Positions 1 through 64,000 of a DNA stretch of 64,000 bases are shown here, in pieces; within the stretch, counting starts at the first letter, position 1, and the number at the start of each line of letters is the position of its first letter. The position numbers and the translations under genes are program-made. The notes under the pieces are model-generated. The model was not told the origin of the DNA, made no database searches, and was given only the letters and a program-made list of their open reading frames with translations. Source of the stretch: Prevotella sp. (lineage in GTDB: Bacteria; Bacteroidota; Bacteroidia; Bacteroidales; Bacteroidaceae); assembly GCA_017462915.1 (NCBI GenBank), contig JAFTQG010000048.1:27184-91183 (forward strand). Direction: 5' to 3'.

Positions 1-1392
1 TATGGTGGACTCGCATCTGTAGCATGGACAGACGTCATGCAGGTTACATTCCTTGTCGGCGGTGGTCTGATTACAGCATACGCCGCACTGTCTGTGATTG
101 GTGCTGAAGTCTGGGGTTGTGGAGCTTTTGAAGCCCTTGGAAACATATACAGCTGGTGTATAGACCAGGCTGGCGACAAGCATTTCAACCTTGTTGTCAC
201 AAGAAACGAGGAGCTTTATCCTGTCATCAACGGTGTTGTCGAGAATGGCGTGACAATCCAGAAGGAAGACCCATACTTCACAAACCCAGGTATTGTGCTT
301 ATATTCGGTGCACTGTGGTTGACAAACCTCGGCTATTGGGGCTTCAACCAATACATCATACAGAAGGGTCTTGCAGCCAAGTCTCTTGATGAAGCTAAGA
401 AAGGTATGATTTTCGCAGCATTCCTTAAGATTCTTATCCCATTCATCGTCTGCATCCCTGGTGTATGTGCATTCTATATCATGAACGGTGACGGCGAAGC
501 CCTTGAAGCACTGCGCCTTACTTTAGCCGGAAGCATCGAGCGTTCTGATGATGCATATCCATTCCTTATACGCAACTTCACTCCGACCTTTGTAAAAGGC
601 CTTTCTTTCGCAGCACTTGCAGCTGCTGTAATATCCTCACTTGCGTCAATGTTCAACTCTACTTCTACATTGTTTACAATGGATATCTACAAGCAGTTCA
701 TCAACAAGAACGCCAGCGAGAGACAGCTTGTTACAGTCGGCCGTATTACTTCCGTAAGTGCGCTTCTTATAGCTCTCATCGCCGTTTATCCATTGATGGG
801 CGGCATTGACCAGGCATTCCAGTTCATACAGGAGTATTCTGCATTCGTATATCCAGGCGTTGTCGTAATCTTCGGCCTCGGTCTACTTTGGAAGCGTGCT
901 TCCGGTGCAGCAGCCGTAGCTGCCGCATTCGGTACATTCTTCTTCTCAATACTGTTCAAGTTCACATTGCCGGATGTACCGTTCCTCATCCGCTCCGGCT
1001 ATGTATTCATTGTGCTTATCGTGATGTTTGTCACCATATCACTCTACAGCAACAAGGCTGTAAAAGCAGACGAACTCAGCGAGGATACAATAAAGACACA
1101 GCTGTTCTGGAGCAAGGTCCTTTATGCTGTATCAATACTCTCTGTCGTATTCCTCGTACTGTCATTCTTCGACCACACATTGGCAATCCATGGTGTTCAG
1201 GGAGCAATGATATTCTTCGCGGCCATGACGGCAACAATAGGATTCTACCTCCGTTCCAATGCACTTGACACAGTACAGGATCCTAAGCTGGTTGCTATCG
1301 ATCTTGATATATTCAAGACAGACAAAGCATTCAACTTTGGTGCTGCAGGAGTAATCATCATCCTCACAATACTTTATATTGTACTTTGGTAA
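1..1392 (+). CDS. Sodium/solute symporter (SSS family), 5' end outside window
   Basis: This is an inner-membrane sodium-coupled sugar symporter, probably for L-arabinose. The reading frame is open from the first base (it begins YGGLASVAWTDVMQV, a typical internal SSS segment), so the true start lies upstream and the first in-frame ATG at 37 is internal. The 463 visible residues contain about ten hydrophobic segments, with a small soluble loop near residues 60-90. It is the first visible gene of an arabinose operon and is followed by a NUDIX regulator, araD, araA and araB. Bacteroides arabinose loci have the same transporter-next-to-regulator pairing. Substrate assignment rests on this context, not on a motif. 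Confidence 0.88.
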   Translation, partial: YGGLASVAWTDVMQVTFLVGGGLITAYAALSVIGAEVWGCGAFEALGNIYSWCIDQAGDKHFNLVVTRNEELYPVINGVVENGVTIQKEDPYFTNPGIVLIFGALWLTNLGYWGFNQYIIQKGLAAKSLDEAKKGMIFAAFLKILIPFIVCIPGVCAFYIMNGDGEALEALRLTLAGSIERSDDAYPFLIRNFTPTFVKGLSFAALAAAVISSLASMFNSTSTLFTMDIYKQFINKNASERQLVTVGRITSVSALLIALIAVYPLMGGIDQAFQFIQEYSAFVYPGVVVIFGLGLLWKRASGAAAVAAAFGTFFFSILFKFTLPDVPFLIRSGYVFIVLIVMFVTISLYSNKAVKADELSEDTIKTQLFWSKVLYAVSILSVVFLVLSFFDHTLAIHGVQGAMIFFAAMTATIGFYLRSNALDTVQDPKLVAIDLDIFKTDKAFNFGAAGVIIILTILYIVLW

Positions 1393-1409
1393 ACATTAGA
1401 CTATATATT

Positions 1410-1447
1410 AAGGTGTAGCTTCTGGTTCTGTCCACAGGCTACACCTT
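1410..1447 (+). other. Intergenic hairpin between symporter and regulator
   Basis: A perfect 10-bp stem (AAGGTGTAGC at 1410-1419 with GCTACACCTT at 1438-1447) encloses an 18-base loop. No clear T tract follows, so it may be a weak terminator or an mRNA-processing/stability element that lowers readthrough from the transporter into the regulator. Confidence 0.5.
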
Positions 1448-1480
1448 CACCCTATTCTTTCGGAAAAAACATATATATAA

Positions 1481-2146
1481 ATGAGCGATTATTATAAAGA
1501 ATACTCACAGGCCTACATATCTGTAGACTGCATTGTATTCGGATTTGACAATGGAAAGTTAAAAATACTCCTGGGACATAGAAAGATGGATCCAGGACGA
1601 GGAGAATGGGCCCTATACGGCGGATTTGTCGCAGAAACAGAAAATCTCGAGAACGCCGCAGAAAGAGTTCTGACAAGCCTTACTGGCCTCAAGGATATAT
1701 TCATGCGCCAAGTAGGCGCGTATGGTGCCGTAAACCGTGACCCGGGTTCACGAGTTATCTCCGTAGCGTATTGTGCTCTTATAAATGTAAAGGACTATGA
1801 CGAAGAACTACGCAAGTTATATGGTCTTGAATGGGTAAGTCTTAATGAGATTCCCCCACTCTTCTCCGACCACAGGGATATGGTCGAAGATGCGCTCATT
1901 ATGCTGAGGAGACGTATTTCACATGAACCTATATGCTTCTCTCTCCTTCCGGAACTGTTCACTCTGACGCAACTGCAGAATGTATTCGAGGCGATAATCG
2001 GCAAGGAGATTGACAAACGAAATTTCCGCAAGCGTGCAAAGCAGAGCAATGTAATAGAGGAAACCAAGATTATCGACAAGTTGACCTCAAAACGTGGAGC
2101 GGTCATGTACCGCTACAATGGAAACGAAACAGATTTCAGACTCTAA
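1481..2146 (+). CDS. araR: NUDIX-domain transcriptional regulator of arabinose use (AraR/NrtR type)
   Basis: The protein has 221 residues: an N-terminal NUDIX fold (about 1-145) and a C-terminal winged helix (about 150-221, with the segment FTLTQLQNVFEAIIGKEIDK). In Bacteroides the homologous regulator represses arabinose genes and is released by L-arabinose; here the role is inferred from family and position. The NUDIX box reads G-x5-E-x7 and then RVLTSLTGL, so the catalytic glutamates of REUxEExGU are replaced. That argues for a ligand-sensing rather than a hydrolytic domain. It lies 88 bp after the symporter and 32 bp before araD. The symbol follows the Bacteroides name and should not be confused with the GntR-type AraR of Bacillus. 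Confidence 0.85.
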   Translation: MSDYYKEYSQAYISVDCIVFGFDNGKLKILLGHRKMDPGRGEWALYGGFVAETENLENAAERVLTSLTGLKDIFMRQVGAYGAVNRDPGSRVISVAYCALINVKDYDEELRKLYGLEWVSLNEIPPLFSDHRDMVEDALIMLRRRISHEPICFSLLPELFTLTQLQNVFEAIIGKEIDKRNFRKRAKQSNVIEETKIIDKLTSKRGAVMYRYNGNETDFRL

Positions 2147-2178
2147 AATAAATATATCACCTTAAAAAATATAGAACT

Positions 2179-2877
2179 ATGTTGGAAGAACTCAAAGAAA
2201 AAGTATTCCAGGCTAACCTTGACCTTGTGAAACAGAATCTCGTGATTTTCACATGGGGCAACGTAAGTGGAATAGACAGGGAAAAGGGACTTATTGTCAT
2301 AAAGCCGTCAGGAGTCTCGTATGACGACATGAAGGCAGAAGACATGGTTGTTGTGGAACTTGCGACAGGAAAGGTAGTTGAGGGAACAATGAATCCTTCT
2401 TCAGACACTCCGACACATATCGAACTGTACAAGGCTTTCCCAAACATTTCCGGTGTTGTGCATACACATTCCACATATGCGACTGCATTTGCACAGGCTG
2501 GCATGAGCATCCCGAATATCGGTACCACACATGCAGATTATTTCTATAAGGACATACCATGTACCCGTGATATGGTGGAGAGCGAGATGGCTGAGTACGA
2601 GAAAGAGACAGGCACTGTTATCATTGACTCTTTCAAAGATATCAATCCAGATCATACGCCAGGAGTTCTCGTAAAATGCCATGGTCCTTTTTCATGGGGC
2701 ACATCCCCAGCCAATGCAGTATACAATGCGAAAGTCATGGAACAGTGTGCCAAGATGGCTTTCATCTCTCTCACACTTAATCCTGACACAAAGATGAACC
2801 CTCTCCTCATTGAGAAGCATTACCTACGCAAGCATGGTCCTAATGCATATTATGGACAGCCTGGGCAGAAGCATTGA
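2179..2877 (+). CDS. araD: L-ribulose-5-phosphate 4-epimerase
   Basis: This cytoplasmic class II aldolase-fold epimerase converts L-ribulose 5-phosphate to D-xylulose 5-phosphate, the last specific step of arabinose breakdown. The 232-residue length is normal for AraD. Visible family signatures are TWGNVSGID near the N terminus, the KPSGVSYDD phosphate-binding stretch, [11 protein letters not shown], the metal-binding [10 protein letters not shown] (HxH) and CHGPFSWG, which supplies the third metal histidine. It lies between the regulator and araA in one operon, and its product feeds the transketolase encoded downstream. Confidence 0.95.
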
Positions 2878-3022
2878 TGTCTTGTGTGGACAGGGATGAT
2901 GCAAAACTGCATCAAGAACAATGGAAACAAGTCACAAATGTGTTCCGGAAATATCAAAAAAGACGATTGTCACTGATATAAACAGGATACAAATACACGA
3001 ACAGATACAAAAACTAACCAAT

Positions 3023-4570
3023 ATGAAACCATTTGAAAATTTAGAGCTTTGGTGGATTACCGGAGCACAGCTTCTTTACGGAGGCGAGACAGTGAAGATA
3101 GTAGACGGCCACTCACAAGAAATGGTAGACGGTCTCAATGCTACAGGTATCATTCCTATAAAAGTTGTATACAAAGGCACAGCCAATTCAGACAAGGAGG
3201 TAGCCGCCATAATGAAGGCTGCCAATAACGAGGAGAAGTGTGTCGGTGTCATCACATGGATGCATACATTCTCTCCTGCAAAGATGTGGATCCATGGCCT
3301 ACAGGCACTAAACAAGCCTCTGCTCCACCTCCACACACAATACAATCAGGAGATTCCATGGGATACCATGGACATGGATTTCATGAATCTCAACCAATCA
3401 GCACACGGTGACCGCGAGTTCGGACATATCTGCTCACGTCTCCGCAAACCACGCAAAGTCGTTGTCGGCTACTGGAAAGAGAAGAAGACACAGGAGCATA
3501 TCGCCGTATGGGCACGCGTTGCTGCTGCTGTAGCAGATGCGAAGGATATGCTTATCATCCGTTTCGGTGACCAGATGAACAATGTTGCCGTGACAGACGG
3601 CGACAAAGTCTCTGCCGAGCAGGTGTTGGGCTACCACGTGGACTACTGCTGTGTATCTGAATTGATGGATTACTGGAAGAAGGTGAACCCTGCCGATGTA
3701 GATGCACTTGTTGAAGAATATCACAAGCTATATAAGATTGTGCCTTGTGAAGCCGGCGAGGAAATAGGAAACAAGAAAATATGGAATGCAGCACGTGCAG
3801 AACTCGCACTGCGCGCTATACTCAAAGCGAAAGGTGCTAAGGGCTTCACAACAAACTTCGATGACCTTGGCTCTTGGGACGATCCAGACACAGAAGGCTT
3901 TGTAGGCTTTGACCAGATTCCAGGTCTTGCTTCCCAGCGTCTCATGGCAGAAGGCTATGGCTTCGGAGCCGAAGGCGACTGGAAGTCAGCTGCTCTATAT
4001 CGTACACTCTGGTACATGACACAGGGATTGCCGACAGGCTGTTCTTTCCTTGAGGACTATACACTCAACTTTGACGGCGAAAACTCTTCTCTTCTTCAAA
4101 GCCACATGCTTGAGGTTTGCCCACTTATTGCTGTAGATGACGAACCTGTACGTCTGGAGGTTCATCATCTCGGAATCGGTGTCCGCAAGCAACAGACAGC
4201 ACGTCTTGTTTTCAACTCAAAGGTTGGTGACGGTGTTACTGCAACTGTCGTCGATATGGGAAACAGATTCCGTCTCATCGTAAACGACGTACACTGCATA
4301 AAGCCGAAACCGCTGCCAAAACTCCCTGTGGCCAACGCGCTCTGGATTCCGCAGCCTAATTTCGAGATCGGTGCCGGCTCATGGATTTTAGCAGGTGGTA
4401 CTCATCACTCTTGCTTCTCATACGACATCACTCCTGAATACTGGGAAGATTATGCAGAAATGCTCAATATCGAGTATCTGCATATAGACAAGGACTCTAC
4501 GTTCGAATCTGTAAAGCGCGATCTCCGCATCAATGAGGTTTATTACATGCTTAATAAAGCATTAATGTAA
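3023..4570 (+). CDS. araA: L-arabinose isomerase
   Basis: This enzyme interconverts L-arabinose and L-ribulose in the cytoplasm and needs a divalent metal. From the ATG at 3023 it has 515 residues, close to the family norm of about 500. The frame stays open for 34 more codons upstream to 2921, but that extension does not resemble the family; the protein proper begins [16 protein letters not shown], which matches AraA N termini. Conserved stretches seen include [23 protein letters not shown] and, near the C terminus, [11 protein letters not shown]. It follows araD and precedes araB by about 30 bp. Confidence 0.95.
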
Positions 4571-4602
4571 TCAGACCAAAAACACTGAAACTCACTACTA
4601 TT

Positions 4603-6192
4603 ATGAGTGCAAAAGAAACTATTATTGCAGGTAAAGCCATTCTCGGTATAGAGTTTGGCTCTACCCGCATAAAAGCCGTTCTCATTGACGAGAGCAACAA
4701 ACCGATAGCACAGGGTTGCCATGAATGGGAGAACTCCCTTGTTGACGGCCTTTGGACATATTCTATCGAGGAGATATGGTATGGATTACAGGACTGCTAT
4801 GCAAACCTGCTGAAAGATGTGAAGGCGCAGTATGACTGTGTAATAGAGCATCTGTCTGCCATCGGTATCTCCGCAATGATGCACGGCTATATGGCATTTG
4901 ACGAGAACGGAAAGATACTTGTCCCCTTCCGCACTTGGCGCAATACAAATACAGGTAAGGCGGCTGCGGAACTTTCAGAACTGTTCGTATACAACATACC
5001 GCTACGATGGAGCATCTCTCACCTCTACCAGTGCATCCTTGAAGGAAACGAGCACGTTAAGGACATAAAATATCTCACCACACTTGCCGGCTACATACAT
5101 TGGCAGCTGACAGGCGAGAAAGTGCTCGGTATCGGTGACGCATCCGGTATGCTTCCTATCGACTCTACAACAAAGGACTACAACAGCGAGATGGTCGAGA
5201 AGTTCGACAAGCTCATTCAGGGGAAGGGCTATCCATGGAAGCTGATTGACATCCTGCCAAAAGTGCTCTGTGCTGGTGAGCAAGCAGGCACACTTACTGA
5301 TGAAGGAGCTAAAAGACTCGATGTATCAGGGAATCTGAAAGGCGGCATACCACTCTGTCCTCCAGAAGGCGATGCCGGCACAGGAATGGTTGCTACGAAT
5401 GCTGTAAAACAGCGTACAGGAAATGTATCAGCAGGAACATCATCCTTCTCAATGATTGTCCTTGAGAAAGACCTCAGCAAGCCATCAGAGATGATTGATA
5501 TGGTAACGACACCTGACGGTTCTCCAGTCGCAATGGTTCACTGCAACAACTGCACCTCTGACATCAATGCATGGATAAAGCTGTTCAAAGAGTATCAAGA
5601 ACTGCTCGGGGTGCCTGTGGACATGAATGAGATTTACAGCAAATTGTACAACAACGCACTGACAGGCGATGCAGACTGCGGCGGCGTACTGGCATACAAT
5701 TATATATCCGGCGAGCCCGTGACAGGACTATCAGAAGGACGCCCTATGGTTGTGCGGTCCGCTAATGACAGATTCAATCTCGCGAACCTGTTCCGCTCAC
5801 ATCTCTATGCCACCGTCGCTGTACTGAAACTTGGAAACGATATCCTCTTCAATGAAGAGAAAGTCAAAGTAGACCGAATCACTGGACATGGAGGACTTTT
5901 CAAGACCAAAGGTGTATGACAGCGTATCCTTGCTGCGGCACTCAACTCTCCAATCTCCGTCATGGAAACAGCTGGAGGAGGTGGTGCATGGGGCATAGCA
6001 CTTCTTGCCGGTTATCTCATTAATAAGGAGTCCAAATCCCTTGCTGACTATCTTGAGTATGTCGTTTTTGACGGCAATACTGGCGTAGCCATATCCCCTA
6101 CTCCTGAGGATGTGGAAGGCTTCAATAAATATATGGAGCATTATAAAGCCGGACTTGCCATCGAACAGGCTGCAATAGAAAACAAGAAATAA
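4603..6192 (+). pseudogene. araB: Ribulokinase-type FGGY kinase interrupted by an in-frame TGA
   Basis: This is an FGGY-family carbohydrate kinase expected to phosphorylate L-ribulose. The N-terminal half has [15 protein letters not shown] (phosphate-binding loop) and the middle has [14 protein letters not shown]. After codon 438 the frame meets TGA at 5917-5919 inside GLFKTKGV-stop-QRILAAAL, where relatives have glycine; GGA to TGA is a single change. The same frame then continues for 91 codons with intact family sequence to a TAA at 6192, giving an expected 529-residue product. As written, translation would stop before the C-terminal ATP-binding part. A second oddity is TAGGGGAWG where I expect TAGEGGAWG. 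It could be a true nonsense allele, a sequencing error or a readthrough site. Confidence 0.85.
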
Positions 6193-6216
6193 TTAAATAA
6201 AAACAATAATTTAACC

Positions 6217-8241
6217 ATGAACGACAACAAGACAATGAAACTTGCTGCAGACAATATCCGTATTCTTGCAGCATCTATGGTAGAGAAAGCTAAGTCAGGC
6301 CATCCGGGCGGTGCCATGGGCGGTGCAGACTTCATCAACGTGCTCTACTCTGAATATCTTAACCACGATCCACAGCATCCTGAGTGGATAGGCCGCGACC
6401 GTTTCTTCCTTGATCCAGGCCACATGGCTCCTATGCTTTACTCCCAGCTTGCACTGACAGGCAAGTTCACTCTTGACGAACTTGCACAGCTCCGCCAGTG
6501 GGGTTCACCTACAACAGGACATCCAGAGTTTGAGATTGCCCGTGGCATAGAAAACACATCAGGTCCTCTCGGACAAGGCCATGTATTCGCCATCGGTGCA
6601 GCCATCGCCGCCAAGTTCCTTGCAGAGCATACAGGCAACCCAACATTCAAGAAAGAGACCATCTATGCATACATCTCCGACGGAGGCATTCAGGAAGAAA
6701 TTTCACAAGGTGGTGCGCGCATCGCTGCTGTGCTCGGACTGGATAATCTCATCATGTTCTACGACTCCAATGACATCCAGCTTTCCACAAAGACAGAGGA
6801 AGTCATGTGCGAAGATACAGCTGCCAAATATAAGGCCTTTGGCTGGGAAGTGATTGAGATTAACGGCAACGATATTGACCAGATACGCAAAGCTATTGAA
6901 ACAGCAAAGACTGTCCAGGGAAAGCCGACTCTCATCATCGGCAAATGTATCATGGGCAAGGGCGCGCTGAAAGCAGACGGCACATCCTACGAATGCGACT
7001 GCAAGACCCACGGAGCTCCTCTCGGCGGAGACGCTTATGTAAACACAATAAAGAATCTTGGCGGAGATCCTGAGAACCCATTCGTTATATTCCCTGAAGT
7101 ACAGGCAATGTATGCCGCACGTGCAGAAGAGCTCAAAGGCATTGTTGCACAACGCTATGAAGAAGAGAAAGCATGGGCAGAGGCAAACCCAGACAAGGCG
7201 CAGCAACTGGCAGACTGGTTTGCAAACAAGGCTCCAGAAGTAGACTGGACAAAGGTTGTGCAGAAAGCCAATGATTCTACACGCTCTGCATCTGCAGCTT
7301 GTCTCTCTGCCTTGGCAGAGCAAGTGCCAAACATGATTTGCGCTTCAGCCGACCTCTCTAACTCAGACAAGACAGACGGTTTCCTCAAGAAGACACATGC
7401 ACTTACAAAGGATGATTTCTCCGGTGCATTCTTCCAGGCAGGTGTAGCTGAGCTCACCATGGCATGTTGCTGTATCGGTATGGCTCTCCATGGTGGTGTC
7501 ATCCCAGCTTGCGGAACATTCTTCGTATTCTCCGATTATATGAAACCGGCAGTACGTATGGCCGCCCTCATGCAACTCCCTGTCAAGTTCATCTGGACAC
7601 ACGATGCATTCCGCGTCGGCGAGGATGGTCCTACACATGAGCCTGTAGAGCAGGAAGCGCAGATACGTCTCATGGAGAAGCTCAAGAACCACGCAGGCAA
7701 GAACTCTGTCCTTGTCCTCCGTCCAGCAGAAGCCAAAGAATCAACAGTAGCCTGGGCTATGGCTATGGAGAACACTGACACACCTACAGCACTTATCTTC
7801 TCACGCCAGAACATCAACGATCTCCCCGAGGGAAATGACTATGAGCAAGCCCGCAAGGGAGCATATATAGTAGAAGGCTCTGACGAGAACCCTGATGTCG
7901 TCATGGTTGCATCCGGCTCTGAAGTATCTACACTCATCAGTGGAGCAGAACTGCTTCGCAAAGACGGCGTGAAGTGTCGTATCGTAAGTGTTCCGTCTGA
8001 AGGTGTCTTCCGCTCACAGCCGATAGAATACCAGCAGTCCGTTGTTCCTGCAGGTGCTAAAGTCTTCGGACTGACAGCTGGCCTTCCTGTAAATCTTCAG
8101 GCATTCCTCATCGGAGCAGATCCTAAGTCTACAGTCTGGGGACTCAACAGCTTCGGCTTCTCCGCCCCTTACAAGGTACTTGACGAGAAACTCGGATACA
8201 CTGCAGAGAATGTCTACAACCAGGTGAAGACAATCCTCTAA
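6217..8241 (+). CDS. tkt: Transketolase
   Basis: This thiamine-diphosphate enzyme moves two-carbon units between pentose and other sugar phosphates, joining arabinose-derived xylulose 5-phosphate to glycolysis. At 674 residues it is full length. The order is the N-terminal TPP-binding domain (KSGHPGGAMGGADF, GPLGQGH, then YISDGGIQEE with the metal-binding motif), the pyrimidine-binding domain (GVAELTMACCCIGMALHGG) with HDAFRVGEDGPTHEP, and the C-terminal domain from about residue 540. It starts 24 bp after araB and is followed by rpiB, as in Bacteroides arabinose loci, so co-regulation with arabinose genes is likely. Confidence 0.96.
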   Translation: MNDNKTMKLAADNIRILAASMVEKAKSGHPGGAMGGADFINVLYSEYLNHDPQHPEWIGRDRFFLDPGHMAPMLYSQLALTGKFTLDELAQLRQWGSPTTGHPEFEIARGIENTSGPLGQGHVFAIGAAIAAKFLAEHTGNPTFKKETIYAYISDGGIQEEISQGGARIAAVLGLDNLIMFYDSNDIQLSTKTEEVMCEDTAAKYKAFGWEVIEINGNDIDQIRKAIETAKTVQGKPTLIIGKCIMGKGALKADGTSYECDCKTHGAPLGGDAYVNTIKNLGGDPENPFVIFPEVQAMYAARAEELKGIVAQRYEEEKAWAEANPDKAQQLADWFANKAPEVDWTKVVQKANDSTRSASAACLSALAEQVPNMICASADLSNSDKTDGFLKKTHALTKDDFSGAFFQAGVAELTMACCCIGMALHGGVIPACGTFFVFSDYMKPAVRMAALMQLPVKFIWTHDAFRVGEDGPTHEPVEQEAQIRLMEKLKNHAGKNSVLVLRPAEAKESTVAWAMAMENTDTPTALIFSRQNINDLPEGNDYEQARKGAYIVEGSDENPDVVMVASGSEVSTLISGAELLRKDGVKCRIVSVPSEGVFRSQPIEYQQSVVPAGAKVFGLTAGLPVNLQAFLIGADPKSTVWGLNSFGFSAPYKVLDEKLGYTAENVYNQVKTIL

Positions 8242-8312
8242 CCCCTCATAGAACCACGTACTCTGAGGATATCCCTCAGAGTACATCCCTATAAACCTAA
8301 ATACTTACAATT

Positions 8313-8774
8313 ATGGAAATTAAGAAAGTAGGACTCGCAAGCGACCATGCTGGCTACCCATTGAAGAAATTCGTTGAGCAGTATCTCGAAGACAAAGGCT
8401 ATCCTGTACAGGACTACGGCTGCTGGAGTGATACAAGTGTTGACTATCCCGATTATGCCCATGCTCTCGCAGAAGGCATTGAGGACGGTATTTGTAATGT
8501 AGGTATCGGCATATGCGGCTCTGGCGAAGGTATGGCCATTGCTCTCAACAAGCATCAGGCAGTACGTGCTGGTCTTGCTTGGTGTCCAGAGGTTGCAGAA
8601 CTATGCCGCCAGCACAACGATGCGAATGTCATTGTCCTTCCAGGACGCTTCCTCAACAACAATGAAGCTGAGAAAATCCTTGATACTTTCTTCAGAACTA
8701 ATTTTGAAGCAGGCCGTCACCAGCGCCGTGTAGAAAAGATTTCCGGCAAGTTTAAACTTGTCTTCGAGAAATAA
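8313..8774 (+). CDS. rpiB: Ribose-5-phosphate isomerase B
   Basis: This cytoplasmic enzyme interconverts ribose 5-phosphate and ribulose 5-phosphate. The 153-residue protein shows the RpiB/LacAB signatures: ASDHAGYPLK at the N terminus, the active-site cysteine in GICGSGEGMAIALNK, RAGLAW and HNDANVIVLPGRF. It is the last gene of the arabinose/pentose operon and is followed within 80 bp by a strong terminator hairpin. Confidence 0.95.
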   Translation: MEIKKVGLASDHAGYPLKKFVEQYLEDKGYPVQDYGCWSDTSVDYPDYAHALAEGIEDGICNVGIGICGSGEGMAIALNKHQAVRAGLAWCPEVAELCRQHNDANVIVLPGRFLNNNEAEKILDTFFRTNFEAGRHQRRVEKISGKFKLVFEK

Positions 8775-8844
8775 ACATTTCAGAACTCTCCCCTATCTTG
8801 CCAGACATGCCGGATAAAGAGAGAAACACATTCGTAAAAATAGC

Positions 8845-8886
8845 AAAAGTCCACAATGCAGATATTGAGCATTGTGGACTTTTTTG
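8845..8886 (+). terminator. Rho-independent terminator of the arabinose operon
   Basis: AAAAGTCCACAATGC (8845-8859) pairs with GCATTGTGGACTTTT (8869-8883) over a short loop, and a run of T follows. This ends the symporter-to-rpiB transcription unit. Confidence 0.85.
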
Positions 8887-8889
8887 TTT

Positions 8890-9219
8890 GCATTGTTAAT
8901 ACATGTACACGTTATTACTCCATGCATGATGCTGTGGACAACTATCTGGAATCATGTGGCGCAAACCGCCCCTCCATCGGTGGCGAAGAGACCATCCTTG
9001 CACACAGAAAAATAGCAGCCAACCGACGAACGAAGCATGGGCAGAGTATCGAGCAATGCTCGAATACTATGCCATGCAAGGAGGAGGAAGAGGACACTCA
9101 ACCAACTGGCGATTGACTGCATATATGCGTTGTCCAAGGAAGAACTGTCCAAGGTGGACAGGGAATTGGAGGGGATCGTTAGCAACGTGCCAAGGCTAAA
9201 TGTCGGAATGAGAATGTAG
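8890..9219 (+). pseudogene. Decayed coding remnant, family not recognised
   Basis: Protein-like sequence switches frame at least twice. One frame gives DAVDNYLESCGANRPSIGGE and ETILAHRKIAANRR, the next gives NEAWAEYRAMLEYYAMQ, and a third gives RKRTLNQLAIDCIYALSKEE and LSKVDRELEGIV before a stop at 9219. No single frame covers the stretch. This fits a small gene broken by frameshifts. I do not recognise the family. The alternative is chance open frames. Confidence 0.35.
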
Positions 9220-9222
9220 CCA

Positions 9223-9954
9223 TTACCTACAATCTTTCTCTTTACATTTATCACCTAACATATTGTGATAAACGGATAAAGGGGTCGTGGTCTCTTCTAT
9301 TCTCAATGCGTGCCTTTGTATTTTGGGGTTTACTATTGTATCATACTGTATAATATCACGTGACATAATGTTTTGTATTGGTTCTAATGCCAAAGCCATA
9401 TTGTTCCAGCAAATTGAACTATTGTTGTTTACGGAATATACAATCTTTGTGGCGATTGATAATAGTGAGATGATTTTTTGTATCTCACTTTCAATTATAG
9501 TTGCACCAGTGGATATGTTTTGACCACATGAAATTTTAGTATTATCAATGATATTGACATGCATTTGTTCGTCAACACATAAAGCCTTGTATCTATCTTC
9601 ACTGTCTTTTTCAATGAAGATACCGCAATAAATAGATGAAATACATAATATTCTATCTAAAGAACCATTAATGACAATGCGCACTACCTTGTCTTTGATT
9701 CTATCATGACCATGCTTTCCCGCATTATCATCAAACTTTGCATAATATACAATATAATCACCTATAGAATCCTTTTCATAAATTAAAGTATGCCCATCTT
9801 CAGAATATACATAACAATAGCCATTGACATTTGGCGTATATCCTATATAATTCCTTGTCTCAGAACTAACAGAAGGACTGTTCTTCCTGTTGTTACAACC
9901 ACATACAACCAATAAGATTGTCAAAATTATACAGATAAAACCTAAATTCTTCAA
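9223..9954 (-). CDS. Lipoprotein at the end of the CXXX-RiPP operon; possible binding-protein-like fold
   Basis: This is a predicted exported lipoprotein of 243 residues, with signal peptide MKNLGFICIILTILLVV and a lipobox ending CGC. I place the start at a TTG that overlaps the tatC stop as TTGA, an arrangement typical of translational coupling; the frame is open further upstream to a TTG at 9984. The stretch VVRIVINGSLDRILCISSIY resembles the first strand of FecB/BtuF-type periplasmic binding proteins, but the protein is shorter than those (usually 300-380 residues) and the match is weak. As the last gene of the operon it could capture or anchor the mature peptide, which is inference only. 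Confidence 0.6.
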   Translation of the reverse strand: MKNLGFICIILTILLVVCGCNNRKNSPSVSSETRNYIGYTPNVNGYCYVYSEDGHTLIYEKDSIGDYIVYYAKFDDNAGKHGHDRIKDKVVRIVINGSLDRILCISSIYCGIFIEKDSEDRYKALCVDEQMHVNIIDNTKISCGQNISTGATIIESEIQKIISLLSIATKIVYSVNNNSSICWNNMALALEPIQNIMSRDIIQYDTIVNPKIQRHALRIEETTTPLSVYHNMLGDKCKEKDCR

Positions 9955-10745
9955 TTGTGCAGATTTGAGAAACCGACCACCCAAATGCTAACTTCATAAA
10001 GGAGATATAGTGGGATTGTCACAAGAATCAATGTTATTAAATCAGGAGGGGTTATTATAGCGGCAACCAACATTATTATTATCAATGAGTGTTTACGATA
10101 CTTTCTTAAAATTTTGGATGTTAGCAACCCCATTTTCCCAAGGAAGAAAGATACTATGGGCAGTTGGAAGACAACCCCCATTAATAACGTTAGTGTAGTA
10201 AACGTTGAAATGTAGGAATCAATCGTAATTGTACTATGTATTTTTTCAGCCACACTGTATGTTCCCAAAAACCTGAACGATATAGGGAATAACACATAAT
10301 AGCTCATCAAAATACCCAACATAAATAGTATATAGACGATAAATACAATTTGTACCGAATACTTTTTCTCAGTTTCATAAAGAGCGGGAGATATGAAACG
10401 GAATAATTCAAACATTACATATGGAGAAGCCCCAAGTAACCCAAGATAAAGTGAAGTCGTGATGTGAGTCATAAACTGGCTTGAAAGGTCAGTGGCTATC
10501 AAATCGACCTTGAAAGGAGCAAAATGAAAATCGACTCCAATTGCAGATAAAATACTTTCTATACTTTTGTAGGTACAAAAAGTGTACTCGCTCGGTGCCA
10601 GCAACAACTCCCATGTAAAATTCTTAAAACAGAATATCACAATACCAAGTGTGCTGGCAATAGCAATGATTCGGAAAAGCATCCATCGAAGCACCTCTAA
10701 ATGTCCGCTGAATGGAAGCACTGTATTACTTATATCCGTTTCCAT
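9951..10745 (-). CDS. tatC: Sec-independent protein translocase TatC
   Basis: TatC is the multi-spanning receptor of the twin-arginine translocase and recognises Tat signal peptides. The 264-residue protein shows about six membrane segments, an N-terminal HLEVLRWMLFR (the family has HL.ELR.R), FELFRFISPALYETEKK and ITPPDLITLILVTIPLYLLYE, all TatC hallmarks. It overlaps the tatA stop by 20 bases and the following lipoprotein gene by a few bases. Its place in an operon whose only obvious Tat-signal product is the CXXX precursor suggests a dedicated exporter. Confidence 0.95.
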   Translation of the reverse strand: METDISNTVLPFSGHLEVLRWMLFRIIAIASTLGIVIFCFKNFTWELLLAPSEYTFCTYKSIESILSAIGVDFHFAPFKVDLIATDLSSQFMTHITTSLYLGLLGASPYVMFELFRFISPALYETEKKYSVQIVFIVYILFMLGILMSYYVLFPISFRFLGTYSVAEKIHSTITIDSYISTFTTLTLLMGVVFQLPIVSFFLGKMGLLTSKILRKYRKHSLIIIMLVAAIITPPDLITLILVTIPLYLLYEVSIWVVGFSNLHN

Positions 10746-10980
10746 CTATTTCCTTATTTGATGTCTCCGCTTTCTTACTTTCTTCAGTATCTTCGCCATC
10801 TGCTTTTGTGTCCTTATTGTCAGATTCGTTAATTTCATTAACTCCTTTTTTAAATTCCCTTACACCTTGTCCCAGACCACGCATCATTTCTGGCAGTTTT
10901 TTCCCACCAAAGAGCAAAAGTGCAAGACCTCCTACTAACAGGAGTTCTGTTGTTCCGATAAATAATAATTGTGTATGCAT
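10726..10980 (-). CDS. tatA: Sec-independent protein translocase TatA
   Basis: This is the pore-forming subunit of the Tat system. The 84-residue protein has one N-terminal membrane helix (LLFIGTTELLLVGGLALLLF), the hinge FGGKKLPEMMRGLGQGVREFKKG typical of TatA, and a charged, disordered tail rich in D, E and K. It is encoded between the small CXXX accessory gene, 5 bp away, and tatC, with which it overlaps. No tatB is seen, as expected for minimal TatAC systems. Confidence 0.94.
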   Translation of the reverse strand: MHTQLLFIGTTELLLVGGLALLLFGGKKLPEMMRGLGQGVREFKKGVNEINESDNKDTKADGEDTEESKKAETSNKEIDGNGYK

Positions 10981-10985
10981 ATTGT

Positions 10986-11261
10986 TTATTGAGTTACCAA
11001 ATAGATTTCACATGTCTCAAAGCTTATTTGCCATCTACCGTCTTCGGCTGATTCCCAGTTGTATTTTTCCCCTTTCTTGTTCCACCAATCTTGAAATTTT
11101 GTATTGGTTTCACCTAAGTCACATACAACTTTTTCATAGAGCTCAACATTGTCAGCAGAAACAATCTTTGCCAAATCTACCAAGCCAGAATGACGCTTGT
11201 AGAGTTTTTGTATCTCGTCACGTTCTTCGAGAGTGACGATTCCAACTTTTTTCTTTACCAT
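10986..11261 (-). CDS. CXXX-repeat peptide modification system accessory protein
   Basis: This 91-residue soluble protein has no signal peptide. It resembles the small proteins named in automatic annotation as CXXX repeat peptide modification system protein, which travel with the radical SAM maturase of this class. It opens with a possible helix-rich segment (LEERDEIQKLYKRHSGLVDL) and has two cysteines and a tryptophan-rich centre (FQDWWNKKGEKYNW). It might serve as precursor-recognition partner or scaffold, which is inference from size and position. It sits 5 bp after the second maturase gene. Confidence 0.75.
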   Translation of the reverse strand: MVKKKVGIVTLEERDEIQKLYKRHSGLVDLAKIVSADNVELYEKVVCDLGETNTKFQDWWNKKGEKYNWESAEDGRWQISFETCEIYLVTQ

Positions 11262-11266
11262 ATTAT

Positions 11267-12232
11267 TTATATTTTATGCCAATCAATTCTTACGTCATAA
11301 GGGTCAAGATAATTGATTTCTTTAATATCTTGTTCAGGATAGAAATCCTTTTTTTTCCTCACATTTTCCAGTACTTTGCGGCTGGAGTTCCGTTCGATAT
11401 GAGATAGAACACATTGTTCGTGACTTGGTGTCGTTATGTCGTATGTCATATTTCTATTAAGCCAAACACAACGTTTACACTGGTAAGCATCACAATTCCT
11501 GCACAGAGGAGCATATTGTAATTTATATAGATGGGCAGCTTTTATGGATAAACCATCATGTAAATTACCCACATTGAATATTTCTTTATCTTCCTCTGAA
11601 TAATAGAATGCGGGGCAAATATAAAACCTGCCATCTGGAGCCAATGTGATATTGTTGCATCCTGCATTGCAATTGTTCATTTGCGTCAAAGCAATGCGGT
11701 CTGTTATAACATTTAGCTGAGGAGAAAGACCTGCTTTATACAAGCATTCTATTTCTTCGCCTAAAATGTCTATGACATTCTCGTATTTTTGAAAATCCTC
11801 ATCCTTTAATGTGTCTATATCAGTTATAACGATATTTAATCGTTGGATTTTTTTTATAAACCCTTTAATTGTATATCTTTGTGCGAAAAGTTCTTCTTTG
11901 GAGATACGCAAGACACAGGGTGATGGATAATCTGATGTGTTATCAACAAGTTCTTTCCAATCATTAAACACAACAACATCTGCTCCCTGAGCTAAAGGAG
12001 ATGTTGAAGGTATAATCTTTGAGTGGTCTATTGTCTCTATTACTTGCTTATATTTTTGAGGAATATCACTTTCGGGATAAACGAATTGAATCATAAGATT
12101 TTGCTTCATCGCAAATCTTATACCTGCCTTCAAATTACCAAAATCTATTAGGCGTTGGTTCTTGTTCCTTACTTCGTAGTGACAATATGACGTACTGCTG
12201 TCACCTAATAATATTATAAGATATTGTAACAT
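11267..12232 (-). CDS. CXXX repeat peptide maturase (radical SAM-like partner with C-terminal Cys cluster)
   Basis: The 321-residue protein starts MLQYLIILLGDSSTSYCHYE, as the CXXX repeat peptide maturase family does. It lacks an obvious N-terminal CxxxCxxC radical SAM triad. The C-terminal part (about 185-275) has many cysteines in SPASM-like order: NNCNAGCNN, YICPAF, CRNCDAYQCKRCVWL and a later HEQC, which could bind auxiliary iron-sulphur clusters. It follows the radical SAM gene by 3 bp, so the two proteins are probably made together and may act as a pair on the precursor. The reaction is not known to me. Confidence 0.82.
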   Translation of the reverse strand: MLQYLIILLGDSSTSYCHYEVRNKNQRLIDFGNLKAGIRFAMKQNLMIQFVYPESDIPQKYKQVIETIDHSKIIPSTSPLAQGADVVVFNDWKELVDNTSDYPSPCVLRISKEELFAQRYTIKGFIKKIQRLNIVITDIDTLKDEDFQKYENVIDILGEEIECLYKAGLSPQLNVITDRIALTQMNNCNAGCNNITLAPDGRFYICPAFYYSEEDKEIFNVGNLHDGLSIKAAHLYKLQYAPLCRNCDAYQCKRCVWLNRNMTYDITTPSHEQCVLSHIERNSSRKVLENVRKKKDFYPEQDIKEINYLDPYDVRIDWHKI

Positions 12233-12235
12233 ATT

Positions 12236-13408
12236 TTAGCAAATTTCATTTTTAGGAATAGGGCGGTTTGCCTCAAATTGCTCTCGCTTACCTTCCAACT
12301 CTAGTTTGCGATAAAGTTTGTTCCAGTAATAATTATTAACTCTCACTTGTGCTTTGTGCATTTTGCAAATTGCTGTGGCACGTTGATATACTGTGGGAAT
12401 CTCTGCTGTGTCATAATTTTCTCCTTGACACCATGCACAGCCACTTGCAACCTCACAGTCTATACACTTTTGTGGGCTTTGAGTACAACGGTCAAGTAGT
12501 AAAAACGGACGAAGTTTGTTCGGGTCAATGCCACGATTAACATCACCAATTATCCAAGCCTTTTTGTCTCGAAGAGAGTATTGTGCAAAACGAGTACAAG
12601 GATAAAAATTACCTCCAGCATCAACTGAAAGCATTCTTCCAGCACCGCACCAATTATTATTGCGCTTTATAGGATCCAGTGGCTTTCCAATTCTCTCATC
12701 AAAGAAGGAACATGTATAATCTTTATAATATCCTTTATCAATAATCTCATCTGCAAGCATTTCAAGTTGTTCTTCAAAAAGAATGTCATCACCTTCCTTA
12801 AAAACATCTTCAAATACACAGTTAATATGTACTTCATGTATTCCCAATTTATACACGTGCATTACGCTTTCTTTTATGTATGGGATGTCCGCACTACTAA
12901 TCGTGATTTTTGTGCCAACGGTTGGGAATTGTTCAAGCCATAGAGGAATATTTTTTAAAACATCCCTGTATGAGCCTTTTCCACTTCCTTTGTATATTCT
13001 ATTTAGGTCGTGCTTCCTTTCTGTGCCATCTATTGTAATAGTAATGCTTAAATGATCTTTATTCTTTGCAATATAATTCTGAATCTTATTGCTATTGTAG
13101 TTTAGACCATTAGTCGTGAAAGAGAAAATATAGTCATTAAACCAATGATGATTTCGGATAAACATTTCCGATTTGATATAGTCACATATTCTGTCAATCA
13201 AATCGATTTCCAAAAATGGCTCTCCACCGATGAAGTCCCATATTACTCCTTCATCTTGGAAGTCACTTTCGTGATCAAGGATATAATCAACAGCCGATTT
13301 TGCAACATCCCATGTCATTCTCTCTTTGTTGTTTTTCCCAACAAGATAACAGTATTTGCAGGCTAATTGACAATCCTTTGTAACGATAAAAGTTATTGAT
13401 TTTTTCAT
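12236..13408 (-). CDS. Radical SAM peptide maturase, CXXX-repeat target family
   Basis: This 390-residue radical SAM/SPASM enzyme is expected to modify the cysteine-repeat peptide encoded just upstream. The cluster-binding CxxxCxxC is C13-x3-C17-x2-C20 in TKDCQLACKYCYLV. FIGGEPFLE gives the GGEP-type SAM motif. The SPASM region has CGAGRMLSVDAGGNFYPC followed by CIDCEVASGCAWC and a last cysteine. These features fit enzymes that install thioether or other carbon cross-links, but the product for this subfamily is not established here. The gene lies 68 bp after the precursor stop and is the first enzyme of the operon. Confidence 0.92.
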   Translation of the reverse strand: MKKSITFIVTKDCQLACKYCYLVGKNNKERMTWDVAKSAVDYILDHESDFQDEGVIWDFIGGEPFLEIDLIDRICDYIKSEMFIRNHHWFNDYIFSFTTNGLNYNSNKIQNYIAKNKDHLSITITIDGTERKHDLNRIYKGSGKGSYRDVLKNIPLWLEQFPTVGTKITISSADIPYIKESVMHVYKLGIHEVHINCVFEDVFKEGDDILFEEQLEMLADEIIDKGYYKDYTCSFFDERIGKPLDPIKRNNNWCGAGRMLSVDAGGNFYPCTRFAQYSLRDKKAWIIGDVNRGIDPNKLRPFLLLDRCTQSPQKCIDCEVASGCAWCQGENYDTAEIPTVYQRATAICKMHKAQVRVNNYYWNKLYRKLELEGKREQFEANRPIPKNEIC

Positions 13409-13476
13409 TTGCTTGGAGTCTTTATTAGAGGGTATGTAAAAGACGCATTACACACCCTCTAAACCTTTAATTAGGA

Positions 13477-13758
13477 TTAACTCTTGTACTTTGATTCACA
13501 GTAAGCCCAGCAGTCACCGCCACACAAGCCGTCACAGTTGTTAGTGCAACCACCATCGCAGTCACCAGAGCAGGAAGACTGGCAGCCACCTGTACACTTA
13601 GAGCTACAACCCTTTTCATCATCATCATCATCGCCACAGGACGTGAGGAAAGATGTTCCCAACACTGTGAATGCCAAAATAGGCAAAGCACCCTTGGCGG
13701 CATTCTTGAAGAACTCTCTTCTTGACAGGAGATCTTCATTCTTAATTTCTTTTTTCAT
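13477..13758 (-). CDS. CXXX-repeat RiPP precursor with Tat lipoprotein signal
   Basis: This is a 93-residue precursor peptide. Residues 12-18 (SRREFFK) form a twin-arginine motif, followed by a hydrophobic stretch and a lipobox LTSC with the acceptor at Cys41, so it should be exported folded by Tat and lipidated. A GDDDDDEKG spacer leads to a core with cysteines at 51, 55, 59, 63, 67, 71, 75, 79, 83 and 87, exactly one every four residues. The residues between are mostly G, S, D, N and T. I chose the ATG at 13758; an upstream TTG at 13782 would add eight residues. It precedes the radical SAM gene, its presumed modifier. Confidence 0.9.
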   Translation of the reverse strand: MKKEIKNEDLLSRREFFKNAAKGALPILAFTVLGTSFLTSCGDDDDDEKGCSSKCTGGCQSSCSGDCDGGCTNNCDGLCGGDCWAYCESKYKS

Positions 13759-13796
13759 TGATCTAAAAATTAAATTTGACAATATGCCTTTCGGCG

Positions 13797-14477
13797 TTAT
13801 TTGATAATCTCAATAAAATCAGTAGGAATATACGCAGTAGCAACAAGACACAATCCGGAAATCTCAACAACAATTCTTTGCTGTCCTGCTATTCTGGCAA
13901 CTTTGCCTACTACACCTTTGAAATCACCTGCTATTACCCGAACATTATCTCCATGTTTATAGTGACACTGTTCCGATGTAACGATGCGCACATGGTCACT
14001 GTCAGTGCTCGTTGCTTTGATAAAATTTATCATTGCATTGTATGGTATAATAAGCGGAGGATTTTTACCGTTTGCCTCTGGTGGAAGCGTTTTGTCCAAA
14101 TAATATTTGATAAAAGAGGTAGGCTCATCAACTGTCTTCTTCACAAAAAAATCTGCTTGTTCCCTTGTAGCATATATAAAAAGAAAGTTGGGAAGAAGAG
14201 GCTGTTGTATTCGCTTCTTCTTCCCAGCTATTACTTTTTGCACATAGTGCATCGGCACGTATGTCTTTATTCCAGTCTTCTTTGCTTTCTCTACAGCTGC
14301 ATTTACCCTGTTATAAGTAGCACGAAGAACAAACCAGTCGTGACCATCCTGCTGGACATATTCCGAGGACACCCCTGTTTGTGAGCTTTGGGCTTCGGGG
14401 GAGACATAGGAGGCAAATCCAATGTGAGGAGGTGAATCGCAACCTCGTTTGGTATGCGCATTAAGCAATGCGTTCAT
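13797..14477 (-). CDS. UpxY/NusG-family transcription antiterminator
   Basis: This is a specialised NusG paralogue that would load on RNA polymerase near its own 5' region and let it read through the long downstream operon. The NGN domain begins HDWFVLRATYNRV and includes YVPMHYVQK and LLPNFLFIYATREQ. The C-terminal KOW domain is GDNVRVIAGDFKGVVGKVARI. The start is uncertain: 14477 gives 226 residues, other in-frame starts exist at 14519 and at a GTG at 14714, and UpxY proteins usually run 170-190 residues. It is the first gene of the RiPP operon, ending 38 bp before the precursor start. Confidence 0.85.
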   Translation of the reverse strand: MNALLNAHTKRGCDSPPHIGFASYVSPEAQSSQTGVSSEYVQQDGHDWFVLRATYNRVNAAVEKAKKTGIKTYVPMHYVQKVIAGKKKRIQQPLLPNFLFIYATREQADFFVKKTVDEPTSFIKYYLDKTLPPEANGKNPPLIIPYNAMINFIKATSTDSDHVRIVTSEQCHYKHGDNVRVIAGDFKGVVGKVARIAGQQRIVVEISGLCLVATAYIPTDFIEIIK

Positions 14478-14598
14478 ATCGGCTTCTGTGTCGTTGCTCG
14501 TTAATAGCAATATAGACATAAAAAGAGCGTGGAAACGTCTGTTGTCCGTCCCACACACTGAGGCTCTCGCATTGCCTATTATAGTTGAACAGACAACG

Positions 14599-14745
14599 TC
14601 AGAGCCCACGCCGATATGAATAATCATTTCCATTAGGAGACCATAATAAACAATCATTGTGCCCGAAAAGGTACAATCCGTGCTTACAGGTCTCCGCAGG
14701 AGTGATATAATCACACCCGGGACATCTACCGTTGGCTTTGTTCAA
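14599..14745 (-). CDS. Possible small Cys/His-rich (zinc-ribbon-like) ORF in the operon leader
   Basis: A 48-codon frame from a TTG start shows GRCPGCDYITPAETCKHGLY followed by LFGHNDC and ends at a TGA. Two cysteines spaced CxxC, then CxH and HxxC, would suit a small zinc site. No ATG is available and the frame overlaps the upstream extension of the antiterminator frame, so it could be an unannotated peptide, a remnant of a larger gene or chance. Confidence 0.3.
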   Translation of the reverse strand: MNKANGRCPGCDYITPAETCKHGLYLFGHNDCLLWSPNGNDYSYRRGL

Positions 14746-14969
14746 GACTATAATGCACTTTCATTTGCGAGATTCCAGTGTGTCTCAAACACAGCGTAAA
14801 GTAAACGCCTTCAATATGTCTGGACTATCTTTCCCGCCCAATGCCCGCTTTGTACCGCTTTGTCATTATGACTCCGCCATACTCATCACGGCGTAGGCTG
14901 CCTTGTATGCCATCCTGAAAGAACACGTCTAACCTCGATGACTATAAGCAGGGCGATAATAGTCCGTTG

Positions 14970-14977
14970 CAAAAGTA
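14970..14977 (-). promoter_or_regulatory. Candidate -7 box of the RiPP operon promoter
   Basis: Read on the minus strand, TACTTTTG matches the Bacteroidetes TAnnTTTG box, with T-rich sequence and a TTG upstream. Transcription would start near 14963, leaving a leader of roughly 480 bases before the likely antiterminator start, a layout familiar from UpxY loci. Confidence 0.4.
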
Positions 14978-15353
14978 CAAAGAAAAATCAATAAAAAACC
15001 CTTTTGTAATGGAAAAGTTTATATAAACCTTAAATTTAACTGAAATTAACCCAATTTTTACTCAAATCTCGAATTTTGGTTAGGCACTTAAAGCGCACTA
15101 ACCCAATTAAACGATACTATCTATGATAAAGCAAGTACTTACATCTTGTATGTATGAATTTGGTCGTTTGGATATTGGTTGTTTAGTTATTTCGTTGTCA
15201 GCAAAAGCACTAACGACTAAACCACCAAACAACTAAGATTTATACTATACATTAATTTGGGTGACTTACTTATGACAGATATTCTTTTACTATTTTTTTC
15301 TGCGAATTTTGGTGTACGACACTAAACGAATAACCTTAAAACAAGAAAGAAAC
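14978..15353. other. Non-coding AT-rich stretch upstream of the RiPP operon
   Basis: No convincing gene is visible. Around 15175-15235 there are imperfect inverted repeats (TTTAGT at the left, ACTAAA and CCAAACAACT at the right) that could form a hairpin. The rest is AT-rich and unremarkable. Confidence 0.4.
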
Positions 15354-15479
15354 ATGCATGAGTTTTCAAACGTGCTATTTATCATAATGTGGGGAATGGC
15401 TGTATGGGCAGTGGAGAAAGGTACTTTTGCGTCCCTAAAGTGGCTCTTTCGTTTCAGAAAGAGCCACTTTGCGGTATGA
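15354..15479 (+). CDS. Candidate small membrane peptide, 41 residues
   Basis: The ATG at 15354 is preceded by a purine-rich AACAAGAAAGAAAC, usual for Bacteroidetes starts. The product MHEFSNVLFIIMWGMAVWAV, then EKGTFASLKWLFRFRKSHFAV, looks like one membrane helix with a basic tail. Its last codons coincide with a perfect 14-bp hairpin. Short length and lack of a known family keep confidence low. Confidence 0.3.
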   Translation: MHEFSNVLFIIMWGMAVWAVEKGTFASLKWLFRFRKSHFAV

Positions 15480-15586
15480 AAGGTAACGTCTTGCCAGATG
15501 AAAGGTTATGGATAATATTATAAAAGGTATCGAATGGCGTGGAGAAATGATACCTTTTGAATCGGGAAAAGCAGGAAAAATCCTGC
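15437..15586. other. Cluster of three strong hairpins in non-coding DNA
   Basis: The hairpins are AAAGTGGCTCTTTC / GAAAGAGCCACTTT (15437-15450 with 15457-15470, perfect, 6-base loop), AAAAGGTATC / GATACCTTTT (15522-15531 with 15549-15558) and GCAGGA / TCCTGC (15571-15576 with 15581-15586, AAAA loop). The stretch from 15587 to 15827 shows nothing else I can name. Confidence 0.55.
15479..15500 (+). repeat. Single unit related to the 22-bp tandem repeat at 30.6 kb
   Basis: AAAGGTAACG followed by TCTTGCCAGATG has the length and the start and end of the repeat unit at 30562-30747 and is followed by another AAAGGT. It appears to be a solitary or worn copy. Confidence 0.4.
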
Positions 15587-15827
15587 ATTTCGCTATTTTT
15601 TATCACTAAAAAGGCTGTAAAATGTGGGAGTATATGTGTCCAGTCTACGCGCAAACAAAGGTATCTCATTGATAGACAACAATATAAGAAAAACAGCGTA
15701 AATACATGACGGAAAACGTAAAAATATGAGAATTTTCCAGATCCGTAACATCAAGCACGGAAATTCGCGAGTTCTGAAGCGCAAAAATGCCGTAAGTTTT
15801 CTAATTGACATGTCACAAATCGTTAAA

Positions 15828-16020
15828 CCCAAATCGGTCATTAGACCGACATACGGTAATGCTCTGTTATTGTTATACGGTCTTTTCGTTCGTTTCGCCT
15901 TTCTCTCTGCTGTCTTGCTTCCCGTTCCGTCTCGACATAGCCCGCTATGCCTTCAACGAAATGGTTGCAATACAACGGAGATAAAAACAAAACGATGTGA
16001 AATCTAATGACCGATTTGGG
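15828..16020. mobile_element. MITE-like element, copy 1 (193 bp)
   Basis: The termini are perfect 18-bp inverted repeats (CCCAAATCGGTCATTAGA at 15828-15845 and its complement at 16003-16020). Both sides are flanked by TTAAA, a likely 5-bp target duplication. The interior has no gene and carries a 6-bp hairpin at 15936-15949. A second 193-bp copy lies at 31.2 kb and a divergent copy at 22.0 kb. Confidence 0.85.
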
Positions 16021-16116
16021 TTAAAGGAAGATATATCTCTATGGGGAAAAATCGTATCGGCTACAGCAAGAAGACGAGACCTACGCCTACATGATTCAGC
16101 ACTCTCACGTCTGCTT

Positions 16117-16947
16117 TCACAGCGGACTTTTTTTGATGCATCCTATCTTCATGCCGTATTTCTCTGCCACTCTACGGAGCTGGTTCTCATAATAAAACGC
16201 AATGCTGCCCACAAACGAGACAGGCAAGTCCGGACGGCCGTAGGGCAGGATATTCTTCTCGAAAAACGCAGAAATGTTTTCTGTAACAATATCTGCTACA
16301 ATACTGCTATCCAGATGTCTATGCACAAAAGGAGACAACGAAGCAAGCCATCTGTTAGGGAGAGGATTGCTGTATACATTCTCTATGACGCCCATCATAT
16401 CGATGCTGAACTCCCTCTCAAACTCAAGTCTGAGTTCTTTCAACAAAGGATTCTTGTATAATGCATTGATAAACAATTTGCCGAGAACAGCCCCAGAGCC
16501 TTCATCTCCCAGCACATAACCAAGTGCCGGCGTCTGAGAAATAATTTCCTCGCCATTCCAAAGACATGAATTGGCTCCTGTGCCAAGAATACATGCTATG
16601 CCTTCACTATCGCCACACACAGCCTTTGCTGCCCCTATGATGTCACTGCCTACAACAACATCCACGGTTTCCCCGAAAACTCTATGCAGACAACGCTTCA
16701 TTTTCGCCGCAGGATGAGACATGCAACCACTACCATAAAATTCCACAGCCGAAACATGATGCATGTCTACATGCTCTGAGACAAGTTCCTCAAGCACACG
16801 CTCGATCTCCTGTTCCGAAACATGGACAGGATTCAGTCCCACAGTCGTACATTTTTCAACAAAGACATCACCATCACGCAACACCCAATCTACTTTCGTG
16901 CTGCCTCCGTCTGCCAATAATATCATCTTTTTTGCTGTTTTTACCAT
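16117..16947 (-). CDS. BadF/BadG/BcrA/BcrD-type ATPase, N-acetylglucosamine kinase-like
   Basis: This ASKHA-fold protein of 276 residues probably phosphorylates an amino sugar, by analogy with N-acetylglucosamine kinases of this family. Motifs are ADGGSTKVDW (phosphate 1 loop), CILGTGANSCLWNG (phosphate 2), ALGYVLGDEGSGAVLGK and VSFVGSIAFYY (adenosine region). The ATG at 16947 places the start just downstream of a good promoter; the frame is open to 16980. The end is slightly short: relatives run on after the KSP of KKSPL, whereas this one stops there, next to a run of seven A on its coding strand. It is transcribed divergently from mscS. Confidence 0.85.
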   Translation of the reverse strand: MVKTAKKMILLADGGSTKVDWVLRDGDVFVEKCTTVGLNPVHVSEQEIERVLEELVSEHVDMHHVSAVEFYGSGCMSHPAAKMKRCLHRVFGETVDVVVGSDIIGAAKAVCGDSEGIACILGTGANSCLWNGEEIISQTPALGYVLGDEGSGAVLGKLFINALYKNPLLKELRLEFEREFSIDMMGVIENVYSNPLPNRWLASLSPFVHRHLDSSIVADIVTENISAFFEKNILPYGRPDLPVSFVGSIAFYYENQLRRVAEKYGMKIGCIKKSPL

Positions 16948-16967
16948 TATTATTTCTGCAAAAATAA

Positions 16968-17000
16968 CAAAAATACACATAAGTCACAATAGATTACAAA
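16968..17000 (-). promoter_or_regulatory. Promoter of the BadF-type kinase gene
   Basis: On the minus strand TTTG (16997-17000), 21 bases, then TATTTTTG (16968-16975) matches the Bacteroidetes -33/-7 pattern. The start codon lies about 20 bases further, giving a short leader. Confidence 0.6.
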
Positions 17001-17010
17001 TATTTTTTTG

Positions 17011-17018
17011 TAACTTTG
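17011..17018 (+). promoter_or_regulatory. Candidate -7 box of the mscS operon
   Basis: TAACTTTG fits TAnnTTTG; no clear -33 TTTG is seen at the usual distance. It would drive the divergent mscS/PLD/tsaE genes. Confidence 0.45.
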
Positions 17019-17106
17019 CAGATTATTAAGCATTGAAACCTTACAACAACAATACGCAAACCGGCAACGCATACGATACAAGAAGCCATAAAAGCAAATA
17101 CGAAAT

Positions 17107-19473
17107 ATGAAAATACGAACCATCATACTGCTTATCCTACTGACCGCGGCGGCACTCCCGTCGGGTGCGGTGCTGAAGGAAAAAGACCTAACCCAGACTC
17201 TGTCGATATTACGTCATGAGTTGGAGAAGGCGCACAACGACCTTGGAGAAGAACAAAAGCGTCTGACGGAAATCAGCAACAAGATGCGCAAGCAGATCGT
17301 GGAGACCATGAGCCGTGCCAATCAAAACGCACTGATGCTCTACTCCCAGAAACAGGATTTCGTATTTGATCTTACATACGCTTGCCATGAGGCTACCGAC
17401 CAGTACAACAAGTTCCATAAAGATGTGCTGCCGTTCCGCCAATGGGTAAACAAGTCCAATGTAGAAGTGGCACGCTATGATTCATTGATACAGAGCCTCT
17501 CGACGATGCCTGTCATGATGCTTGACGACAGGGCAAAGATAGACCGCAACGTATGTCTGACCCTTGCCGTCAATATACGACGCATGGTACTTGAAAATTC
17601 CCAGACACTACAGGAATATATGAGATATTATCAGATGTCCGAAACACATCTGAAGAATCTTAATGACTACGCCCAGAAAAGATACAGCGACATACAGAAC
17701 AACATCTTCCGGAACGGAGATGAGAATTACCTGACCATAATCAGTAATCTCGGCAGCCATATTAACAGCACCAAACTTACTGTTGAAGATAAGTATACGA
17801 CAGACAAGAAAGTAAGGTCTCAGTGGGACGCTGGAGTCATCGGCTTCCTCTTCGGCGCAATAATCATCTATGGCATCATCGCGGTCATACTCAACCAGAT
17901 TGTCATGCGCCTCATTGTGACACGCCTGATGCACAGAGGCATGTTCAATGATAATATAAAGAAGAAATTCTTTGCCAAGCGCGCCTGCATCATAATGACG
18001 ACAACTGTTGTTACCTTTGCTGTCATCCTGAATATTGTCAGTGCTGTAATGGAGCAGAACTTTATCCTCATGGCAAGCAATCTGCTCACACAGTTCGCAT
18101 GGCTCATGAGCGTGATACTCATCTCCATACTTATAAGGGTAGAGAGCGAGCGCACGATGAAGACATTCTTCATATACCTGCCGCTACTGTTTATGGGATT
18201 CATAGTCATTGCTTTCAGGATAGTGCTGATACCCAATGACCTCGTCAACCTTTTCCTTCCGCCATTGCTCCTCGTCTGCATGGTCTGGCAAGGATATACA
18301 CTGCGCAAATACCGTAAGCTGGTACAGAAGAGCGACAGCTATTTTGCACTGATTTCGCAGATGGTCTTCATAATGTCTGTAGTCTGTTCATGGATAGGAT
18401 ATACACTGCTGTCCGTACAGATACTCATCTGGTGGATAATGCAACTCACATGTATCCTCTCCATCACTTGCCTACGCGACTGGTACTCGGAATTCGCAAA
18501 GCGGAAGAACATCGACACCATGCCCATAACGAAGACGTGGTTCTATTATTTCTTCACAAAAGTCATTACACCGACAGCAGCGGTAGCATCATTCCTGCTG
18601 AGTATATACTGGGCAGCGGAAGTGTTCAACCTGACAGACATGACACGGAAGATATTCCTTGAAAAGTTCATCAATTCCGAGAACTTTGTTGTCTCTCTCA
18701 ACAGCATATCCATTGTCATCATACTGTGGTTCGTCTTCAGCTACCTCAACTTCCTGATGAAATCTCTGGTACGCTACCATTATGACAAGATTGACCGTCA
18801 GAATGCAGAGAGCCGCTCTGTAATGTTTGTCAATGTCATACAAGTATTCATACTCGGAGCATGGTTTCTTATCTCACTTTCCATCTTCCATGTCTCCAAC
18901 GAATGGCTTGTTGTCATATCAGGAGGCTTCTCTACCGGTATCGGCTTTGCATCCAAGGACATCATCGAGAATATATACTACGGCATATCACTCATGGCCG
19001 GCCGAATACGCATCGGCGACCTCATTGTCTGCGACGGCACACGCGGCAAAGTGAAGAGCATATCCTATACATCTACAATGATTGAAGCCGTCGACGGCTC
19101 TGTCATTGCATTCACAAACTCCCAGCTTTTCACAAAGAATTACAAGAACCTCACCCACAACCATGGTTTTGAAGTATCTGTCGTGGAGGCAGGCGTCGCA
19201 TACGGAACAAGCATTGACTTTGCCCGCAAACTTATAGTCGATGCCGTTTCGGCACTGCCATGCGTAGACAAGACCGACGGACATACTGTCAGCGTATTGC
19301 TCAAAGAACTTTCAGACAGCTGCGTGACACTCAAGATTGTCAGCTGGGTAAATGCGCAGACTGCGGCAGCAGACAATTGCACAATCCTTGAATGCGTATA
19401 CAACACCCTCAACAAGCACAACATCGAGATACCGTTCCCACAACGCGACATACACATTATCCCTGCAGAATGA
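17107..19473 (+). CDS. Large mechanosensitive channel of the MscS family
   Basis: The 788-residue membrane protein should open under membrane tension to relieve osmotic shock. It has a signal peptide (MKIRTIILLILLTAAALPSG), a periplasmic coiled-coil region to about residue 240, about nine membrane segments from 245 to 620, and the MscS core at the C terminus. The pore-lining and beta-domain signature is GFASKDIIENIYYGISLMAG (from about residue 612), then GDLIVCDGTRGKVKSISYTST and FTNSQLFTKNYKN. The size resembles the MscK/YbdG-type large members rather than the small E. coli MscS. Its stop overlaps the start of the next gene (ATGA). Confidence 0.92.
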   Translation: MKIRTIILLILLTAAALPSGAVLKEKDLTQTLSILRHELEKAHNDLGEEQKRLTEISNKMRKQIVETMSRANQNALMLYSQKQDFVFDLTYACHEATDQYNKFHKDVLPFRQWVNKSNVEVARYDSLIQSLSTMPVMMLDDRAKIDRNVCLTLAVNIRRMVLENSQTLQEYMRYYQMSETHLKNLNDYAQKRYSDIQNNIFRNGDENYLTIISNLGSHINSTKLTVEDKYTTDKKVRSQWDAGVIGFLFGAIIIYGIIAVILNQIVMRLIVTRLMHRGMFNDNIKKKFFAKRACIIMTTTVVTFAVILNIVSAVMEQNFILMASNLLTQFAWLMSVILISILIRVESERTMKTFFIYLPLLFMGFIVIAFRIVLIPNDLVNLFLPPLLLVCMVWQGYTLRKYRKLVQKSDSYFALISQMVFIMSVVCSWIGYTLLSVQILIWWIMQLTCILSITCLRDWYSEFAKRKNIDTMPITKTWFYYFFTKVITPTAAVASFLLSIYWAAEVFNLTDMTRKIFLEKFINSENFVVSLNSISIVIILWFVFSYLNFLMKSLVRYHYDKIDRQNAESRSVMFVNVIQVFILGAWFLISLSIFHVSNEWLVVISGGFSTGIGFASKDIIENIYYGISLMAGRIRIGDLIVCDGTRGKVKSISYTSTMIEAVDGSVIAFTNSQLFTKNYKNLTHNHGFEVSVVEAGVAYGTSIDFARKLIVDAVSALPCVDKTDGHTVSVLLKELSDSCVTLKIVSWVNAQTAAADNCTILECVYNTLNKHNIEIPFPQRDIHIIPAE

Positions 19474-20729
19474 AATATATTGTATCCATAATACTCCTAT
19501 ATACTTTCTCTCTGGCAATGTATGCCGATGAACTTTCAGCCACATCGGACAGCATTGTCGTAAACGAGTTGCGCAAGGAAGGCATCACATTCTCCCATGA
19601 CAATGATGTCAAGCTGCTAATGACAGGTCAGGAGAAATTTGACGATATGTTCGAAGCCATACGCCATGCTCGCCAGTCCGTACATCTGGAATATTTCAAT
19701 TTCAGGAACGACTCCATCGCCATGCTCCTCTTCGACATCCTGGCAGAAAAAGCAAAAGAAGGCGTAGAGATAAGAGCTTTGTATGACGCATTCGGCAATT
19801 CGTCAAATAACCAGCCACTGAAAGCAAAACACATCAAGGCCCTCCGTGAGCGTGGAATACAGATTTACGAATTTGACCCTATAAAGTTCCCGTGGCTGAA
19901 CCACATATTCGGGCGCGACCACCGCAAGATTGTCGTCATCGATGGCGAGATAGCCTATACCGGCGGCATGAATGTCGCCGACTATTACATCAAAGGCACG
20001 CCGGCAGTAGGTGCTTGGAGAGACATGCACTGCCGCATTGTAGGTACCGAAGTCAATACCCTGCAGAAGATATTCCTCCGTGCATGGCATAAGGTGACTG
20101 GTGAGATTATCGTCGACAGAAAATATTTCAATGCCGTTAAAAGAGACCGCTCCGACGGAGGCATAGCCCTCAAAGGCGACATGATGTGCGGCATTGTCAA
20201 CCGCGAGCCACATATATCGCCTAAAGCCGTAAGGCAGTTCTATCTGCATGCACTTGATGCGGCACAAGACACGATAAGGCTTATAAACCCCTACCTCACC
20301 CTCATCCCGAAAGTCAAGAAAGCCATCGTACGCGCAGTGAAAAGAGGTGTCGTGGTGCAAATCATGGTTGCAGAGCCAAGCGACATTCCCCTTACACCCG
20401 ACTGCGTATTCTACAACATCAACAAATTGCAGAAGAAAGGATGTCAGATATGGGTATACCAGCCAGGCTTCCATCATACAAAAGTCATAATGGTTGACGG
20501 AAAATTCTGCACAGTTGGCTCGACAAACCTTGATGCCAGAAGCCTGAAATGCGATTACGAGGAGAATGTCGCCATTATCGACAAGAGAGTGACAAAGCAG
20601 TTGTCAGACATGTTCGACCGCGACAAGAAAGATTCATTCCAACTCACAGAAGGGATGTACAAGAAATGGAGAACCCCCTGGCAACGATTCCGCGGATGGT
20701 TTGCACACATATTGAGTCCTTTCCTGTAA
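19470..20729 (+). CDS. Phospholipase D-family protein (cardiolipin synthase-like)
   Basis: The protein has 419 residues with an N-terminal signal or anchor (MKYIVSIILLYTFSLAMYAD) and two HKD motifs: HRKIVVID in GRDHRKIVVIDGEIAYTGG and HTKVIMVD in HHTKVIMVDGKFCTVGSTN. Two HKD motifs build one active site; the likely reaction is phosphatidyl transfer making cardiolipin, though a nuclease or lipase role cannot be excluded. Unlike typical Cls it has no pair of N-terminal membrane helices. The start overlaps the mscS stop, implying translational coupling between two envelope genes. Confidence 0.88.
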   Translation: MKYIVSIILLYTFSLAMYADELSATSDSIVVNELRKEGITFSHDNDVKLLMTGQEKFDDMFEAIRHARQSVHLEYFNFRNDSIAMLLFDILAEKAKEGVEIRALYDAFGNSSNNQPLKAKHIKALRERGIQIYEFDPIKFPWLNHIFGRDHRKIVVIDGEIAYTGGMNVADYYIKGTPAVGAWRDMHCRIVGTEVNTLQKIFLRAWHKVTGEIIVDRKYFNAVKRDRSDGGIALKGDMMCGIVNREPHISPKAVRQFYLHALDAAQDTIRLINPYLTLIPKVKKAIVRAVKRGVVVQIMVAEPSDIPLTPDCVFYNINKLQKKGCQIWVYQPGFHHTKVIMVDGKFCTVGSTNLDARSLKCDYEENVAIIDKRVTKQLSDMFDRDKKDSFQLTEGMYKKWRTPWQRFRGWFAHILSPFL

Positions 20730-20743
20730 AAAAACTTACTATC

Positions 20744-21154
20744 ATGACACTTACAATAAAAAGCATCGATACGATTCACGATACAGCACGTGAATTCATC
20801 AACAACCTCGGCAGCCATCGGGTCCTTGCATTCTATGGAAAGATGGGAGCAGGAAAGACAACATTCACTAAAGCCGTCTGCGAGGCACTCGGCGTGGAAG
20901 ATGTCATCACCTCACCAACATTCGCAATAGTCAACGAGTATACAGCCGGCAACGGTGAGCCTATATATCATTTTGACTTCTATCGCATAAAAAAACTTGA
21001 AGAAGTCTATGACATGGGCTATGAGGACTATTTCTACAGCGGACATCTCTGCATCATGGAATGGCCGGAACTCATCGAAGACATTCTGCCTGACGACACT
21101 CTGCGTATCACCATAGAGGAGAATGACGACGGCACACGCACCATATCGTTCTGA
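20744..21154 (+). CDS. tsaE: tRNA N6-threonylcarbamoyladenosine synthesis ATPase
   Basis: TsaE is the small ATPase that helps TsaB/TsaD add the t6A modification at tRNA position 37. The 136-residue protein has the Walker A GKMGAGKTTF, the family SPTFAIVNEY and HFDFYRI, and EWPELIEDILP. I start it at the ATG at 20744, 14 bp after the phospholipase D-like gene; the same frame stays open upstream but only inside that gene. Confidence 0.94.
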   Translation: MTLTIKSIDTIHDTAREFINNLGSHRVLAFYGKMGAGKTTFTKAVCEALGVEDVITSPTFAIVNEYTAGNGEPIYHFDFYRIKKLEEVYDMGYEDYFYSGHLCIMEWPELIEDILPDDTLRITIEENDDGTRTISF

Positions 21155-21161
21155 TTGTTTT

Positions 21162-21232
21162 GGGTTTTAGGTTTTGGGGAAATTACCTACAACCAAAAAC
21201 CGACAACCCACAACCCCAAAGGGCGGAAGCCC
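21162..21232. repeat. Intergenic hairpin repeat (same type as 22993-23060)
   Basis: GGGTTTTAGGTTTTGGGG (21162-21179) pairs imperfectly with CCAAAAACCGACAACCC (21193-21209), and a small GGGC-GGAA-GCCC hairpin follows at 21221-21232. Its composition is shared with the longer hairpin after pyrH, suggesting a dispersed extragenic repeat that may act in mRNA 3'-end formation. Confidence 0.45.
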
Positions 21233-21276
21233 GACCGACAACCCACAACCGTACAACACCTTAAAACTATAACACT

Positions 21277-22020
21277 ATGCTGAGATCTTCTGTCAAATAC
21301 ATCCATCTCCAGGAGACGGATTCCACAAACAACTACCTTCGTAAGTATTCAAACGAGAAAGGAAAAGAAATGACTGTTGTCAAGGCAGAATACCAGACTG
21401 CCGGGAAAGGTCAAGGCAAGAATGTATGGGAAAGCGAGGCAGGAAAGAATCTGCTTTTCAGCGTACTCACCCACCCCACAACCGTTCCTGCCAACAGACA
21501 GTTTATCCTCTCCATGGCCATAGCCCTTGCCGTAAAGGATACCCTGCACCATATCATAGGAGATGTACAGATCAAATGGCCTAACGACATCTACTGGCAC
21601 GGTCACAAGATGGGCGGAATCCTCATAGAGTGCACCCTCTCAGGCGGCATGGTAAAAGACTGCATCATGGGCGTCGGCATAAATGTCAATCAAGAAGAAT
21701 TCACCAATCTGGAAAAACATCCCCTTTCCCTTATACACATCGTACACCGCAAGACCAACCGTGAAGTCCTGCTGCACGACATCATACACAATCTGCATGA
21801 CTATCTGTGCAGGATAGAGCACAAGCAATATGATTTCATACTTGCAGAATACGAACAGTCTCTTTACAGAGGACGCGGATACCATCAGTACAGAGATATC
21901 AACGGAACATTTATGGCACGTTTCATATCCATAGACCCTACCGGGCACATAAACCTCAGGGACGATGATGGTATGCTCAGGACATACGCATGCAAGGAAG
22001 TGGAGTTTCTTGATGAATAG
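21277..22020 (+). CDS. birA: Biotin-[acetyl-CoA-carboxylase] ligase
   Basis: This enzyme activates biotin with ATP and attaches it to carrier proteins. The 247-residue protein lacks the N-terminal DNA-binding domain of E. coli BirA, so it is a ligase only (group I). Conserved parts are DSTNNYLRK, the biotinyl-AMP loop GKGQGKNVWESEAGKNLLFS, KWPNDIYW with KMGGILIE, and GVGINVN. The C-terminal SH3-like part begins near residue 205. It stands alone, with repeats on both sides. Confidence 0.95.
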   Translation: MLRSSVKYIHLQETDSTNNYLRKYSNEKGKEMTVVKAEYQTAGKGQGKNVWESEAGKNLLFSVLTHPTTVPANRQFILSMAIALAVKDTLHHIIGDVQIKWPNDIYWHGHKMGGILIECTLSGGMVKDCIMGVGINVNQEEFTNLEKHPLSLIHIVHRKTNREVLLHDIIHNLHDYLCRIEHKQYDFILAEYEQSLYRGRGYHQYRDINGTFMARFISIDPTGHINLRDDDGMLRTYACKEVEFLDE

Positions 22021-22040
22021 TATAGTGTCCCCTTTATACC

Positions 22041-22217
22041 GAACCGGTCATTAGATTTCTATTCGGGTCGTTTTTATCTCCGCTACATTACAAAATGTTT
22101 CGCCGACGACATGGCAGGCCATGACGAAACGGAAAGAAAACCGCGAAAAGAAAGGCAACACGTATGAAAAGACCACCGACAATAGATAAGGATATCCTTA
22201 TCTCAGTCTAATGATTG
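22041..22217. mobile_element. MITE-like element, copy 2 (divergent, opposite orientation)
   Basis: It begins with the terminal motif CGGTCATTAGA and ends with TCTAATGA, and the interior matches the other copies in reverse orientation (TTTTTATCTCCG near the left, AAGACC towards the right). It is shorter and more diverged, and no target duplication is evident. The central hairpin at 22110-22123 keeps pairing through compensating base changes. Confidence 0.65.
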
Positions 22218-22268
22218 ATGTATGATTATACAACAACGAAGAATATATAACAAAAAAATAGAATAGCA

Positions 22269-22979
22269 ATGGCAAGATTCAAACGTATTTTACTTAAGCT
22301 CTCAGGCGAAAGCCTTGCGGGAGAGCAGAAGCAAGGCATCAATGTGGAACGTCTTAACGACTACGCACGACAGATAAAGGAAATAGCCGAGACAGGCGTA
22401 CAGATAGGCATCGTCATCGGAGGAGGAAACATCTTCCGTGGACTTTCAGGCGCAGGAAAAGGCTTCGACCGTGTCAAAGGCGACCAGATGGGCATGTGTG
22501 CGACAGTCATCAATTCACTGGCTCTCTCCAGTGCACTCGGTGCTATCGGTCAGAAAAACCGCGTCCTGACGGCTATACGCATGGAACCTATCGGTGAGTT
22601 CTATTCAAAATGGAAAGCCATCGAAGCCATGGAAAACGGAGAGGTCGTCATCATGTCTGGAGGCACAGGCTCCCCTTATTTCACGACAGACACAGGTTCT
22701 TCACTCCGAGGCATAGAGATTGAGGCTGATGTCATGCTAAAGGGTACACGAGTCGACGGTATATATACTGCTGACCCGGAAAAAGACCCAACAGCAACAA
22801 AGTTCCACGATATCACATATTCTGACGTCATAGCTAAGGGACTGAAAGTAATGGACATCACGGCAACAGCCATGTGTATGCAGAACAATCTCCCTATCTA
22901 TGTATTCAACATGGATATCCTCGGCAATCTGAAAAAGGTCATTGACGGTGATGAGATAGGAACACTTGTACATAACTGA
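22269..22979 (+). CDS. pyrH: Uridylate kinase
   Basis: This enzyme phosphorylates UMP to UDP and is essential for pyrimidine nucleotide supply. At 236 residues it belongs to the bacterial amino-acid-kinase fold. Signatures are LKLSGESLAGEQKQGIN, IGIVIGGGNIFRG, VIMSGGTGSPYFTTDT and the C-terminal FNMDILGNLKKVIDGDEIGT. In many bacteria it is followed by frr; here the downstream neighbour is a protease instead, so this is not the usual tsf-pyrH-frr context. Confidence 0.96.
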   Translation: MARFKRILLKLSGESLAGEQKQGINVERLNDYARQIKEIAETGVQIGIVIGGGNIFRGLSGAGKGFDRVKGDQMGMCATVINSLALSSALGAIGQKNRVLTAIRMEPIGEFYSKWKAIEAMENGEVVIMSGGTGSPYFTTDTGSSLRGIEIEADVMLKGTRVDGIYTADPEKDPTATKFHDITYSDVIAKGLKVMDITATAMCMQNNLPIYVFNMDILGNLKKVIDGDEIGTLVHN

Positions 22980-22992
22980 TGTGCTTTTTTAC

Positions 22993-23060
22993 GGTTGTTG
23001 GCTTTAGGTTTCCTGTTATTTTTGTCATTTCCCTGTAACAAGAACCTAAATCCAACAACC
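22993..23060. repeat. Long intergenic hairpin after pyrH
   Basis: GGTTGTTGGCTTTAGGTT (22993-23010) pairs with AACCTAAATCCAACAACC (23043-23060), 17 of 18 positions, over a 32-base loop. There is no T tract after the stem. It resembles the hairpin after tsaE in sequence. Confidence 0.6.
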
Positions 23061-23086
23061 CAAGACCTCATCACCAATAACACACT

Positions 23087-25633
23087 ATGAAATACAATCA
23101 TATAAGAACTATCGCTACAGCATTTATCTCATTACTGACTGTAGCAGCTTTTTCCGTCCCTGCCAAACGTGTATGGCGAACGGCACAGCTCGCCAATGGA
23201 ACCGCCATCGAAGTCATGCTCATCGGCGACGAGAATGGCCATTGGTATATAGACAAAGACGGGAAAGCCCTTGCCAAAGACAAAGATGGCAAGCTGTATT
23301 ATCTTACAGCCGAACAGGCAGAAGCAAGAAAATCGACACGCATCCAACGTGCCAACAAGAATAATGCGCGAAGGACAAGCCAGCGGAAATCCTGTCAGAC
23401 AGAGACATCCAACGGCAAGAAAAAGACATTCGGAGTCCCCACTACACTCATCGGAGAAAAGAAAGGTCTCGTGATACTTGTCAATTTCTCCGACAAAGCA
23501 TTCCTGCCCAAGAACACACAGGATGTATTCAATGAGCGCTTCAACAAAGAGGGGTACAACGCCCCTGGATACATCGGTTCCGTACACGACTATTTCCACG
23601 ACCAGTCATACGGTCTCTTTGACCTCTCTTTCGATGTCATCGGCCCTGTTACCGTGAGCAAGTCACACAGCTACTACGGCAGTAACGACTATTATGGCGA
23701 TGACCAGCACCCATGTGAACTTGTCATCGAGGCCCTTAAACTTGTGGACAACACCGTGAACTTTGCCGACTACGACTGGGATGGCGACGGAGAAGTAGAC
23801 CAGGTATTCATAATATATGCCGGCACTGGCGAAGCATCCAGCGACATAGCCGACGATATCTGGCCACATGAGTGGGCTTTGTCCGAGGGAAAGGCTGGAG
23901 GCGACGGCAGCGGCGCACAGGTTATGGACGGTGTGAAGATAGACACATACGCCATGTCCTGTGAACTTGGTGACGCTAAGACTATTGACGGCATAGGTAC
24001 TGCATGTCACGAATTCTCACACTGCCTTGGATACGCCGACCTGTATGACACCGATTATTCCGGCGGACAGGGCATGATGAGCTGGGATCTGATGGACTCA
24101 GGCTCATACAACGGTCCAAATAACCTTGGAGAAGTACCGGCAGCCTTCACGTCCTTCGAACGCTGGTGGGCTGGCTGGCTTGATTTTACCGAACTGACAT
24201 CGCCGACATACATTACAGACATGCCAGCATTGAATGACAAGCCTGTCGCATACAAAATTACCAACGATGCCCACAAAGACGAATACTACCTCCTTGAAAA
24301 CCGTCAAGCAAAAGGCTGGGACAAATATACTGCAGGTAATGGCAACGGCACCGGACACGGAATGCTGATACTCCATGTAGACTATGACAAGGCGACATGG
24401 CAGGGAAATGCACCTAACGACATCGTATCAAGACAACGCATGACTTACTTCGCCGCCGATAACAGCTACGGCACACAGGTAAGTCTCGGAAGCGGCATGA
24501 AAGCATACTCGGCAACATACGCCCAGCTGGCAGGCGACCCGTTCCCCGGTACAAGCGGAAACACCGCGTTCACAGACGACACACGCCCTGCCGCAACACT
24601 GTACAATGCCAATGTCGACGGCTCAAAATACATGCACAAGCCTGTCACGGATATCACAGAGAGCAGCGACGGACTTATATCGTTCACCTTCATGGGAGGC
24701 ATAGAGGTTCCAGATGTCACTGACGTGGAAGACATAACATCCAACAGTTTCACAGCAACATGGTCTGAGGTGAAAGGTGCTGACAGCTACACGCTTAAAG
24801 CCTATCCTCACACCATTTCTGCCATAGAAAGAGCGGCGTTGCTCAGCAAGACATTCAGCTACGACGTAACATCAGACGGCAGCACCGACATCTCCAGCAA
24901 AATGACCGATGACTGGAGCGGAGCAAAACTATATGAGTCTCCTTACGGCATCAAGATAGGAAACAGCAAGAACGTCGCACACTATATCATAACGCCTACT
25001 GTATCTCCAGCTTCAGGACATATCACCATCTACACGGAGACAAAGCAATACTCCAAAGACAGCAAAAACATAATAGCCTACCTTGTAGACCCGGACACGA
25101 AGCAAGCCTTGACAAGACCTGACGGCACACTCTATGTAAAGGACTTCACTACCGATACGGAAATGACATCATCTGCCGTCTCGATAGACTACGGTAATCC
25201 TTGCCGCATAATGATTGAACCGACAAAGCGTATATATCTCAAGAAGATTACCATCTATGACGGAGACTTCACACTTGAGGAGATAATGGAAGCATCTCCA
25301 GCCAAGGCTATGCCCGTACTTGCATCTGCAACAGAGAACGACGGCACAATCATCATTGAAGGAATCACAGACTGCCACTATACCCTCACCGGACTCACTG
25401 CACCGCAATACCGGTTCATGGTGAAAGCCATAGTGGACGGCAAAGACTCCAACTGGAGCACAGCCAAGACTGTCACACTGACAGGAACGGGGATTACATC
25501 CATACAGGCAGGAGACAACACAGCCAGACACAGCTATTACAGCATCGACGGACGTAACCTCGGCACCGACAAGTCACGGTTGAAGCCTGGCATCTATCTG
25601 TTTGACAAAAAGAAGATTATCATAAATAAGTAA
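23087..25633 (+). CDS. M6-family secreted metalloprotease with T9SS-type C-terminal tail
   Basis: The 848-residue secreted zinc protease has a signal peptide (to about residue 24), a propeptide-like basic region, and an M6 catalytic domain with the zinc motif HEFSHCLGYADLYD near residue 306 and the Met-turn-like QGMMSWDLMDSGSYNG. A fibronectin type III-like segment (VTDVEDITSNSFTATWSEV) starts near 545. The last residues, YYSIDGRNL then KPGIYLFDKKKIIINK, resemble the C-terminal sorting tails of Prevotella type IX secretion substrates. A PorD-like T9SS gene lies 12 kb downstream. Extracellular protein degradation is the expected role. Confidence 0.9.
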   Translation: MKYNHIRTIATAFISLLTVAAFSVPAKRVWRTAQLANGTAIEVMLIGDENGHWYIDKDGKALAKDKDGKLYYLTAEQAEARKSTRIQRANKNNARRTSQRKSCQTETSNGKKKTFGVPTTLIGEKKGLVILVNFSDKAFLPKNTQDVFNERFNKEGYNAPGYIGSVHDYFHDQSYGLFDLSFDVIGPVTVSKSHSYYGSNDYYGDDQHPCELVIEALKLVDNTVNFADYDWDGDGEVDQVFIIYAGTGEASSDIADDIWPHEWALSEGKAGGDGSGAQVMDGVKIDTYAMSCELGDAKTIDGIGTACHEFSHCLGYADLYDTDYSGGQGMMSWDLMDSGSYNGPNNLGEVPAAFTSFERWWAGWLDFTELTSPTYITDMPALNDKPVAYKITNDAHKDEYYLLENRQAKGWDKYTAGNGNGTGHGMLILHVDYDKATWQGNAPNDIVSRQRMTYFAADNSYGTQVSLGSGMKAYSATYAQLAGDPFPGTSGNTAFTDDTRPAATLYNANVDGSKYMHKPVTDITESSDGLISFTFMGGIEVPDVTDVEDITSNSFTATWSEVKGADSYTLKAYPHTISAIERAALLSKTFSYDVTSDGSTDISSKMTDDWSGAKLYESPYGIKIGNSKNVAHYIITPTVSPASGHITIYTETKQYSKDSKNIIAYLVDPDTKQALTRPDGTLYVKDFTTDTEMTSSAVSIDYGNPCRIMIEPTKRIYLKKITIYDGDFTLEEIMEASPAKAMPVLASATENDGTIIIEGITDCHYTLTGLTAPQYRFMVKAIVDGKDSNWSTAKTVTLTGTGITSIQAGDNTARHSYYSIDGRNLGTDKSRLKPGIYLFDKKKIIINK

Positions 25634-25723
25634 GCGAACAAAATCAACACATCTTATAAATCAGACGATGCGCGATGTAACGAAATGAATGGCTCACATG
25701 CCATACATTTCCAATAAAAAAGC

Positions 25724-25781
25724 AACAAGTGTGTACCGAGAAAATATCATTAACATATTTTCAAGTACACACTTGTTTTTT
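25724..25781 (+). terminator. Terminator after the M6 protease gene
   Basis: AACAAGTGTGTAC (25724-25736) and GTACACACTTGTT (25765-25777) form a perfect 13-bp stem, GAAAATAT / ATATTTTC extends it inside, and six T follow. The remaining bases between 25634 and 25987 show only AT-rich promoter sequence. Confidence 0.85.
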
Positions 25782-25855
25782 GTCCTGTTCATGCGACTAC
25801 ACGTTAGCTTTGATTGACACATATCAAGGTTTTAACATTATAAGTGCTTATTTAA

Positions 25856-25897
25856 TACCTTTGTAATAGGTTTTATAAAATATTTTAACTAATTTTG
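25856..25897 (+). promoter_or_regulatory. Promoter region of the TonB-receptor gene
   Basis: Two boxes fit TAnnTTTG: TACCTTTG (25856-25863) and TAATTTTG (25890-25897). The TTTG of the first lies 26 bases before the second, somewhat longer than the usual 19-21. Either would give a leader of 150-200 bases before the receptor start. Confidence 0.4.
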
Positions 25898-26056
25898 CAC
25901 CGAAATATGACATGCAAAAAAAATAAAGACTCTATAAGACAAAGAAAAGCGCATAATATATTAATGTGTCGATAAAGACACCCCATCATGACTTTATTAC
26001 ATACGAAACCCTTTATTTTTTATAATAATTCAATTTTATCACTTACAAACAAAGTT

Positions 26057-29000
26057 ATGCAGAAAAGATTTTTCTTTCTGGTTGCCGCAGTAATGATGAT
26101 GGTATCATCAGCTATGGCACAGGTAACAACTTCTGGCATTAACGGTAAGGTCACACTGCGAGCCAACGGTGAGGATATCATCGGTGCGACAGTGGAGGCC
26201 GTACATGTGCCATCAGGTACAAAGTACAATGCTGTTACTAATGTTAAAGGTATGTACTCCATTCAGGGTATGCGTGCCGGCGGTCCTTACACAATGACCG
26301 TATCTTATATCGGCGCACAGACCAAGAAGTTCGAGAACATCACCCTCCAGCTCGGTGAATCTTACAATCTTCAGGTATGGCTTGAGGATGACACACAGCA
26401 GCTTGGCGAAGTCGTTGTGACAGGACAGGCAGGAATCAACAACACCCGCAACGGTGCCGCACAGTCCATCAGCAGCCGTCAGATTCAGGAGTTGCCAAGC
26501 ATCAATCATAGTGTCGCAGACATCGCACGCATCAACCCGTTCGTAAAGGTTTCTGAAGGTGGCGCAATGTCTATCGCCGGCTCAAACAACCGCTACAACG
26601 CCATCCAGATTGACGGTGCTATGTCTAACGACGTCTTCGGTCTGACAGCAAACGGCTCTAACGGCGGACAGGCAGGCACACAGCCATTCTCTATGGAGAC
26701 CATCGAGCAGCTCCAGGTATCTATCGCTCCATTTGACGTTCGCCAGTCAGGATTCTCCGGAGGCGCCATCAACGCCATCACAAAGTCTGGTACAAACGAC
26801 TTCCACGGAAGCGTTTACACATACTTCCAGAATGGTGACCTCGTGGGCGACAAGTACCAGAAGCACGACAAGTCTGGCGACTCTGAGGACTACGGCAAGA
26901 TGACCGACTACACTATCGGCGCTACTCTCGGTGGCCCGATTGTAAAGGACAAGCTGTTCTTCTTCGCAAACTTCGAGCGCACAAGCAAGGAGTATGACAA
27001 CGCATTCTCTGCAGACAACGGCATGTCTAAGGTAGACTTCAATATTGCAAACGACATTCTCGATGTCGTCAAGAACCGCGCCGCTCAATATGGCGTGACA
27101 TATCGTGGCACTCTCGGCACACCGAAAGAGTACACATATTCTGACAAGGTAGGCTTGAAACTCGACTGGAACATCAACGACCGCAACCACGCCGCTCTGC
27201 GCTGGAGCTACGTTGACGCTAAGCAGAACAACAACACTACCACTGCTTCTAATCTCCGTACCAACGATTATGCTTACGACTTCGTATCAAAGACAAACTC
27301 TCTCGTATTCGAACTCCAGAGTCGTATCGGCAAGAACTGGAACAACGAGTTCCACGCAAGCATGATCAACGTGCGCGACAAGCGTAACCCTGGCGATCCG
27401 TTCCCAATGATTCAGATTTCAGATGTCGGCGACGGTACTCTCCAGATTGGTAACGAGCGTTCTTCTATGGCAAATGGTCTCAATCAGGACATCTATACCT
27501 TGACAGACAACCTCACATTGTCTCTCGGTCGTCACGCCATCACTCTCGGTACACATGACGAGCTCTATAAGTTCGGCAACCTCTTCTGCCAGGACGCATA
27601 CGGATATTTTGAGTATGCCTCTGTAAGCGATTTCTATGCTGGCAACATCAAGCGTTACCGTTATGGTCAAGGGGTGAACGAGCGCAGATGGATTCCAGAG
27701 TTCAGCGCTGCCCAGCTCGGCTTCTACCTTCAGGACAAGTGGGATGTGACAAACAACTTCCAGCTCACCTACGGTATCCGTGCTGATCTTCCAATAATGC
27801 TCGATACTCCTATGGAGAACACAGATTTCAACAATTGGGCTAAGGATCATGGCTATGACCTCCGTACAAATCAGAAGATAGCCGTCAAGCCTATGTGGTC
27901 TCCACGTCTCGGCTTCCGTTGGGATGCCCTCAACAACCGCAATCTCGTGGTTCGCGGCGGTGTAGGTATCTTCACTGGTCGTGTCCCTTATGTATGGCTT
28001 TCCAACAGCTTCTCTAACGCAGGTGTAGGACAGTTCGCTTATGATTCAAACAGCAATAAAAGCGATCTCTCTAAGATTGAGAACATCTACAGTCCAGACC
28101 AGAGCCAGAACCTTGCAAATATAGGTATCACTCCTTCTGCCCCTGCATTCCGTTTCCAGACTATCAATGTCTTCGACAAAGACTTCAAGTTCTCACAGCA
28201 GCTCCGTGCCGACCTCGCTGTCGACGCTAAGTTCCTTGGCATAGACTGGACCGTCGAGGGTATCTACTCTAAGACCCTCAACGACATGATGGTCGAGAAG
28301 CTCAACATCGAAGGCACAGGCAAGACATGGGCAGAGGATAAGGGTATTACGATTGGTGATAACCGTCCTATGTTCCAGCCAATGTCAAACACAGCGAACA
28401 TCTATTATCTGCGCAACGTATCCAGGGGATACTCATACAATGTATCTGTAAAGGCTGAGAAGAGCTTCGACTTCGGTCTCGACGTTATGGCAAGCTATAC
28501 ATACGGCAAGGCAAAGACCATCAACAACGGTGGCTCTTCAGTAGCAGCTTCCAACTGGCAGTACAACTACACTCACGGCAATCCTAACGACCCAGAGCTT
28601 TCATACTCTGCATTCAACGTGCCTCATCAGGTAATGGCTTCCGCATACTATCACCTGAACTGGAACAACAACCCAGGCCGTACTATAGACAACAAGACTA
28701 CTATCGGCCTTATCTATACAGGCAACTCCGGTTCACCATACTCTGTTTATGTCAATGGTGATGTCAACGGTGACGGCGGATACAACGATCTGATGTATAT
28801 CCCAACAGATACAGAAATAGATGCTATGTTTGCCAAGGGTCTGTTCTCACCAATTACAGATAAATCAGGTAATATCACAAAGACTGTTGAGCAGCAGGTT
28901 GCTGACCTCAAGCAGTGGCTCGGTAGTCAGGAATACATAAGCGAGCACCGTGGCGAGTTCTTCGAGCGCAACGCCGCTAACGAGAAGTGGGAGAACCGTC

Positions 29001-29269
29001 TTGATCTCCATGTCGACCACAAGTTCGGCTTCAAGTGGGGTAAGGATGTACGCTACCTCCAGATCGGTCTCGACATCCTCAACTTCACCAACATGCTGAA
29101 CAAGAAGTGGGGTGCTACACTCTCACAGAACGGATACAACTACTACTCTCCGCTCACTTTCAGCAAAGGAAAGTACCAATTCTCACACTCAGGCACCTAC
29201 GACATGCGTTCATGGAGCGACTACTACAGCCGCTGGCGTATGCAGCTCTCAGCAAAACTGACATTCTAA
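26057..29269 (+). CDS. TonB-dependent receptor with carboxypeptidase-like N-terminal domain (Oar-like)
   Basis: This is an outer-membrane active transporter of 1070 residues. It has a signal peptide (MQKRFFFLVAAVMMMVSSAMA), a carboxypeptidase-regulatory-like domain (about 25-115, ATVEAVHVPSGTKYNAVTNV), a TonB-like box and plug (LGEVVVTGQAG, then the plug to about 235) and a 22-strand-type barrel ending in LSAKLTF with a terminal phenylalanine. No SusD partner follows, so it is more like Oar-type receptors than a SusC of a polysaccharide locus. Substrate unknown. I start at the ATG at 26057 because the signal peptide begins there; the frame is open to 25988. Confidence 0.92.
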   Translation: MQKRFFFLVAAVMMMVSSAMAQVTTSGINGKVTLRANGEDIIGATVEAVHVPSGTKYNAVTNVKGMYSIQGMRAGGPYTMTVSYIGAQTKKFENITLQLGESYNLQVWLEDDTQQLGEVVVTGQAGINNTRNGAAQSISSRQIQELPSINHSVADIARINPFVKVSEGGAMSIAGSNNRYNAIQIDGAMSNDVFGLTANGSNGGQAGTQPFSMETIEQLQVSIAPFDVRQSGFSGGAINAITKSGTNDFHGSVYTYFQNGDLVGDKYQKHDKSGDSEDYGKMTDYTIGATLGGPIVKDKLFFFANFERTSKEYDNAFSADNGMSKVDFNIANDILDVVKNRAAQYGVTYRGTLGTPKEYTYSDKVGLKLDWNINDRNHAALRWSYVDAKQNNNTTTASNLRTNDYAYDFVSKTNSLVFELQSRIGKNWNNEFHASMINVRDKRNPGDPFPMIQISDVGDGTLQIGNERSSMANGLNQDIYTLTDNLTLSLGRHAITLGTHDELYKFGNLFCQDAYGYFEYASVSDFYAGNIKRYRYGQGVNERRWIPEFSAAQLGFYLQDKWDVTNNFQLTYGIRADLPIMLDTPMENTDFNNWAKDHGYDLRTNQKIAVKPMWSPRLGFRWDALNNRNLVVRGGVGIFTGRVPYVWLSNSFSNAGVGQFAYDSNSNKSDLSKIENIYSPDQSQNLANIGITPSAPAFRFQTINVFDKDFKFSQQLRADLAVDAKFLGIDWTVEGIYSKTLNDMMVEKLNIEGTGKTWAEDKGITIGDNRPMFQPMSNTANIYYLRNVSRGYSYNVSVKAEKSFDFGLDVMASYTYGKAKTINNGGSSVAASNWQYNYTHGNPNDPELSYSAFNVPHQVMASAYYHLNWNNNPGRTIDNKTTIGLIYTGNSGSPYSVYVNGDVNGDGGYNDLMYIPTDTEIDAMFAKGLFSPITDKSGNITKTVEQQVADLKQWLGSQEYISEHRGEFFERNAANEKWENRLDLHVDHKFGFKWGKDVRYLQIGLDILNFTNMLNKKWGATLSQNGYNYYSPLTFSKGKYQFSHSGTYDMRSWSDYYSRWRMQLSAKLTF

Positions 29270-29348
29270 ACCATACAGGCTCCGCCTGCGCCACACAAAA
29301 GGATGTGGGCGGAGCAAGTATCTATAAAAAAATACAATAAGTAACATC

Positions 29349-30422
29349 ATGAAGAAGATATTCATAACCGCATTGACAGCTGTACTCGCAGTGATGTCAG
29401 TAAACGCGCAGTGCAACGAGAAGAAAGGTGCATGCTGCGGTGGTTTCACCCCAAGCTGGTTCGTACAGTTCCAGGGTGGCGTGCAGATGCCTTACACTCC
29501 TGGTGACAAGGGCGACCTGCTCTCACCGGCATGGGCAATCAACTTTGGCAGAAACATCTCTCCACTTGTCAGCGCACGCATCGGCATTGAGGGTGTAAAC
29601 TCAAAGGTCTTCAACGCCTACACTGGCGAGAAGGAGAACTTCAAGTATGCAACAGGCTCTTTTGACGCCATGCTCAACGTGACAAACATCTTCACAAAGA
29701 AGTATTGCCACCCTGTAAACTTCTACCTCATCGGTGGTGTAGGTTGCAACTGGTCAGGCATGGAGACAAAAAACTCCAGCAAGTTCTCCCCTACTGTACG
29801 CCTCGGAGCGCAGGTAGACTGGCGTGTTGCAAAGAACGTTGCCCTCAACCTCGAGTACCGTGCAAACAACACCAACGACCAGTTCAACGGACGTCTTGAG
29901 TCCGGTTCACACGACTGGTACTCTTCAATACTCCTCGGTGTGTCTATCGTACTCCCAGACCGCAAGGCTGTGAAGGACCGCAGCGGCGAGATTGACGCGC
30001 TCAACGCACAGATCAATGCACTCCGTGCCGAGAACGAGGCTCTCAAGAACCGCAAGGCTGAGGTACAGGTTGTAGAGAAGGTGAAGACTGTTGTCGAGAA
30101 GGAAGCTATCCTCCCTAACGTATTCTTCTCTATCTCCAAGAGCAATATCTCCAAGCAGCAGTCTGCTAACGTCAAGGCTATCGCCGACTATCTCAAGGCT
30201 AATCCAGAGGTTAAGGTTACTATCAACGGCTATGCATCTCCTGAAGGAAATGCCAAGTTCAACCAGAAGCTCTCAGAGGCACGTGCCAAGGCTGTGGCTG
30301 ACATGCTTGTCAAGAAGTACGGCATTGATGCATCACGCATCACAACTACAGGCAATGGTCCTACAAGCGACATCTATCCTGAGAACGAGCTCAACCGTGT
30401 CGCTGTCTCTGTAGCAAAATAA
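29349..30422 (+). CDS. OmpA-family outer-membrane protein
   Basis: The 357-residue protein has a signal peptide (to about residue 20, cleaved after NAQ), an N-terminal eight-stranded-barrel-like domain (about 30-205), a short coiled coil (IDALNAQINALRAENEALKN) and a C-terminal OmpA peptidoglycan-binding domain (FFSISKSNISKQQSANVKAI to the end, with NGYASPEGNAKFNQKLSEAR and the conserved LNRVAVSV). It would tether the outer membrane to peptidoglycan. It follows the TonB receptor by 79 bp and is closed by a strong terminator. Confidence 0.93.
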   Translation: MKKIFITALTAVLAVMSVNAQCNEKKGACCGGFTPSWFVQFQGGVQMPYTPGDKGDLLSPAWAINFGRNISPLVSARIGIEGVNSKVFNAYTGEKENFKYATGSFDAMLNVTNIFTKKYCHPVNFYLIGGVGCNWSGMETKNSSKFSPTVRLGAQVDWRVAKNVALNLEYRANNTNDQFNGRLESGSHDWYSSILLGVSIVLPDRKAVKDRSGEIDALNAQINALRAENEALKNRKAEVQVVEKVKTVVEKEAILPNVFFSISKSNISKQQSANVKAIADYLKANPEVKVTINGYASPEGNAKFNQKLSEARAKAVADMLVKKYGIDASRITTTGNGPTSDIYPENELNRVAVSVAK

Positions 30423-30459
30423 GCAAAACAGATAAAACATATTTTCATATAAAGAAATT

Positions 30460-30495
30460 CGCCGGATGATTCAATCTATCATCCGGCGTTTTTTT
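30460..30495 (+). terminator. Terminator after the OmpA-family gene
   Basis: CGCCGGATGAT (30460-30470) and ATCATCCGGCG (30478-30488) form a perfect 11-bp stem with a 7-base loop, followed by seven T. Confidence 0.92.
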
Positions 30496-30561
30496 GTTCC
30501 TGTCACTAATCATGTCAACAGCTTGCAAGATGGAAGATTACTGGTCACCTTCCACCATGCA

Positions 30562-30747
30562 AAAGGTGACGGTTGACACGATGAAAGGTAACGGTTGACA
30601 CGATAAAAGGTGACGGTTGACACGATGAAAGGTGACGGTTGACACGATAAAAGGTGACGGTTGACACGATGAAAGGTAACGGTTGGCACGATGAAAGGTG
30701 ACGGTTGACACGATGAAAGGTAACGGTTGGCAAGGCGAAAGGTGACC
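30562..30747 (+). repeat. 22-bp tandem repeat, eight units plus a partial
   Basis: Each unit begins AAAGGTGACG or AAAGGTAACG and ends in GTTGACACGATG with small variations (G/A at position 7, GATG/GATA at the end, GGCACG in two units). Units are contiguous without spacers, so it is not a CRISPR array. The array is bracketed by GGTCACCTTCCACC on the left and GGTGACCTTCCACC on the right. Since 22 is not a multiple of three, a coding role is unlikely. Confidence 0.9.
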
Positions 30748-30924
30748 TTCCACCCGCTAAACGGTCACCCTCAGCACAAAAAGAAAAAATATTACTGTTC
30801 GCTAAACATGTAGAACTTCCCGTATTGATATGATTGAGTGATTGACAAGCACATTCTATTGTCTTCACCGTGCAAAACCCGAGATGGTTTCTTGATGGAT
30901 ACAGTGCGCTCTGAAAGAGCAGCA

Positions 30925-31180
30925 AGCGCAAAGCCCAGGGCAGAGCGTAGCGACACCCTGGGTGGCGTCAGGTAATAAAAAAAAACGTAGCTGGCGCGCT
31001 GAAAGTACAAAAGCGTAGCTCAGTCGTTTTGTTGTTTAGCCGTCAAGGGCTCCCCATAAAACCGTAAAACCTCATAACCGCCCAACCGTATCTATTATGC
31101 TTTTGCGCTTACAGCGCGCCTACATATATATAATTTTGCTTTCCCTGGGTGTCGCTACGCTCTGCCCCGGGCTTTGCGCT
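30925..31180. repeat. Long inverted repeat (38-bp arms) around an AT-rich centre
   Basis: The left arm 30925-30962 begins AGCGCAAAGCCCAGGGCAG and the right arm 31143-31180 is its reverse complement at 36 of 38 positions. A second, weaker pair lies inside (GGCGCGCTG near 30993 with CAGCGCGCC near 31112). The stretch between about 30770 and 31243 has no gene I can support. Confidence 0.8.
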
Positions 31181-31243
31181 CATTGGACTTTCAGTCCGTG
31201 GAAATGCTGTAGCAATCTTGTTTTTTTAGCAGACACACATAAA

Positions 31244-31436
31244 CCCAAATCGGTCATTAGACCGACAGAAAGCAATATTCTGTTATCGTTATACGGTCTT
31301 TTCATCCGTTTCACTTTTCTCTTCGCTGTCTTGCTTCCCGTTCCGTCTCGACATAGCCCACTATGCCTTCGCCGAAATGGTTGCAATACAACGGAGATAA
31401 AAACGAAACGAAATGAAATCTAATGACTGATTTGGG
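31244..31436. mobile_element. MITE-like element, copy 3 (193 bp)
   Basis: Same length and orientation as copy 1. The left terminus CCCAAATCGGTCATTAGA (31244-31261) and right terminus (31419-31436) are complementary except one position. ATAAA flanks both ends as a probable 5-bp target duplication. The central hairpin (31352-31365) retains five pairs. Confidence 0.85.
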
Positions 31437-31450
31437 ATAAAAGAAAAACC

Positions 31451-31511
31451 CTCCAAAGAAAAAATTCTCCCTGCAATCCAGCCAGTCTGTAACCGACTGT
31501 ATTGCAGGGAG
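31451..31511 (-). terminator. Terminator of the enolase gene
   Basis: CTCCCTGCAAT (31467-31477) and ATTGCAGGGAG (31501-31511) pair perfectly, with an inner AGTC/GACT stem. Read on the minus strand, a T-rich run follows, as expected for the end of eno. Confidence 0.8.
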
Positions 31512-31608
31512 AAGAGTTTATACTGTCATCATGTAGGCCTTACTGCGATTACCGATACAAGGCGAATGCTTTACCGACATGCCTGCATGACTGACAGACA
31601 CATAATCA

Positions 31609-32937
<1,329 letters not shown>

Positions 32938-33001
32938 TTATAAAAAAATGCCTGAAAAGGCAAGAATCATCATATTAAGAACTACTGCAAACGCCAACAC
33001 G

Positions 33002-33811
33002 TCATGCCCTCTGTCGCACAGCCTCAAACATCAGTATTGCGGCAGAGACGGAGACATTCAGCGAATCGAGCCTGCCAAGCATCGGGATACGTATGTGTGC
33101 ATCGGCCGCCTCACGCCACTGGCTGGTAAGGCCTGTAGACTCCGTGCCCATGACGATGGCGGTCGCTCCTGTCATCGGCGTGTCGTAGTACAACCGCGAG
33201 TCCTGCAACTGTGCCGTGAGTATCTGTATCTTCCTATCTTTTAGGAAGGAGATGCACTCCTCGGATGTGCACGCCACCGTAGGAACGGTAAATATCGCCC
33301 CTATCGAGGAGCGTATGAGATTAGGGTTGAAGAGGTCGGTCAGCGGATCGCAGACTATCACCGCGTCGGCCTTTGCCGCATCGGCACTGCGGAGCACGGC
33401 ACCGAGATTGCCCGGCTTCTCCACGCTCTCAAGGACGACAATCAGCGGATTGTCAGGGAGGGAAAGGCCGTCAAGAGCAGCATGGCGCACCTTCATCTCA
33501 GCCATTACGCCCTCCGTACTGCCACGATATGCCACCTTCTCATACAGCGTCTTGCTTATGTTCACGCACTGAACGCCGCCAATGCCGTGAGGAAGCAATG
33601 CCGAGAAACGCTCCATTTCCTCTTCGCCGGCAATATCAGGGCAGCAGAACAATGTCTCCACCTCATACCCTGCATTGAGACAATGCATCAGTTCCCTCTG
33701 TCCCTCGACGACAAAAAGACCATGCTTCCTGCGCTCCGAACTTTTCTGCTGTAGCTGCAGGAGGCGTTTTATCTTGGGATTCTGGGCGGATGTTATCATT
33801 TCCTTTTCCAT
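33002..33811 (-). CDS. RNA methyltransferase, TrmH/SpoU family
   Basis: This SPOUT-class enzyme of 269 residues should transfer methyl from SAM to a ribose 2'-OH in rRNA or tRNA. It has an N-terminal substrate-binding domain (SAQNPKIKRLLQLQQKSSER, then FVVEGQRELMHCL) and the three SpoU motifs: NLGAVLRSADAAKADAVI, IVMGTESTGLT and LNVSVSAAILMFEA. The exact target base is not readable from sequence. The start at 33811 matches family N termini (MEKEMITSAQNP) and overlaps the end of the upstream permease gene by 16 bases, suggesting coupling. Confidence 0.92.
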   Translation of the reverse strand: MEKEMITSAQNPKIKRLLQLQQKSSERRKHGLFVVEGQRELMHCLNAGYEVETLFCCPDIAGEEEMERFSALLPHGIGGVQCVNISKTLYEKVAYRGSTEGVMAEMKVRHAALDGLSLPDNPLIVVLESVEKPGNLGAVLRSADAAKADAVIVCDPLTDLFNPNLIRSSIGAIFTVPTVACTSEECISFLKDRKIQILTAQLQDSRLYYDTPMTGATAIVMGTESTGLTSQWREAADAHIRIPMLGRLDSLNVSVSAAILMFEAVRQRA

Positions 33812-34992
33812 ATCAATGTAATCTTCCTTCTTATGACAATATAGTTGAGTGAGGAGACAAATGCCCAAATGGCGACACCGAGGACAGCGGCCGGCATGAG
33901 ACTTGTCTCTGAAAGCTCAGGGAACAACTGGTATATGAAGCTCATGTAATAGCCTCTGACAAGGTACAGGAGCACCAGCGACACGACAAGCACCACGGCA
34001 TTGAGCCCTACGGTGAGCAACTGATATGGCATAGCCACACGTGCCGGCGAATAACCTATAAGGAGCAGGTTTTCAAGTTTTTCGGTATTCTTCTGCACAA
34101 GGAGGTAAACCGAGAGCATGAGTATATAAAACGACAACACGCTTATCACTGCCCCGATAAGCATAACGATAGTGACCACCATGCGGAGGAAGTATGTCGT
34201 CTTCTCGGCATCCAGCCTGTCGGTCTCCACCTCGTATCCATGCTGGTCGAGATATGCCGTAATATTCTCGTCGGCAGGGTTGCCAACCTCCAGCAGAAGG
34301 CGGTTGGGAGCACTCTCACGTCCGTCGGCAAGCACGCCGTTACTCCACTCCATAAATGCCTGTGGCACAAGGATTGTATTCAGTCTGTTGGAGAATCCTA
34401 TCACCTTTCCCTTGAACTCCTTCATTCCAGCACCGGAATGCGCAAAGATACGGAAGTCTATCATCGAGACAAGTCCGTCTGAAATCTTCGGCAAGGAATG
34501 GCTCTGGGCAAAGCCGAAATTATACATATTTATATAACTTCTCGGCAGGATGACAGGCACGGCATCGTTTCCGGCTGTGTACGTCCAGTCTTTCAGCGGC
34601 ACGTCTATAAACTCATCGGGCACAGACTCGAGGAATATCTCGGAGTTGAGTATCGTCTGTCCCTCTATGCCCATCTGCGCCTCGACCTTGTACTCCACAG
34701 AGGAGAAGCGCCCTACCCTTGCCGCGAACGGCTGACGGCGTAGGTCATCGATTTCCGAAGAAGAGAAAGTGTTGGCATTTCCGCTTACAGTCGTCGCCAT
34801 GCTTATCTTCTTCGACACTATGAGGTAGTCGCTTTTCATGAACGAGTCCTGCTGGGTGAATACAGGCAACACGTCATTATAGAACTGATACCCCAATAAC
34901 ACAATAAGCATACCGAACAGATTGGCAAGGACAAACCCTGCAAACTGTGGTATGCTTATATGCTGACGAAGTAATTTCCAGACTAAACCCAT
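33796..34992 (-). CDS. FtsX-like ABC-type permease protein
   Basis: The 398-residue membrane protein has the MacB/FtsX layout: one membrane helix at the N terminus (about 18-38), a large periplasmic domain (about 45-265), then three C-terminal helices (about 270-300, 322-352, 365-388). No ATPase gene is adjacent, so its partner is encoded elsewhere or it acts without one. It lies 59 bp after the DUF3127 gene on the same strand and overlaps the RNA methyltransferase gene, probably forming a DUF3127-permease-methyltransferase operon. Confidence 0.75.
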   Translation of the reverse strand: MGLVWKLLRQHISIPQFAGFVLANLFGMLIVLLGYQFYNDVLPVFTQQDSFMKSDYLIVSKKISMATTVSGNANTFSSSEIDDLRRQPFAARVGRFSSVEYKVEAQMGIEGQTILNSEIFLESVPDEFIDVPLKDWTYTAGNDAVPVILPRSYINMYNFGFAQSHSLPKISDGLVSMIDFRIFAHSGAGMKEFKGKVIGFSNRLNTILVPQAFMEWSNGVLADGRESAPNRLLLEVGNPADENITAYLDQHGYEVETDRLDAEKTTYFLRMVVTIVMLIGAVISVLSFYILMLSVYLLVQKNTEKLENLLLIGYSPARVAMPYQLLTVGLNAVVLVVSLVLLYLVRGYYMSFIYQLFPELSETSLMPAAVLGVAIWAFVSSLNYIVIRRKITLIWKRK

Positions 34993-35051
34993 CTGCTTAT
35001 CTATATTTTACTTCAGGTCTTGATAATCTCCTTCTGTCGCTCACATCCTGT

Positions 35052-35441
35052 TTAGAATGGGAGGTCGTCCGTGCTGTCACCTGATGCAGGCTGTGCAAAA
35101 GGATCGGCTGGGGCTGCTGCCGGGGCCGGCTCTGCGAATGGAGGCATGTCGCCTGCTGCAGGAGCGGTGTTGGCAACAATCTGGCGAACATCAAACGCAC
35201 GGATACTGTTGAACCAGCGGCCGTTATACTCGCGGGCGTCAATGTCGAAAGAGACATTAACTTCCTGACCTACCTGGATATTGAAACGCTGCAGACGGTC
35301 CTCGCCAAACACCGAGAACACCATCTTGCGTGGGAAACTGTCGTGAGTCTCTATAACAAAATCCTGCGCAGCCCATGTGCCACGAGCACTCTCGCCTGTA
35401 CGCTTTTCTGCTGCATAAATGACTTTTCCTTGTAATTCCAT
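35052..35441 (-). CDS. DUF3127 protein, OB-fold and SSB-like acidic tip
   Basis: This 129-residue Bacteroidetes-specific small protein starts MELQGKVIYAAEKRTGESARG. The first 90 residues look like an OB-type beta barrel (VIETHDSFPRKMVFSVFGED, NVSFDIDAREYNGRWFNSIRAF). A proline/alanine-rich linker (about 92-120) leads to a last segment DSTDDLPF, very like the DDIPF tip by which SSB recruits repair proteins. It is transcribed divergently from dnaN. Single-strand DNA binding is plausible but unproven. Confidence 0.8.
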   Translation of the reverse strand: MELQGKVIYAAEKRTGESARGTWAAQDFVIETHDSFPRKMVFSVFGEDRLQRFNIQVGQEVNVSFDIDAREYNGRWFNSIRAFDVRQIVANTAPAAGDMPPFAEPAPAAAPADPFAQPASGDSTDDLPF

Positions 35442-35567
35442 AGTTGCTTATTCTTAAATTATAGTCCTTTTATTCTTTAATGTCAAAAACAATTCAGTTA
35501 GATTTCCTGAATTCGTTTGCGAAATTACTAAAATATTTTTAAAAGGGTCGGAATTTAATGTCGTTTT

Positions 35568-35599
35568 TTTGTTTTATTATAAATAAATGCGTAAATTTG
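35568..35599 (+). promoter_or_regulatory. Promoter of dnaN
   Basis: TTTG (35568-35571), 20 bases, then TAAATTTG (35592-35599) gives an almost ideal Bacteroidetes promoter. The dnaN ATG lies 48 bases downstream. Confidence 0.7.
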
Positions 35600-35647
35600 T
35601 ACCTTGAAGAACTGAAAACAACAACTAAAAAAAACAAATATAAGATT

Positions 35648-36772
35648 ATGAGATTCACAGTTTCCAGCACAACACTTAGCAGTCGGCTGAATACTCTTTC
35701 AAAAGTCATCAACAGCAAGAACTCCATGCCTATTCTTGACTGTTTTCTTTTCGAGGTTCAGGATGGCGTGCTGACCATCACAGCATCAGACAGCGAGAAC
35801 ACGATGAAGAGCAAGATCTCCCTCGACGAATACGATACAAACGGGGCTTTCTGCATCACCAACCGCACCATACTCGATGCAATGAAGGAACTTGCTGAGC
35901 AACCTGTCACGATAGACGTCAACCTCGAAACATTGCAGACTAAGATAGTGTATCTCAACGGTATGTATAACATCGTCGCACTGTCTGCCGACGAGTATCC
36001 GCGCACTGTCGCCATGCAGGACGATGCCACTGTGATTACCATGCAGTCGAGCATCATCGCCGAGAATATAGCTCGCTCGCTGTTCGCAACAGCACAGGAC
36101 GAGTTGCGCCCTGTAATGAATGCGATATACTTTGACCTCAAGCCTGACAGCCTCGCCATCGTGGCAAGCGACGGACATAAGCTCGTGCGCAACCTCAACT
36201 TCACCGTAAAGAGTGAGCAGCCGGCATCGTTTATCCTGCCGAAGAAGCCTGCATCTCTCCTCAGGAATGTCCTTGCAAAGGACGAGTCGGAGGTCGTAAT
36301 AAGATTTGACAGCCGCAATGCGGAAATCACATATACCGACGGTACACTCATCTGCCGTCTTACAGAAGGACGCTACCCGAACTATGCCAGCGTAATACCG
36401 CAGAACAACTCCAACAAGATGACCATCGACCGCAAGGTATTGCTCGGCGCACTGAAGCGCGTACTGCCTTTCGCAAGCGACGCAAGCCAGCTCGTACGCC
36501 TGCATATTGAGAGCGGAAAGATTGAAATCAGCTCCGAGGATATAGACTTCTCTACAAGTGCGAAGGAGGAATCCATCTGCGAATATGACGGCATTCCGAT
36601 GAACATCGGCTTCAAGGGAACGACTCTTACTGAGGTGCTCAACAACCTCGACAGCGAGGAGATAATCATGGAACTGGCAGACCCTGCACGTGCAGGACTT
36701 ATCATCCCGGCACAGCAGCCTGAGAACGAGGACATCCTCATGCTTCTCATGCCTATGCTCCTCAACGACTAA
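35648..36772 (+). CDS. dnaN: DNA polymerase III beta sliding clamp
   Basis: DnaN forms the dimeric ring that holds replicative polymerase on DNA. The 374-residue protein starts MRFTVSSTTLSSRLNTLSKV and ends in LLMPMLLND, with the typical three-domain clamp sequence (NSKNSMPILDCFLF, GRYPNYASVIPQNN, and hydrophobic-groove residues near the C terminus). The frame is open 30 codons further upstream, but that part overlaps the promoter. It is not next to dnaA here; it heads a dnaN-exonuclease-porD-recN cluster. Confidence 0.96.
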   Translation: MRFTVSSTTLSSRLNTLSKVINSKNSMPILDCFLFEVQDGVLTITASDSENTMKSKISLDEYDTNGAFCITNRTILDAMKELAEQPVTIDVNLETLQTKIVYLNGMYNIVALSADEYPRTVAMQDDATVITMQSSIIAENIARSLFATAQDELRPVMNAIYFDLKPDSLAIVASDGHKLVRNLNFTVKSEQPASFILPKKPASLLRNVLAKDESEVVIRFDSRNAEITYTDGTLICRLTEGRYPNYASVIPQNNSNKMTIDRKVLLGALKRVLPFASDASQLVRLHIESGKIEISSEDIDFSTSAKEESICEYDGIPMNIGFKGTTLTEVLNNLDSEEIIMELADPARAGLIIPAQQPENEDILMLLMPMLLND

Positions 36773-36848
36773 ACCTACAGGAATCAATAATATGCATAGG
36801 ATGAAGACATATAAGGCTTTCGTCCGTCATATACCATAAACAAAGGAA

Positions 36849-37679
36849 ATGCGACTGAATCTTACACGTCCGCTGATAATCTTCGACCTCGAGACGACAG
36901 GTCTTGATTTGGCAAAGGACAGAATAATACAGATATCATATATAAAAGTAGAGATTGACGGGACAGAAAAGCCCGTCAATCTCTTTGTAAACCCGTTGCA
37001 ACCTATACCGGAACTGGTGCAGCAGTTGACAAGCATCACTGACGATATGGTAAAGGATGCGCCGACATTCAAGCAGCTGGCACCACAGCTGGAGGCAGAG
37101 TTCCACGGGTGTGACCTCGCCGGATTCAACTCCAACAAGTTTGATGTCCCTCTCCTTGCTGAGGAATTTCTGCGTGCCGGCATAGACTTCGACTTCTCCA
37201 AGTCACGTCTCATCGATGCAAGCATCATCTTCCGCAAGATGGAGCGCCGTAACCTTGCCGCTGCATATAAGTTCTATTGCGGAAGGAAGATGGAGGAGGA
37301 TTTCCAGGCTCATCTTGCCGATCAGGACACAGCAGCGACATGGGCTGTCCTGCAGGGACAGATAGAGATGTATGCTCCCGGCAAGCAGGAGGAGGAAGAG
37401 CGACAGCTGGAGAACGACATGGACAAGATTGCCGAGTTCTGCAACGACCTGCAGAACGTCGATTTCGCAGGACGTATCGTATGGGCTGAAGCTCCTGACG
37501 CCAATGGAATCATAAAGAGGACAGAGGTTTGGAACTTCGGAAAATACAAAGGACAGTCTGTCGCCGCCACCATGAAGCGCGACCCAGGATATTTCTCATG
37601 GGTGCTCGGAGGCGACTTCACGCTCAATACCAAGCAGGTTCTTACACGCATCAGGCTAAGGGAATATAAAAACAGATAA
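36849..37679 (+). CDS. DEDDh 3'-5' exonuclease (DnaQ/ExoX-like)
   Basis: The 276-residue protein has the Exo I motif IIFDLETTGLD, Exo II AGFNSNKFDVPLLAEEF and Exo III HLADQDTAATW, giving a complete DEDDh set for 3'-5' nuclease activity. A C-terminal module (about 220-276, VWNFGKYKGQSVAATMKRDP and YFSWVLGGDF) matches the extra domain found in exodeoxyribonuclease X-type proteins. Its position after dnaN suggests a role in repair or proofreading. It ends 1 bp before the next gene. Confidence 0.88.
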   Translation: MRLNLTRPLIIFDLETTGLDLAKDRIIQISYIKVEIDGTEKPVNLFVNPLQPIPELVQQLTSITDDMVKDAPTFKQLAPQLEAEFHGCDLAGFNSNKFDVPLLAEEFLRAGIDFDFSKSRLIDASIIFRKMERRNLAAAYKFYCGRKMEEDFQAHLADQDTAATWAVLQGQIEMYAPGKQEEEERQLENDMDKIAEFCNDLQNVDFAGRIVWAEAPDANGIIKRTEVWNFGKYKGQSVAATMKRDPGYFSWVLGGDFTLNTKQVLTRIRLREYKNR

Positions 37680-37680
37680 T

Positions 37681-38595
37681 ATGAAACAACGACTTGCCAT
37701 TCTTCTCCTTATCGTCCTCCACTCGGCAATCCTTGCCCGAAAGGCTTCTGCACAGGAGCTGCAGGTAAAGGTGAACATCAACCACGCACAGATACAAGGC
37801 ACGGATGCCTCTGTCTTCGATGACCTGAAGCAGACCATGGAGGACTATATGAACGGGAAGCAATGGACAAGTCTGCAGTTTCAGAAGAACGAGCGTATTC
37901 AATGCACGTTCAATATCACCTGCACAAAATACGAAAAAGATACCGGGACGTTCACATGCTCTGCCCTGATACAGGCCAACAGACCTGTCTTTAATTCCTC
38001 ATACAACACGACATTCTACAACAACAGTGACAAGAACTTCATATTCAGATACATGCAGTTCGACCAACTGGATTTCAACGAGGAGAATGTAGACAACCAG
38101 CTGACAGCACTGATGGCGTATTATGCCTTTCTCATCATCGGCATGGACCTTGACACATTCTCCCCGAAAGGAGGTGAGGAAGTCCTGCAGAGGTGCATGT
38201 ATCTTGTAAACAACGCCCAGACTCTCGAATTTCCGGGATGGAAGTCTTTTGAGGACGACAGAAACCGTTTCGCCATAATCAATGACTATCTTGACGGAGG
38301 CATGGAACCTCTGCGGCAATTCCAGTACAGCTATTACAGGAAGGGCTTTGACGAGATGGCCAACAATGCCGAGCGTGGAAGGACAGAAATCACCTCTGCC
38401 ATAAAACTGCTGGACGAGGCGCATCAGAACAAGCCTTTATCCATGCTGCCGCAGATATGGACCGACTTCAAAAAAGACGAGATAACAAGCATATATAAAG
38501 GTAAGGGTACGCAGAAGGAGAAAGAGACTGTCTATGACATTCTGTTCGGAATCAATGCTTCACTGAACAGCACTTGGGAGAAGATAAAACAATAA
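37681..38595 (+). CDS. porD: PorD-like type IX secretion protein (DUF4835)
   Basis: The 304-residue exported protein has signal peptide MKQRLAILLLIVLHSAILARKASA. Conserved DUF4835 sequence starts ELQVKVNINHAQIQGTDASV and continues through FNEENVDNQLTALMAYYAFL. This family has been linked to the type IX secretion system, and annotation pipelines name it PorD; I give the symbol on that basis only. It sits between the exonuclease and recN. In relatives I recall coaBC at this spot, and it is absent here. Confidence 0.78.
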   Translation: MKQRLAILLLIVLHSAILARKASAQELQVKVNINHAQIQGTDASVFDDLKQTMEDYMNGKQWTSLQFQKNERIQCTFNITCTKYEKDTGTFTCSALIQANRPVFNSSYNTTFYNNSDKNFIFRYMQFDQLDFNEENVDNQLTALMAYYAFLIIGMDLDTFSPKGGEEVLQRCMYLVNNAQTLEFPGWKSFEDDRNRFAIINDYLDGGMEPLRQFQYSYYRKGFDEMANNAERGRTEITSAIKLLDEAHQNKPLSMLPQIWTDFKKDEITSIYKGKGTQKEKETVYDILFGINASLNSTWEKIKQ

Positions 38596-38624
38596 TCTCT
38601 CCCTAAAAAGGAACAAGCCTTAAT

Positions 38625-40283
38625 ATGATTACAAACCTATCCATCAATAACTTCACACTCATCGACTCTCTGGATATAGATTTCAGTAGAGGATTCTCTG
38701 TCATCACAGGAGAGACTGGTGCAGGAAAGAGTATCATCCTTGGCGCGCTCTCCATGTTGCTTGGTCATAGAGCCGACTCCAAATATGTAAAGACCGACAG
38801 ACAGCACTGTGTCATAGAGGCTCATTTCGACATTACAGGCTATGGGCTGGAACCTTTCTTCGAGCGGAACGAACTGGACTATGACGCGGCAGACTGCATC
38901 CTGCGCCGCGAACTGACTGCCGCGGGAAAGTCACGCGCCTTCATAAACGACACTCCTGTATCTCTGACCGTACTCAGGGAGTTAGGCGAAGGGCTTGTAG
39001 ACATACACTCCCAACATCAGAATCTACTTCTCCGGGACGCTGATTTCCAGCTTCATGTGGTGGACATCATTGCAGGAAACGACAAGGAGAGGACAGCATA
39101 CGGCAAAGCGTTTGAGACATATAACAAAGAGAAGAAACGTCTTGCTGATATGCAAAAGCAGATGAGTGAAGGACGTGAACAGGAGGATTTCATGCGCTTC
39201 CAGCTACAGGACCTTGACGATGCGAAGCTCTCTGACATCGACGAACAGGAAGAATTGGAATGTCTCTCTGAGAGCATGAACCACTCGGAGGACATCAAGT
39301 CTGCACTGTACACTGCCGACGACGCTCTCAACAGTGATGTCACAGGAGCAATACTGCAACTGAAACAGGCAAGCAATGCCATAAACTCCATATCATCCAT
39401 GCTTCCTTCAGCACAGGAAGTGGCAGAAAGACTCAACTCCGGATACATAGAACTCAAGGATATCTCCAGCGAACTTTCCACACTGCTTGACAAAATCGAT
39501 TTCGACCCTCGGGAGCAGGAGCGCGTCAACGACCGCCTTGACCTTATTTATACTCTTGAGAAGAAACATCACTGCTCTGACATTAAGTCATTGATTGCCA
39601 TCCGCGACAACCTGCATGAGCGTCTGTCGCTCATGAACAACAGCGATGAAGCTATCTTGGAACAAGAGAAGAAAGTCCAGGAGGCAAAGGAAAAGGCGGA
39701 GAAATATGCAGAGACACTGACCCGTACAAGACAGAAAGCGGCAAAGACCGTCGAGGCTGAGATGCATACACGCCTTGTGCCACTGGGCATTCCAAAGGTT
39801 CAGTTCGTTGTGGACATAAAGGAAACCGAACTTACTCCCTCCGGCCGTAACAGCGTGACATTCCTTTTCAGTGCAAACACAAGCACAGCCGTACAACCGA
39901 TAAGTCAGGTTGCGTCCGGCGGTGAGATAGCTCGTGTCATGCTGTCCCTTAAAGCCATGATTTCCAATGCTGTCTCCCTCCCGACCATTATCTTTGATGA
40001 GATAGATACAGGTGTGTCGGGAAAGATAGCGGAAGCCATGGCAAACATAATGAAGGAGATGGGCAACTGCGGCAGGCAGGTGATATCCATCACTCACCTT
40101 CCACAGATAGCCGCTCTCGGCGGTGAACATTACCGTGTGCAGAAGACAGAGACTCCTGATGGCACACGCACCATGATGACACATCTCACACAGGAGGAGC
40201 GCATCCAGGAGATAGCACAGATGCTGTCCGGCTCTTCCATCTCCGATGCCGCAATACAGCAGGCACGCGAACTTTTAAGATAA
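38625..40283 (+). CDS. recN: DNA repair protein RecN
   Basis: RecN is an SMC-like ATPase that acts in double-strand-break repair. The 552-residue protein has the Walker A GETGAGKSIILGALSMLLG near residue 30, a long coiled coil (about 150-380), the ABC signature VASGGEIARVMLSLKAM, and the Walker B TIIFDEIDTGVSGKIAEAM followed by SITHLPQIAALG. The length matches the family. It is 29 bp downstream of the porD-like gene. Confidence 0.96.
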   Translation: MITNLSINNFTLIDSLDIDFSRGFSVITGETGAGKSIILGALSMLLGHRADSKYVKTDRQHCVIEAHFDITGYGLEPFFERNELDYDAADCILRRELTAAGKSRAFINDTPVSLTVLRELGEGLVDIHSQHQNLLLRDADFQLHVVDIIAGNDKERTAYGKAFETYNKEKKRLADMQKQMSEGREQEDFMRFQLQDLDDAKLSDIDEQEELECLSESMNHSEDIKSALYTADDALNSDVTGAILQLKQASNAINSISSMLPSAQEVAERLNSGYIELKDISSELSTLLDKIDFDPREQERVNDRLDLIYTLEKKHHCSDIKSLIAIRDNLHERLSLMNNSDEAILEQEKKVQEAKEKAEKYAETLTRTRQKAAKTVEAEMHTRLVPLGIPKVQFVVDIKETELTPSGRNSVTFLFSANTSTAVQPISQVASGGEIARVMLSLKAMISNAVSLPTIIFDEIDTGVSGKIAEAMANIMKEMGNCGRQVISITHLPQIAALGGEHYRVQKTETPDGTRTMMTHLTQEERIQEIAQMLSGSSISDAAIQQARELLR

Positions 40284-40321
40284 TCATATCACAAAAACTA
40301 TAATAAGCAAGTAATATAACC

Positions 40322-42022
40322 ATGAGAACCATATCATACATCATGCTCTCACTTGTCGCTATTCTGCTGCCAAATATCTCCATGGCGCAGAGTTCGCAAG
40401 TGAAGAAGGCGGCGCAAGCGGTCTTCTCCATCAATACATTCAAGGCCGACGGCACACCGCTGGCAACATCTCACGGCGTCTTTATCGACGGACAGGGTAA
40501 CGCCATAACACAGTGGACCCCACTGGTGGGTGCAAGCAAGGCGGTAATAGTCGATGCCAGCGGAAAGAAATATGAAATAGACGGCCTCATCGGTGCCAAC
40601 GATTTGTATGATGTCTGCAAGCTACGCGTCAAGGGTACTACACCGAAAGCCACAATCGCTACTGTCACATCACCTGAGAAATCAAACCTCTGGCTTGCCT
40701 GCTATGGCATAAAGAACCAGAGATTGCTGCACTCTTCCGTCGCAAAGATAGAGACATTCTCCAAACCAGCAGAGGGAAACCGCGCGGCAAAGGACTATCC
40801 GTTCTATATCCTCAGCCTTCATGCGCCTGACGATATAGACTTCTGTCCTGTAATCAACGACAACGGAGAAGTCGTTGCTCTTATACAAAAAGGCGTCAAA
40901 GGCGGAACAGTCAACGCCATCGGAGCCCTGTATCCTGCCGAGTTTGAATACCAGTCTCTCGGGACACAGTCTATGCTGCTGGCACAGTCCAACATCCCTA
41001 CCGTATTGCCTGACACCTACAAGGACGCACAGCTGGCACTGTTCCTTGCCGCACAGCACAGGAAAGGCGAAGCATACAGAGCTACCGTAGAACAGTTCAT
41101 ATCTGCATATCCTGACAAACACGACGGTTACGAGACTCGGGCACGCCTGCATCTGGCAGACAAGGCTTTCGCACTTGCCGACGCGGATATGCAGAAGACC
41201 ATCTCCACCGCAGAGAATAAGGCCGAGGCACACTATGCATACAGCAACATCATCCTCGACAAAGAGCTGAATTTCGCCGATATCCCCTACTCCGACTGGT
41301 CTCTTGACAAAGCACTACAGGAAGCCAAGACCGCTTACGAGATAGACAATGCCCCCATTTACATGCAGCAACAGGCACATGTGCTCTTCGCACAGAAAAA
41401 GTATGACGATGCCTACAACATCTATATGCAACTGCAGGGAACTGTCATCGGAGGACCAGAGAATATGCTCAAGGCTGTACTATGCAAACAGGCATCAGGC
41501 GCTTCTGCCGAAGAAATCATGACTGCCATGGACAGCGTGATAGCTTCTTGCCCACATCCTCTCACCTACCAGTCCGCGAAATATGTGTATATGCGTGGCT
41601 CAATGTACCAGGAGCAGGGACAATACCGCAAGGCGATGCTCGACTATACACTTTACGAGAAACTCATGGTAGGCACACAACTGCCGTCACAGTTCTACTA
41701 CAACCGATTCATCTGCGAGCGTGAGGCACGCGCATACCAGCAGGCTCTTGACGATATATCAAAGGCCATCGACATGCAGCCGAACACTCCACTATACTAC
41801 TGCGAGCGGGCTTCCCTGAAACTGAGACTGCGTATGTATGACGATGCCATCGCAGATGCCAACCGCGCAATAATAATCAACGATAAGACTGCCGAGGCTT
41901 ACGCCGTCCTCGGTGCCGCCCAGTGCAACCAAGGAAAGAAACACGAAGGTCTGCTTAACCTCGAACAGGCACGTTCTCTCGGTTACCCACACGCCGACGA
42001 ACTGATAAAGAAATACAAATAA
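40322..42022 (+). CDS. Exported trypsin-fold (probably inactive) and TPR protein
   Basis: The 566-residue protein has a signal peptide (MRTISYIMLSLVAILLPNISMA), an N-terminal trypsin-like beta-barrel domain (about 25-200, SHGVFIDGQGNAITQWTPL) and C-terminal tetratricopeptide repeats (about 240-560, such as ALDDISKAIDMQPNTPLYYC and AIADANRAIIINDKTAEAYA). Where active relatives have the catalytic histidine (NAHV or similar), this one reads TQWTPL, and no GxSGxP serine motif is seen, so it is likely a scaffold rather than a protease. It lies 38 bp after recN and is closed by a terminator. Confidence 0.8.
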   Translation: MRTISYIMLSLVAILLPNISMAQSSQVKKAAQAVFSINTFKADGTPLATSHGVFIDGQGNAITQWTPLVGASKAVIVDASGKKYEIDGLIGANDLYDVCKLRVKGTTPKATIATVTSPEKSNLWLACYGIKNQRLLHSSVAKIETFSKPAEGNRAAKDYPFYILSLHAPDDIDFCPVINDNGEVVALIQKGVKGGTVNAIGALYPAEFEYQSLGTQSMLLAQSNIPTVLPDTYKDAQLALFLAAQHRKGEAYRATVEQFISAYPDKHDGYETRARLHLADKAFALADADMQKTISTAENKAEAHYAYSNIILDKELNFADIPYSDWSLDKALQEAKTAYEIDNAPIYMQQQAHVLFAQKKYDDAYNIYMQLQGTVIGGPENMLKAVLCKQASGASAEEIMTAMDSVIASCPHPLTYQSAKYVYMRGSMYQEQGQYRKAMLDYTLYEKLMVGTQLPSQFYYNRFICEREARAYQQALDDISKAIDMQPNTPLYYCERASLKLRLRMYDDAIADANRAIIINDKTAEAYAVLGAAQCNQGKKHEGLLNLEQARSLGYPHADELIKKYK

Positions 42023-42073
42023 AAGAGGAATACACACGAGACATCTCTTTGATAATCCTCGAAATACTGTATA

Positions 42074-42121
42074 AAAAGAGCGTTTGTAACATGCAATTAC
42101 ATTGTTACAAACGCTCTTTTT
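42074..42121 (+). terminator. Terminator after the recN/TPR genes
   Basis: AAAAGAGCGTTTGTAACA (42074-42091) and its exact complement (42103-42120) form an 18-bp stem with an 11-base loop, ending in T residues. The symmetric A/T ends make it usable in both directions. Confidence 0.9.
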
Positions 42122-42259
42122 CATTGTGCACTCAACCATGTTACTTGTTAGTATTTTAGCATGATGTAATAGCCACTAACAAAAATAATATTAGGTCTGA
42201 TATTATAAAAATAACGTGAGTTCGATGTACGTTTCATCGTATTTTTCCCGATTCTTTTA

Positions 42260-42454
42260 CTATCCGAACAATACACCAAAAAGCCATAAAACCACCAAAA
42301 TACCCAAGGCTGCCATTGCCAGACGTACTAAACAACCAGCAGCCATACAACCTCCAGTAAAAGCTCCAGCTGCAGCATCTTCACCCTTACCATCCTGTGC
42401 AAAACCGATTATAGCTCCAATCACAACGGCTATAACAATAATCCAAAACCACAT
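42260..42454 (-). CDS. Small glycine-rich membrane protein
   Basis: The 64-residue protein has two hydrophobic helices: MWFWIIVIAVVIGAIIGF, then GGCMAAGCLVRLAMAALGIL continuing into VVLWLFGVLFG, joined by a short acidic loop (AQDGKGEDAAAG). The G and A spacing suggests tight helix packing. I do not recognise a family. The chosen start, the internal ATG at 42454, removes ten polar residues that would precede the first helix. It lies between the core genome and the integrase genes. Confidence 0.5.
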   Translation of the reverse strand: MWFWIIVIAVVIGAIIGFAQDGKGEDAAAGAFTGGCMAAGCLVRLAMAALGILVVLWLFGVLFG

Positions 42455-42684
42455 AATAATATAACTCTGCCCCTCATCCCCCATTAGAACTTTGAAATTA
42501 TTAAATGCGAAAAGCGTGGAAACTGTATATACTAAAACACACTTAATCTAACTTGATAAAATTCAATGAAAGCATCTGTAAATAACTGATAATAAGGGGT
42601 AGTTTGACAAAATTCAAAAGATAAATAAACTTAAACGGATTGAAGTTTTTTAGGGATATATGGGAACATTTACGGGAAAAGAAT

Positions 42685-42692
42685 TACCTTTG
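42685..42692 (+). promoter_or_regulatory. Promoter box of the integrase genes
   Basis: TACCTTTG fits the TAnnTTTG box and is followed by CAG; a TTTAC rather than TTTG lies at the -33 distance. The start codon of the first recombinase is 26 bases downstream. The left attachment site should lie between 42485 and 42717, but I could not identify it. Confidence 0.5.
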
Positions 42693-42717
42693 CAGTAGAA
42701 ACAAAAACTAAGAGAAT

Positions 42718-44037
42718 ATGAAAATAAGTATCACTACAAAGGAACGTAAGTCCAATAGCGAGGATGCTCCCCGTAAAGGCTATCTGTGTTTTCGACTCCG
42801 GGACAAGGGAGTTGACCTGAAAGTCCGCTCTGACATTGAGGTGATACTTGATTACTGGGACAATGACTGTCTCTCTTACAAAAGGACGAGGCAAGTATCA
42901 GCCGAAGATCAGAAGCGGACAAAGGACTTGGTGCGCTCAATCATTGACACGCTCTCAGACGAATACAATGCAGCCACGGCAGATGTCACATGGATGAAGA
43001 GAGTGATTGACAAGTGCGTTAATCCTCCAACAGAGTCAGAGGTAGGGCTTACGACTGTCATATCAAGAATGGAGCAGTACATTACCGAGCATCCCATGAG
43101 TCCGAGGTCTGCGCTCACATACAAGCCAACCATCAAGAAAATCCAACGCTATGAAGCCTACAAGAGGGAGATAGAAGGCAAGGAAGGCTTCACACTCTAC
43201 CAAGAGACTATCCGACCTGAGGATTATCTTGACTTCCGTGAATATGTCACAAAAGAGCATATCTATTATAAAGACTACCCTGAGTTTTACGAGCAGTTTA
43301 ATATCGGCATACACCCGCCAAGACAGCTTTCAAGCACGCAGGTAATCGGCATCATGCACCACCTCCGCATTGTAGGTCATTGGTGCATAAGGATGGGCTT
43401 CACCACGAACCGCTCATGCGATGCCTTCACTATTCCTTCCCCAGTGCAGGGCACTCCGTTCTATCTGACCATAGAGGAGCGTGACAAGGTGTTCCATGCC
43501 GACCTAAGCCACAAGCCTGAACTGGGAGTCTACCGTGACCTGTTCATGTTCCAGTCTATGGTCGGCTGCAGAGTCGGTGACCTGTTCTCTTTCACACGTG
43601 ACAATATTGACGGTGACATATTGCAGTACCTGCCACATAAGATCATGCGCAAGCGTCCGCAGACGGTGAGCGTACCTCTGACATCGAAGGCAATGGAAAT
43701 TCTGAAACGCTATGAAGGCAGACAGGACACGCTTCTGCCGACAAAGCAAATCTGCCAGTATAACAAAGGCATCCGTGCCGTTCTTCGGGAATGCGGCATA
43801 AACAGAATGGTGACCATTCTTGACACCGTCACGGGACAGGAGGTGAAGAAGCCTATATGCGATGCCGCATCAAGCCACATGGCAAGGCGCAACTTCATCG
43901 GCAACATTTACAAGAAAGTGAAAGACCCTGAGCTTGTCAGCTCCATGACAGGACACGTCAACGGCAGCAGGGCTTTCGCAAGATACAGGGAGATTGACGA
44001 GGAGACAAAGATAAATCTCGTCAACCTCATCGGCTAA
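42718..44037 (+). CDS. Tyrosine recombinase/integrase 1
   Basis: This 439-residue site-specific recombinase of the phage-integrase family should cut and join DNA at the element's attachment site. The N-terminal arm-binding part (about 1-110) and SAM-like core-binding domain (about 115-240) precede the catalytic domain. Active residues are seen in MVGCRVGDL (first Arg), SHMARRNFIG (His-x-x-Arg), TGHVNGSRAFARYREID (second His and the tyrosine). It is followed 32 bp later by a paralogue with the same layout, so the two proteins may act together. Confidence 0.92.
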   Translation: MKISITTKERKSNSEDAPRKGYLCFRLRDKGVDLKVRSDIEVILDYWDNDCLSYKRTRQVSAEDQKRTKDLVRSIIDTLSDEYNAATADVTWMKRVIDKCVNPPTESEVGLTTVISRMEQYITEHPMSPRSALTYKPTIKKIQRYEAYKREIEGKEGFTLYQETIRPEDYLDFREYVTKEHIYYKDYPEFYEQFNIGIHPPRQLSSTQVIGIMHHLRIVGHWCIRMGFTTNRSCDAFTIPSPVQGTPFYLTIEERDKVFHADLSHKPELGVYRDLFMFQSMVGCRVGDLFSFTRDNIDGDILQYLPHKIMRKRPQTVSVPLTSKAMEILKRYEGRQDTLLPTKQICQYNKGIRAVLRECGINRMVTILDTVTGQEVKKPICDAASSHMARRNFIGNIYKKVKDPELVSSMTGHVNGSRAFARYREIDEETKINLVNLIG

Positions 44038-44069
44038 AAGTAATATTCACCCCATAAAACAAGCGCATT

Positions 44070-45398
44070 ATGAAAGTAACGGCATTTATCCGGGAGACCT
44101 CGGCAAAGAACAACATAACAGACCAGGCGCACGTCTATTTCCGTGTGCGTGACGGAAAGACCGACATCAAGGCTGTGAGCGAGCTGTCAATCAATCCCAA
44201 CCACTGGAGTGCGGAACGGCAGGGCTACAAGTCACGTGTGGCTCTTGTCACAGAAGCCAAGCGCACGGCATTTGACAAAGCTGTGCAGGACCTGACGGCA
44301 CTCATATCCTCGCAATATTATCACGGAGCGGACAGCCGTTGGCTTAAAGGCGTTATCGAGGAGTTCCATCACCCCAACATCAACATGCGCCAAGGCAGGA
44401 AGGGTGACAAGTACAGCCTGGCATACCAGTGCCAGCAGTACGCTGAGAACCATCCCATGGAAAAGGAGACCGCAAGGCATCACATGCACCAGGTGCGCAA
44501 GATACTGCACTTTGAGCGTTTTCAAAGGGAGATTATGCGCAGACGTGGATATACCATGCGCATAGATACCATGACAGCAGATGACCTGCGTGAGTTCCAG
44601 AAGTATCTGGTCAACGAGACAGAGTATTATGAGCGTTATCCGCAAATCTACGATGACATAGAGGCACGTTACAAGCTCCGACAGCTCACAGAGAACTCCA
44701 TCAATACAATATTCAGAAAAATGCGCACTGTAGTCAACTGGTGTCTGAAGCACAACATCACCGATAATGACCCTTTCGCCACCTTTGAGATGCCGAAGGT
44801 TTTGGACAGCCCTCCTTTCTATCTGACACTTGAGGAGCGTGACAAGGTCTATTATGCAGACCTCAGCGGCGAGACACCCTCCACGCAGGTCTACCGTGAC
44901 ATCTTCATGTTCCATTGTCTCATAGGCTGCCGTGTTGGAGACCTTGAGAAGATGACACGAGCCAATATCGTTGACGGAGCCGTGGAATATATAGCGGAGA
45001 AGACCAAGAACCACAAGCCACGCACCATCAGGGTGCCACTTAACGACAAGGCGAAGGCTATCCTTGACAAGTATTCAGACCTTGAGACAAGGATATTGCC
45101 CAAGATAAACCAGAATGTCTACAACCGACAGATAAGGAAAATCCTGAAGCTGCTCGGCATCAACCGCATGGTGACGGTCATCGACAACATGACACGTGAG
45201 CCTGTGCAGAAGCCCATCTGCGACATCGCCACGAGCCATACCGCCCGAAAGACATTCATCGGCAACCTGTACAAGAAGGTGAAAGACCCGAACCTTGTGG
45301 CATCGCTCTCAGGACATACCGACGGCAGCCGTGCCTTTGCACGGTACAGGGAGATTGACAACGAGATGAAACGTGAGCTTGTAAAGCTCATTGATTAA
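44070..45398 (+). CDS. Tyrosine recombinase/integrase 2
   Basis: The 442-residue paralogue of the preceding gene has complete catalytic residues: LIGCRVGDLEKMTR, SHTARKTFIGNLYKKVKDPN and SGHTDGSRAFARYREID. N-terminal sequences differ considerably between the two (MKVTAFIRETSAKNN here), while the catalytic ends are close, which suggests an old duplication with separate DNA specificities. Its stop lies 16 bp before the next gene, and the three genes probably form one transcript. Confidence 0.92.
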   Translation: MKVTAFIRETSAKNNITDQAHVYFRVRDGKTDIKAVSELSINPNHWSAERQGYKSRVALVTEAKRTAFDKAVQDLTALISSQYYHGADSRWLKGVIEEFHHPNINMRQGRKGDKYSLAYQCQQYAENHPMEKETARHHMHQVRKILHFERFQREIMRRRGYTMRIDTMTADDLREFQKYLVNETEYYERYPQIYDDIEARYKLRQLTENSINTIFRKMRTVVNWCLKHNITDNDPFATFEMPKVLDSPPFYLTLEERDKVYYADLSGETPSTQVYRDIFMFHCLIGCRVGDLEKMTRANIVDGAVEYIAEKTKNHKPRTIRVPLNDKAKAILDKYSDLETRILPKINQNVYNRQIRKILKLLGINRMVTVIDNMTREPVQKPICDIATSHTARKTFIGNLYKKVKDPNLVASLSGHTDGSRAFARYREIDNEMKRELVKLID

Positions 45399-45414
45399 CG
45401 AAAGACATTAGAAC

Positions 45415-46224
45415 ATGAATATAAAAGAACTTGACGAGGATCTTGAACAGCAGTTCGGACAACCACGCAACGTGACGGAAGAGAACATAAAGTTCCTGCT
45501 GTCGCTCATAAAGGAGGAATTTGACGGCAAGAAAGTAAACGAGGACGTGGAGAAGCCGAGCCTTGATGCTTTTGGCATGACGGCACTTGCCGTCATGTCA
45601 TATCAGACAACACCTTGGGAGGAGCTGGCAAAGAAGCCGGCTATACGCAGGACCATGAAATATATAGCCATAAGGGGCAGAAATCACTATGACGAGATAG
45701 AGGAATTGACAAAGGAGCTGATGCGCAAGCATTGGGGCGGAATCTCCCAAAAGATGATACTGGGCTTCCTGAAGATTATCCGTGGATTATCGGAGGAGGA
45801 GCACCCTTCCAAGCTGATTGAGTACACACCTTTTTCCGCACACTATTACGCCATCAGTCACGGACTCCACCAGATTATCCAAGGCGAGCATCCCGATGAC
45901 GCTGCGATAATTCTCCATTGTGCGATAGAAGACGGCATATTGTTACCGACTGTTCCACGTAGTCTGTTGGCTAATGAGTTTAACTTGAAAAAGAGCAGCT
46001 TCGACAAATATTTCAGCAAATATCACGTCAATCTTGAATATGAGCCTGATGCCGTCAAGAAGCAGTCTGAGGAGAAAATCAAGTATCACATGAAGGCTTT
46101 GCGGAATATTATTGGCTATACCGTTGACACTGACGGTAATGTGAAGTTCAACAACCGTAAGTTAGGACGCAAGAACTTCCTGTCTATTATCATAGCATAC
46201 TGTCGCAGCATATTCCGTCTCTGA
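45415..46224 (+). CDS. Unrecognised protein of the integrative element
   Basis: I do not recognise this 269-residue soluble protein. It is charged and helical, with an acidic N terminus (MNIKELDEDLEQQFGQP), a central segment WGGISQKMILGFLKIIRGLS and a C-terminal basic part (NNRKLGRKNFLSIIIAYCRS). No signal peptide or membrane helix is seen. Codon use matches the two integrase genes, with which it is co-transcribed, and the unit ends in a terminator. It may assist recombination or element maintenance, on position alone. Confidence 0.6.
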   Translation: MNIKELDEDLEQQFGQPRNVTEENIKFLLSLIKEEFDGKKVNEDVEKPSLDAFGMTALAVMSYQTTPWEELAKKPAIRRTMKYIAIRGRNHYDEIEELTKELMRKHWGGISQKMILGFLKIIRGLSEEEHPSKLIEYTPFSAHYYAISHGLHQIIQGEHPDDAAIILHCAIEDGILLPTVPRSLLANEFNLKKSSFDKYFSKYHVNLEYEPDAVKKQSEEKIKYHMKALRNIIGYTVDTDGNVKFNNRKLGRKNFLSIIIAYCRSIFRL

Positions 46225-46251
46225 TAGTTAGAGACTTCACAATATTCTCAT

Positions 46252-46294
46252 AATCCTTAGTTGACTGAAATCTACACTCAACTAAGGATTTTTT
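46252..46294 (+). terminator. Terminator after the integrase operon
   Basis: AATCCTTAGTTGA (46252-46264) and TCAACTAAGGATT (46278-46290) form a perfect 13-bp stem with a 13-base loop, followed by T residues. Confidence 0.9.
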
Positions 46295-46388
46295 GATAAA
46301 TCACGTTAATATCTTTAACAAAGAGTAGTCAATAGTAGTCGCATTCTACCGCCTATTCAAATCTTATTCAAAGCCGTCAAAAGCCATA

Positions 46389-46396
46389 TACCTTTG
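46389..46396 (+). promoter_or_regulatory. Promoter box of the HTH-DnaC module
   Basis: TACCTTTG followed by CA fits the -7 consensus, and the same octamer lies before the first integrase gene. A leader of about 110 bases, including a T9 run near 46436-46444, precedes the first start codon. Confidence 0.45.
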
Positions 46397-46517
46397 CACT
46401 GTCATTCCGAATAACCAGCGGATTGGCGGTGCTTCTTTTTTTTATCACGCTGCAAAAAGAGCATCCTGGTTTACGAGTGGGACAGCGTATGTATAACGCC
46501 TATAAAAAAGAACAAAT

Positions 46518-46925
46518 ATGATAGACATCATGTCACTGACAAGAATGGGAGGACAAGTCGCATTGACGGTAACCCCCGAAGACCTTCACCATTTTGCCGA
46601 GATGCTTCTGATGAAGTCACGCAAGGAATGGGAAGAGAAGATAGAGTCCGCCCGTAAGGATGAGCAGGAGGAGACTTTTCTGACCACGGATGAGGTCTGC
46701 AGGATTTTCAACGTATGTCCTGCAACTTTATGGCAGTGGCACCGCACTGGCTACCTGCAGCACATCAAGTTCGGCAACAAGAACATGTACCCTGCATCTG
46801 CGGTTAAGGCTATTACCAACGCACGCTCTCTTAATGAGACCGTGTCCGGTTATTGCAAGAGGACAAGCAAGGTTGACAAGGAAATGCAGAAGACCGACAC
46901 TAACGGCAGAAAGGAGGACAAATGA
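46518..46925 (+). CDS. Helix-turn-helix (excisionase/MerR-like) DNA-binding protein
   Basis: The 135-residue protein has a central HTH of the HTH_17/excisionase type: FLTTDEVCRIFNVCPATLWQ followed by WHRTGYLQHIKFGNKNMYPA, about residues 53-95. The N-terminal part is acidic and helical (DLHHFAEMLLMKSRKEWEEK). Proteins of this kind regulate or assist excision of Bacteroidetes integrative elements. Its stop overlaps the next start (ATGA), so it is translationally coupled to the following replication-like genes. Confidence 0.8.
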   Translation: MIDIMSLTRMGGQVALTVTPEDLHHFAEMLLMKSRKEWEEKIESARKDEQEETFLTTDEVCRIFNVCPATLWQWHRTGYLQHIKFGNKNMYPASAVKAITNARSLNETVSGYCKRTSKVDKEMQKTDTNGRKEDK

Positions 46926-47395
46926 CCTATATTGAATACATGAACCAGCTATGGCGCTCATCCCTGTTGTCGCCAATGCCAGCGAGTGAGATTGCGCTGT
47001 TTTCCTACCTGATAAACGAATGCAACAAGCGTTTTTGGCAGATGCCCATCTTATGCTCGACGACAAGGATATGCGAGGAACTGCGCATGTCAAGGCAGAC
47101 TGTCATCACGGCAAGGAAGCATCTCGCAGAGCGCAAGCTCATAGCATTCGAGGAAGGAAAGTCACGTCATTTACCGTCCAAATATACAATGCTTGAGTTG
47201 ACGGATAACTTGACAGTAGACTTGACGGATGGCATGACACATATAAAAGATAAAGACAAAGATTCTTTTATAAAGGAATCGTGTGAAAAATTTGACAATA
47301 TAAATGATAGAAATTATGGAAACACCAAAAGAAAAGAGAATCGCAGAATATGTCCGGCACCTGCAGAGGGGACGGACTACGACGGTGCGTTTTAG
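46922..47395 (+). CDS. Winged-helix protein, replication-initiation-like
   Basis: The 157-residue protein carries a winged-helix segment, FSYLINECNKRFWQMPILCS then STTRICEELRMSRQTVITAR and KHLAERKLIAFEEG, which resembles N-terminal domains of DnaD-like or phage replication proteins. The C-terminal tail is charged and probably disordered. A DnaC-like ATPase gene overlaps its end. I infer a role as DNA-binding partner that recruits the ATPase at an element origin; it may instead be only a regulator. Confidence 0.65.
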   Translation: MTYIEYMNQLWRSSLLSPMPASEIALFSYLINECNKRFWQMPILCSTTRICEELRMSRQTVITARKHLAERKLIAFEEGKSRHLPSKYTMLELTDNLTVDLTDGMTHIKDKDKDSFIKESCEKFDNINDRNYGNTKRKENRRICPAPAEGTDYDGAF

Positions 47396-48041
47396 GCTCC
47401 CGATGAAAGAGGAGCAGGTATATGAGCTTTTGTTGGCCGCAACAATTGCGGAGGTGAATGCACGTCATCGTGAGTTCGTTCCCAATAGCTCCGTTGACGA
47501 CCAGCTACGGCAGATTGCAAAATGCCTTACGGCAGACTCGTCCAAGTTCGGTATCGTTCTTTGTGGCGGATGCGGTAATGGAAAGACCACCATGCTCAAG
47601 GCTTTGCAAAACCTCATCAACTATCTGAAGATACCTAATCCGAACCGCTCGTCTGGCTCTGGACTCGGTGAAAACTACGGTTTGCCCATTGTTGATGCCA
47701 TGCAGATTGCGCAGCTATGCAAGACTGACCACAAGAAGTTCCTTGAACTGGCACAATGTGACATGTTAGGCATTGATGATTTGGGGACTGAGCCTGTCGA
47801 GGTGATGGACTATGGTAATGTAATGACTCCGCTCATCGACCTTCTGACAAAGCGGTATGACGCACAACTGTTCACCGTCATTACAACAAACCTTGCTCCT
47901 AATGACATCCGCAAACGCTATGGTGACCGCACGGCAGACCGCCTAAATGAGATGGTGGATAAGATTGTCTATAGGAATCCGACCTATCGCACGGACGAGA
48001 CACGAGCTTGCTCGCAGCTCATTCATAACAGCAGCGCATAG
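47304..48041 (+). CDS. DnaC/IstB-like AAA+ ATPase
   Basis: The protein has 245 residues (241 if the ATG at 47316 is used). It has Walker A GGCGNGKTTMLKAL, Walker B MLGIDDLGTEP, a sensor-1-like FTVITTNLAPNDI and arginine-finger region RYGDRTADRLNEM, in the pattern of DnaC/IstB helicase loaders. The gene overlaps the upstream winged-helix gene by about 90 bases. Together these genes resemble a replication module carried by a conjugative or mobilisable element. Confidence 0.85.
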   Translation: MIEIMETPKEKRIAEYVRHLQRGRTTTVRFRLPMKEEQVYELLLAATIAEVNARHREFVPNSSVDDQLRQIAKCLTADSSKFGIVLCGGCGNGKTTMLKALQNLINYLKIPNPNRSSGSGLGENYGLPIVDAMQIAQLCKTDHKKFLELAQCDMLGIDDLGTEPVEVMDYGNVMTPLIDLLTKRYDAQLFTVITTNLAPNDIRKRYGDRTADRLNEMVDKIVYRNPTYRTDETRACSQLIHNSSA

Positions 48042-48392
48042 GTACTTATATGACACGTTTTATAAAAACGGGTAGCCTAATACCCATTAACATTCGTTAA
48101 AGGTTTAGGCTGCCCCTCCAAAAGAGTTGCTGATGGGGAGCAAGCTCTGGCAGAATTATGCATAAATAGTGTGATTGGAGCAAAATTATGCCTCAAATCG
48201 CCCATAAAATGTTAAATTCCAAATGAAAAATAGAGATTATCAGCAAATTCTTCTTTAATCTCAATAAATCTCCGTAATTTTGTGGTCAAAATATGACAAT
48301 TCTTACAAAGAAAAGTCCATTATCCTTTATCCAACCTATGAACTATACCTTGGTTGCAATGAAAAAGATTTAAAACAGACAAATGATATACT
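48042..48392 (+). promoter_or_regulatory. Regulatory region before the reverse transcriptase operon
   Basis: This stretch has no gene, but it has structure. A hairpin GGGTAGCCTAA (48070-48080) / TTAGGCTGCCC (48105-48115) has 11 pairs with one G-U and an inner TTAA/TTAA. Two near-palindromes, GCAGAATTATGC (48151-48162) and GCAAAATTATGC (48181-48192), lie exactly 30 bases apart, as for a dimeric repressor. A -7 box TAATTTTG is at 48275-48282. A 26-codon frame at 48293-48373 could be a leader peptide. A reverse-transcriptase template RNA could also lie here, but I see no proof. Confidence 0.5.
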
Positions 48393-49997
48393 ATGGCAAA
48401 AAATATATTAACACTTGACTCAAAGGGTGCAATGGATTTCTTCTTGAAGTCCGAACAATATCATGAATTTGAACTGCCTGAATATTTTGTTTTTGACACG
48501 CTACTTCAAAGCGTCAAAGATACTATAGGAGATATACCTTATGAGGAATGCCTTCAGGAAGGTGTACTACCAGAGCAACTTTCTGATGTGAATCTTGATA
48601 TTTTACTCAATAAAGATGGACGTTATGCAGTCCGTCCCATTATATTGGCGAATCCTTTTCTTTATTACTTTCTTGTACGCGAGATATGCAATGACAAATC
48701 ATGGAGTGTTGTAAAAGAAGCATTTGCAAAGTTCAAAGTACCACACATTACATCGTGTGCCTTACCAGTAATACCCCAGAAGAAAGAACCTTTTCATAAA
48801 TCTACAACTATACTTAATTGGTGGAGCAGCATGGAGCAACGTTCCATAGAGTTGTCTTTGGAATATCGCTACATGTTTGTTTCAGATATAACAAACTGTT
48901 ATGGCTCTGTCAACCCTCAAGCTTTCGATTGGGCGTTCAGCTTTAAAAATACACAGTACGAGAAATCTTGTGACATACCTATAGCAACAAATATCCAAAG
49001 ATACCTCCGTGCATTCCAACAGGGACGAAATATCGGCATACCACAGGGAAGTGCAGTTTTTGATTTTGTAGGCGAGATTATCCTCGGTTATTCTGACTTG
49101 TTACTCCATGAGGCAATACAAAAAGCTGACATCACCGTTGATTATGAAATAATCCGCTATCGCGATGACTATCGCATTTTCTGCAATGAGAAGGATACAC
49201 TTGAAAAAATTTCATACATATTACAACATGTACTGGAAAGTCTCAACTTCCGTATGAACAGTAAAAAGACAAAGATTAGTGACAGTATTGTTACCGATTC
49301 CATAAAGTCTGACAAACTTGCATACATCTACAATACCCCTATATTTAACAAGAAAGGTTGTGATTTTGACAGTTTTGAGAAGCACCTGCTTTATATACTG
49401 ATGTTTGCGCGCCAATATCCGGATAGCGGTTCTATAAAGACCATGCTTTCTGACATAGACAAACGCATAGAGAAATGGTTTGAACCACAAGAACGTAAAA
49501 TAGTGAACATAGAATCTTCAGATACTAATATATTTGAGAAAAGCACAGAAACCTATCAACGTAAACTTGTCGGAGGAAGTATACGTGCCATGTCTGCGAT
49601 ATGCACTCAAATAGCATTGGAGAATGTGGGATGTTGCCACTATGCTTTGCGTGTACTCAGTCGCATGGTCGATTCTTTGGAAGATAACAAAGAGAAATGG
49701 GATATCATTGACAAAGTATATTCAAAACTTTGCAATCAGCCAAACTCTGATTACAATCAGCTTTGGCTGCAAAACATTACATATCAGGAAGACAAGAAGA
49801 ATGGCATATCTCCATACACATTACGTCTTTGTCAACTTGTTGCGAGTAAGGAGGTAACACCTTTGTGGAATAATGATTGGTTAGAAACGAAATATACTTC
49901 AAATCTGCCATATAGTAGTATGATAAACGGTGAAACATTGATGAAAGTAACTCCAGTAATTACATTTAGAGAAACGAGAACATATTACGAACTTTAA
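48393..49997 (+). CDS. Reverse transcriptase of unknown/defence group
   Basis: This 534-residue RNA-directed DNA polymerase has motif A as FVSDITNCYGSV (about 162-173), motif B as NIGIPQGSAVFDFVGEI (about 211) and the catalytic box as RYRDDYRIF (about 256). It has no endonuclease, maturase (X) domain or intron RNA around it, so it is not a group II intron enzyme. The long N-terminal part (1-100) and the helical C-terminal part (290-534) resemble the layout of UG/Abi-type reverse transcriptases that act in phage defence. It is followed 12 bp later by the S1-ATPase gene, in a tight operon with a helicase-PIN gene. The DNA is much more AT-rich than the core genes. Confidence 0.88.
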   Translation: MAKNILTLDSKGAMDFFLKSEQYHEFELPEYFVFDTLLQSVKDTIGDIPYEECLQEGVLPEQLSDVNLDILLNKDGRYAVRPIILANPFLYYFLVREICNDKSWSVVKEAFAKFKVPHITSCALPVIPQKKEPFHKSTTILNWWSSMEQRSIELSLEYRYMFVSDITNCYGSVNPQAFDWAFSFKNTQYEKSCDIPIATNIQRYLRAFQQGRNIGIPQGSAVFDFVGEIILGYSDLLLHEAIQKADITVDYEIIRYRDDYRIFCNEKDTLEKISYILQHVLESLNFRMNSKKTKISDSIVTDSIKSDKLAYIYNTPIFNKKGCDFDSFEKHLLYILMFARQYPDSGSIKTMLSDIDKRIEKWFEPQERKIVNIESSDTNIFEKSTETYQRKLVGGSIRAMSAICTQIALENVGCCHYALRVLSRMVDSLEDNKEKWDIIDKVYSKLCNQPNSDYNQLWLQNITYQEDKKNGISPYTLRLCQLVASKEVTPLWNNDWLETKYTSNLPYSSMINGETLMKVTPVITFRETRTYYEL

Positions 49998-50009
49998 TTA
50001 CGAAATAAG

Positions 50010-53000
50010 ATGAGCGATAATTTTGAAAATATAATTCCAATAGCGGATTTCAATTGGGATGAATTTGAGAATAGTACAAGTTCAACAAAGGAAGAGCCAG
50101 AAAAGTTGGACGACGAAATTCTTGGTAAGGTTTCTGAGCACCATGTGATAAAAGGTACCGTAATTTCAATAGACAAGACAGAGGTTATCGTAAACATCGG
50201 CTACAAGAGCGACGGTATTATCTCTGCAAACGAGTTCCGTTACAATCCAGGCCTTAAGGTTGGTGATAAGGTTGAGGTGTATATTGAAAAACAAGAAAAC
50301 AAGAATGGTCTATTAATTCTCTCTCATAAGAAAGCTCGTCAGAACAAGAGTTGGGAGCGCATCAATGCCGCTCTCGACAACGAGGACGTTATCCAGGGCT
50401 ACGTCAAGTGTCGCACTAAGGGTGGTATGATTGTAGACGTATTCGGTATCGAGACATTCTTACCTGGTAGCCAAATTGATGTTCATCCTATATACGACTA
50501 CGATGTATTCGTAGGCAAAACAATGAAGGTTAAGGTTGTTAAAATCAACCAAGAATTTCGTAATGTAGTTGTCTCTCACAAAGTTATTATAGAACAAGAA
50601 CTATCTGAAAAAAGAAAGGAAAAACTCTCTAGAATTGAAGTTGGACAAGTCTATGAAGGAATTGTTTCAAACATTACGAATTACGGTGCTTTTGTAAATT
50701 TGGGCGATGTAACAGGCCTTGTCCATATAAAAGAGCTTGCTTGGAAATTCATTAAATCTCCTGAAAATGTTGTATCTTTAGATGAAAAAATCCGAGTAAA
50801 GGTTATTGATATTTCTGATGATAAGTCTAAGATTTCATTAAGTCGTAAGGCCTTATTACCCCAAATTGAAAATCTGCAAGAAGGTGATTGGGTCACTGGT
50901 ACGGTGGTTAAAAAAGTCGACTTTGGTGTAATTGTAGATATTGGCGATTTTAATGCTTTGGCCTCTGGCAAGGATCTTTCAAGTATCAATTATCAAATAG
51001 GAGATGTTATTGAGTGTAACATAATATCCAATTCTTTAGATGAAAAAAAGCACTGTAAGATAAAGGTTGGTAACAAACCTGAGCTTGAAAAATTTGTATC
51101 TTCGCATAACGTTGGGGATCACGTGGAGGTTACATTCATATCTTCCGAATCAGAGGCATCATTCATAACCGTTGCCTGTGACAATATGAAGATAGATGTT
51201 TCTAAAAAGGCCCTTATAGAACCATATCTATCTAGATGTCAAGAAGGAAGTCTGGCTTACGGCGAGATTATGGATTTTGTCTTTATCAAATTCAATCCCG
51301 AGTCATATAAGATAAAATTAAGCATGGCTCCTATTCTTCGCGAACGTGAGGTAGAAGAGGAAAATTGGCTAAAGGGACAGATAGAGTGTGGTTCTATTGT
51401 TGAGGCAGAGGTTACAAAGGTTACTAGAGTTGGGGCACATATTCATATCACTGGCACGAATATCTCAACTTTTATACCAAATGAAGAGTTGTCTCCAAAC
51501 AAAGTAATTAATGCGCAAAGTGAAGTCTTTGTAGGTGAGCAAATAGAGGTAGTTTATCTTGGTGAAATAGATGGGCGTATGAAGTTCAGCAGGTGTCCTC
51601 TTGTTAAGGACAAATATACGGATAATTTGTACGATTTGCCATTAATGGACCTTTTAGCAACTATGGATATTCATACCAATAAATTTATTGGTAAACTTGT
51701 ATCCACAAAAGATTTTTATTTCTTGACTGACCTTATCTCTGTTGCAAATGAAACAAGTTATGATAATGGCAAATTATTAGTTGATCCTGTTAATGGAAAA
51801 TGTCTCATAGCTATTGTTGATAATAGGTTACGCAATTTCTTCTCTGAGGGTTCTTATTATCAAGTAGAAATAGACGTAGCAAATAAAGCCTACAGGCAGA
51901 ACGAAGGAACTCCTTATCAGTTCCACGTTTCATCGAATAATATTAAAGAGGTAAATAATCCTTATCAAGAATCAGTGAGCCTGTCTTTCAAACAGCATAC
52001 CAGTCCAAACACAAATACAAGTGTTGCTAATTTGCTAGAGGAGGTAGGACAAGGTTTGTACACCAGCAAAAAGAGAATGTTCTTTGAACTTCTTCAGAAC
52101 GCAGATGACTCTGCTTCTGAAAATGGGGTTATGGTGAAAGTTCAAATAAGCGGACAGTATTTTATACTTACTCACGATGGCTATGCTTTCAATAAGCATG
52201 ATTTTGAATCTATCACATCTGCTGCTAAAAGCACGAAGAGTGCAAATAAGAAAAAAACAGGCTACAAAGGCATTGGTTTTAAGTCTGTTTTTACAAACTC
52301 AAATACTGTTTTAATTAAGAGTCGAGGGTATGAATTCGCTTTTGACAAAGGTTTGAAAACGTATAATGATTTCAAGGCCTTCTATTTCCATGTTAATGAC
52401 ATAGAGGATGATGAAGTCGCACAAGAACGTTTTATCCATAAATATCCAAAGTATTATAATGAGTTCCGAGGTGTAAAGGATATTCCTTGGCAACTTTTGC
52501 CAATCTGGTCAGCTGGTAGGCAGATTGAAGTCAAGGGTACAATTTTCAATGCTAGAGATAATGTGGCAATAGCATTGAAGATGAATAATGATACATTATC
52601 AGAATACGAAGACGCTGTTAAGGAAGTCTTCTCAGAGCCTCGGTTCATGTTATTTCTTCGCAATACGAGAAGAATTCAGTTTATAAGTGACGATAAATGT
52701 TATACTATTCAAAAAAATGTATTAAACGATGGACAAAATATCAGTTTGGTAAATTCTTTTAAACCTAAAGAATACAAGGAATCGTATCGTATATTCCTTA
52801 CGAATGATATTTGCGTAGATAATGACGCATTTATAAATGCGGGTGTAATGATAAAACGAGAAGAACGCCCTAACATTAGAGGAGAATATGAAAATTTCCT
52901 TGTTAGGATTGACAATGAGGGTAATTCGTTGGGGGATGTACCTTATGTGCCAGATAGAATAGCATCAGCAAATGAAACGTCGTTTTCTTTTGCTATAGAA

Positions 53001-56000
53001 GTTGATGGTGATGGACATGTGAAACCTATTGTTGAGAAGAATCTGTCATTGTATGCATACTTGCCTATGAATGACAGCCGATTTGCATTCCCGTTTTATA
53101 TCAATGCAGACTTCATTCCTAACTCTTCTCGCGAAGGTGTTCAAAGTGATAATCCGTGGAATTTCTTCTTGTTCTATAATATAGGAAGGAATATTGTTTC
53201 CATGGTTTCATCTCTTGCATCTGCCGAAGAATCTAATTATTTAAATCTCCTTCCATCCTCCTTGTTAAAAGCGGATGGTATAGATGATGAAACTTTAGTA
53301 GAATCCTTCAACAGAGGTTATCAGGAGGCACTATCCTCGGAGAGCTTTGTGCTCAATGATCAAGAAGTCGCAGTACCTTGCAGTCAAATAATTTTAGATT
53401 TGTCAGAGCTATCGTCTTATGTTGGTTACGAGGCTTTCTATACCTTAACAGGTAAGTTAAAACGTTTGCCATGTGAAGCTATTGACTCTAAAATCCTTGC
53501 CAAGGATATCTTTAATGTTGAAAAGTGTAAACGACATGATATCTATGATATTATCCAGGTCAACATGAATGGTGTTAGGTCTTGGATCTCTACATGTAAT
53601 GAAGAACAGCGTAACAAATTCTTCAATTGGTTAGCAATAGATGAAGATAACGAAGACACCGTTGTTTCTATACCTCTTATTCAATATGGCACAGAATGGC
53701 TATCCATTAATGAATTGTCTAAAAAAAACAACTATCTAGTAACTACGTCAAAATTCAGCTCAATTGTAGATTTGCTTGCCAAACTTGGTTTCGTATGTTC
53801 AAGCACCGTTTTAGATGGTCATCCTCTAGAAAATAGCATTGCTACCATAGATGAAAAGGAACTATTTAATCTAATTAAAGAAAAAGATATCACTTCGCTG
53901 TCTTTTAATGAGAGACTTCGTCTTGTAACATGCATGGCTGACTTTGAAAACGTTGGTGATAGCTCAATAGCTAACTGGTCTGTATTTAGGAGCCAGTTAG
54001 GTGAGTTTAAGCCTCTAAACGCAATGTTTGCATTGGATAGAATTGTTCCTGAATGGCTGCATGGCTACATGCTGGATAAAGACGAGTATGATCGTAAACT
54101 TGACAAATATCTTGTAAAAGAAGAAAATATTTTATCTTCTGTTGTAGAGCCCTCAATAACAGATATTTTAAATAAGGCGGATGTCTTTGATGTATATAAT
54201 TACTTCAAGGACAAGTGGACTAACACCTTAACAGAAAAATTAATTAAGTGTAACATTTCAAATATCATTTCTGTAGTTGAATTGTATTCTGCAACCCAGA
54301 AGGATTATATTAATTCCTTGGGGCCTATTTTACTTGACAGCAATGCGAATTACACACCCACTTCATTAGAATATAGGATAATCAAAATTGCTGTTTCTAA
54401 TTCTAATATAGAGTGTGTCAATATTTTGCGCTCAAAGATTAAGGTTGATGGTATAGATTTGAAGTCTATAACTTTGAAAGATGAATTCTATGTGGCCTAT
54501 GGAACTAAAAAATATGAATTCCATCTGTCGAAGATACTTGCGGATAAAACAGACTCTTCTAAGCTAAGTATGTTAGCTCAGAAATTTACTGACATCGCAG
54601 GGGCGAATGTTGTGTTTGCTCAGGACGAAGCAAATGCGAAAGACGTATATACAAATTTGTATCGTCAAATTTACAACAAGACAACATTATTGAATGTTGA
54701 GCAATTTTGTTTTTTGATGGTAATAGGTCAAAGTCCACAGTATTCATCCGTCACATACTCGGCTTTAAGAAATCTGATTAGAATTAATGATTCTAAACTG
54801 TTCTTAGATATATTAGATTTTTGTATGGATAATGACTTAGGAGATATTCTTGCTTTGTGTCTCAAAACTCCTAATATTGCCTATCCATGCGGAACGTTGT
54901 CCGGTAAATTTATCGACTGTGACGATTACACGCTGCTAAATGAAAGAGTGCCTGAGTTTATAAATACATGGGCTGATACAGATGAGAAAAAGCAATTTCT
55001 AAAAAAGTATGGTGTGCATGACGTAGAAGGTAATGACATACAGAGAAGAATGTCTTTCAAGGAGAATAAGATGAATAATAATCTCTGGAATATATCAGAT
55101 GTAAGTATTATTTCCGCTTTTCTTAATTGGGTGAAATCTTCTATACAATTACCTGTAACCGGTGATAATCAAGTAGAAATTCTGGATAAGCTATTTGATA
55201 CACTAAAGAATTCAAAGCTTTATTATGAGGATGATTTTTCGGAAGCTTCAGAATGGACTAACAAGTTATATCTTGATTGGAAGAAAACTAGTGGCATGAC
55301 TATCAAACTAGTTCCAGATTTACTTCCATTCCGTGGTATATACAATAGCATATGCTATTTTAAGGGGTATTGGGGAGAGTATTGTTACTTTAGTAACTCA
55401 AAAACGATATACATATCTTCAACTAAAGAACCCGCGTCCATATTAACCAATGTGTATGCTGATAGAAATATACCTTTTGGAAAAGACGATTGGAATAATA
55501 TATTCCTTGTTTCAGCTAACATCGTTAATGGCAAAGATCGTGAAATTGAGGAGTTAAAGAGGATTATAGCAGAACTGCGTTCCAAGAAACAGTCAAGAGA
55601 TGAGTCGGAAGTTGATGAACATGGAAAAGTCATTGAGAAAGATGACATTGACGAAACATCACGAGCAGAAATTAATAGACAAGCTCGTGTTGCAGCTAAA
55701 GAGTTCCTTTCCAGTTTGTCCGACTATGATTGTGATGAATGGGATGCGGAGAATTCATATAATATAATAACTGACAAGATTAAATATAAGGGTAAAACAA
55801 TAGTCGTCGTTGTATGTAGTTCACAAAGCAGAAAACTGTATTTGCATCCAAGAGCATTTGCAGAACTGATGCAAGATCCAGACAATTTACTCTTAAACTA
55901 TACAGGTGACCATAGGATATATTCGCTCTCATTTGATGATATTTTCACGGATAATCCAAATGTTAATATCGTATTTGATACGGATATTGTGACTCCTTCG

Positions 56001-56165
56001 GAAATAGCAGAACTTGCAAATAAGTATATGTATTCCAAAAAGACTTGCTTTGTGATAGAAAATCCTAAACATTCACAGTCTGATGCGATAAGTTCGTTTG
56101 GTCTAAACGAAAAGAAAGAAGATGGCGAAGTAGAAATTTTTGATTTAGAAAATATATTTGGATAG
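50010..56165 (+). CDS. Giant ribosomal S1-like / sacsin-type ATPase fusion protein
   Basis: The protein has 2051 residues. Residues 1 to about 285 look like the N terminus of Bacteroidetes ribosomal protein S1 (NFENIIPIADFNWDEFEN, then S1 domains near 44-110, 127-190 and 210-285, including CRTKGGMIVDVFGIETFLPG). More divergent S1-like units follow near 292-352, 368-405 and 460-530. A GHKL (HSP90/sacsin) ATPase starts near 670, with the N-box FFELLQNADD (about 690) and G-box GYKGIGFKSVF (about 750). A long middle region has no motif I know. A coiled coil lies near 1845-1880 and a last domain near 1890-2000. Role inferred: an ATP-driven sensor or effector on ribosomes or RNA, acting with the RT and helicase. 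Confidence 0.85.
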   Translation: MSDNFENIIPIADFNWDEFENSTSSTKEEPEKLDDEILGKVSEHHVIKGTVISIDKTEVIVNIGYKSDGIISANEFRYNPGLKVGDKVEVYIEKQENKNGLLILSHKKARQNKSWERINAALDNEDVIQGYVKCRTKGGMIVDVFGIETFLPGSQIDVHPIYDYDVFVGKTMKVKVVKINQEFRNVVVSHKVIIEQELSEKRKEKLSRIEVGQVYEGIVSNITNYGAFVNLGDVTGLVHIKELAWKFIKSPENVVSLDEKIRVKVIDISDDKSKISLSRKALLPQIENLQEGDWVTGTVVKKVDFGVIVDIGDFNALASGKDLSSINYQIGDVIECNIISNSLDEKKHCKIKVGNKPELEKFVSSHNVGDHVEVTFISSESEASFITVACDNMKIDVSKKALIEPYLSRCQEGSLAYGEIMDFVFIKFNPESYKIKLSMAPILREREVEEENWLKGQIECGSIVEAEVTKVTRVGAHIHITGTNISTFIPNEELSPNKVINAQSEVFVGEQIEVVYLGEIDGRMKFSRCPLVKDKYTDNLYDLPLMDLLATMDIHTNKFIGKLVSTKDFYFLTDLISVANETSYDNGKLLVDPVNGKCLIAIVDNRLRNFFSEGSYYQVEIDVANKAYRQNEGTPYQFHVSSNNIKEVNNPYQESVSLSFKQHTSPNTNTSVANLLEEVGQGLYTSKKRMFFELLQNADDSASENGVMVKVQISGQYFILTHDGYAFNKHDFESITSAAKSTKSANKKKTGYKGIGFKSVFTNSNTVLIKSRGYEFAFDKGLKTYNDFKAFYFHVNDIEDDEVAQERFIHKYPKYYNEFRGVKDIPWQLLPIWSAGRQIEVKGTIFNARDNVAIALKMNNDTLSEYEDAVKEVFSEPRFMLFLRNTRRIQFISDDKCYTIQKNVLNDGQNISLVNSFKPKEYKESYRIFLTNDICVDNDAFINAGVMIKREERPNIRGEYENFLVRIDNEGNSLGDVPYVPDRIASANETSFSFAIEVDGDGHVKPIVEKNLSLYAYLPMNDSRFAFPFYINADFIPNSSREGVQSDNPWNFFLFYNIGRNIVSMVSSLASAEESNYLNLLPSSLLKADGIDDETLVESFNRGYQEALSSESFVLNDQEVAVPCSQIILDLSELSSYVGYEAFYTLTGKLKRLPCEAIDSKILAKDIFNVEKCKRHDIYDIIQVNMNGVRSWISTCNEEQRNKFFNWLAIDEDNEDTVVSIPLIQYGTEWLSINELSKKNNYLVTTSKFSSIVDLLAKLGFVCSSTVLDGHPLENSIATIDEKELFNLIKEKDITSLSFNERLRLVTCMADFENVGDSSIANWSVFRSQLGEFKPLNAMFALDRIVPEWLHGYMLDKDEYDRKLDKYLVKEENILSSVVEPSITDILNKADVFDVYNYFKDKWTNTLTEKLIKCNISNIISVVELYSATQKDYINSLGPILLDSNANYTPTSLEYRIIKIAVSNSNIECVNILRSKIKVDGIDLKSITLKDEFYVAYGTKKYEFHLSKILADKTDSSKLSMLAQKFTDIAGANVVFAQDEANAKDVYTNLYRQIYNKTTLLNVEQFCFLMVIGQSPQYSSVTYSALRNLIRINDSKLFLDILDFCMDNDLGDILALCLKTPNIAYPCGTLSGKFIDCDDYTLLNERVPEFINTWADTDEKKQFLKKYGVHDVEGNDIQRRMSFKENKMNNNLWNISDVSIISAFLNWVKSSIQLPVTGDNQVEILDKLFDTLKNSKLYYEDDFSEASEWTNKLYLDWKKTSGMTIKLVPDLLPFRGIYNSICYFKGYWGEYCYFSNSKTIYISSTKEPASILTNVYADRNIPFGKDDWNNIFLVSANIVNGKDREIEELKRIIAELRSKKQSRDESEVDEHGKVIEKDDIDETSRAEINRQARVAAKEFLSSLSDYDCDEWDAENSYNIITDKIKYKGKTIVVVVCSSQSRKLYLHPRAFAELMQDPDNLLLNYTGDHRIYSLSFDDIFTDNPNVNIVFDTDIVTPSEIAELANKYMYSKKTCFVIENPKHSQSDAISSFGLNEKKEDGEVEIFDLENIFG

Positions 56166-56166
56166 T

Positions 56167-58473
56167 ATGTATAACACAAGAGAACAACATAAAAGATTCT
56201 TAGACAAAGAGCTTACTGCTATAAGTGAAGAATATCTACAAAAACTCAACACTAAAGCCGTTGCTCTGTTATCTAGGAATGAAGTATATGTAACACAGTT
56301 TGTTAAACTTAATCAGAATCTTAACATAGGCTCTGATTCCTCGGTGGCAACTAAGCAATCAGGACAATTAATATTGCGTTTTAAAAAAGATCGCGGTATA
56401 CCCCGCAGAAACGAATATTTTACAGCAATTGTTCTTGATGGCAAGATGTCCCTTCCTAAAAATTGGGGAAATTTATCGTGGGGTAAACTTAGATCTTTTC
56501 AAGTTGAATTTTCAGAAGTTCATTGTGTTTGGCAAGGAAAGGCTGATGATAAGGGATTTCTCGTCTGTGGTTTTTCTGGACTTTCTATAGAGATGGCTCG
56601 ATATTTGACTGAAAAAAATCTTCAAGGATGTGTTGTTGTTCTTGGGCCACAGGAACCTCCAACGGACTATTATCAAAATCTTATAAGCATTGTATCTAAT
56701 GAAGATACTAATATGCCAGCAAAATCAATGCTGAATTTTGATAAGAAAGGACTTGTGTGGAATCCACAACCTATCAGTTCAGACTCTTCGAACGTGTCTG
56801 CAATTATGGATTACCTTAAGAAGCAAGATGAATTAATCTTTCAAGGTCCTCCAGGTACAGGTAAAACATATCTTATGGCAGCATTAGTCAGAAAATTATT
56901 GGAAGAACACCATAGTGTCCTTGTAACAGCGATGACTAATCGCGCACTTATTGAACTTGCCCAAAAAGAAAGTCTTAAGCCTTATTTGTCGGATGGAAAA
57001 ATTGCGAAAACAAATGTTTCTGTCGACGAACTATCAGAGTGTAAAGACTTAAATCCTGTAAGCAGTAAGGAAATAACCTGTATTTCTGGGGTTGCAACAC
57101 TTTCAACATTCTATAATACAAGTGGATGGGCAAAAATTTGCTACAATGAACAACCGTTTGATTATGTAATAATGGACGAGGCTAGTCAATCATTATATGG
57201 GATGATAGCAGCTTGCAAAAATCTAGGAAAAAAAATAATCTGGATTGGAGATCAAGAACAGATGCAACCTATTGTGAAGTTAAGTGATGAAACATTAACT
57301 CGCAACAATTTTTCAATGCTTGCAAATGGTTTTAGAACATTATGCGAAAACTTTAGCTTTCCTTCTTTTGTCCTGAACGAGACACATCGTTTATTGCCAA
57401 ATGCTGCCGCTTTAACAAGTGTGTTCTATCATACGCCACTAAAATCAGTTGCTAAGTTTTTGTATACTCTCAACAATGTAAGTTTAGACTATATTCCCAA
57501 AGATGGTGGATGTTCATTGTATCTTTGTAATATGCCAATTGGCGAAAAAACTGATAGAAATGCTTGCCAAGAGGTAATCAATATAGTTTCATCATTATTG
57601 CAGATAGATGGTAAACTGGAAATTGCGATCTTATCCAAGTTTAGAGCTACAGTCAGAATGTTGCAAAATTGCTTAATAAACACAATTGGCAGTATTGATA
57701 ATGTATTAATTGATACAGTTGAGAGGGTTCAGGGAATGACTTGTGATGTTTGTATATTCTTTATCCCAAATACAATGATGAATATGTCTTTGGAACGTTC
57801 TCTTTTTAATGTAGCTACTAGCCGTGCTAAACAATTTACTCTAATAGTTGCAGACAAAGATGTTCTCAATACAAATTGTGATTATGCTGTACAACATTTC
57901 TTGAGTTTGGTTCATTCAAATGATTATAATGAAAAACATCCAATAACTGTTGATTTAGAAAACAAAAACGATAACCATATAAAAAAAATAGAACCAAAGG
58001 TTGTAGGCTATGTGGATCTAAGCAAATTTGAACGTAAAAGAAAAGAAATTATCAATGACAAAACGAATATATATATCATTGATACGAATGTCTTTGTCAA
58101 TTGCCCTGAAGTGATTTCAAAAATAGACAAGAAATATCTTATAATATTATCGGCAAAGGTCGTAGATGAGTTGGATAAACTTAAAATAACTTTAGACACA
58201 AAGGGACAAAAATCAGTACAGGATGCTTTAAGAAACATCAATCGCTGTTTTGAATCAAGAAATCTTAAGATGGAAACTGCCGATTTGAGCCAACTCCCAC
58301 CTGATCTAGATAAACGTTCTCCAGATAATATGATACTAAGTGTTGCACTAAAGCATCATACGGAAGGTGAGAATCCAATACTATTAACATCTGACAATGG
58401 TTTACAACTGAAAGCTAAAGGTTTGGGAATCAAGACCGTCACTCTGAATGAATTATTAAAGAAATATAAATAA
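56167..58473 (+). CDS. UPF1/Dna2-like superfamily 1 helicase fused to a PIN nuclease
   Basis: The 768-residue protein has Walker A FQGPPGTGKTYLM (about 225), motif II VIMDEASQS (about 336), motif III WIGDQEQMQPIV, motif V TVERVQGMTCDV and motif VI VATSRAKQ (about 549), the pattern of UPF1-like RNA/DNA helicases. A C-terminal PIN domain (about 630-768) has the four acidic positions in YIIDTNVF, VVDELDKLK, RSPDNMIL and LTSDNGLQ, so it should be an active RNase. The ATG is 1 bp after the preceding stop; the frame upstream of it offers only a TTG. Unwinding plus RNA cleavage is the expected activity. Confidence 0.9.
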   Translation: MYNTREQHKRFLDKELTAISEEYLQKLNTKAVALLSRNEVYVTQFVKLNQNLNIGSDSSVATKQSGQLILRFKKDRGIPRRNEYFTAIVLDGKMSLPKNWGNLSWGKLRSFQVEFSEVHCVWQGKADDKGFLVCGFSGLSIEMARYLTEKNLQGCVVVLGPQEPPTDYYQNLISIVSNEDTNMPAKSMLNFDKKGLVWNPQPISSDSSNVSAIMDYLKKQDELIFQGPPGTGKTYLMAALVRKLLEEHHSVLVTAMTNRALIELAQKESLKPYLSDGKIAKTNVSVDELSECKDLNPVSSKEITCISGVATLSTFYNTSGWAKICYNEQPFDYVIMDEASQSLYGMIAACKNLGKKIIWIGDQEQMQPIVKLSDETLTRNNFSMLANGFRTLCENFSFPSFVLNETHRLLPNAAALTSVFYHTPLKSVAKFLYTLNNVSLDYIPKDGGCSLYLCNMPIGEKTDRNACQEVINIVSSLLQIDGKLEIAILSKFRATVRMLQNCLINTIGSIDNVLIDTVERVQGMTCDVCIFFIPNTMMNMSLERSLFNVATSRAKQFTLIVADKDVLNTNCDYAVQHFLSLVHSNDYNEKHPITVDLENKNDNHIKKIEPKVVGYVDLSKFERKRKEIINDKTNIYIIDTNVFVNCPEVISKIDKKYLIILSAKVVDELDKLKITLDTKGQKSVQDALRNINRCFESRNLKMETADLSQLPPDLDKRSPDNMILSVALKHHTEGENPILLTSDNGLQLKAKGLGIKTVTLNELLKKYK

Positions 58474-58652
58474 AATAATATCACATATGATTAATATCTT
58501 GCCATTAGTATATTAAAATACAATGACTAGAGTCGAGATACAATAACACATCATCTGCAAGTATTCACATGAGAATACCTGTTGAAAAGGAGGCGATTCA
58601 ATTAACTCGTTCTGTAATAACGAGAAAGATAATGTAAAAACAAGATAGAATT

Positions 58653-60251
58653 ATGGCACTTGCAATAAATATAAACGACCTGCTTAACAAGCAGAAGATA
58701 GAGTCCAACCGAATTGAGTTCAAGAAGGGTTGGAATCCTGCGAGCATATATCACAGTATGTGTGCTTTCGCCAACGACTTTGATGACATTGGAGGTGGAT
58801 ATATTATCGTTGGTGTGGATACTGATGATAATACGGGTATGGCAATCCGTCCTGTAGAAGGTGTACCAATGGAAAAGATTGACGGCATCTTACAGGAGAT
58901 GGTTGGCTACAATAACAAGATGGCTCCATATTATTTACCCCGTACTTCTGTAGAAGAGGTGGATGGAAAGCAAGTGATTGTGATTTGGTGTCCTGCTGGC
59001 AGTTACCGTCCTTACTCCGTACCTGTGAATGTGACAGCCAAAGGTTCAAAGGAATATTTCTACATCCGCAGCGGCACAAGCAGCATTGAGTCAAAAGGCG
59101 AAGCCCTTGTTGAGTTGCGGGAATTGGCTAACCGTGTGCCTTTTGATGAACGTGGCAATAGCGACATTCAGTTGGAGGACATATCGTTGGTGCTTCTTCG
59201 TGACTACCTTGTGAAGGTTGGAAGTCGTTTGGCTGATGATGTGGTGACAACACCACTATCGAAGATACTTGACCAGATGGAACTATACACAGGACCAAAA
59301 GAGAACCGCTTGATACGGAATGTGGCAGCGATGATGTTCTGTGAGAATCCGAGCAATTTCTTCCCATATACGCAGATTGATGTGGTGACATTCCCTAACG
59401 GAAAGATGAAAGACCCGAACAATTTCACAGAAGTGACATTCAAGGGTAGCGTTCCGCAGATGATAAAGCAAACGATGGAATATATCAAAAGCAATGTTCT
59501 CAAAGAGAATGTCCGCAAAATATCAGGCAGACAAGAGGCTGAACGCTTTTGGAACTATCCATACGATGCCATTGAGGAGGCTGTGGTAAACTCTGTTTAT
59601 CACCGGGACTTCCTACAACATGAGCCAATAGAAATCACGATTGAACCTGATGGTATCTCTATACTCAACTGTCCTGGTCCAGACCGCAGTATCTCTAAGG
59701 AGGATATTGAGAAAGGCGATATGCTCAAAAGCCGTCGCTACCGCAACCGTCGCTTAGGAGACTTTCTGAAAGAACTTGACTTGACAGAAGGTCGCTCAAC
59801 AGGAGTTCCGACCATTCAAGCCAAGTTGGCAGAGAACGGTTCACCTCGTGCCATCTTTGAAACAACAGATGACCGCTTGACATTCTTAGTGACGATTCCT
59901 GTACATCAAGGATGTACGGAAAGTTCGGAGACAGGTGAATTTAGTTCGGAGAGAACAGCAAAAAGTTCGGAGACAAGTTCGGGAACTCAGCCCAAAAGTT
60001 CGAAGACAGACGGATTTAGTTCGGAGACAACACCGAAAAGTTCGGAGAGAAAGCAAAAAAGTTCGGAGAGAGTCCTTGACTTAATTAGACAAAAGCCTTC
60101 CATATCAGCTGCAGAAATTGCTATGATGATAGACATGTCTTCACGAGGTGTAGAGAAACAAATCAAAAGACTGCGTGAAGAAGGAATCATCAGACGTATT
60201 GGTGCTGACTTCGGTGGCTATTGGGAAATCATAACAAAAGAAAACGAATAA
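58653..60251 (+). CDS. AlbA_2 / RecG-like ATP-binding regulator with Ser-Ser-Glu repeats
   Basis: The 532-residue protein has an N-terminal AlbA_2 (Schlafen-type) domain (about 10-140, ESNRIEFKKGWNPASIYHSM and GGGYIIVGVDTDD), a C-terminal GHKL-type ATP-binding domain (about 295-400, EEAVVNSVYHRDFLQHEPIE), a low-complexity spacer of repeated SSET/SSER units (about 423-474) and a winged helix (about 485-525, ISAAEIAMMIDMSSRGVEKQ). Such proteins are usually DNA-binding regulators in mobile elements and defence islands. It is separated by 179 bp from the helicase gene and followed by the truncated XRE copy. Confidence 0.85.
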   Translation: MALAININDLLNKQKIESNRIEFKKGWNPASIYHSMCAFANDFDDIGGGYIIVGVDTDDNTGMAIRPVEGVPMEKIDGILQEMVGYNNKMAPYYLPRTSVEEVDGKQVIVIWCPAGSYRPYSVPVNVTAKGSKEYFYIRSGTSSIESKGEALVELRELANRVPFDERGNSDIQLEDISLVLLRDYLVKVGSRLADDVVTTPLSKILDQMELYTGPKENRLIRNVAAMMFCENPSNFFPYTQIDVVTFPNGKMKDPNNFTEVTFKGSVPQMIKQTMEYIKSNVLKENVRKISGRQEAERFWNYPYDAIEEAVVNSVYHRDFLQHEPIEITIEPDGISILNCPGPDRSISKEDIEKGDMLKSRRYRNRRLGDFLKELDLTEGRSTGVPTIQAKLAENGSPRAIFETTDDRLTFLVTIPVHQGCTESSETGEFSSERTAKSSETSSGTQPKSSKTDGFSSETTPKSSERKQKSSERVLDLIRQKPSISAAEIAMMIDMSSRGVEKQIKRLREEGIIRRIGADFGGYWEIITKENE

Positions 60252-60265
60252 AATTTACACAAGAT

Positions 60266-60352
60266 ATGTTATTAGGAAATAAGATTAAGTCTCTGAGAGA
60301 CGAACAAGAAGTGTTGCAACACCTTAGAAACGAGCCAATCAATATAATATAG
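60266..60352 (+). pseudogene. Truncated copy of the XRE regulator gene
   Basis: The first 55 bases match the start of the XRE gene at 63341 at 51 positions, and all four differences are in third codon positions. After that the sequence diverges, giving a 28-residue product MLLGNKIKSLRDEQEVLQHL then RNEPINII. It sits 14 bp after the AlbA_2 gene, where the XRE gene would be expected before insertion of the NACHT gene. Confidence 0.85.
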
Positions 60353-60392
60353 TTGAAGATAATAATATAGTATAAACTTAAAATATAAGAAA

Positions 60393-63281
60393 ATGTCAAA
60401 AAAGATAGATAATATAAAGAATTTGAACATTTCCGATATGTCTTCATTAATATCGAATTTGTTGGAAAAGATGGGATTTGTCGATATCGTAAGAAATGAA
60501 GACTGTATCTCATGTGCTCAGAATATGTTGTTAGGAAAAAGCATAACGGTTTTTATTACTTTCCCATTCAAAATGGGTGGCATAGTATCTGGTGATTATA
60601 AACAATATGCAAAAAAAATCACTACTATTCGTGACAAATATTCTGCGAATGAAGTTTGTGTTTATTCCACGAATACTATATCCAATGGCTTTAAAGATTC
60701 TCTCGATTCAAATTTGGGCGCACTTAAAATCAAGTATATCGGTCGTGATGATTTAATATCTTTGATAGATAATTATTTTCCAGAATATTGGAGACACGAT
60801 GACATTGCATTAGTAAAATATGAAAAAGATGTATTATATCGTATTGGAGAAGATAGTGAATTACGACGATTAAAATTTCCTCAAGAGAAATACACTAAAT
60901 TACTTAATATTTTTATAGAACCTTTCCTTACTAGGTATTATGAAGATTCAAAAACGAAGGCTGCTACTCAAAAAAAATATTCTGTAGATGAATTGATAGC
61001 ACACAAAGAATCCTCTGTAATAGAAGGGCAAGCTGGTTCAGGTAAATCAACTCTATTAAAGCATATTGTACGTAAAGAAATTGAAGCAAATAGGACTAAA
61101 AACAAAAAGTATTATCCAATATATCTAAGTGCACTGGATATATTTAAGGCCAATTTTAAAATAGGAGATGCCATTCGTAATCAATTAGGTGATTATACCG
61201 AGGCTCCGCTCTCTGAATTATGTGAAGCTTATGAAATTCAGATATTTATAGATAGTATAGACGAGTTTGATGAAGAACAAACTAAAATTTTGGAAGAACT
61301 TGTATCTATAGAAAATAAATACAAGATAAAATACTATATAGCTTCTCGTAATGCAGACGCATTGATGAGAAAAACGAACAGTAAGTTGTCCAATTTCTCA
61401 ATACGCCGTTTTAATATAGAACAAGTGAAGCGATTCTTAACCTCATTCTTTTCTGGTGATGACATTAAAGCCTTCTCACTATTGGATGCCATTCGCAGTA
61501 ACCAAATGTTAGAGAAAATGCCTATTACCCCTCTTACATTATCATTGATATCTATTCTCTTTGAAGAAAATGAATTTGAGGTGCCAGCTACGGTATCTGA
61601 TATCTTCGACAATTTTAATACTCTCATTATAGGAAAAGCTGTAGTATCGAGTAAAATAGAATTTATTGATGCTTCATTTAAAGAAAGGATTATATCAATT
61701 TATGCTTTTAAATTATTGAATACACAATCACATATTCCAATGAAGAAAGATGAATTTATATCTTTCTTCAAGGATTATTATGAAGGGAAATCACTTCCAA
61801 TAAAGAAAGGTACTCTTGAGGATGTATTAACGTATTTAATAGGTAATACAGGAATACTATATCTAAAGGATGGTTGCTGGGTTGCATTTACTCATGATGC
61901 CTATATGGAATATTACGCAGCTCTTGAAATCTTTAAGCATTTGAGATTACATGAGCGAGATTTGGTGTCTAATTTTTTTAACCCCAATTGGCAAAGTGCA
62001 GCAATTTTTTATGGTGGTATGTCTAAAGATATGCCTGATTTTCTTCGGGCTATAAAAGAAAAAATATCTAAATCTCGGCATATAAACGAGTATATGGCCT
62101 CTATTTTTGGAGCTGGTTATTTGTTACAAGCATTATATCAAACTGACAATACTCTGCGCAAAGAAGTGATATTGGAAGCCTTAAATCTATCTTTAAAAAA
62201 TTTACAGATATTCAAGATGATAGCGGCTGACAATTTACCTGTATTCAAAAACTATAAACTTCCAATACTACATTTGATAAATTTTGTTTATTTCTACGAG
62301 TCGTTCAACTCTATAACATTAGGTCAGCCATTAGCTATGGCATTTGAAGAAAAGTATAAAGAGTTTGCTGTGACAAATGATTACGGTGACGGATACGGTT
62401 TGTTTGAACTTGCTTTTACTATGGATTCTCGAAGGATAAATAATACAGAACCATTAACAAAACTTATAATGGATACACCAGAAGTTCTAAAAGACCCTTC
62501 ACTACACGTGTTGGCAGAATTTTCTATGGTGTTACTTGGAAAAGACAAGTATAAAGAATTTATACAAGAACTTAAAAAATCAAGTGCGAAATTATCAGAT
62601 GTGCAATATGAGTTGGCAACTGTACCAATGAGTAAAATGCGTTTTTCTGCACTTGACACGATTCAAAAAAAATCAAAGGTTACTTTGTTCGTAGAAGGTA
62701 AAACAGATGCCGTAATCATAGAACATGCTTTTATGGTTTTAACCAACGGAGAATTGCCATATTGGAATATACAATGTGCTGGTTCTAGTCGTGATAGAGG
62801 CTCTTGTGAACAAGTTGCACAGACACTAAATCAATCATATGCTCATTGGAAGAATTCGCAAGATAATATATATATTGGCATTTTCGATCATGACAATGCT
62901 GGTATAGGAAGTTACAATGGACGATTAGAAAAAGTATTTGAAGAAAAAGAAAGATTACGTTTAAAAAAACATGCGGAAGCAAATATATATGGTTTGTGTA
63001 TACCTGTACCAGGAGAAATGGACCAATATCTGCAAGAAAAACAGGAGTTTAATTTTTTTGAGATAGAACATTACTTCGGTCATGAATATCTCAAAAAACA
63101 TGACATGCTTAAACCAACTTCACTTCCAGATATTTTTGAAATAAAAGATACCACAGGCGTAAAAACTAACTTTGCAAATAATTTGAGGAATGAAGTGAAA
63201 CCTTGTGTATTCCAACATTTTGCTTTGTTGTTTAAAATTATCGATGATATTGTAGGGGTTCATATAAATTATGAAATATAA
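60393..63281 (+). CDS. NACHT-type STAND NTPase with C-terminal TOPRIM domain
   Basis: The 962-residue protein has an N-terminal domain (1 to about 190) of unsure type, perhaps nuclease-like. The NTPase has Walker A VIEGQAGSGKSTLLKHIV (about 211) and Walker B IQIFIDSIDEFDEE (about 283), followed by a winged-helix and helical region (about 330-740). The C-terminal TOPRIM-like part shows LFVEGKTDAVIIEHAF (about 763) and IGIFDHDNAGIG (about 830). This is the layout of bacterial NLR-like immune proteins: sensor and ATP switch with a nucleic-acid-acting effector. It is AT-rich, lies between two copies of the XRE 5' end and has no partner gene, so it probably works alone. Confidence 0.85.
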   Translation: MSKKIDNIKNLNISDMSSLISNLLEKMGFVDIVRNEDCISCAQNMLLGKSITVFITFPFKMGGIVSGDYKQYAKKITTIRDKYSANEVCVYSTNTISNGFKDSLDSNLGALKIKYIGRDDLISLIDNYFPEYWRHDDIALVKYEKDVLYRIGEDSELRRLKFPQEKYTKLLNIFIEPFLTRYYEDSKTKAATQKKYSVDELIAHKESSVIEGQAGSGKSTLLKHIVRKEIEANRTKNKKYYPIYLSALDIFKANFKIGDAIRNQLGDYTEAPLSELCEAYEIQIFIDSIDEFDEEQTKILEELVSIENKYKIKYYIASRNADALMRKTNSKLSNFSIRRFNIEQVKRFLTSFFSGDDIKAFSLLDAIRSNQMLEKMPITPLTLSLISILFEENEFEVPATVSDIFDNFNTLIIGKAVVSSKIEFIDASFKERIISIYAFKLLNTQSHIPMKKDEFISFFKDYYEGKSLPIKKGTLEDVLTYLIGNTGILYLKDGCWVAFTHDAYMEYYAALEIFKHLRLHERDLVSNFFNPNWQSAAIFYGGMSKDMPDFLRAIKEKISKSRHINEYMASIFGAGYLLQALYQTDNTLRKEVILEALNLSLKNLQIFKMIAADNLPVFKNYKLPILHLINFVYFYESFNSITLGQPLAMAFEEKYKEFAVTNDYGDGYGLFELAFTMDSRRINNTEPLTKLIMDTPEVLKDPSLHVLAEFSMVLLGKDKYKEFIQELKKSSAKLSDVQYELATVPMSKMRFSALDTIQKKSKVTLFVEGKTDAVIIEHAFMVLTNGELPYWNIQCAGSSRDRGSCEQVAQTLNQSYAHWKNSQDNIYIGIFDHDNAGIGSYNGRLEKVFEEKERLRLKKHAEANIYGLCIPVPGEMDQYLQEKQEFNFFEIEHYFGHEYLKKHDMLKPTSLPDIFEIKDTTGVKTNFANNLRNEVKPCVFQHFALLFKIIDDIVGVHINYEI

Positions 63282-63340
63282 TATTCATCACTAAAAAATT
63301 AATTTAAGTTTCTATATGTGGATTTAACAAGTATGTAAAT

Positions 63341-63628
63341 ATGTTATTAGGAAACAAAATCAAGTCTCTTAGAGACGAACAAGAAGTGTTGCAACGTCAA
63401 TTGGCTGCTTATTTGGAGATAGACACTCCTATGTTTAGCAAGATCGAACGTGGTGACAGACGAGCAAAAAGAAGCCAAGTAATCTTATTGGCAAAATACT
63501 TCAATGTAGACGAAAAAGAAATGCTCACCCTCTGGCTTGCGGACAAAGTGCTTGATGCTATCGGAGATGAGGATGAACGTGAACTGAAAAGAGAAGCCAT
63601 CGAAGTGGCAAAAGAGAAAATCTTATAA
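63341..63628 (+). CDS. XRE-family helix-turn-helix regulator
   Basis: This 95-residue repressor-like protein has an HTH at about residues 7-60 (IKSLRDEQEVLQRQLAAYLE, TPMFSKIERGDRRAKRSQVI) and an acidic helical tail (LADKVLDAIGDEDERELKRE). Proteins of this type accompany restriction or conflict systems and control their expression. It lies 9 bp before a TOTE-type gene, which it probably regulates. A truncated second copy of its 5' end lies 3 kb upstream. Confidence 0.88.
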   Translation: MLLGNKIKSLRDEQEVLQRQLAAYLEIDTPMFSKIERGDRRAKRSQVILLAKYFNVDEKEMLTLWLADKVLDAIGDEDERELKREAIEVAKEKIL

Positions 63629-63637
63629 AATGTGATT

Positions 63638-64000
63638 ATGGATGCAGATGCGATTATTAGAAAGATGCATGAACTGGAAGAGGAAAACAAGAGATTAAAG
63701 TTTCTTCTTGCAGAACATGGAATACCGTTTGAGGTATGTACTCATAGTAATGGCATTGCTGCATCCAAATCTACAATGACAACAGCATCATCAGTTAGTC
63801 TTTCTTTGGAGGAAAAGGTGGAGCTATTCAGAAGTCTTTTCAAAGGACGAGAAGATGTGTTTGCCAAGAGATGGTATAGTGACACGACGAAAAAGTCTGG
63901 TTATCAGCCTGTATGTGAACGTGAATGGAACAGGGAATTCTGCGACAAAAGAAAATATAAATGTGCAGAATGTCCTAACCGACAATTCGCACCACTATCA
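63638..64000 (+). CDS. TOTE conflict-system primase protein, 3' end outside window
   Basis: The first 121 residues are visible. An N-terminal coiled coil (IIRKMHELEEENKRLKFLLA) is followed by LSLEEKVELFRSLFKGREDV and FAKRW, then a cysteine-bearing segment VCEREWNREFCDKRKYKCAE and CPNRQF. This is the characteristic opening of proteins annotated as TOTE conflict system archaeo-eukaryotic primase, which continue into primase and helicase domains. It forms an operon with the XRE gene just upstream. The frame is open to the last base. Confidence 0.85.
   Translation, partial: MDADAIIRKMHELEEENKRLKFLLAEHGIPFEVCTHSNGIAASKSTMTTASSVSLSLEEKVELFRSLFKGREDVFAKRWYSDTTKKSGYQPVCEREWNREFCDKRKYKCAECPNRQFAPLS

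Follow-up and report, generated by a model that had tools for sequence, protein, structure and literature searches.

A candidate anti-phage operon of Prevotella joins an AbiP2-type reverse transcriptase to an S1-bearing sacsin-type ATPase and a helicase-PIN protein

The window, a 64,000-nucleotide stretch of contig JAFTQG010000048.1 from a Prevotella sp. genome, contains three uninterrupted open reading frames on the + strand, which encode an AbiP2-type reverse transcriptase (RT; 48393..49997, 534 aa), an S1-sacsin ATPase (50010-56165, 2051 aa) and a predicted UPF1-like SF1 helicase with a C-terminal PIN_4 RNase domain identified by Pfam (56167..58473, 768 aa from its ATG, with an alternative in-frame TTG start possible at 56158). 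Spacers of 12 bp and then 1 bp separate the genes, whose frames are open from end to end, bearing out the tight packing described in the initial annotation. Pfam finds RVT_1 (8.1e-9) in the RT, S1 (1.1e-47, five stretches) and SACS (9e-9) in the ATPase, and AAA_11 (2.6e-15) and PIN_4 (2.7e-21) in the helicase-PIN protein; the catalytic motifs of all three proteins (RT, GHKL, Walker A, PIN acids) are intact. Two tyrosine recombinases, an HTH_17 protein and a weakly IstB-like ATPase (under the Pfam cut-off) lie upstream, and SLFN_AlbA_2, NACHT, HTH and AEP-TOTE genes downstream, in agreement with the mobile-element setting among other conflict genes that had been proposed. The contig stops at the right edge of the window, so that the right end of the element lies outside our view.

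The gene that follows the operon (58653..60251, +; SLFN_AlbA_2, HATPase_c_4 and wHTH by Pfam) is a possible fourth component. An SLFN-family gene also comes after the helicase in both other loci that combine an RT with an S1-sacsin protein, as called by Pfam in L092 and by our own profile and BLAST only in L088. As this family has six copies in the window's own genome, we rejected it as a certain member.

The RT is assigned by profile matches to the known AbiP2 family, and not to an unknown group: it matches the PADLOC AbiP2 model PDLC03744 over its full length (E 1.8e-162; residues 2-532 on model positions 4-484 of 489), the next-best PADLOC family being UG14 (2.9e-35), and a four-RT profile recovers its solved relative, PDB 7r08, at 5.5e-94. 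The Abi-P2 RT, known from phages P2-EC58 and P2-EC30 and from PDB 7r08, is a homologue with 29-30% identity to the query across 93-94% of the latter, and it has the same priming-tyrosine position and YxDD motif as the window RT, which differs from the phage protein by an insertion at about residues 365-393; known Abi-P2 is, moreover, a single gene, whereas the window RT stands in an operon with an ATPase and a helicase-PIN gene. In our own mapping, Tyr31 of the window RT aligns with Tyr61, given as the priming residue of Abi-P2 in the available text of PMC9508834 (the ORF of L049 numbers this residue one lower). This position is a tyrosine in 59 of 61 aligned RTs, the remaining two being N-terminally short, and the catalytic acids D165, D258 and D259, the last two within YRDD at 256-259, are kept in all 61; pieces below 380 aa (L119, L124, L129, L132, L134) and the duplicate L006 were left out of this alignment. 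AbiP2 matches in plasmid and phage records are all below 60% identity (123 and 6 records, respectively), and the partner genes were absent beside AbiP2 in the six phage or plasmid records inspected, that of P2-EC58 being only 2.3 kb long. Among IMG/VR viral contigs, the RT occurs in one entry only, whose operon is the same one as in Hoylesella nanceiensis (L086). DRT3-like membership was considered and rejected; two RTs of G193 adjoin a separate cluster.

AbiP2 is described as a Class 1, untemplated group in the accessible part of PMC12632851, and because its studied members synthesise untemplated DNA, it is unlikely that the RT makes DNA from a template, as the initial annotation had supposed; from its family placement, the enzyme very probably makes untemplated DNA. 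The same placement argues against the RT copying a dedicated noncoding RNA in the manner of DRT2, DRT9 or DRT10, a reading to which the roughly 350 bp of partly conserved noncoding DNA before the RT gene might point, but which we consider extremely unlikely: distant relatives have in common with this DNA just a short promoter-like motif that also lies ahead of non-RT genes, and Rfam gave no match in 42000-64000. For a retron-type msr-msd RNA beside the RT, the observations are the same two: no Rfam match, and conservation among distant relatives that extends to a short motif only. A promoter- or operator-like motif, TTTTGTGGTCAAAATATGACAATT (48278..48301, +), lies ahead of the RT gene. With as many as 3 mismatches allowed, it has no second match in the window's genome, and it also precedes related RT operons with other modules and other, non-RT genes of the genus, several of them defence-like (reversed-pattern control, 0). 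No matching inverted repeats flank it, for which reason an invertible promoter was rejected.

Template-free, protein-primed DNA, which the window RT would make too, is the product of DRT1 (RT-nitrilase), whose adduct is proposed, in the portion of PMC13275509 at hand, to keep an effector dormant. DRT1, however, belongs to Class 3, primes on serine and carries a fused nitrilase, whereas the window RT is of Class 1, would by alignment prime on tyrosine, has RVT_1 as its sole Pfam family with no fused nitrilase, and has its candidate effector in separate genes.

The core of the second protein is a predicted GHKL ATPase region of the sacsin/HSP90 type (51990..53759, +), marked by a PADLOC TmtA model (PDLC03972, 1.7e-91, residues 664-1148), by NF047352 (4.5e-20) and by the GHKL motifs FELLQNADDS at 692 and GYKGIGF at 751. 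A second TmtA model, PDLC03970, matches the long C-terminal region (53760..56162, +) at 1e-85, with its best stretch at 1405-1961, a region for which the AlphaFold mean pLDDT is only 50.5. TmtA is presumably Tiamat, a single-gene system, which the window ATPase resembles in its sacsin-type GHKL core (the first of these matches is the strongest, and coverage is partial) and from which it differs by the S1 units fused in front and by its RT and helicase-PIN partners. Sacsin matches on plasmids were two and weak; the sacsin region alone, as a pattern-scan query, gave no matches, and the alignment-based RT scan did yield loci. Another RT group is found beside the same kind of ATPase in L044, where PADLOC models mark a UG19 RT (9.6e-104), an RTas1465-like protein (1.2e-20) and a TmtA-type ATPase (1.3e-224) encoded one after the other; unlike the window, this locus has no helicase-PIN and no S1 within its 7.3-kb contig.

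The N-terminal 312 aa of the ATPase (50010..50945, +) are, as judged from their identities, derived from ribosomal protein S1, keeping its ribosome-anchor segment (NTS) and domains D1-D2, followed by a diverged D3. They match the 596-aa S1 frame of the same genome, taken to be rpsA, at 65%, and S1 proteins of the same genus and of other families at 61-66% and 52-59%, respectively. Per domain, with the wrong-frame L261 left out, identity to rpsA averages 79% for D1-D2 and is 48% for D3, and from D3 onward the domains are not kept. The window ATPase has the aromatic anchor motif F[ND]W[DE].[FY], as do 28 of the 29 ORFs extracted, the odd one being in the wrong frame. Further S1-like units (50946..51689, +) are common to other S1-sacsin proteins, with sequence identities of 37-40% to residues 112-365 of L037, L088 and L092 and of 19-25% to rpsA. 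Our own profile detects four clear S1 units (126-190, 209-279, 289-347 and 458-527), along with a weak one at 45-95 (E 7e-4), while the traces at 366-384 and 419-438 are marginal, so that of the "up to six" units initially annotated four stand firmly and the full number is slightly generous.

In E. coli, residues 1-106 of S1 are enough for assembly with the 30S subunit, chiefly via two phenylalanines in the N-terminal segment, and Q-beta replicase also holds D1-D2 (both from excerpts of PMC4288201). The captured S1 piece, with its ribosome-anchoring part, sharpens the earlier suggestion that the ATPase senses altered ribosomes, and tips the balance slightly towards the S1-bearing ATPase docking on the ribosome. 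The piece might instead be no ribosome dock but a decoy or sensor, to which phage proteins that otherwise take hold of ribosomal S1 would bind and so switch the ATPase on, which seems doubtful. The part kept, D1-D2, is indeed the part that Q-beta replicase holds, and another RT operon type (L006/L086, L089) includes an S1 protein of its own, 37-41% identical to rpsA across some 370-430 aa, but we know of no Bacteroidales phage factor that seizes S1, and the retained anchor segment fits docking equally well. The rpsA-like start was found in the window ATPase only, and seven of the ten trio loci (L083, L084, L103, L105, L111, L114, L133) show no S1 units, so that ribosome docking cannot be a general mechanism.

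The third protein has its Walker A motif, GPPGTGKT, at 227 and a Pfam PIN_4 domain at 58072-58446 (+), whose acids D639, E668, D720 and D743 are unchanged in 9 of 9 sequences; the PIN domain is likely to be the killing RNase. On its AlphaFold model (mean pLDDT 78.8), for which Foldseek returns Upf1 (2xzo) as the best match (1.4e-23, TM 0.44-0.53), the helicase is of predicted UPF1-like fold. UPF1 has the PIN partners SMG6 and Nmd4 in nonsense-mediated decay, and the window protein, with a PIN joined on, is similar in fold and domain pairing, whereas it is bacterial and a single chain. PADLOC's MkoA/MkoC are presumably Mokosh, to which the helicase has partial SF1 similarity (4.3e-30); the Mokosh helicase works with its own partner nuclease or partner domains, in place of which the window protein has PIN_4, and no more than a part of the helicase is matched. 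Helicase matches occur in IMG/VR viral contigs (46 of 48 at 8e-19 or weaker) and in 32 plasmid records, none reaching 80% query coverage, with no matches in the phage records searched.

The combination of S1, a UPF1-like helicase and PIN resembles RNA surveillance, and the operon adjoins two integrases, as might be expected of a ribosome quality-control or element-maintenance operon with no antiviral role. We regard this as very unlikely in view of the sporadic distribution (AbiP2-profile matches in 11 of 393 genomes of the order at 1e-20, six of them above 500 bits), the truncated RT remnants present in two relatives, and the defence-type partners and neighbours. The AbiP2 RT, the Tiamat-like ATPase and the character of the neighbouring genes, all read from sequence, support the initial proposal of a candidate defence operon, which we hold with little doubt.

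In 50 loci outside the window whose RT ORF reaches 480 aa, scored as runs of same-strand genes no more than 200 bp apart (several family labels of neighbour genes coming from profiles built partly from the same proteins), the combination of RT, sacsin-type GHKL ATPase and helicase-PIN recurs in 9, confirming that the three genes are neighbours elsewhere, if not obligatorily. The RT is linked to a helicase-PIN in 9 loci, to a sacsin-type ATPase in 11 and to both in 8, besides which L114, its sacsin piece cut by the contig end, is counted as the ninth; partner-to-RT gaps are 3-105 bp across the ten trio loci including the window, in two gene orders. The RT is solo in 10 of the 50, and ATPase-helicase pairs occur without an AbiP2 RT (L037-L041, L047, L196-L200). 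On the RT tree (58 rows; short or broken L106, L107 and L118 left out), the trio label is scattered, with 7 changes for 7 RT-Sac-Hel rows (shuffled mean 6.7), and on the helicase tree (23 rows; partial L083 and L201 and duplicate L194 left out, L195 cut to its helicase part) the 9 rows linked to an RT call for 5 forced changes (shuffled mean 7.3). L078, at 79% the RT's closest relative among those whose module is known, carries a module different from the window's, and the window's RT clade also tightly adjoins other large helicase or ATPase modules. Given this scatter, these other modules and the ATPase-helicase pairs without RT, the trio is not a fixed unit: it is a recurrent pairing and not one inherited block, its RT and ATPase-helicase modules also living apart. 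As the initial annotation had claimed, we found no named system with this trio in the literature searched, a coverage outside which the main UG/Abi survey lies.

Scattered labels on both trees and the occurrence of each part alone would also fit two independent defence systems, one an AbiP2 RT that works solo and the other a sacsin-helicase-PIN system, which have no more than a promoter in common within a defence island. Furthermore, DNA synthesis alone is described as not sufficient for DRT1, in contrast to Abi polymerases, in the text available from PMC13275509, implying that an Abi RT may manage on DNA synthesis alone, without a partner. We nevertheless find independence unlikely, since the short gaps in ten loci, the two gene orders and the repeated re-pairing, the tight apposition of the same RT clade to other large modules, and the single promoter motif before the RT all count against it.

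With about even confidence, we propose a multi-gene operon that acts against phages in an abortive manner and couples an AbiP2 RT cassette to an exchangeable effector pair of ATPase and helicase-PIN. The RT would prime on Tyr31 and make untemplated, protein-linked ssDNA, as Abi-P2 does; the resulting RT-DNA adduct would hold or license the partner and be read out upon phage disturbance (a helicase, nuclease or dNTP change), as modelled on proposals for DRT1 and retrons. The S1 anchor segment and D1-D2 would attach the ATPase to the 30S subunit, and switching of the ATPase would free the helicase-PIN to cut ribosome-associated RNA, such that translation stops and infection is aborted. That the adduct is the controller of the system is, by analogy, a tentative suggestion. 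The possible self-sufficiency of Abi RTs counts against the model, as does the doubt expressed in the accessible text of PMC11077055 that AbiK acts by cell death. Relatives combine the parts in different ways, and the operon therefore resembles an antiviral alarm of plug-in type, whose target may be protein synthesis. More speculatively, Bacteroidales AbiP2 RTs could be exchangeable retron-like alarm cassettes, with one untemplated RT-DNA adduct wired to many killing modules, of which the window's would use a stolen S1 NTS-D1-D2 anchor to bring the helicase-PIN to the translating ribosome.

The RT family was already known; what appears new here, against the literature searched, is the trio and, as the strongest new point, the ribosomal-S1 origin of the ATPase N-terminus. 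The role that random DNA from Abi polymerases plays in defence is described as not elucidated in the sections of PMC12632851 at hand, and operons that pair close AbiP2 RTs with different candidate effectors make this role testable, as a natural set in which one can ask whether the RT sets the trigger and the partner the outcome. The helicase-PIN protein is a bacterial counterpart to the association of UPF1 with PIN in eukaryotic mRNA decay, and the S1 graft brings in the idea that a defence protein may be anchored on the ribosome via a copied ribosomal domain.

The operon at 48393..58473 of the window encodes an RT (48393-49997; RVT_1 in Pfam), an S1-sacsin ATPase (50010-56165; S1 in five stretches plus SACS) and a helicase-PIN protein (56167-58473; AAA_11/AAA_12 and PIN_4), separated by gaps of 12 bp and 1 bp. 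The initial annotation had described three ORFs packed in this way, and both coordinates and Pfam families were borne out; judged from sequence, the catalytic motifs of all three genes are unbroken. Two tyrosine recombinases, an HTH_17 protein and an ATPase with weak IstB likeness lie 5' of the operon, while a SLFN_AlbA_2/HATPase_c_4 gene, a NACHT protein, an HTH protein and an AEP-TOTE gene lie 3' of it. The SLFN_AlbA_2/HATPase_c_4 gene (58653-60251) starts 179 bp downstream of the helicase. Members of its family come after the helicase in two other loci as well (L088 and L092), but the window's genome carries six copies. The NACHT protein (60393-63281) appears TOPRIM-like by eye in its C-terminal part, and the AEP-TOTE conflict gene is present as its start (63632-64000), the rest being cut off by the contig end, which is also the window end.

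The window RT matches the PADLOC AbiP2 model over its full length (1.8e-162; runner-up family UG14, 2.9e-35), and the Abi-P2 proteins of phages P2-EC58 and P2-EC30 show 29-30% identity to it over 93-94% of the query; a four-RT profile matches the solved Abi-P2 structure 7r08 at 5.5e-94. According to excerpts of the respective papers, Abi-P2 synthesises DNA without a template and requires Tyr61 for priming (PMC9508834), and AbiP2 belongs to the untemplated Class 1 (PMC12632851). In our alignment, Tyr61 corresponds to Tyr31 of the window RT, a position that is Tyr in 59 of 61 aligned RTs (the exceptions, L106 and L054, are both short at the N-terminus), and the three catalytic Asp are kept in all 61. 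Taken together, the model, phage and structure matches, the priming Tyr and the catalytic Asp identify the window RT, at the sequence level, as an AbiP2 family protein. The known Abi-P2 system is a single gene, whereas the window RT belongs to a three-gene operon and hence is not that system. One AbiP2 RT, from a Succinivibrionaceae (gammaproteobacterial) assembly (L116), shares 48% identity with the window RT and is placed with Bacteroidales RTs on a long branch of the tree, reflecting either transfer or a binning error.

For the helicase-PIN protein, an AlphaFold model (mean pLDDT 78.8) was compared with the PDB using Foldseek, and the predicted fold most resembled UPF1 (2xzo, 1.4e-23, TM 0.44 by query and 0.53 by target), with IGHMBP2 and SETX/Sen1 among the other best matches and the Upf1-Nmd4 complex listed too. 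The PIN acids D639, E668, D720 and D743 are invariant in nine of nine proteins. Two further loci (L202, 2563-4917; L203, 15053-17332) encode a PIN domain and a match to our own sacsin profile in one chain, with the helicase absent, giving mild support to an ATPase-PIN connection; in L202, Pfam detects PIN_4 alone.

Residues 1-312 of the ATPase are 65% identical to a 596-aa S1 frame of the same genome, taken as rpsA. An S1 match at 1e-30 was present in 50 of 60 genomes of relatives, and identity of the ATPase N-terminus to these frames is 61-66% within the genus (59-64% for one broken copy) and 52-59% in other families. Compared domain by domain with 28 rpsA proteins (27 from the same genus, one from another family), the ATPase is 53% identical in the N-terminal segment (NTS), 74% in D1, 85% in D2 and 48% in D3, falling to 42% over residues 286-312 and 19-25% further on, against means of 71-95% between rpsA proteins in the same stretches. 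Residues 313-560 share 37-40% identity with residues 112-365 of S1-sacsin proteins from L037, L088 and L092, which have no rpsA-like start. These two affinities are best read as those of a chimera, in which the first part of an rpsA gene was joined to an older S1-sacsin gene. At the DNA level, the ATPase gene and its genome's rpsA align over 455 bp at 76% identity, with GC contents of 37% and 50%, respectively; the capture was therefore not recent, and the donor need not be this host. Excerpts of PMC4288201 state that the first 106 residues of E. coli S1 are enough for 30S assembly, mainly via two NTS Phe stacking on uS2, and that D1-D2 are also bound by Q-beta replicase. An aromatic-acidic segment is retained in the window ATPase as DFNWDEFEN. 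Of 29 extracted ORFs, 28 contain the motif F[ND]W[DE].[FY] (the exception, L261, is a wrong frame), which occurs once among all window ORFs of at least 100 aa. By analogy, the Bacteroidales S1 NTS may be used as in E. coli.

RT relatives were sought with a four-RT alignment in one genome per GTDB species, in a scan seeded by two peptide patterns and thus short of a full census, in which 103 pattern matches yielded 58 loci. Partners were counted in the 50 loci whose RT ORF reaches 480 aa, within uninterrupted same-strand runs whose gaps do not exceed 200 bp. In 33 of the 50, the RT is accompanied by a partner gene of 300 aa or longer, some of these genes not defence-like (such as an LRR protein in L108), and ten RTs are solo at these thresholds. 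Sacsin-type partners occur in 11/50 loci, helicase-PIN partners in nine and both together in eight, so the three genes co-occur elsewhere, as the initial annotation had proposed to check; in L114, the helicase-PIN gene stands with a sacsin piece truncated at the contig end. The order is RT-ATPase-helicase in the window, L083, L084, L088, L092, L103 and L105, and ATPase-helicase-RT in L111, L114 and L133, with RT-to-neighbour gaps in these ten trio loci of 12, 12, 105, 28, 18, 96, 33, 4, 3 and 3 bp. Both partners are short in L083, the ATPase is split in L105 and the helicase is in two frames in L088. AbiP2 RTs on the six phage and plasmid records inspected have neither partner (the P2-EC58 record spans 2.3 kb).

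Modules are exchanged around the RT. On a tree of 58 RTs, the RT-ATPase-helicase label needs seven changes for its seven rows (shuffled mean 6.7), all seven forced by starred branches, and all eight module labels are jointly clustered (20 changes versus 26.0 shuffled). The same clade carries an S1 protein, a helicase and a DarT-like protein in L086 (the operon of L006) and L089, with S1 fused to the helicase in L078; different Tiamat-type ATPases in L085, L091 and L099; the PADLOC candidate PDC-M16A/B in L080 and L101 (PADLOC-tested) and L102, L113, L116 and L122 (by BLAST clustering); and DUF1848 with a DpdF-like helicase in L110 (tested) and in L096 and L133 (by our own profiles). In the DarT-like operons (L006/L086, 10001-21669; L089; L078), the helicase is Mokosh-like and the DarT-like protein is large, its ADP-ribosyltransferase domain being Pfam-tested in L006 and assigned by BLAST in L089 and L078; the S1 proteins of L006 and L089 are 37-41% identical to rpsA. 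A second RT group stands beside the same kind of ATPase in L044 (141-7171), where a UG19 RT, an RTas1465-like gene and a TmtA-type ATPase are consecutive.

Conversely, L037, L038, L041, L047 and L196-L200 carry the sacsin-helicase pair but no AbiP2 RT (the L200 ATPase being assigned from position only); in L039 and L040 the pair adjoins an Eco57I methylase, and L039 has an SNF2 gene as well. The pair, methylase and SNF2 helicase may belong to a larger restriction-like system, and the corresponding place in L198 is taken by two large genes. In a helicase tree of 23 rows, nine of them labelled RT-linked, that label takes five changes, all forced by starred branches, versus a shuffled mean of 7.3, a value equally low in 33/500 shuffles; RT-linked helicases are thus partly clustered. 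The sacsin region is matched in 23/393 genomes of the order, and the helicase/PIN at 1e-50 in 11/398 of the genus, two of the 11 in PIN only. Among the stretches viewed (ten fetched, three below 9 kb), the RT accompanies helicase/PIN in two of the 11 genomes, the window's and G503 (L194, with the gene sizes of L084); G577 has an AbiP2 RT at a site separate from its helicase/PIN match. Coupling of the RT to the sacsin-helicase pair is therefore recurrent, but a minority arrangement on both sides.

With DRT1 as precedent, an RT-DNA adduct could serve as sensor or controller: excerpts of PMC13275509 describe template-free adducts that activate the DRT1 effector and also hold it. The same excerpts set DRT1 apart from Abi polymerases, which may need no more than DNA synthesis, and this favours an alternative in which a solo AbiP2 RT and the sacsin-helicase-PIN genes are two independent systems with a promoter in common. 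PIN is the likely killing domain, and in the window variant the S1 graft would bring it to ribosomes; seven of the ten trio loci are without S1 units, and these relatives must reach their target by another route.

The trio had been put forward as a new system, and the literature searched, outside supplements and the Mestre 2022 UG/Abi survey tables, which may list one, contains no description of a sacsin ATPase and helicase-PIN alongside an AbiP2 RT; a search for 'AbiP2' together with 'S1 domain' found nothing. PADLOC contains related RT-associated models (RTas1465, RTasDUF1848, RTasHel), so RT partner genes as a general idea are already known.

A short palindromic, promoter/operator-like motif, TTTGTGGTCAAAATATGACAATT, lies at 48278-48301 and is the sole match in its genome at up to three mismatches. 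It also precedes RT operons with differing modules (L083, L084, L085, L086, L088, L089, L091, L092, L107), a NusG-like gene heading the L078 operon, the L079 RT at ~800 bp, and RT remnants in two genomes (G019 and G023). At up to one mismatch, it was found in 23/299 genus genomes (reversed-pattern control, 0). In one of these sites (L219, 1502-3022), the motif is followed by an 80-aa ORF consisting of two RT ends only, an internal deletion, and then by a sacsin/Tiamat-like ATPase (own profile), the RT being lost while its partner stays. Among the 23 sites (L205-L227), four precede an AbiP2 RT, the window's included, two an RT remnant, one NusG with a sugar-dehydrogenase-like gene and one genes without a Pfam hit, and six (L209, L210, L218, L221, L223, L225) have no defence-like gene. 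Seven precede Pfam-tested genes counted as defence-like (PAPS reductase, DUF2971, N6-methylase, NERD, DEAD helicase, HsdM and AbiJ_NTD4), and two precede genes resembling two of these seven by sequence. The motif may possibly mark a defence regulon shared within the genus.
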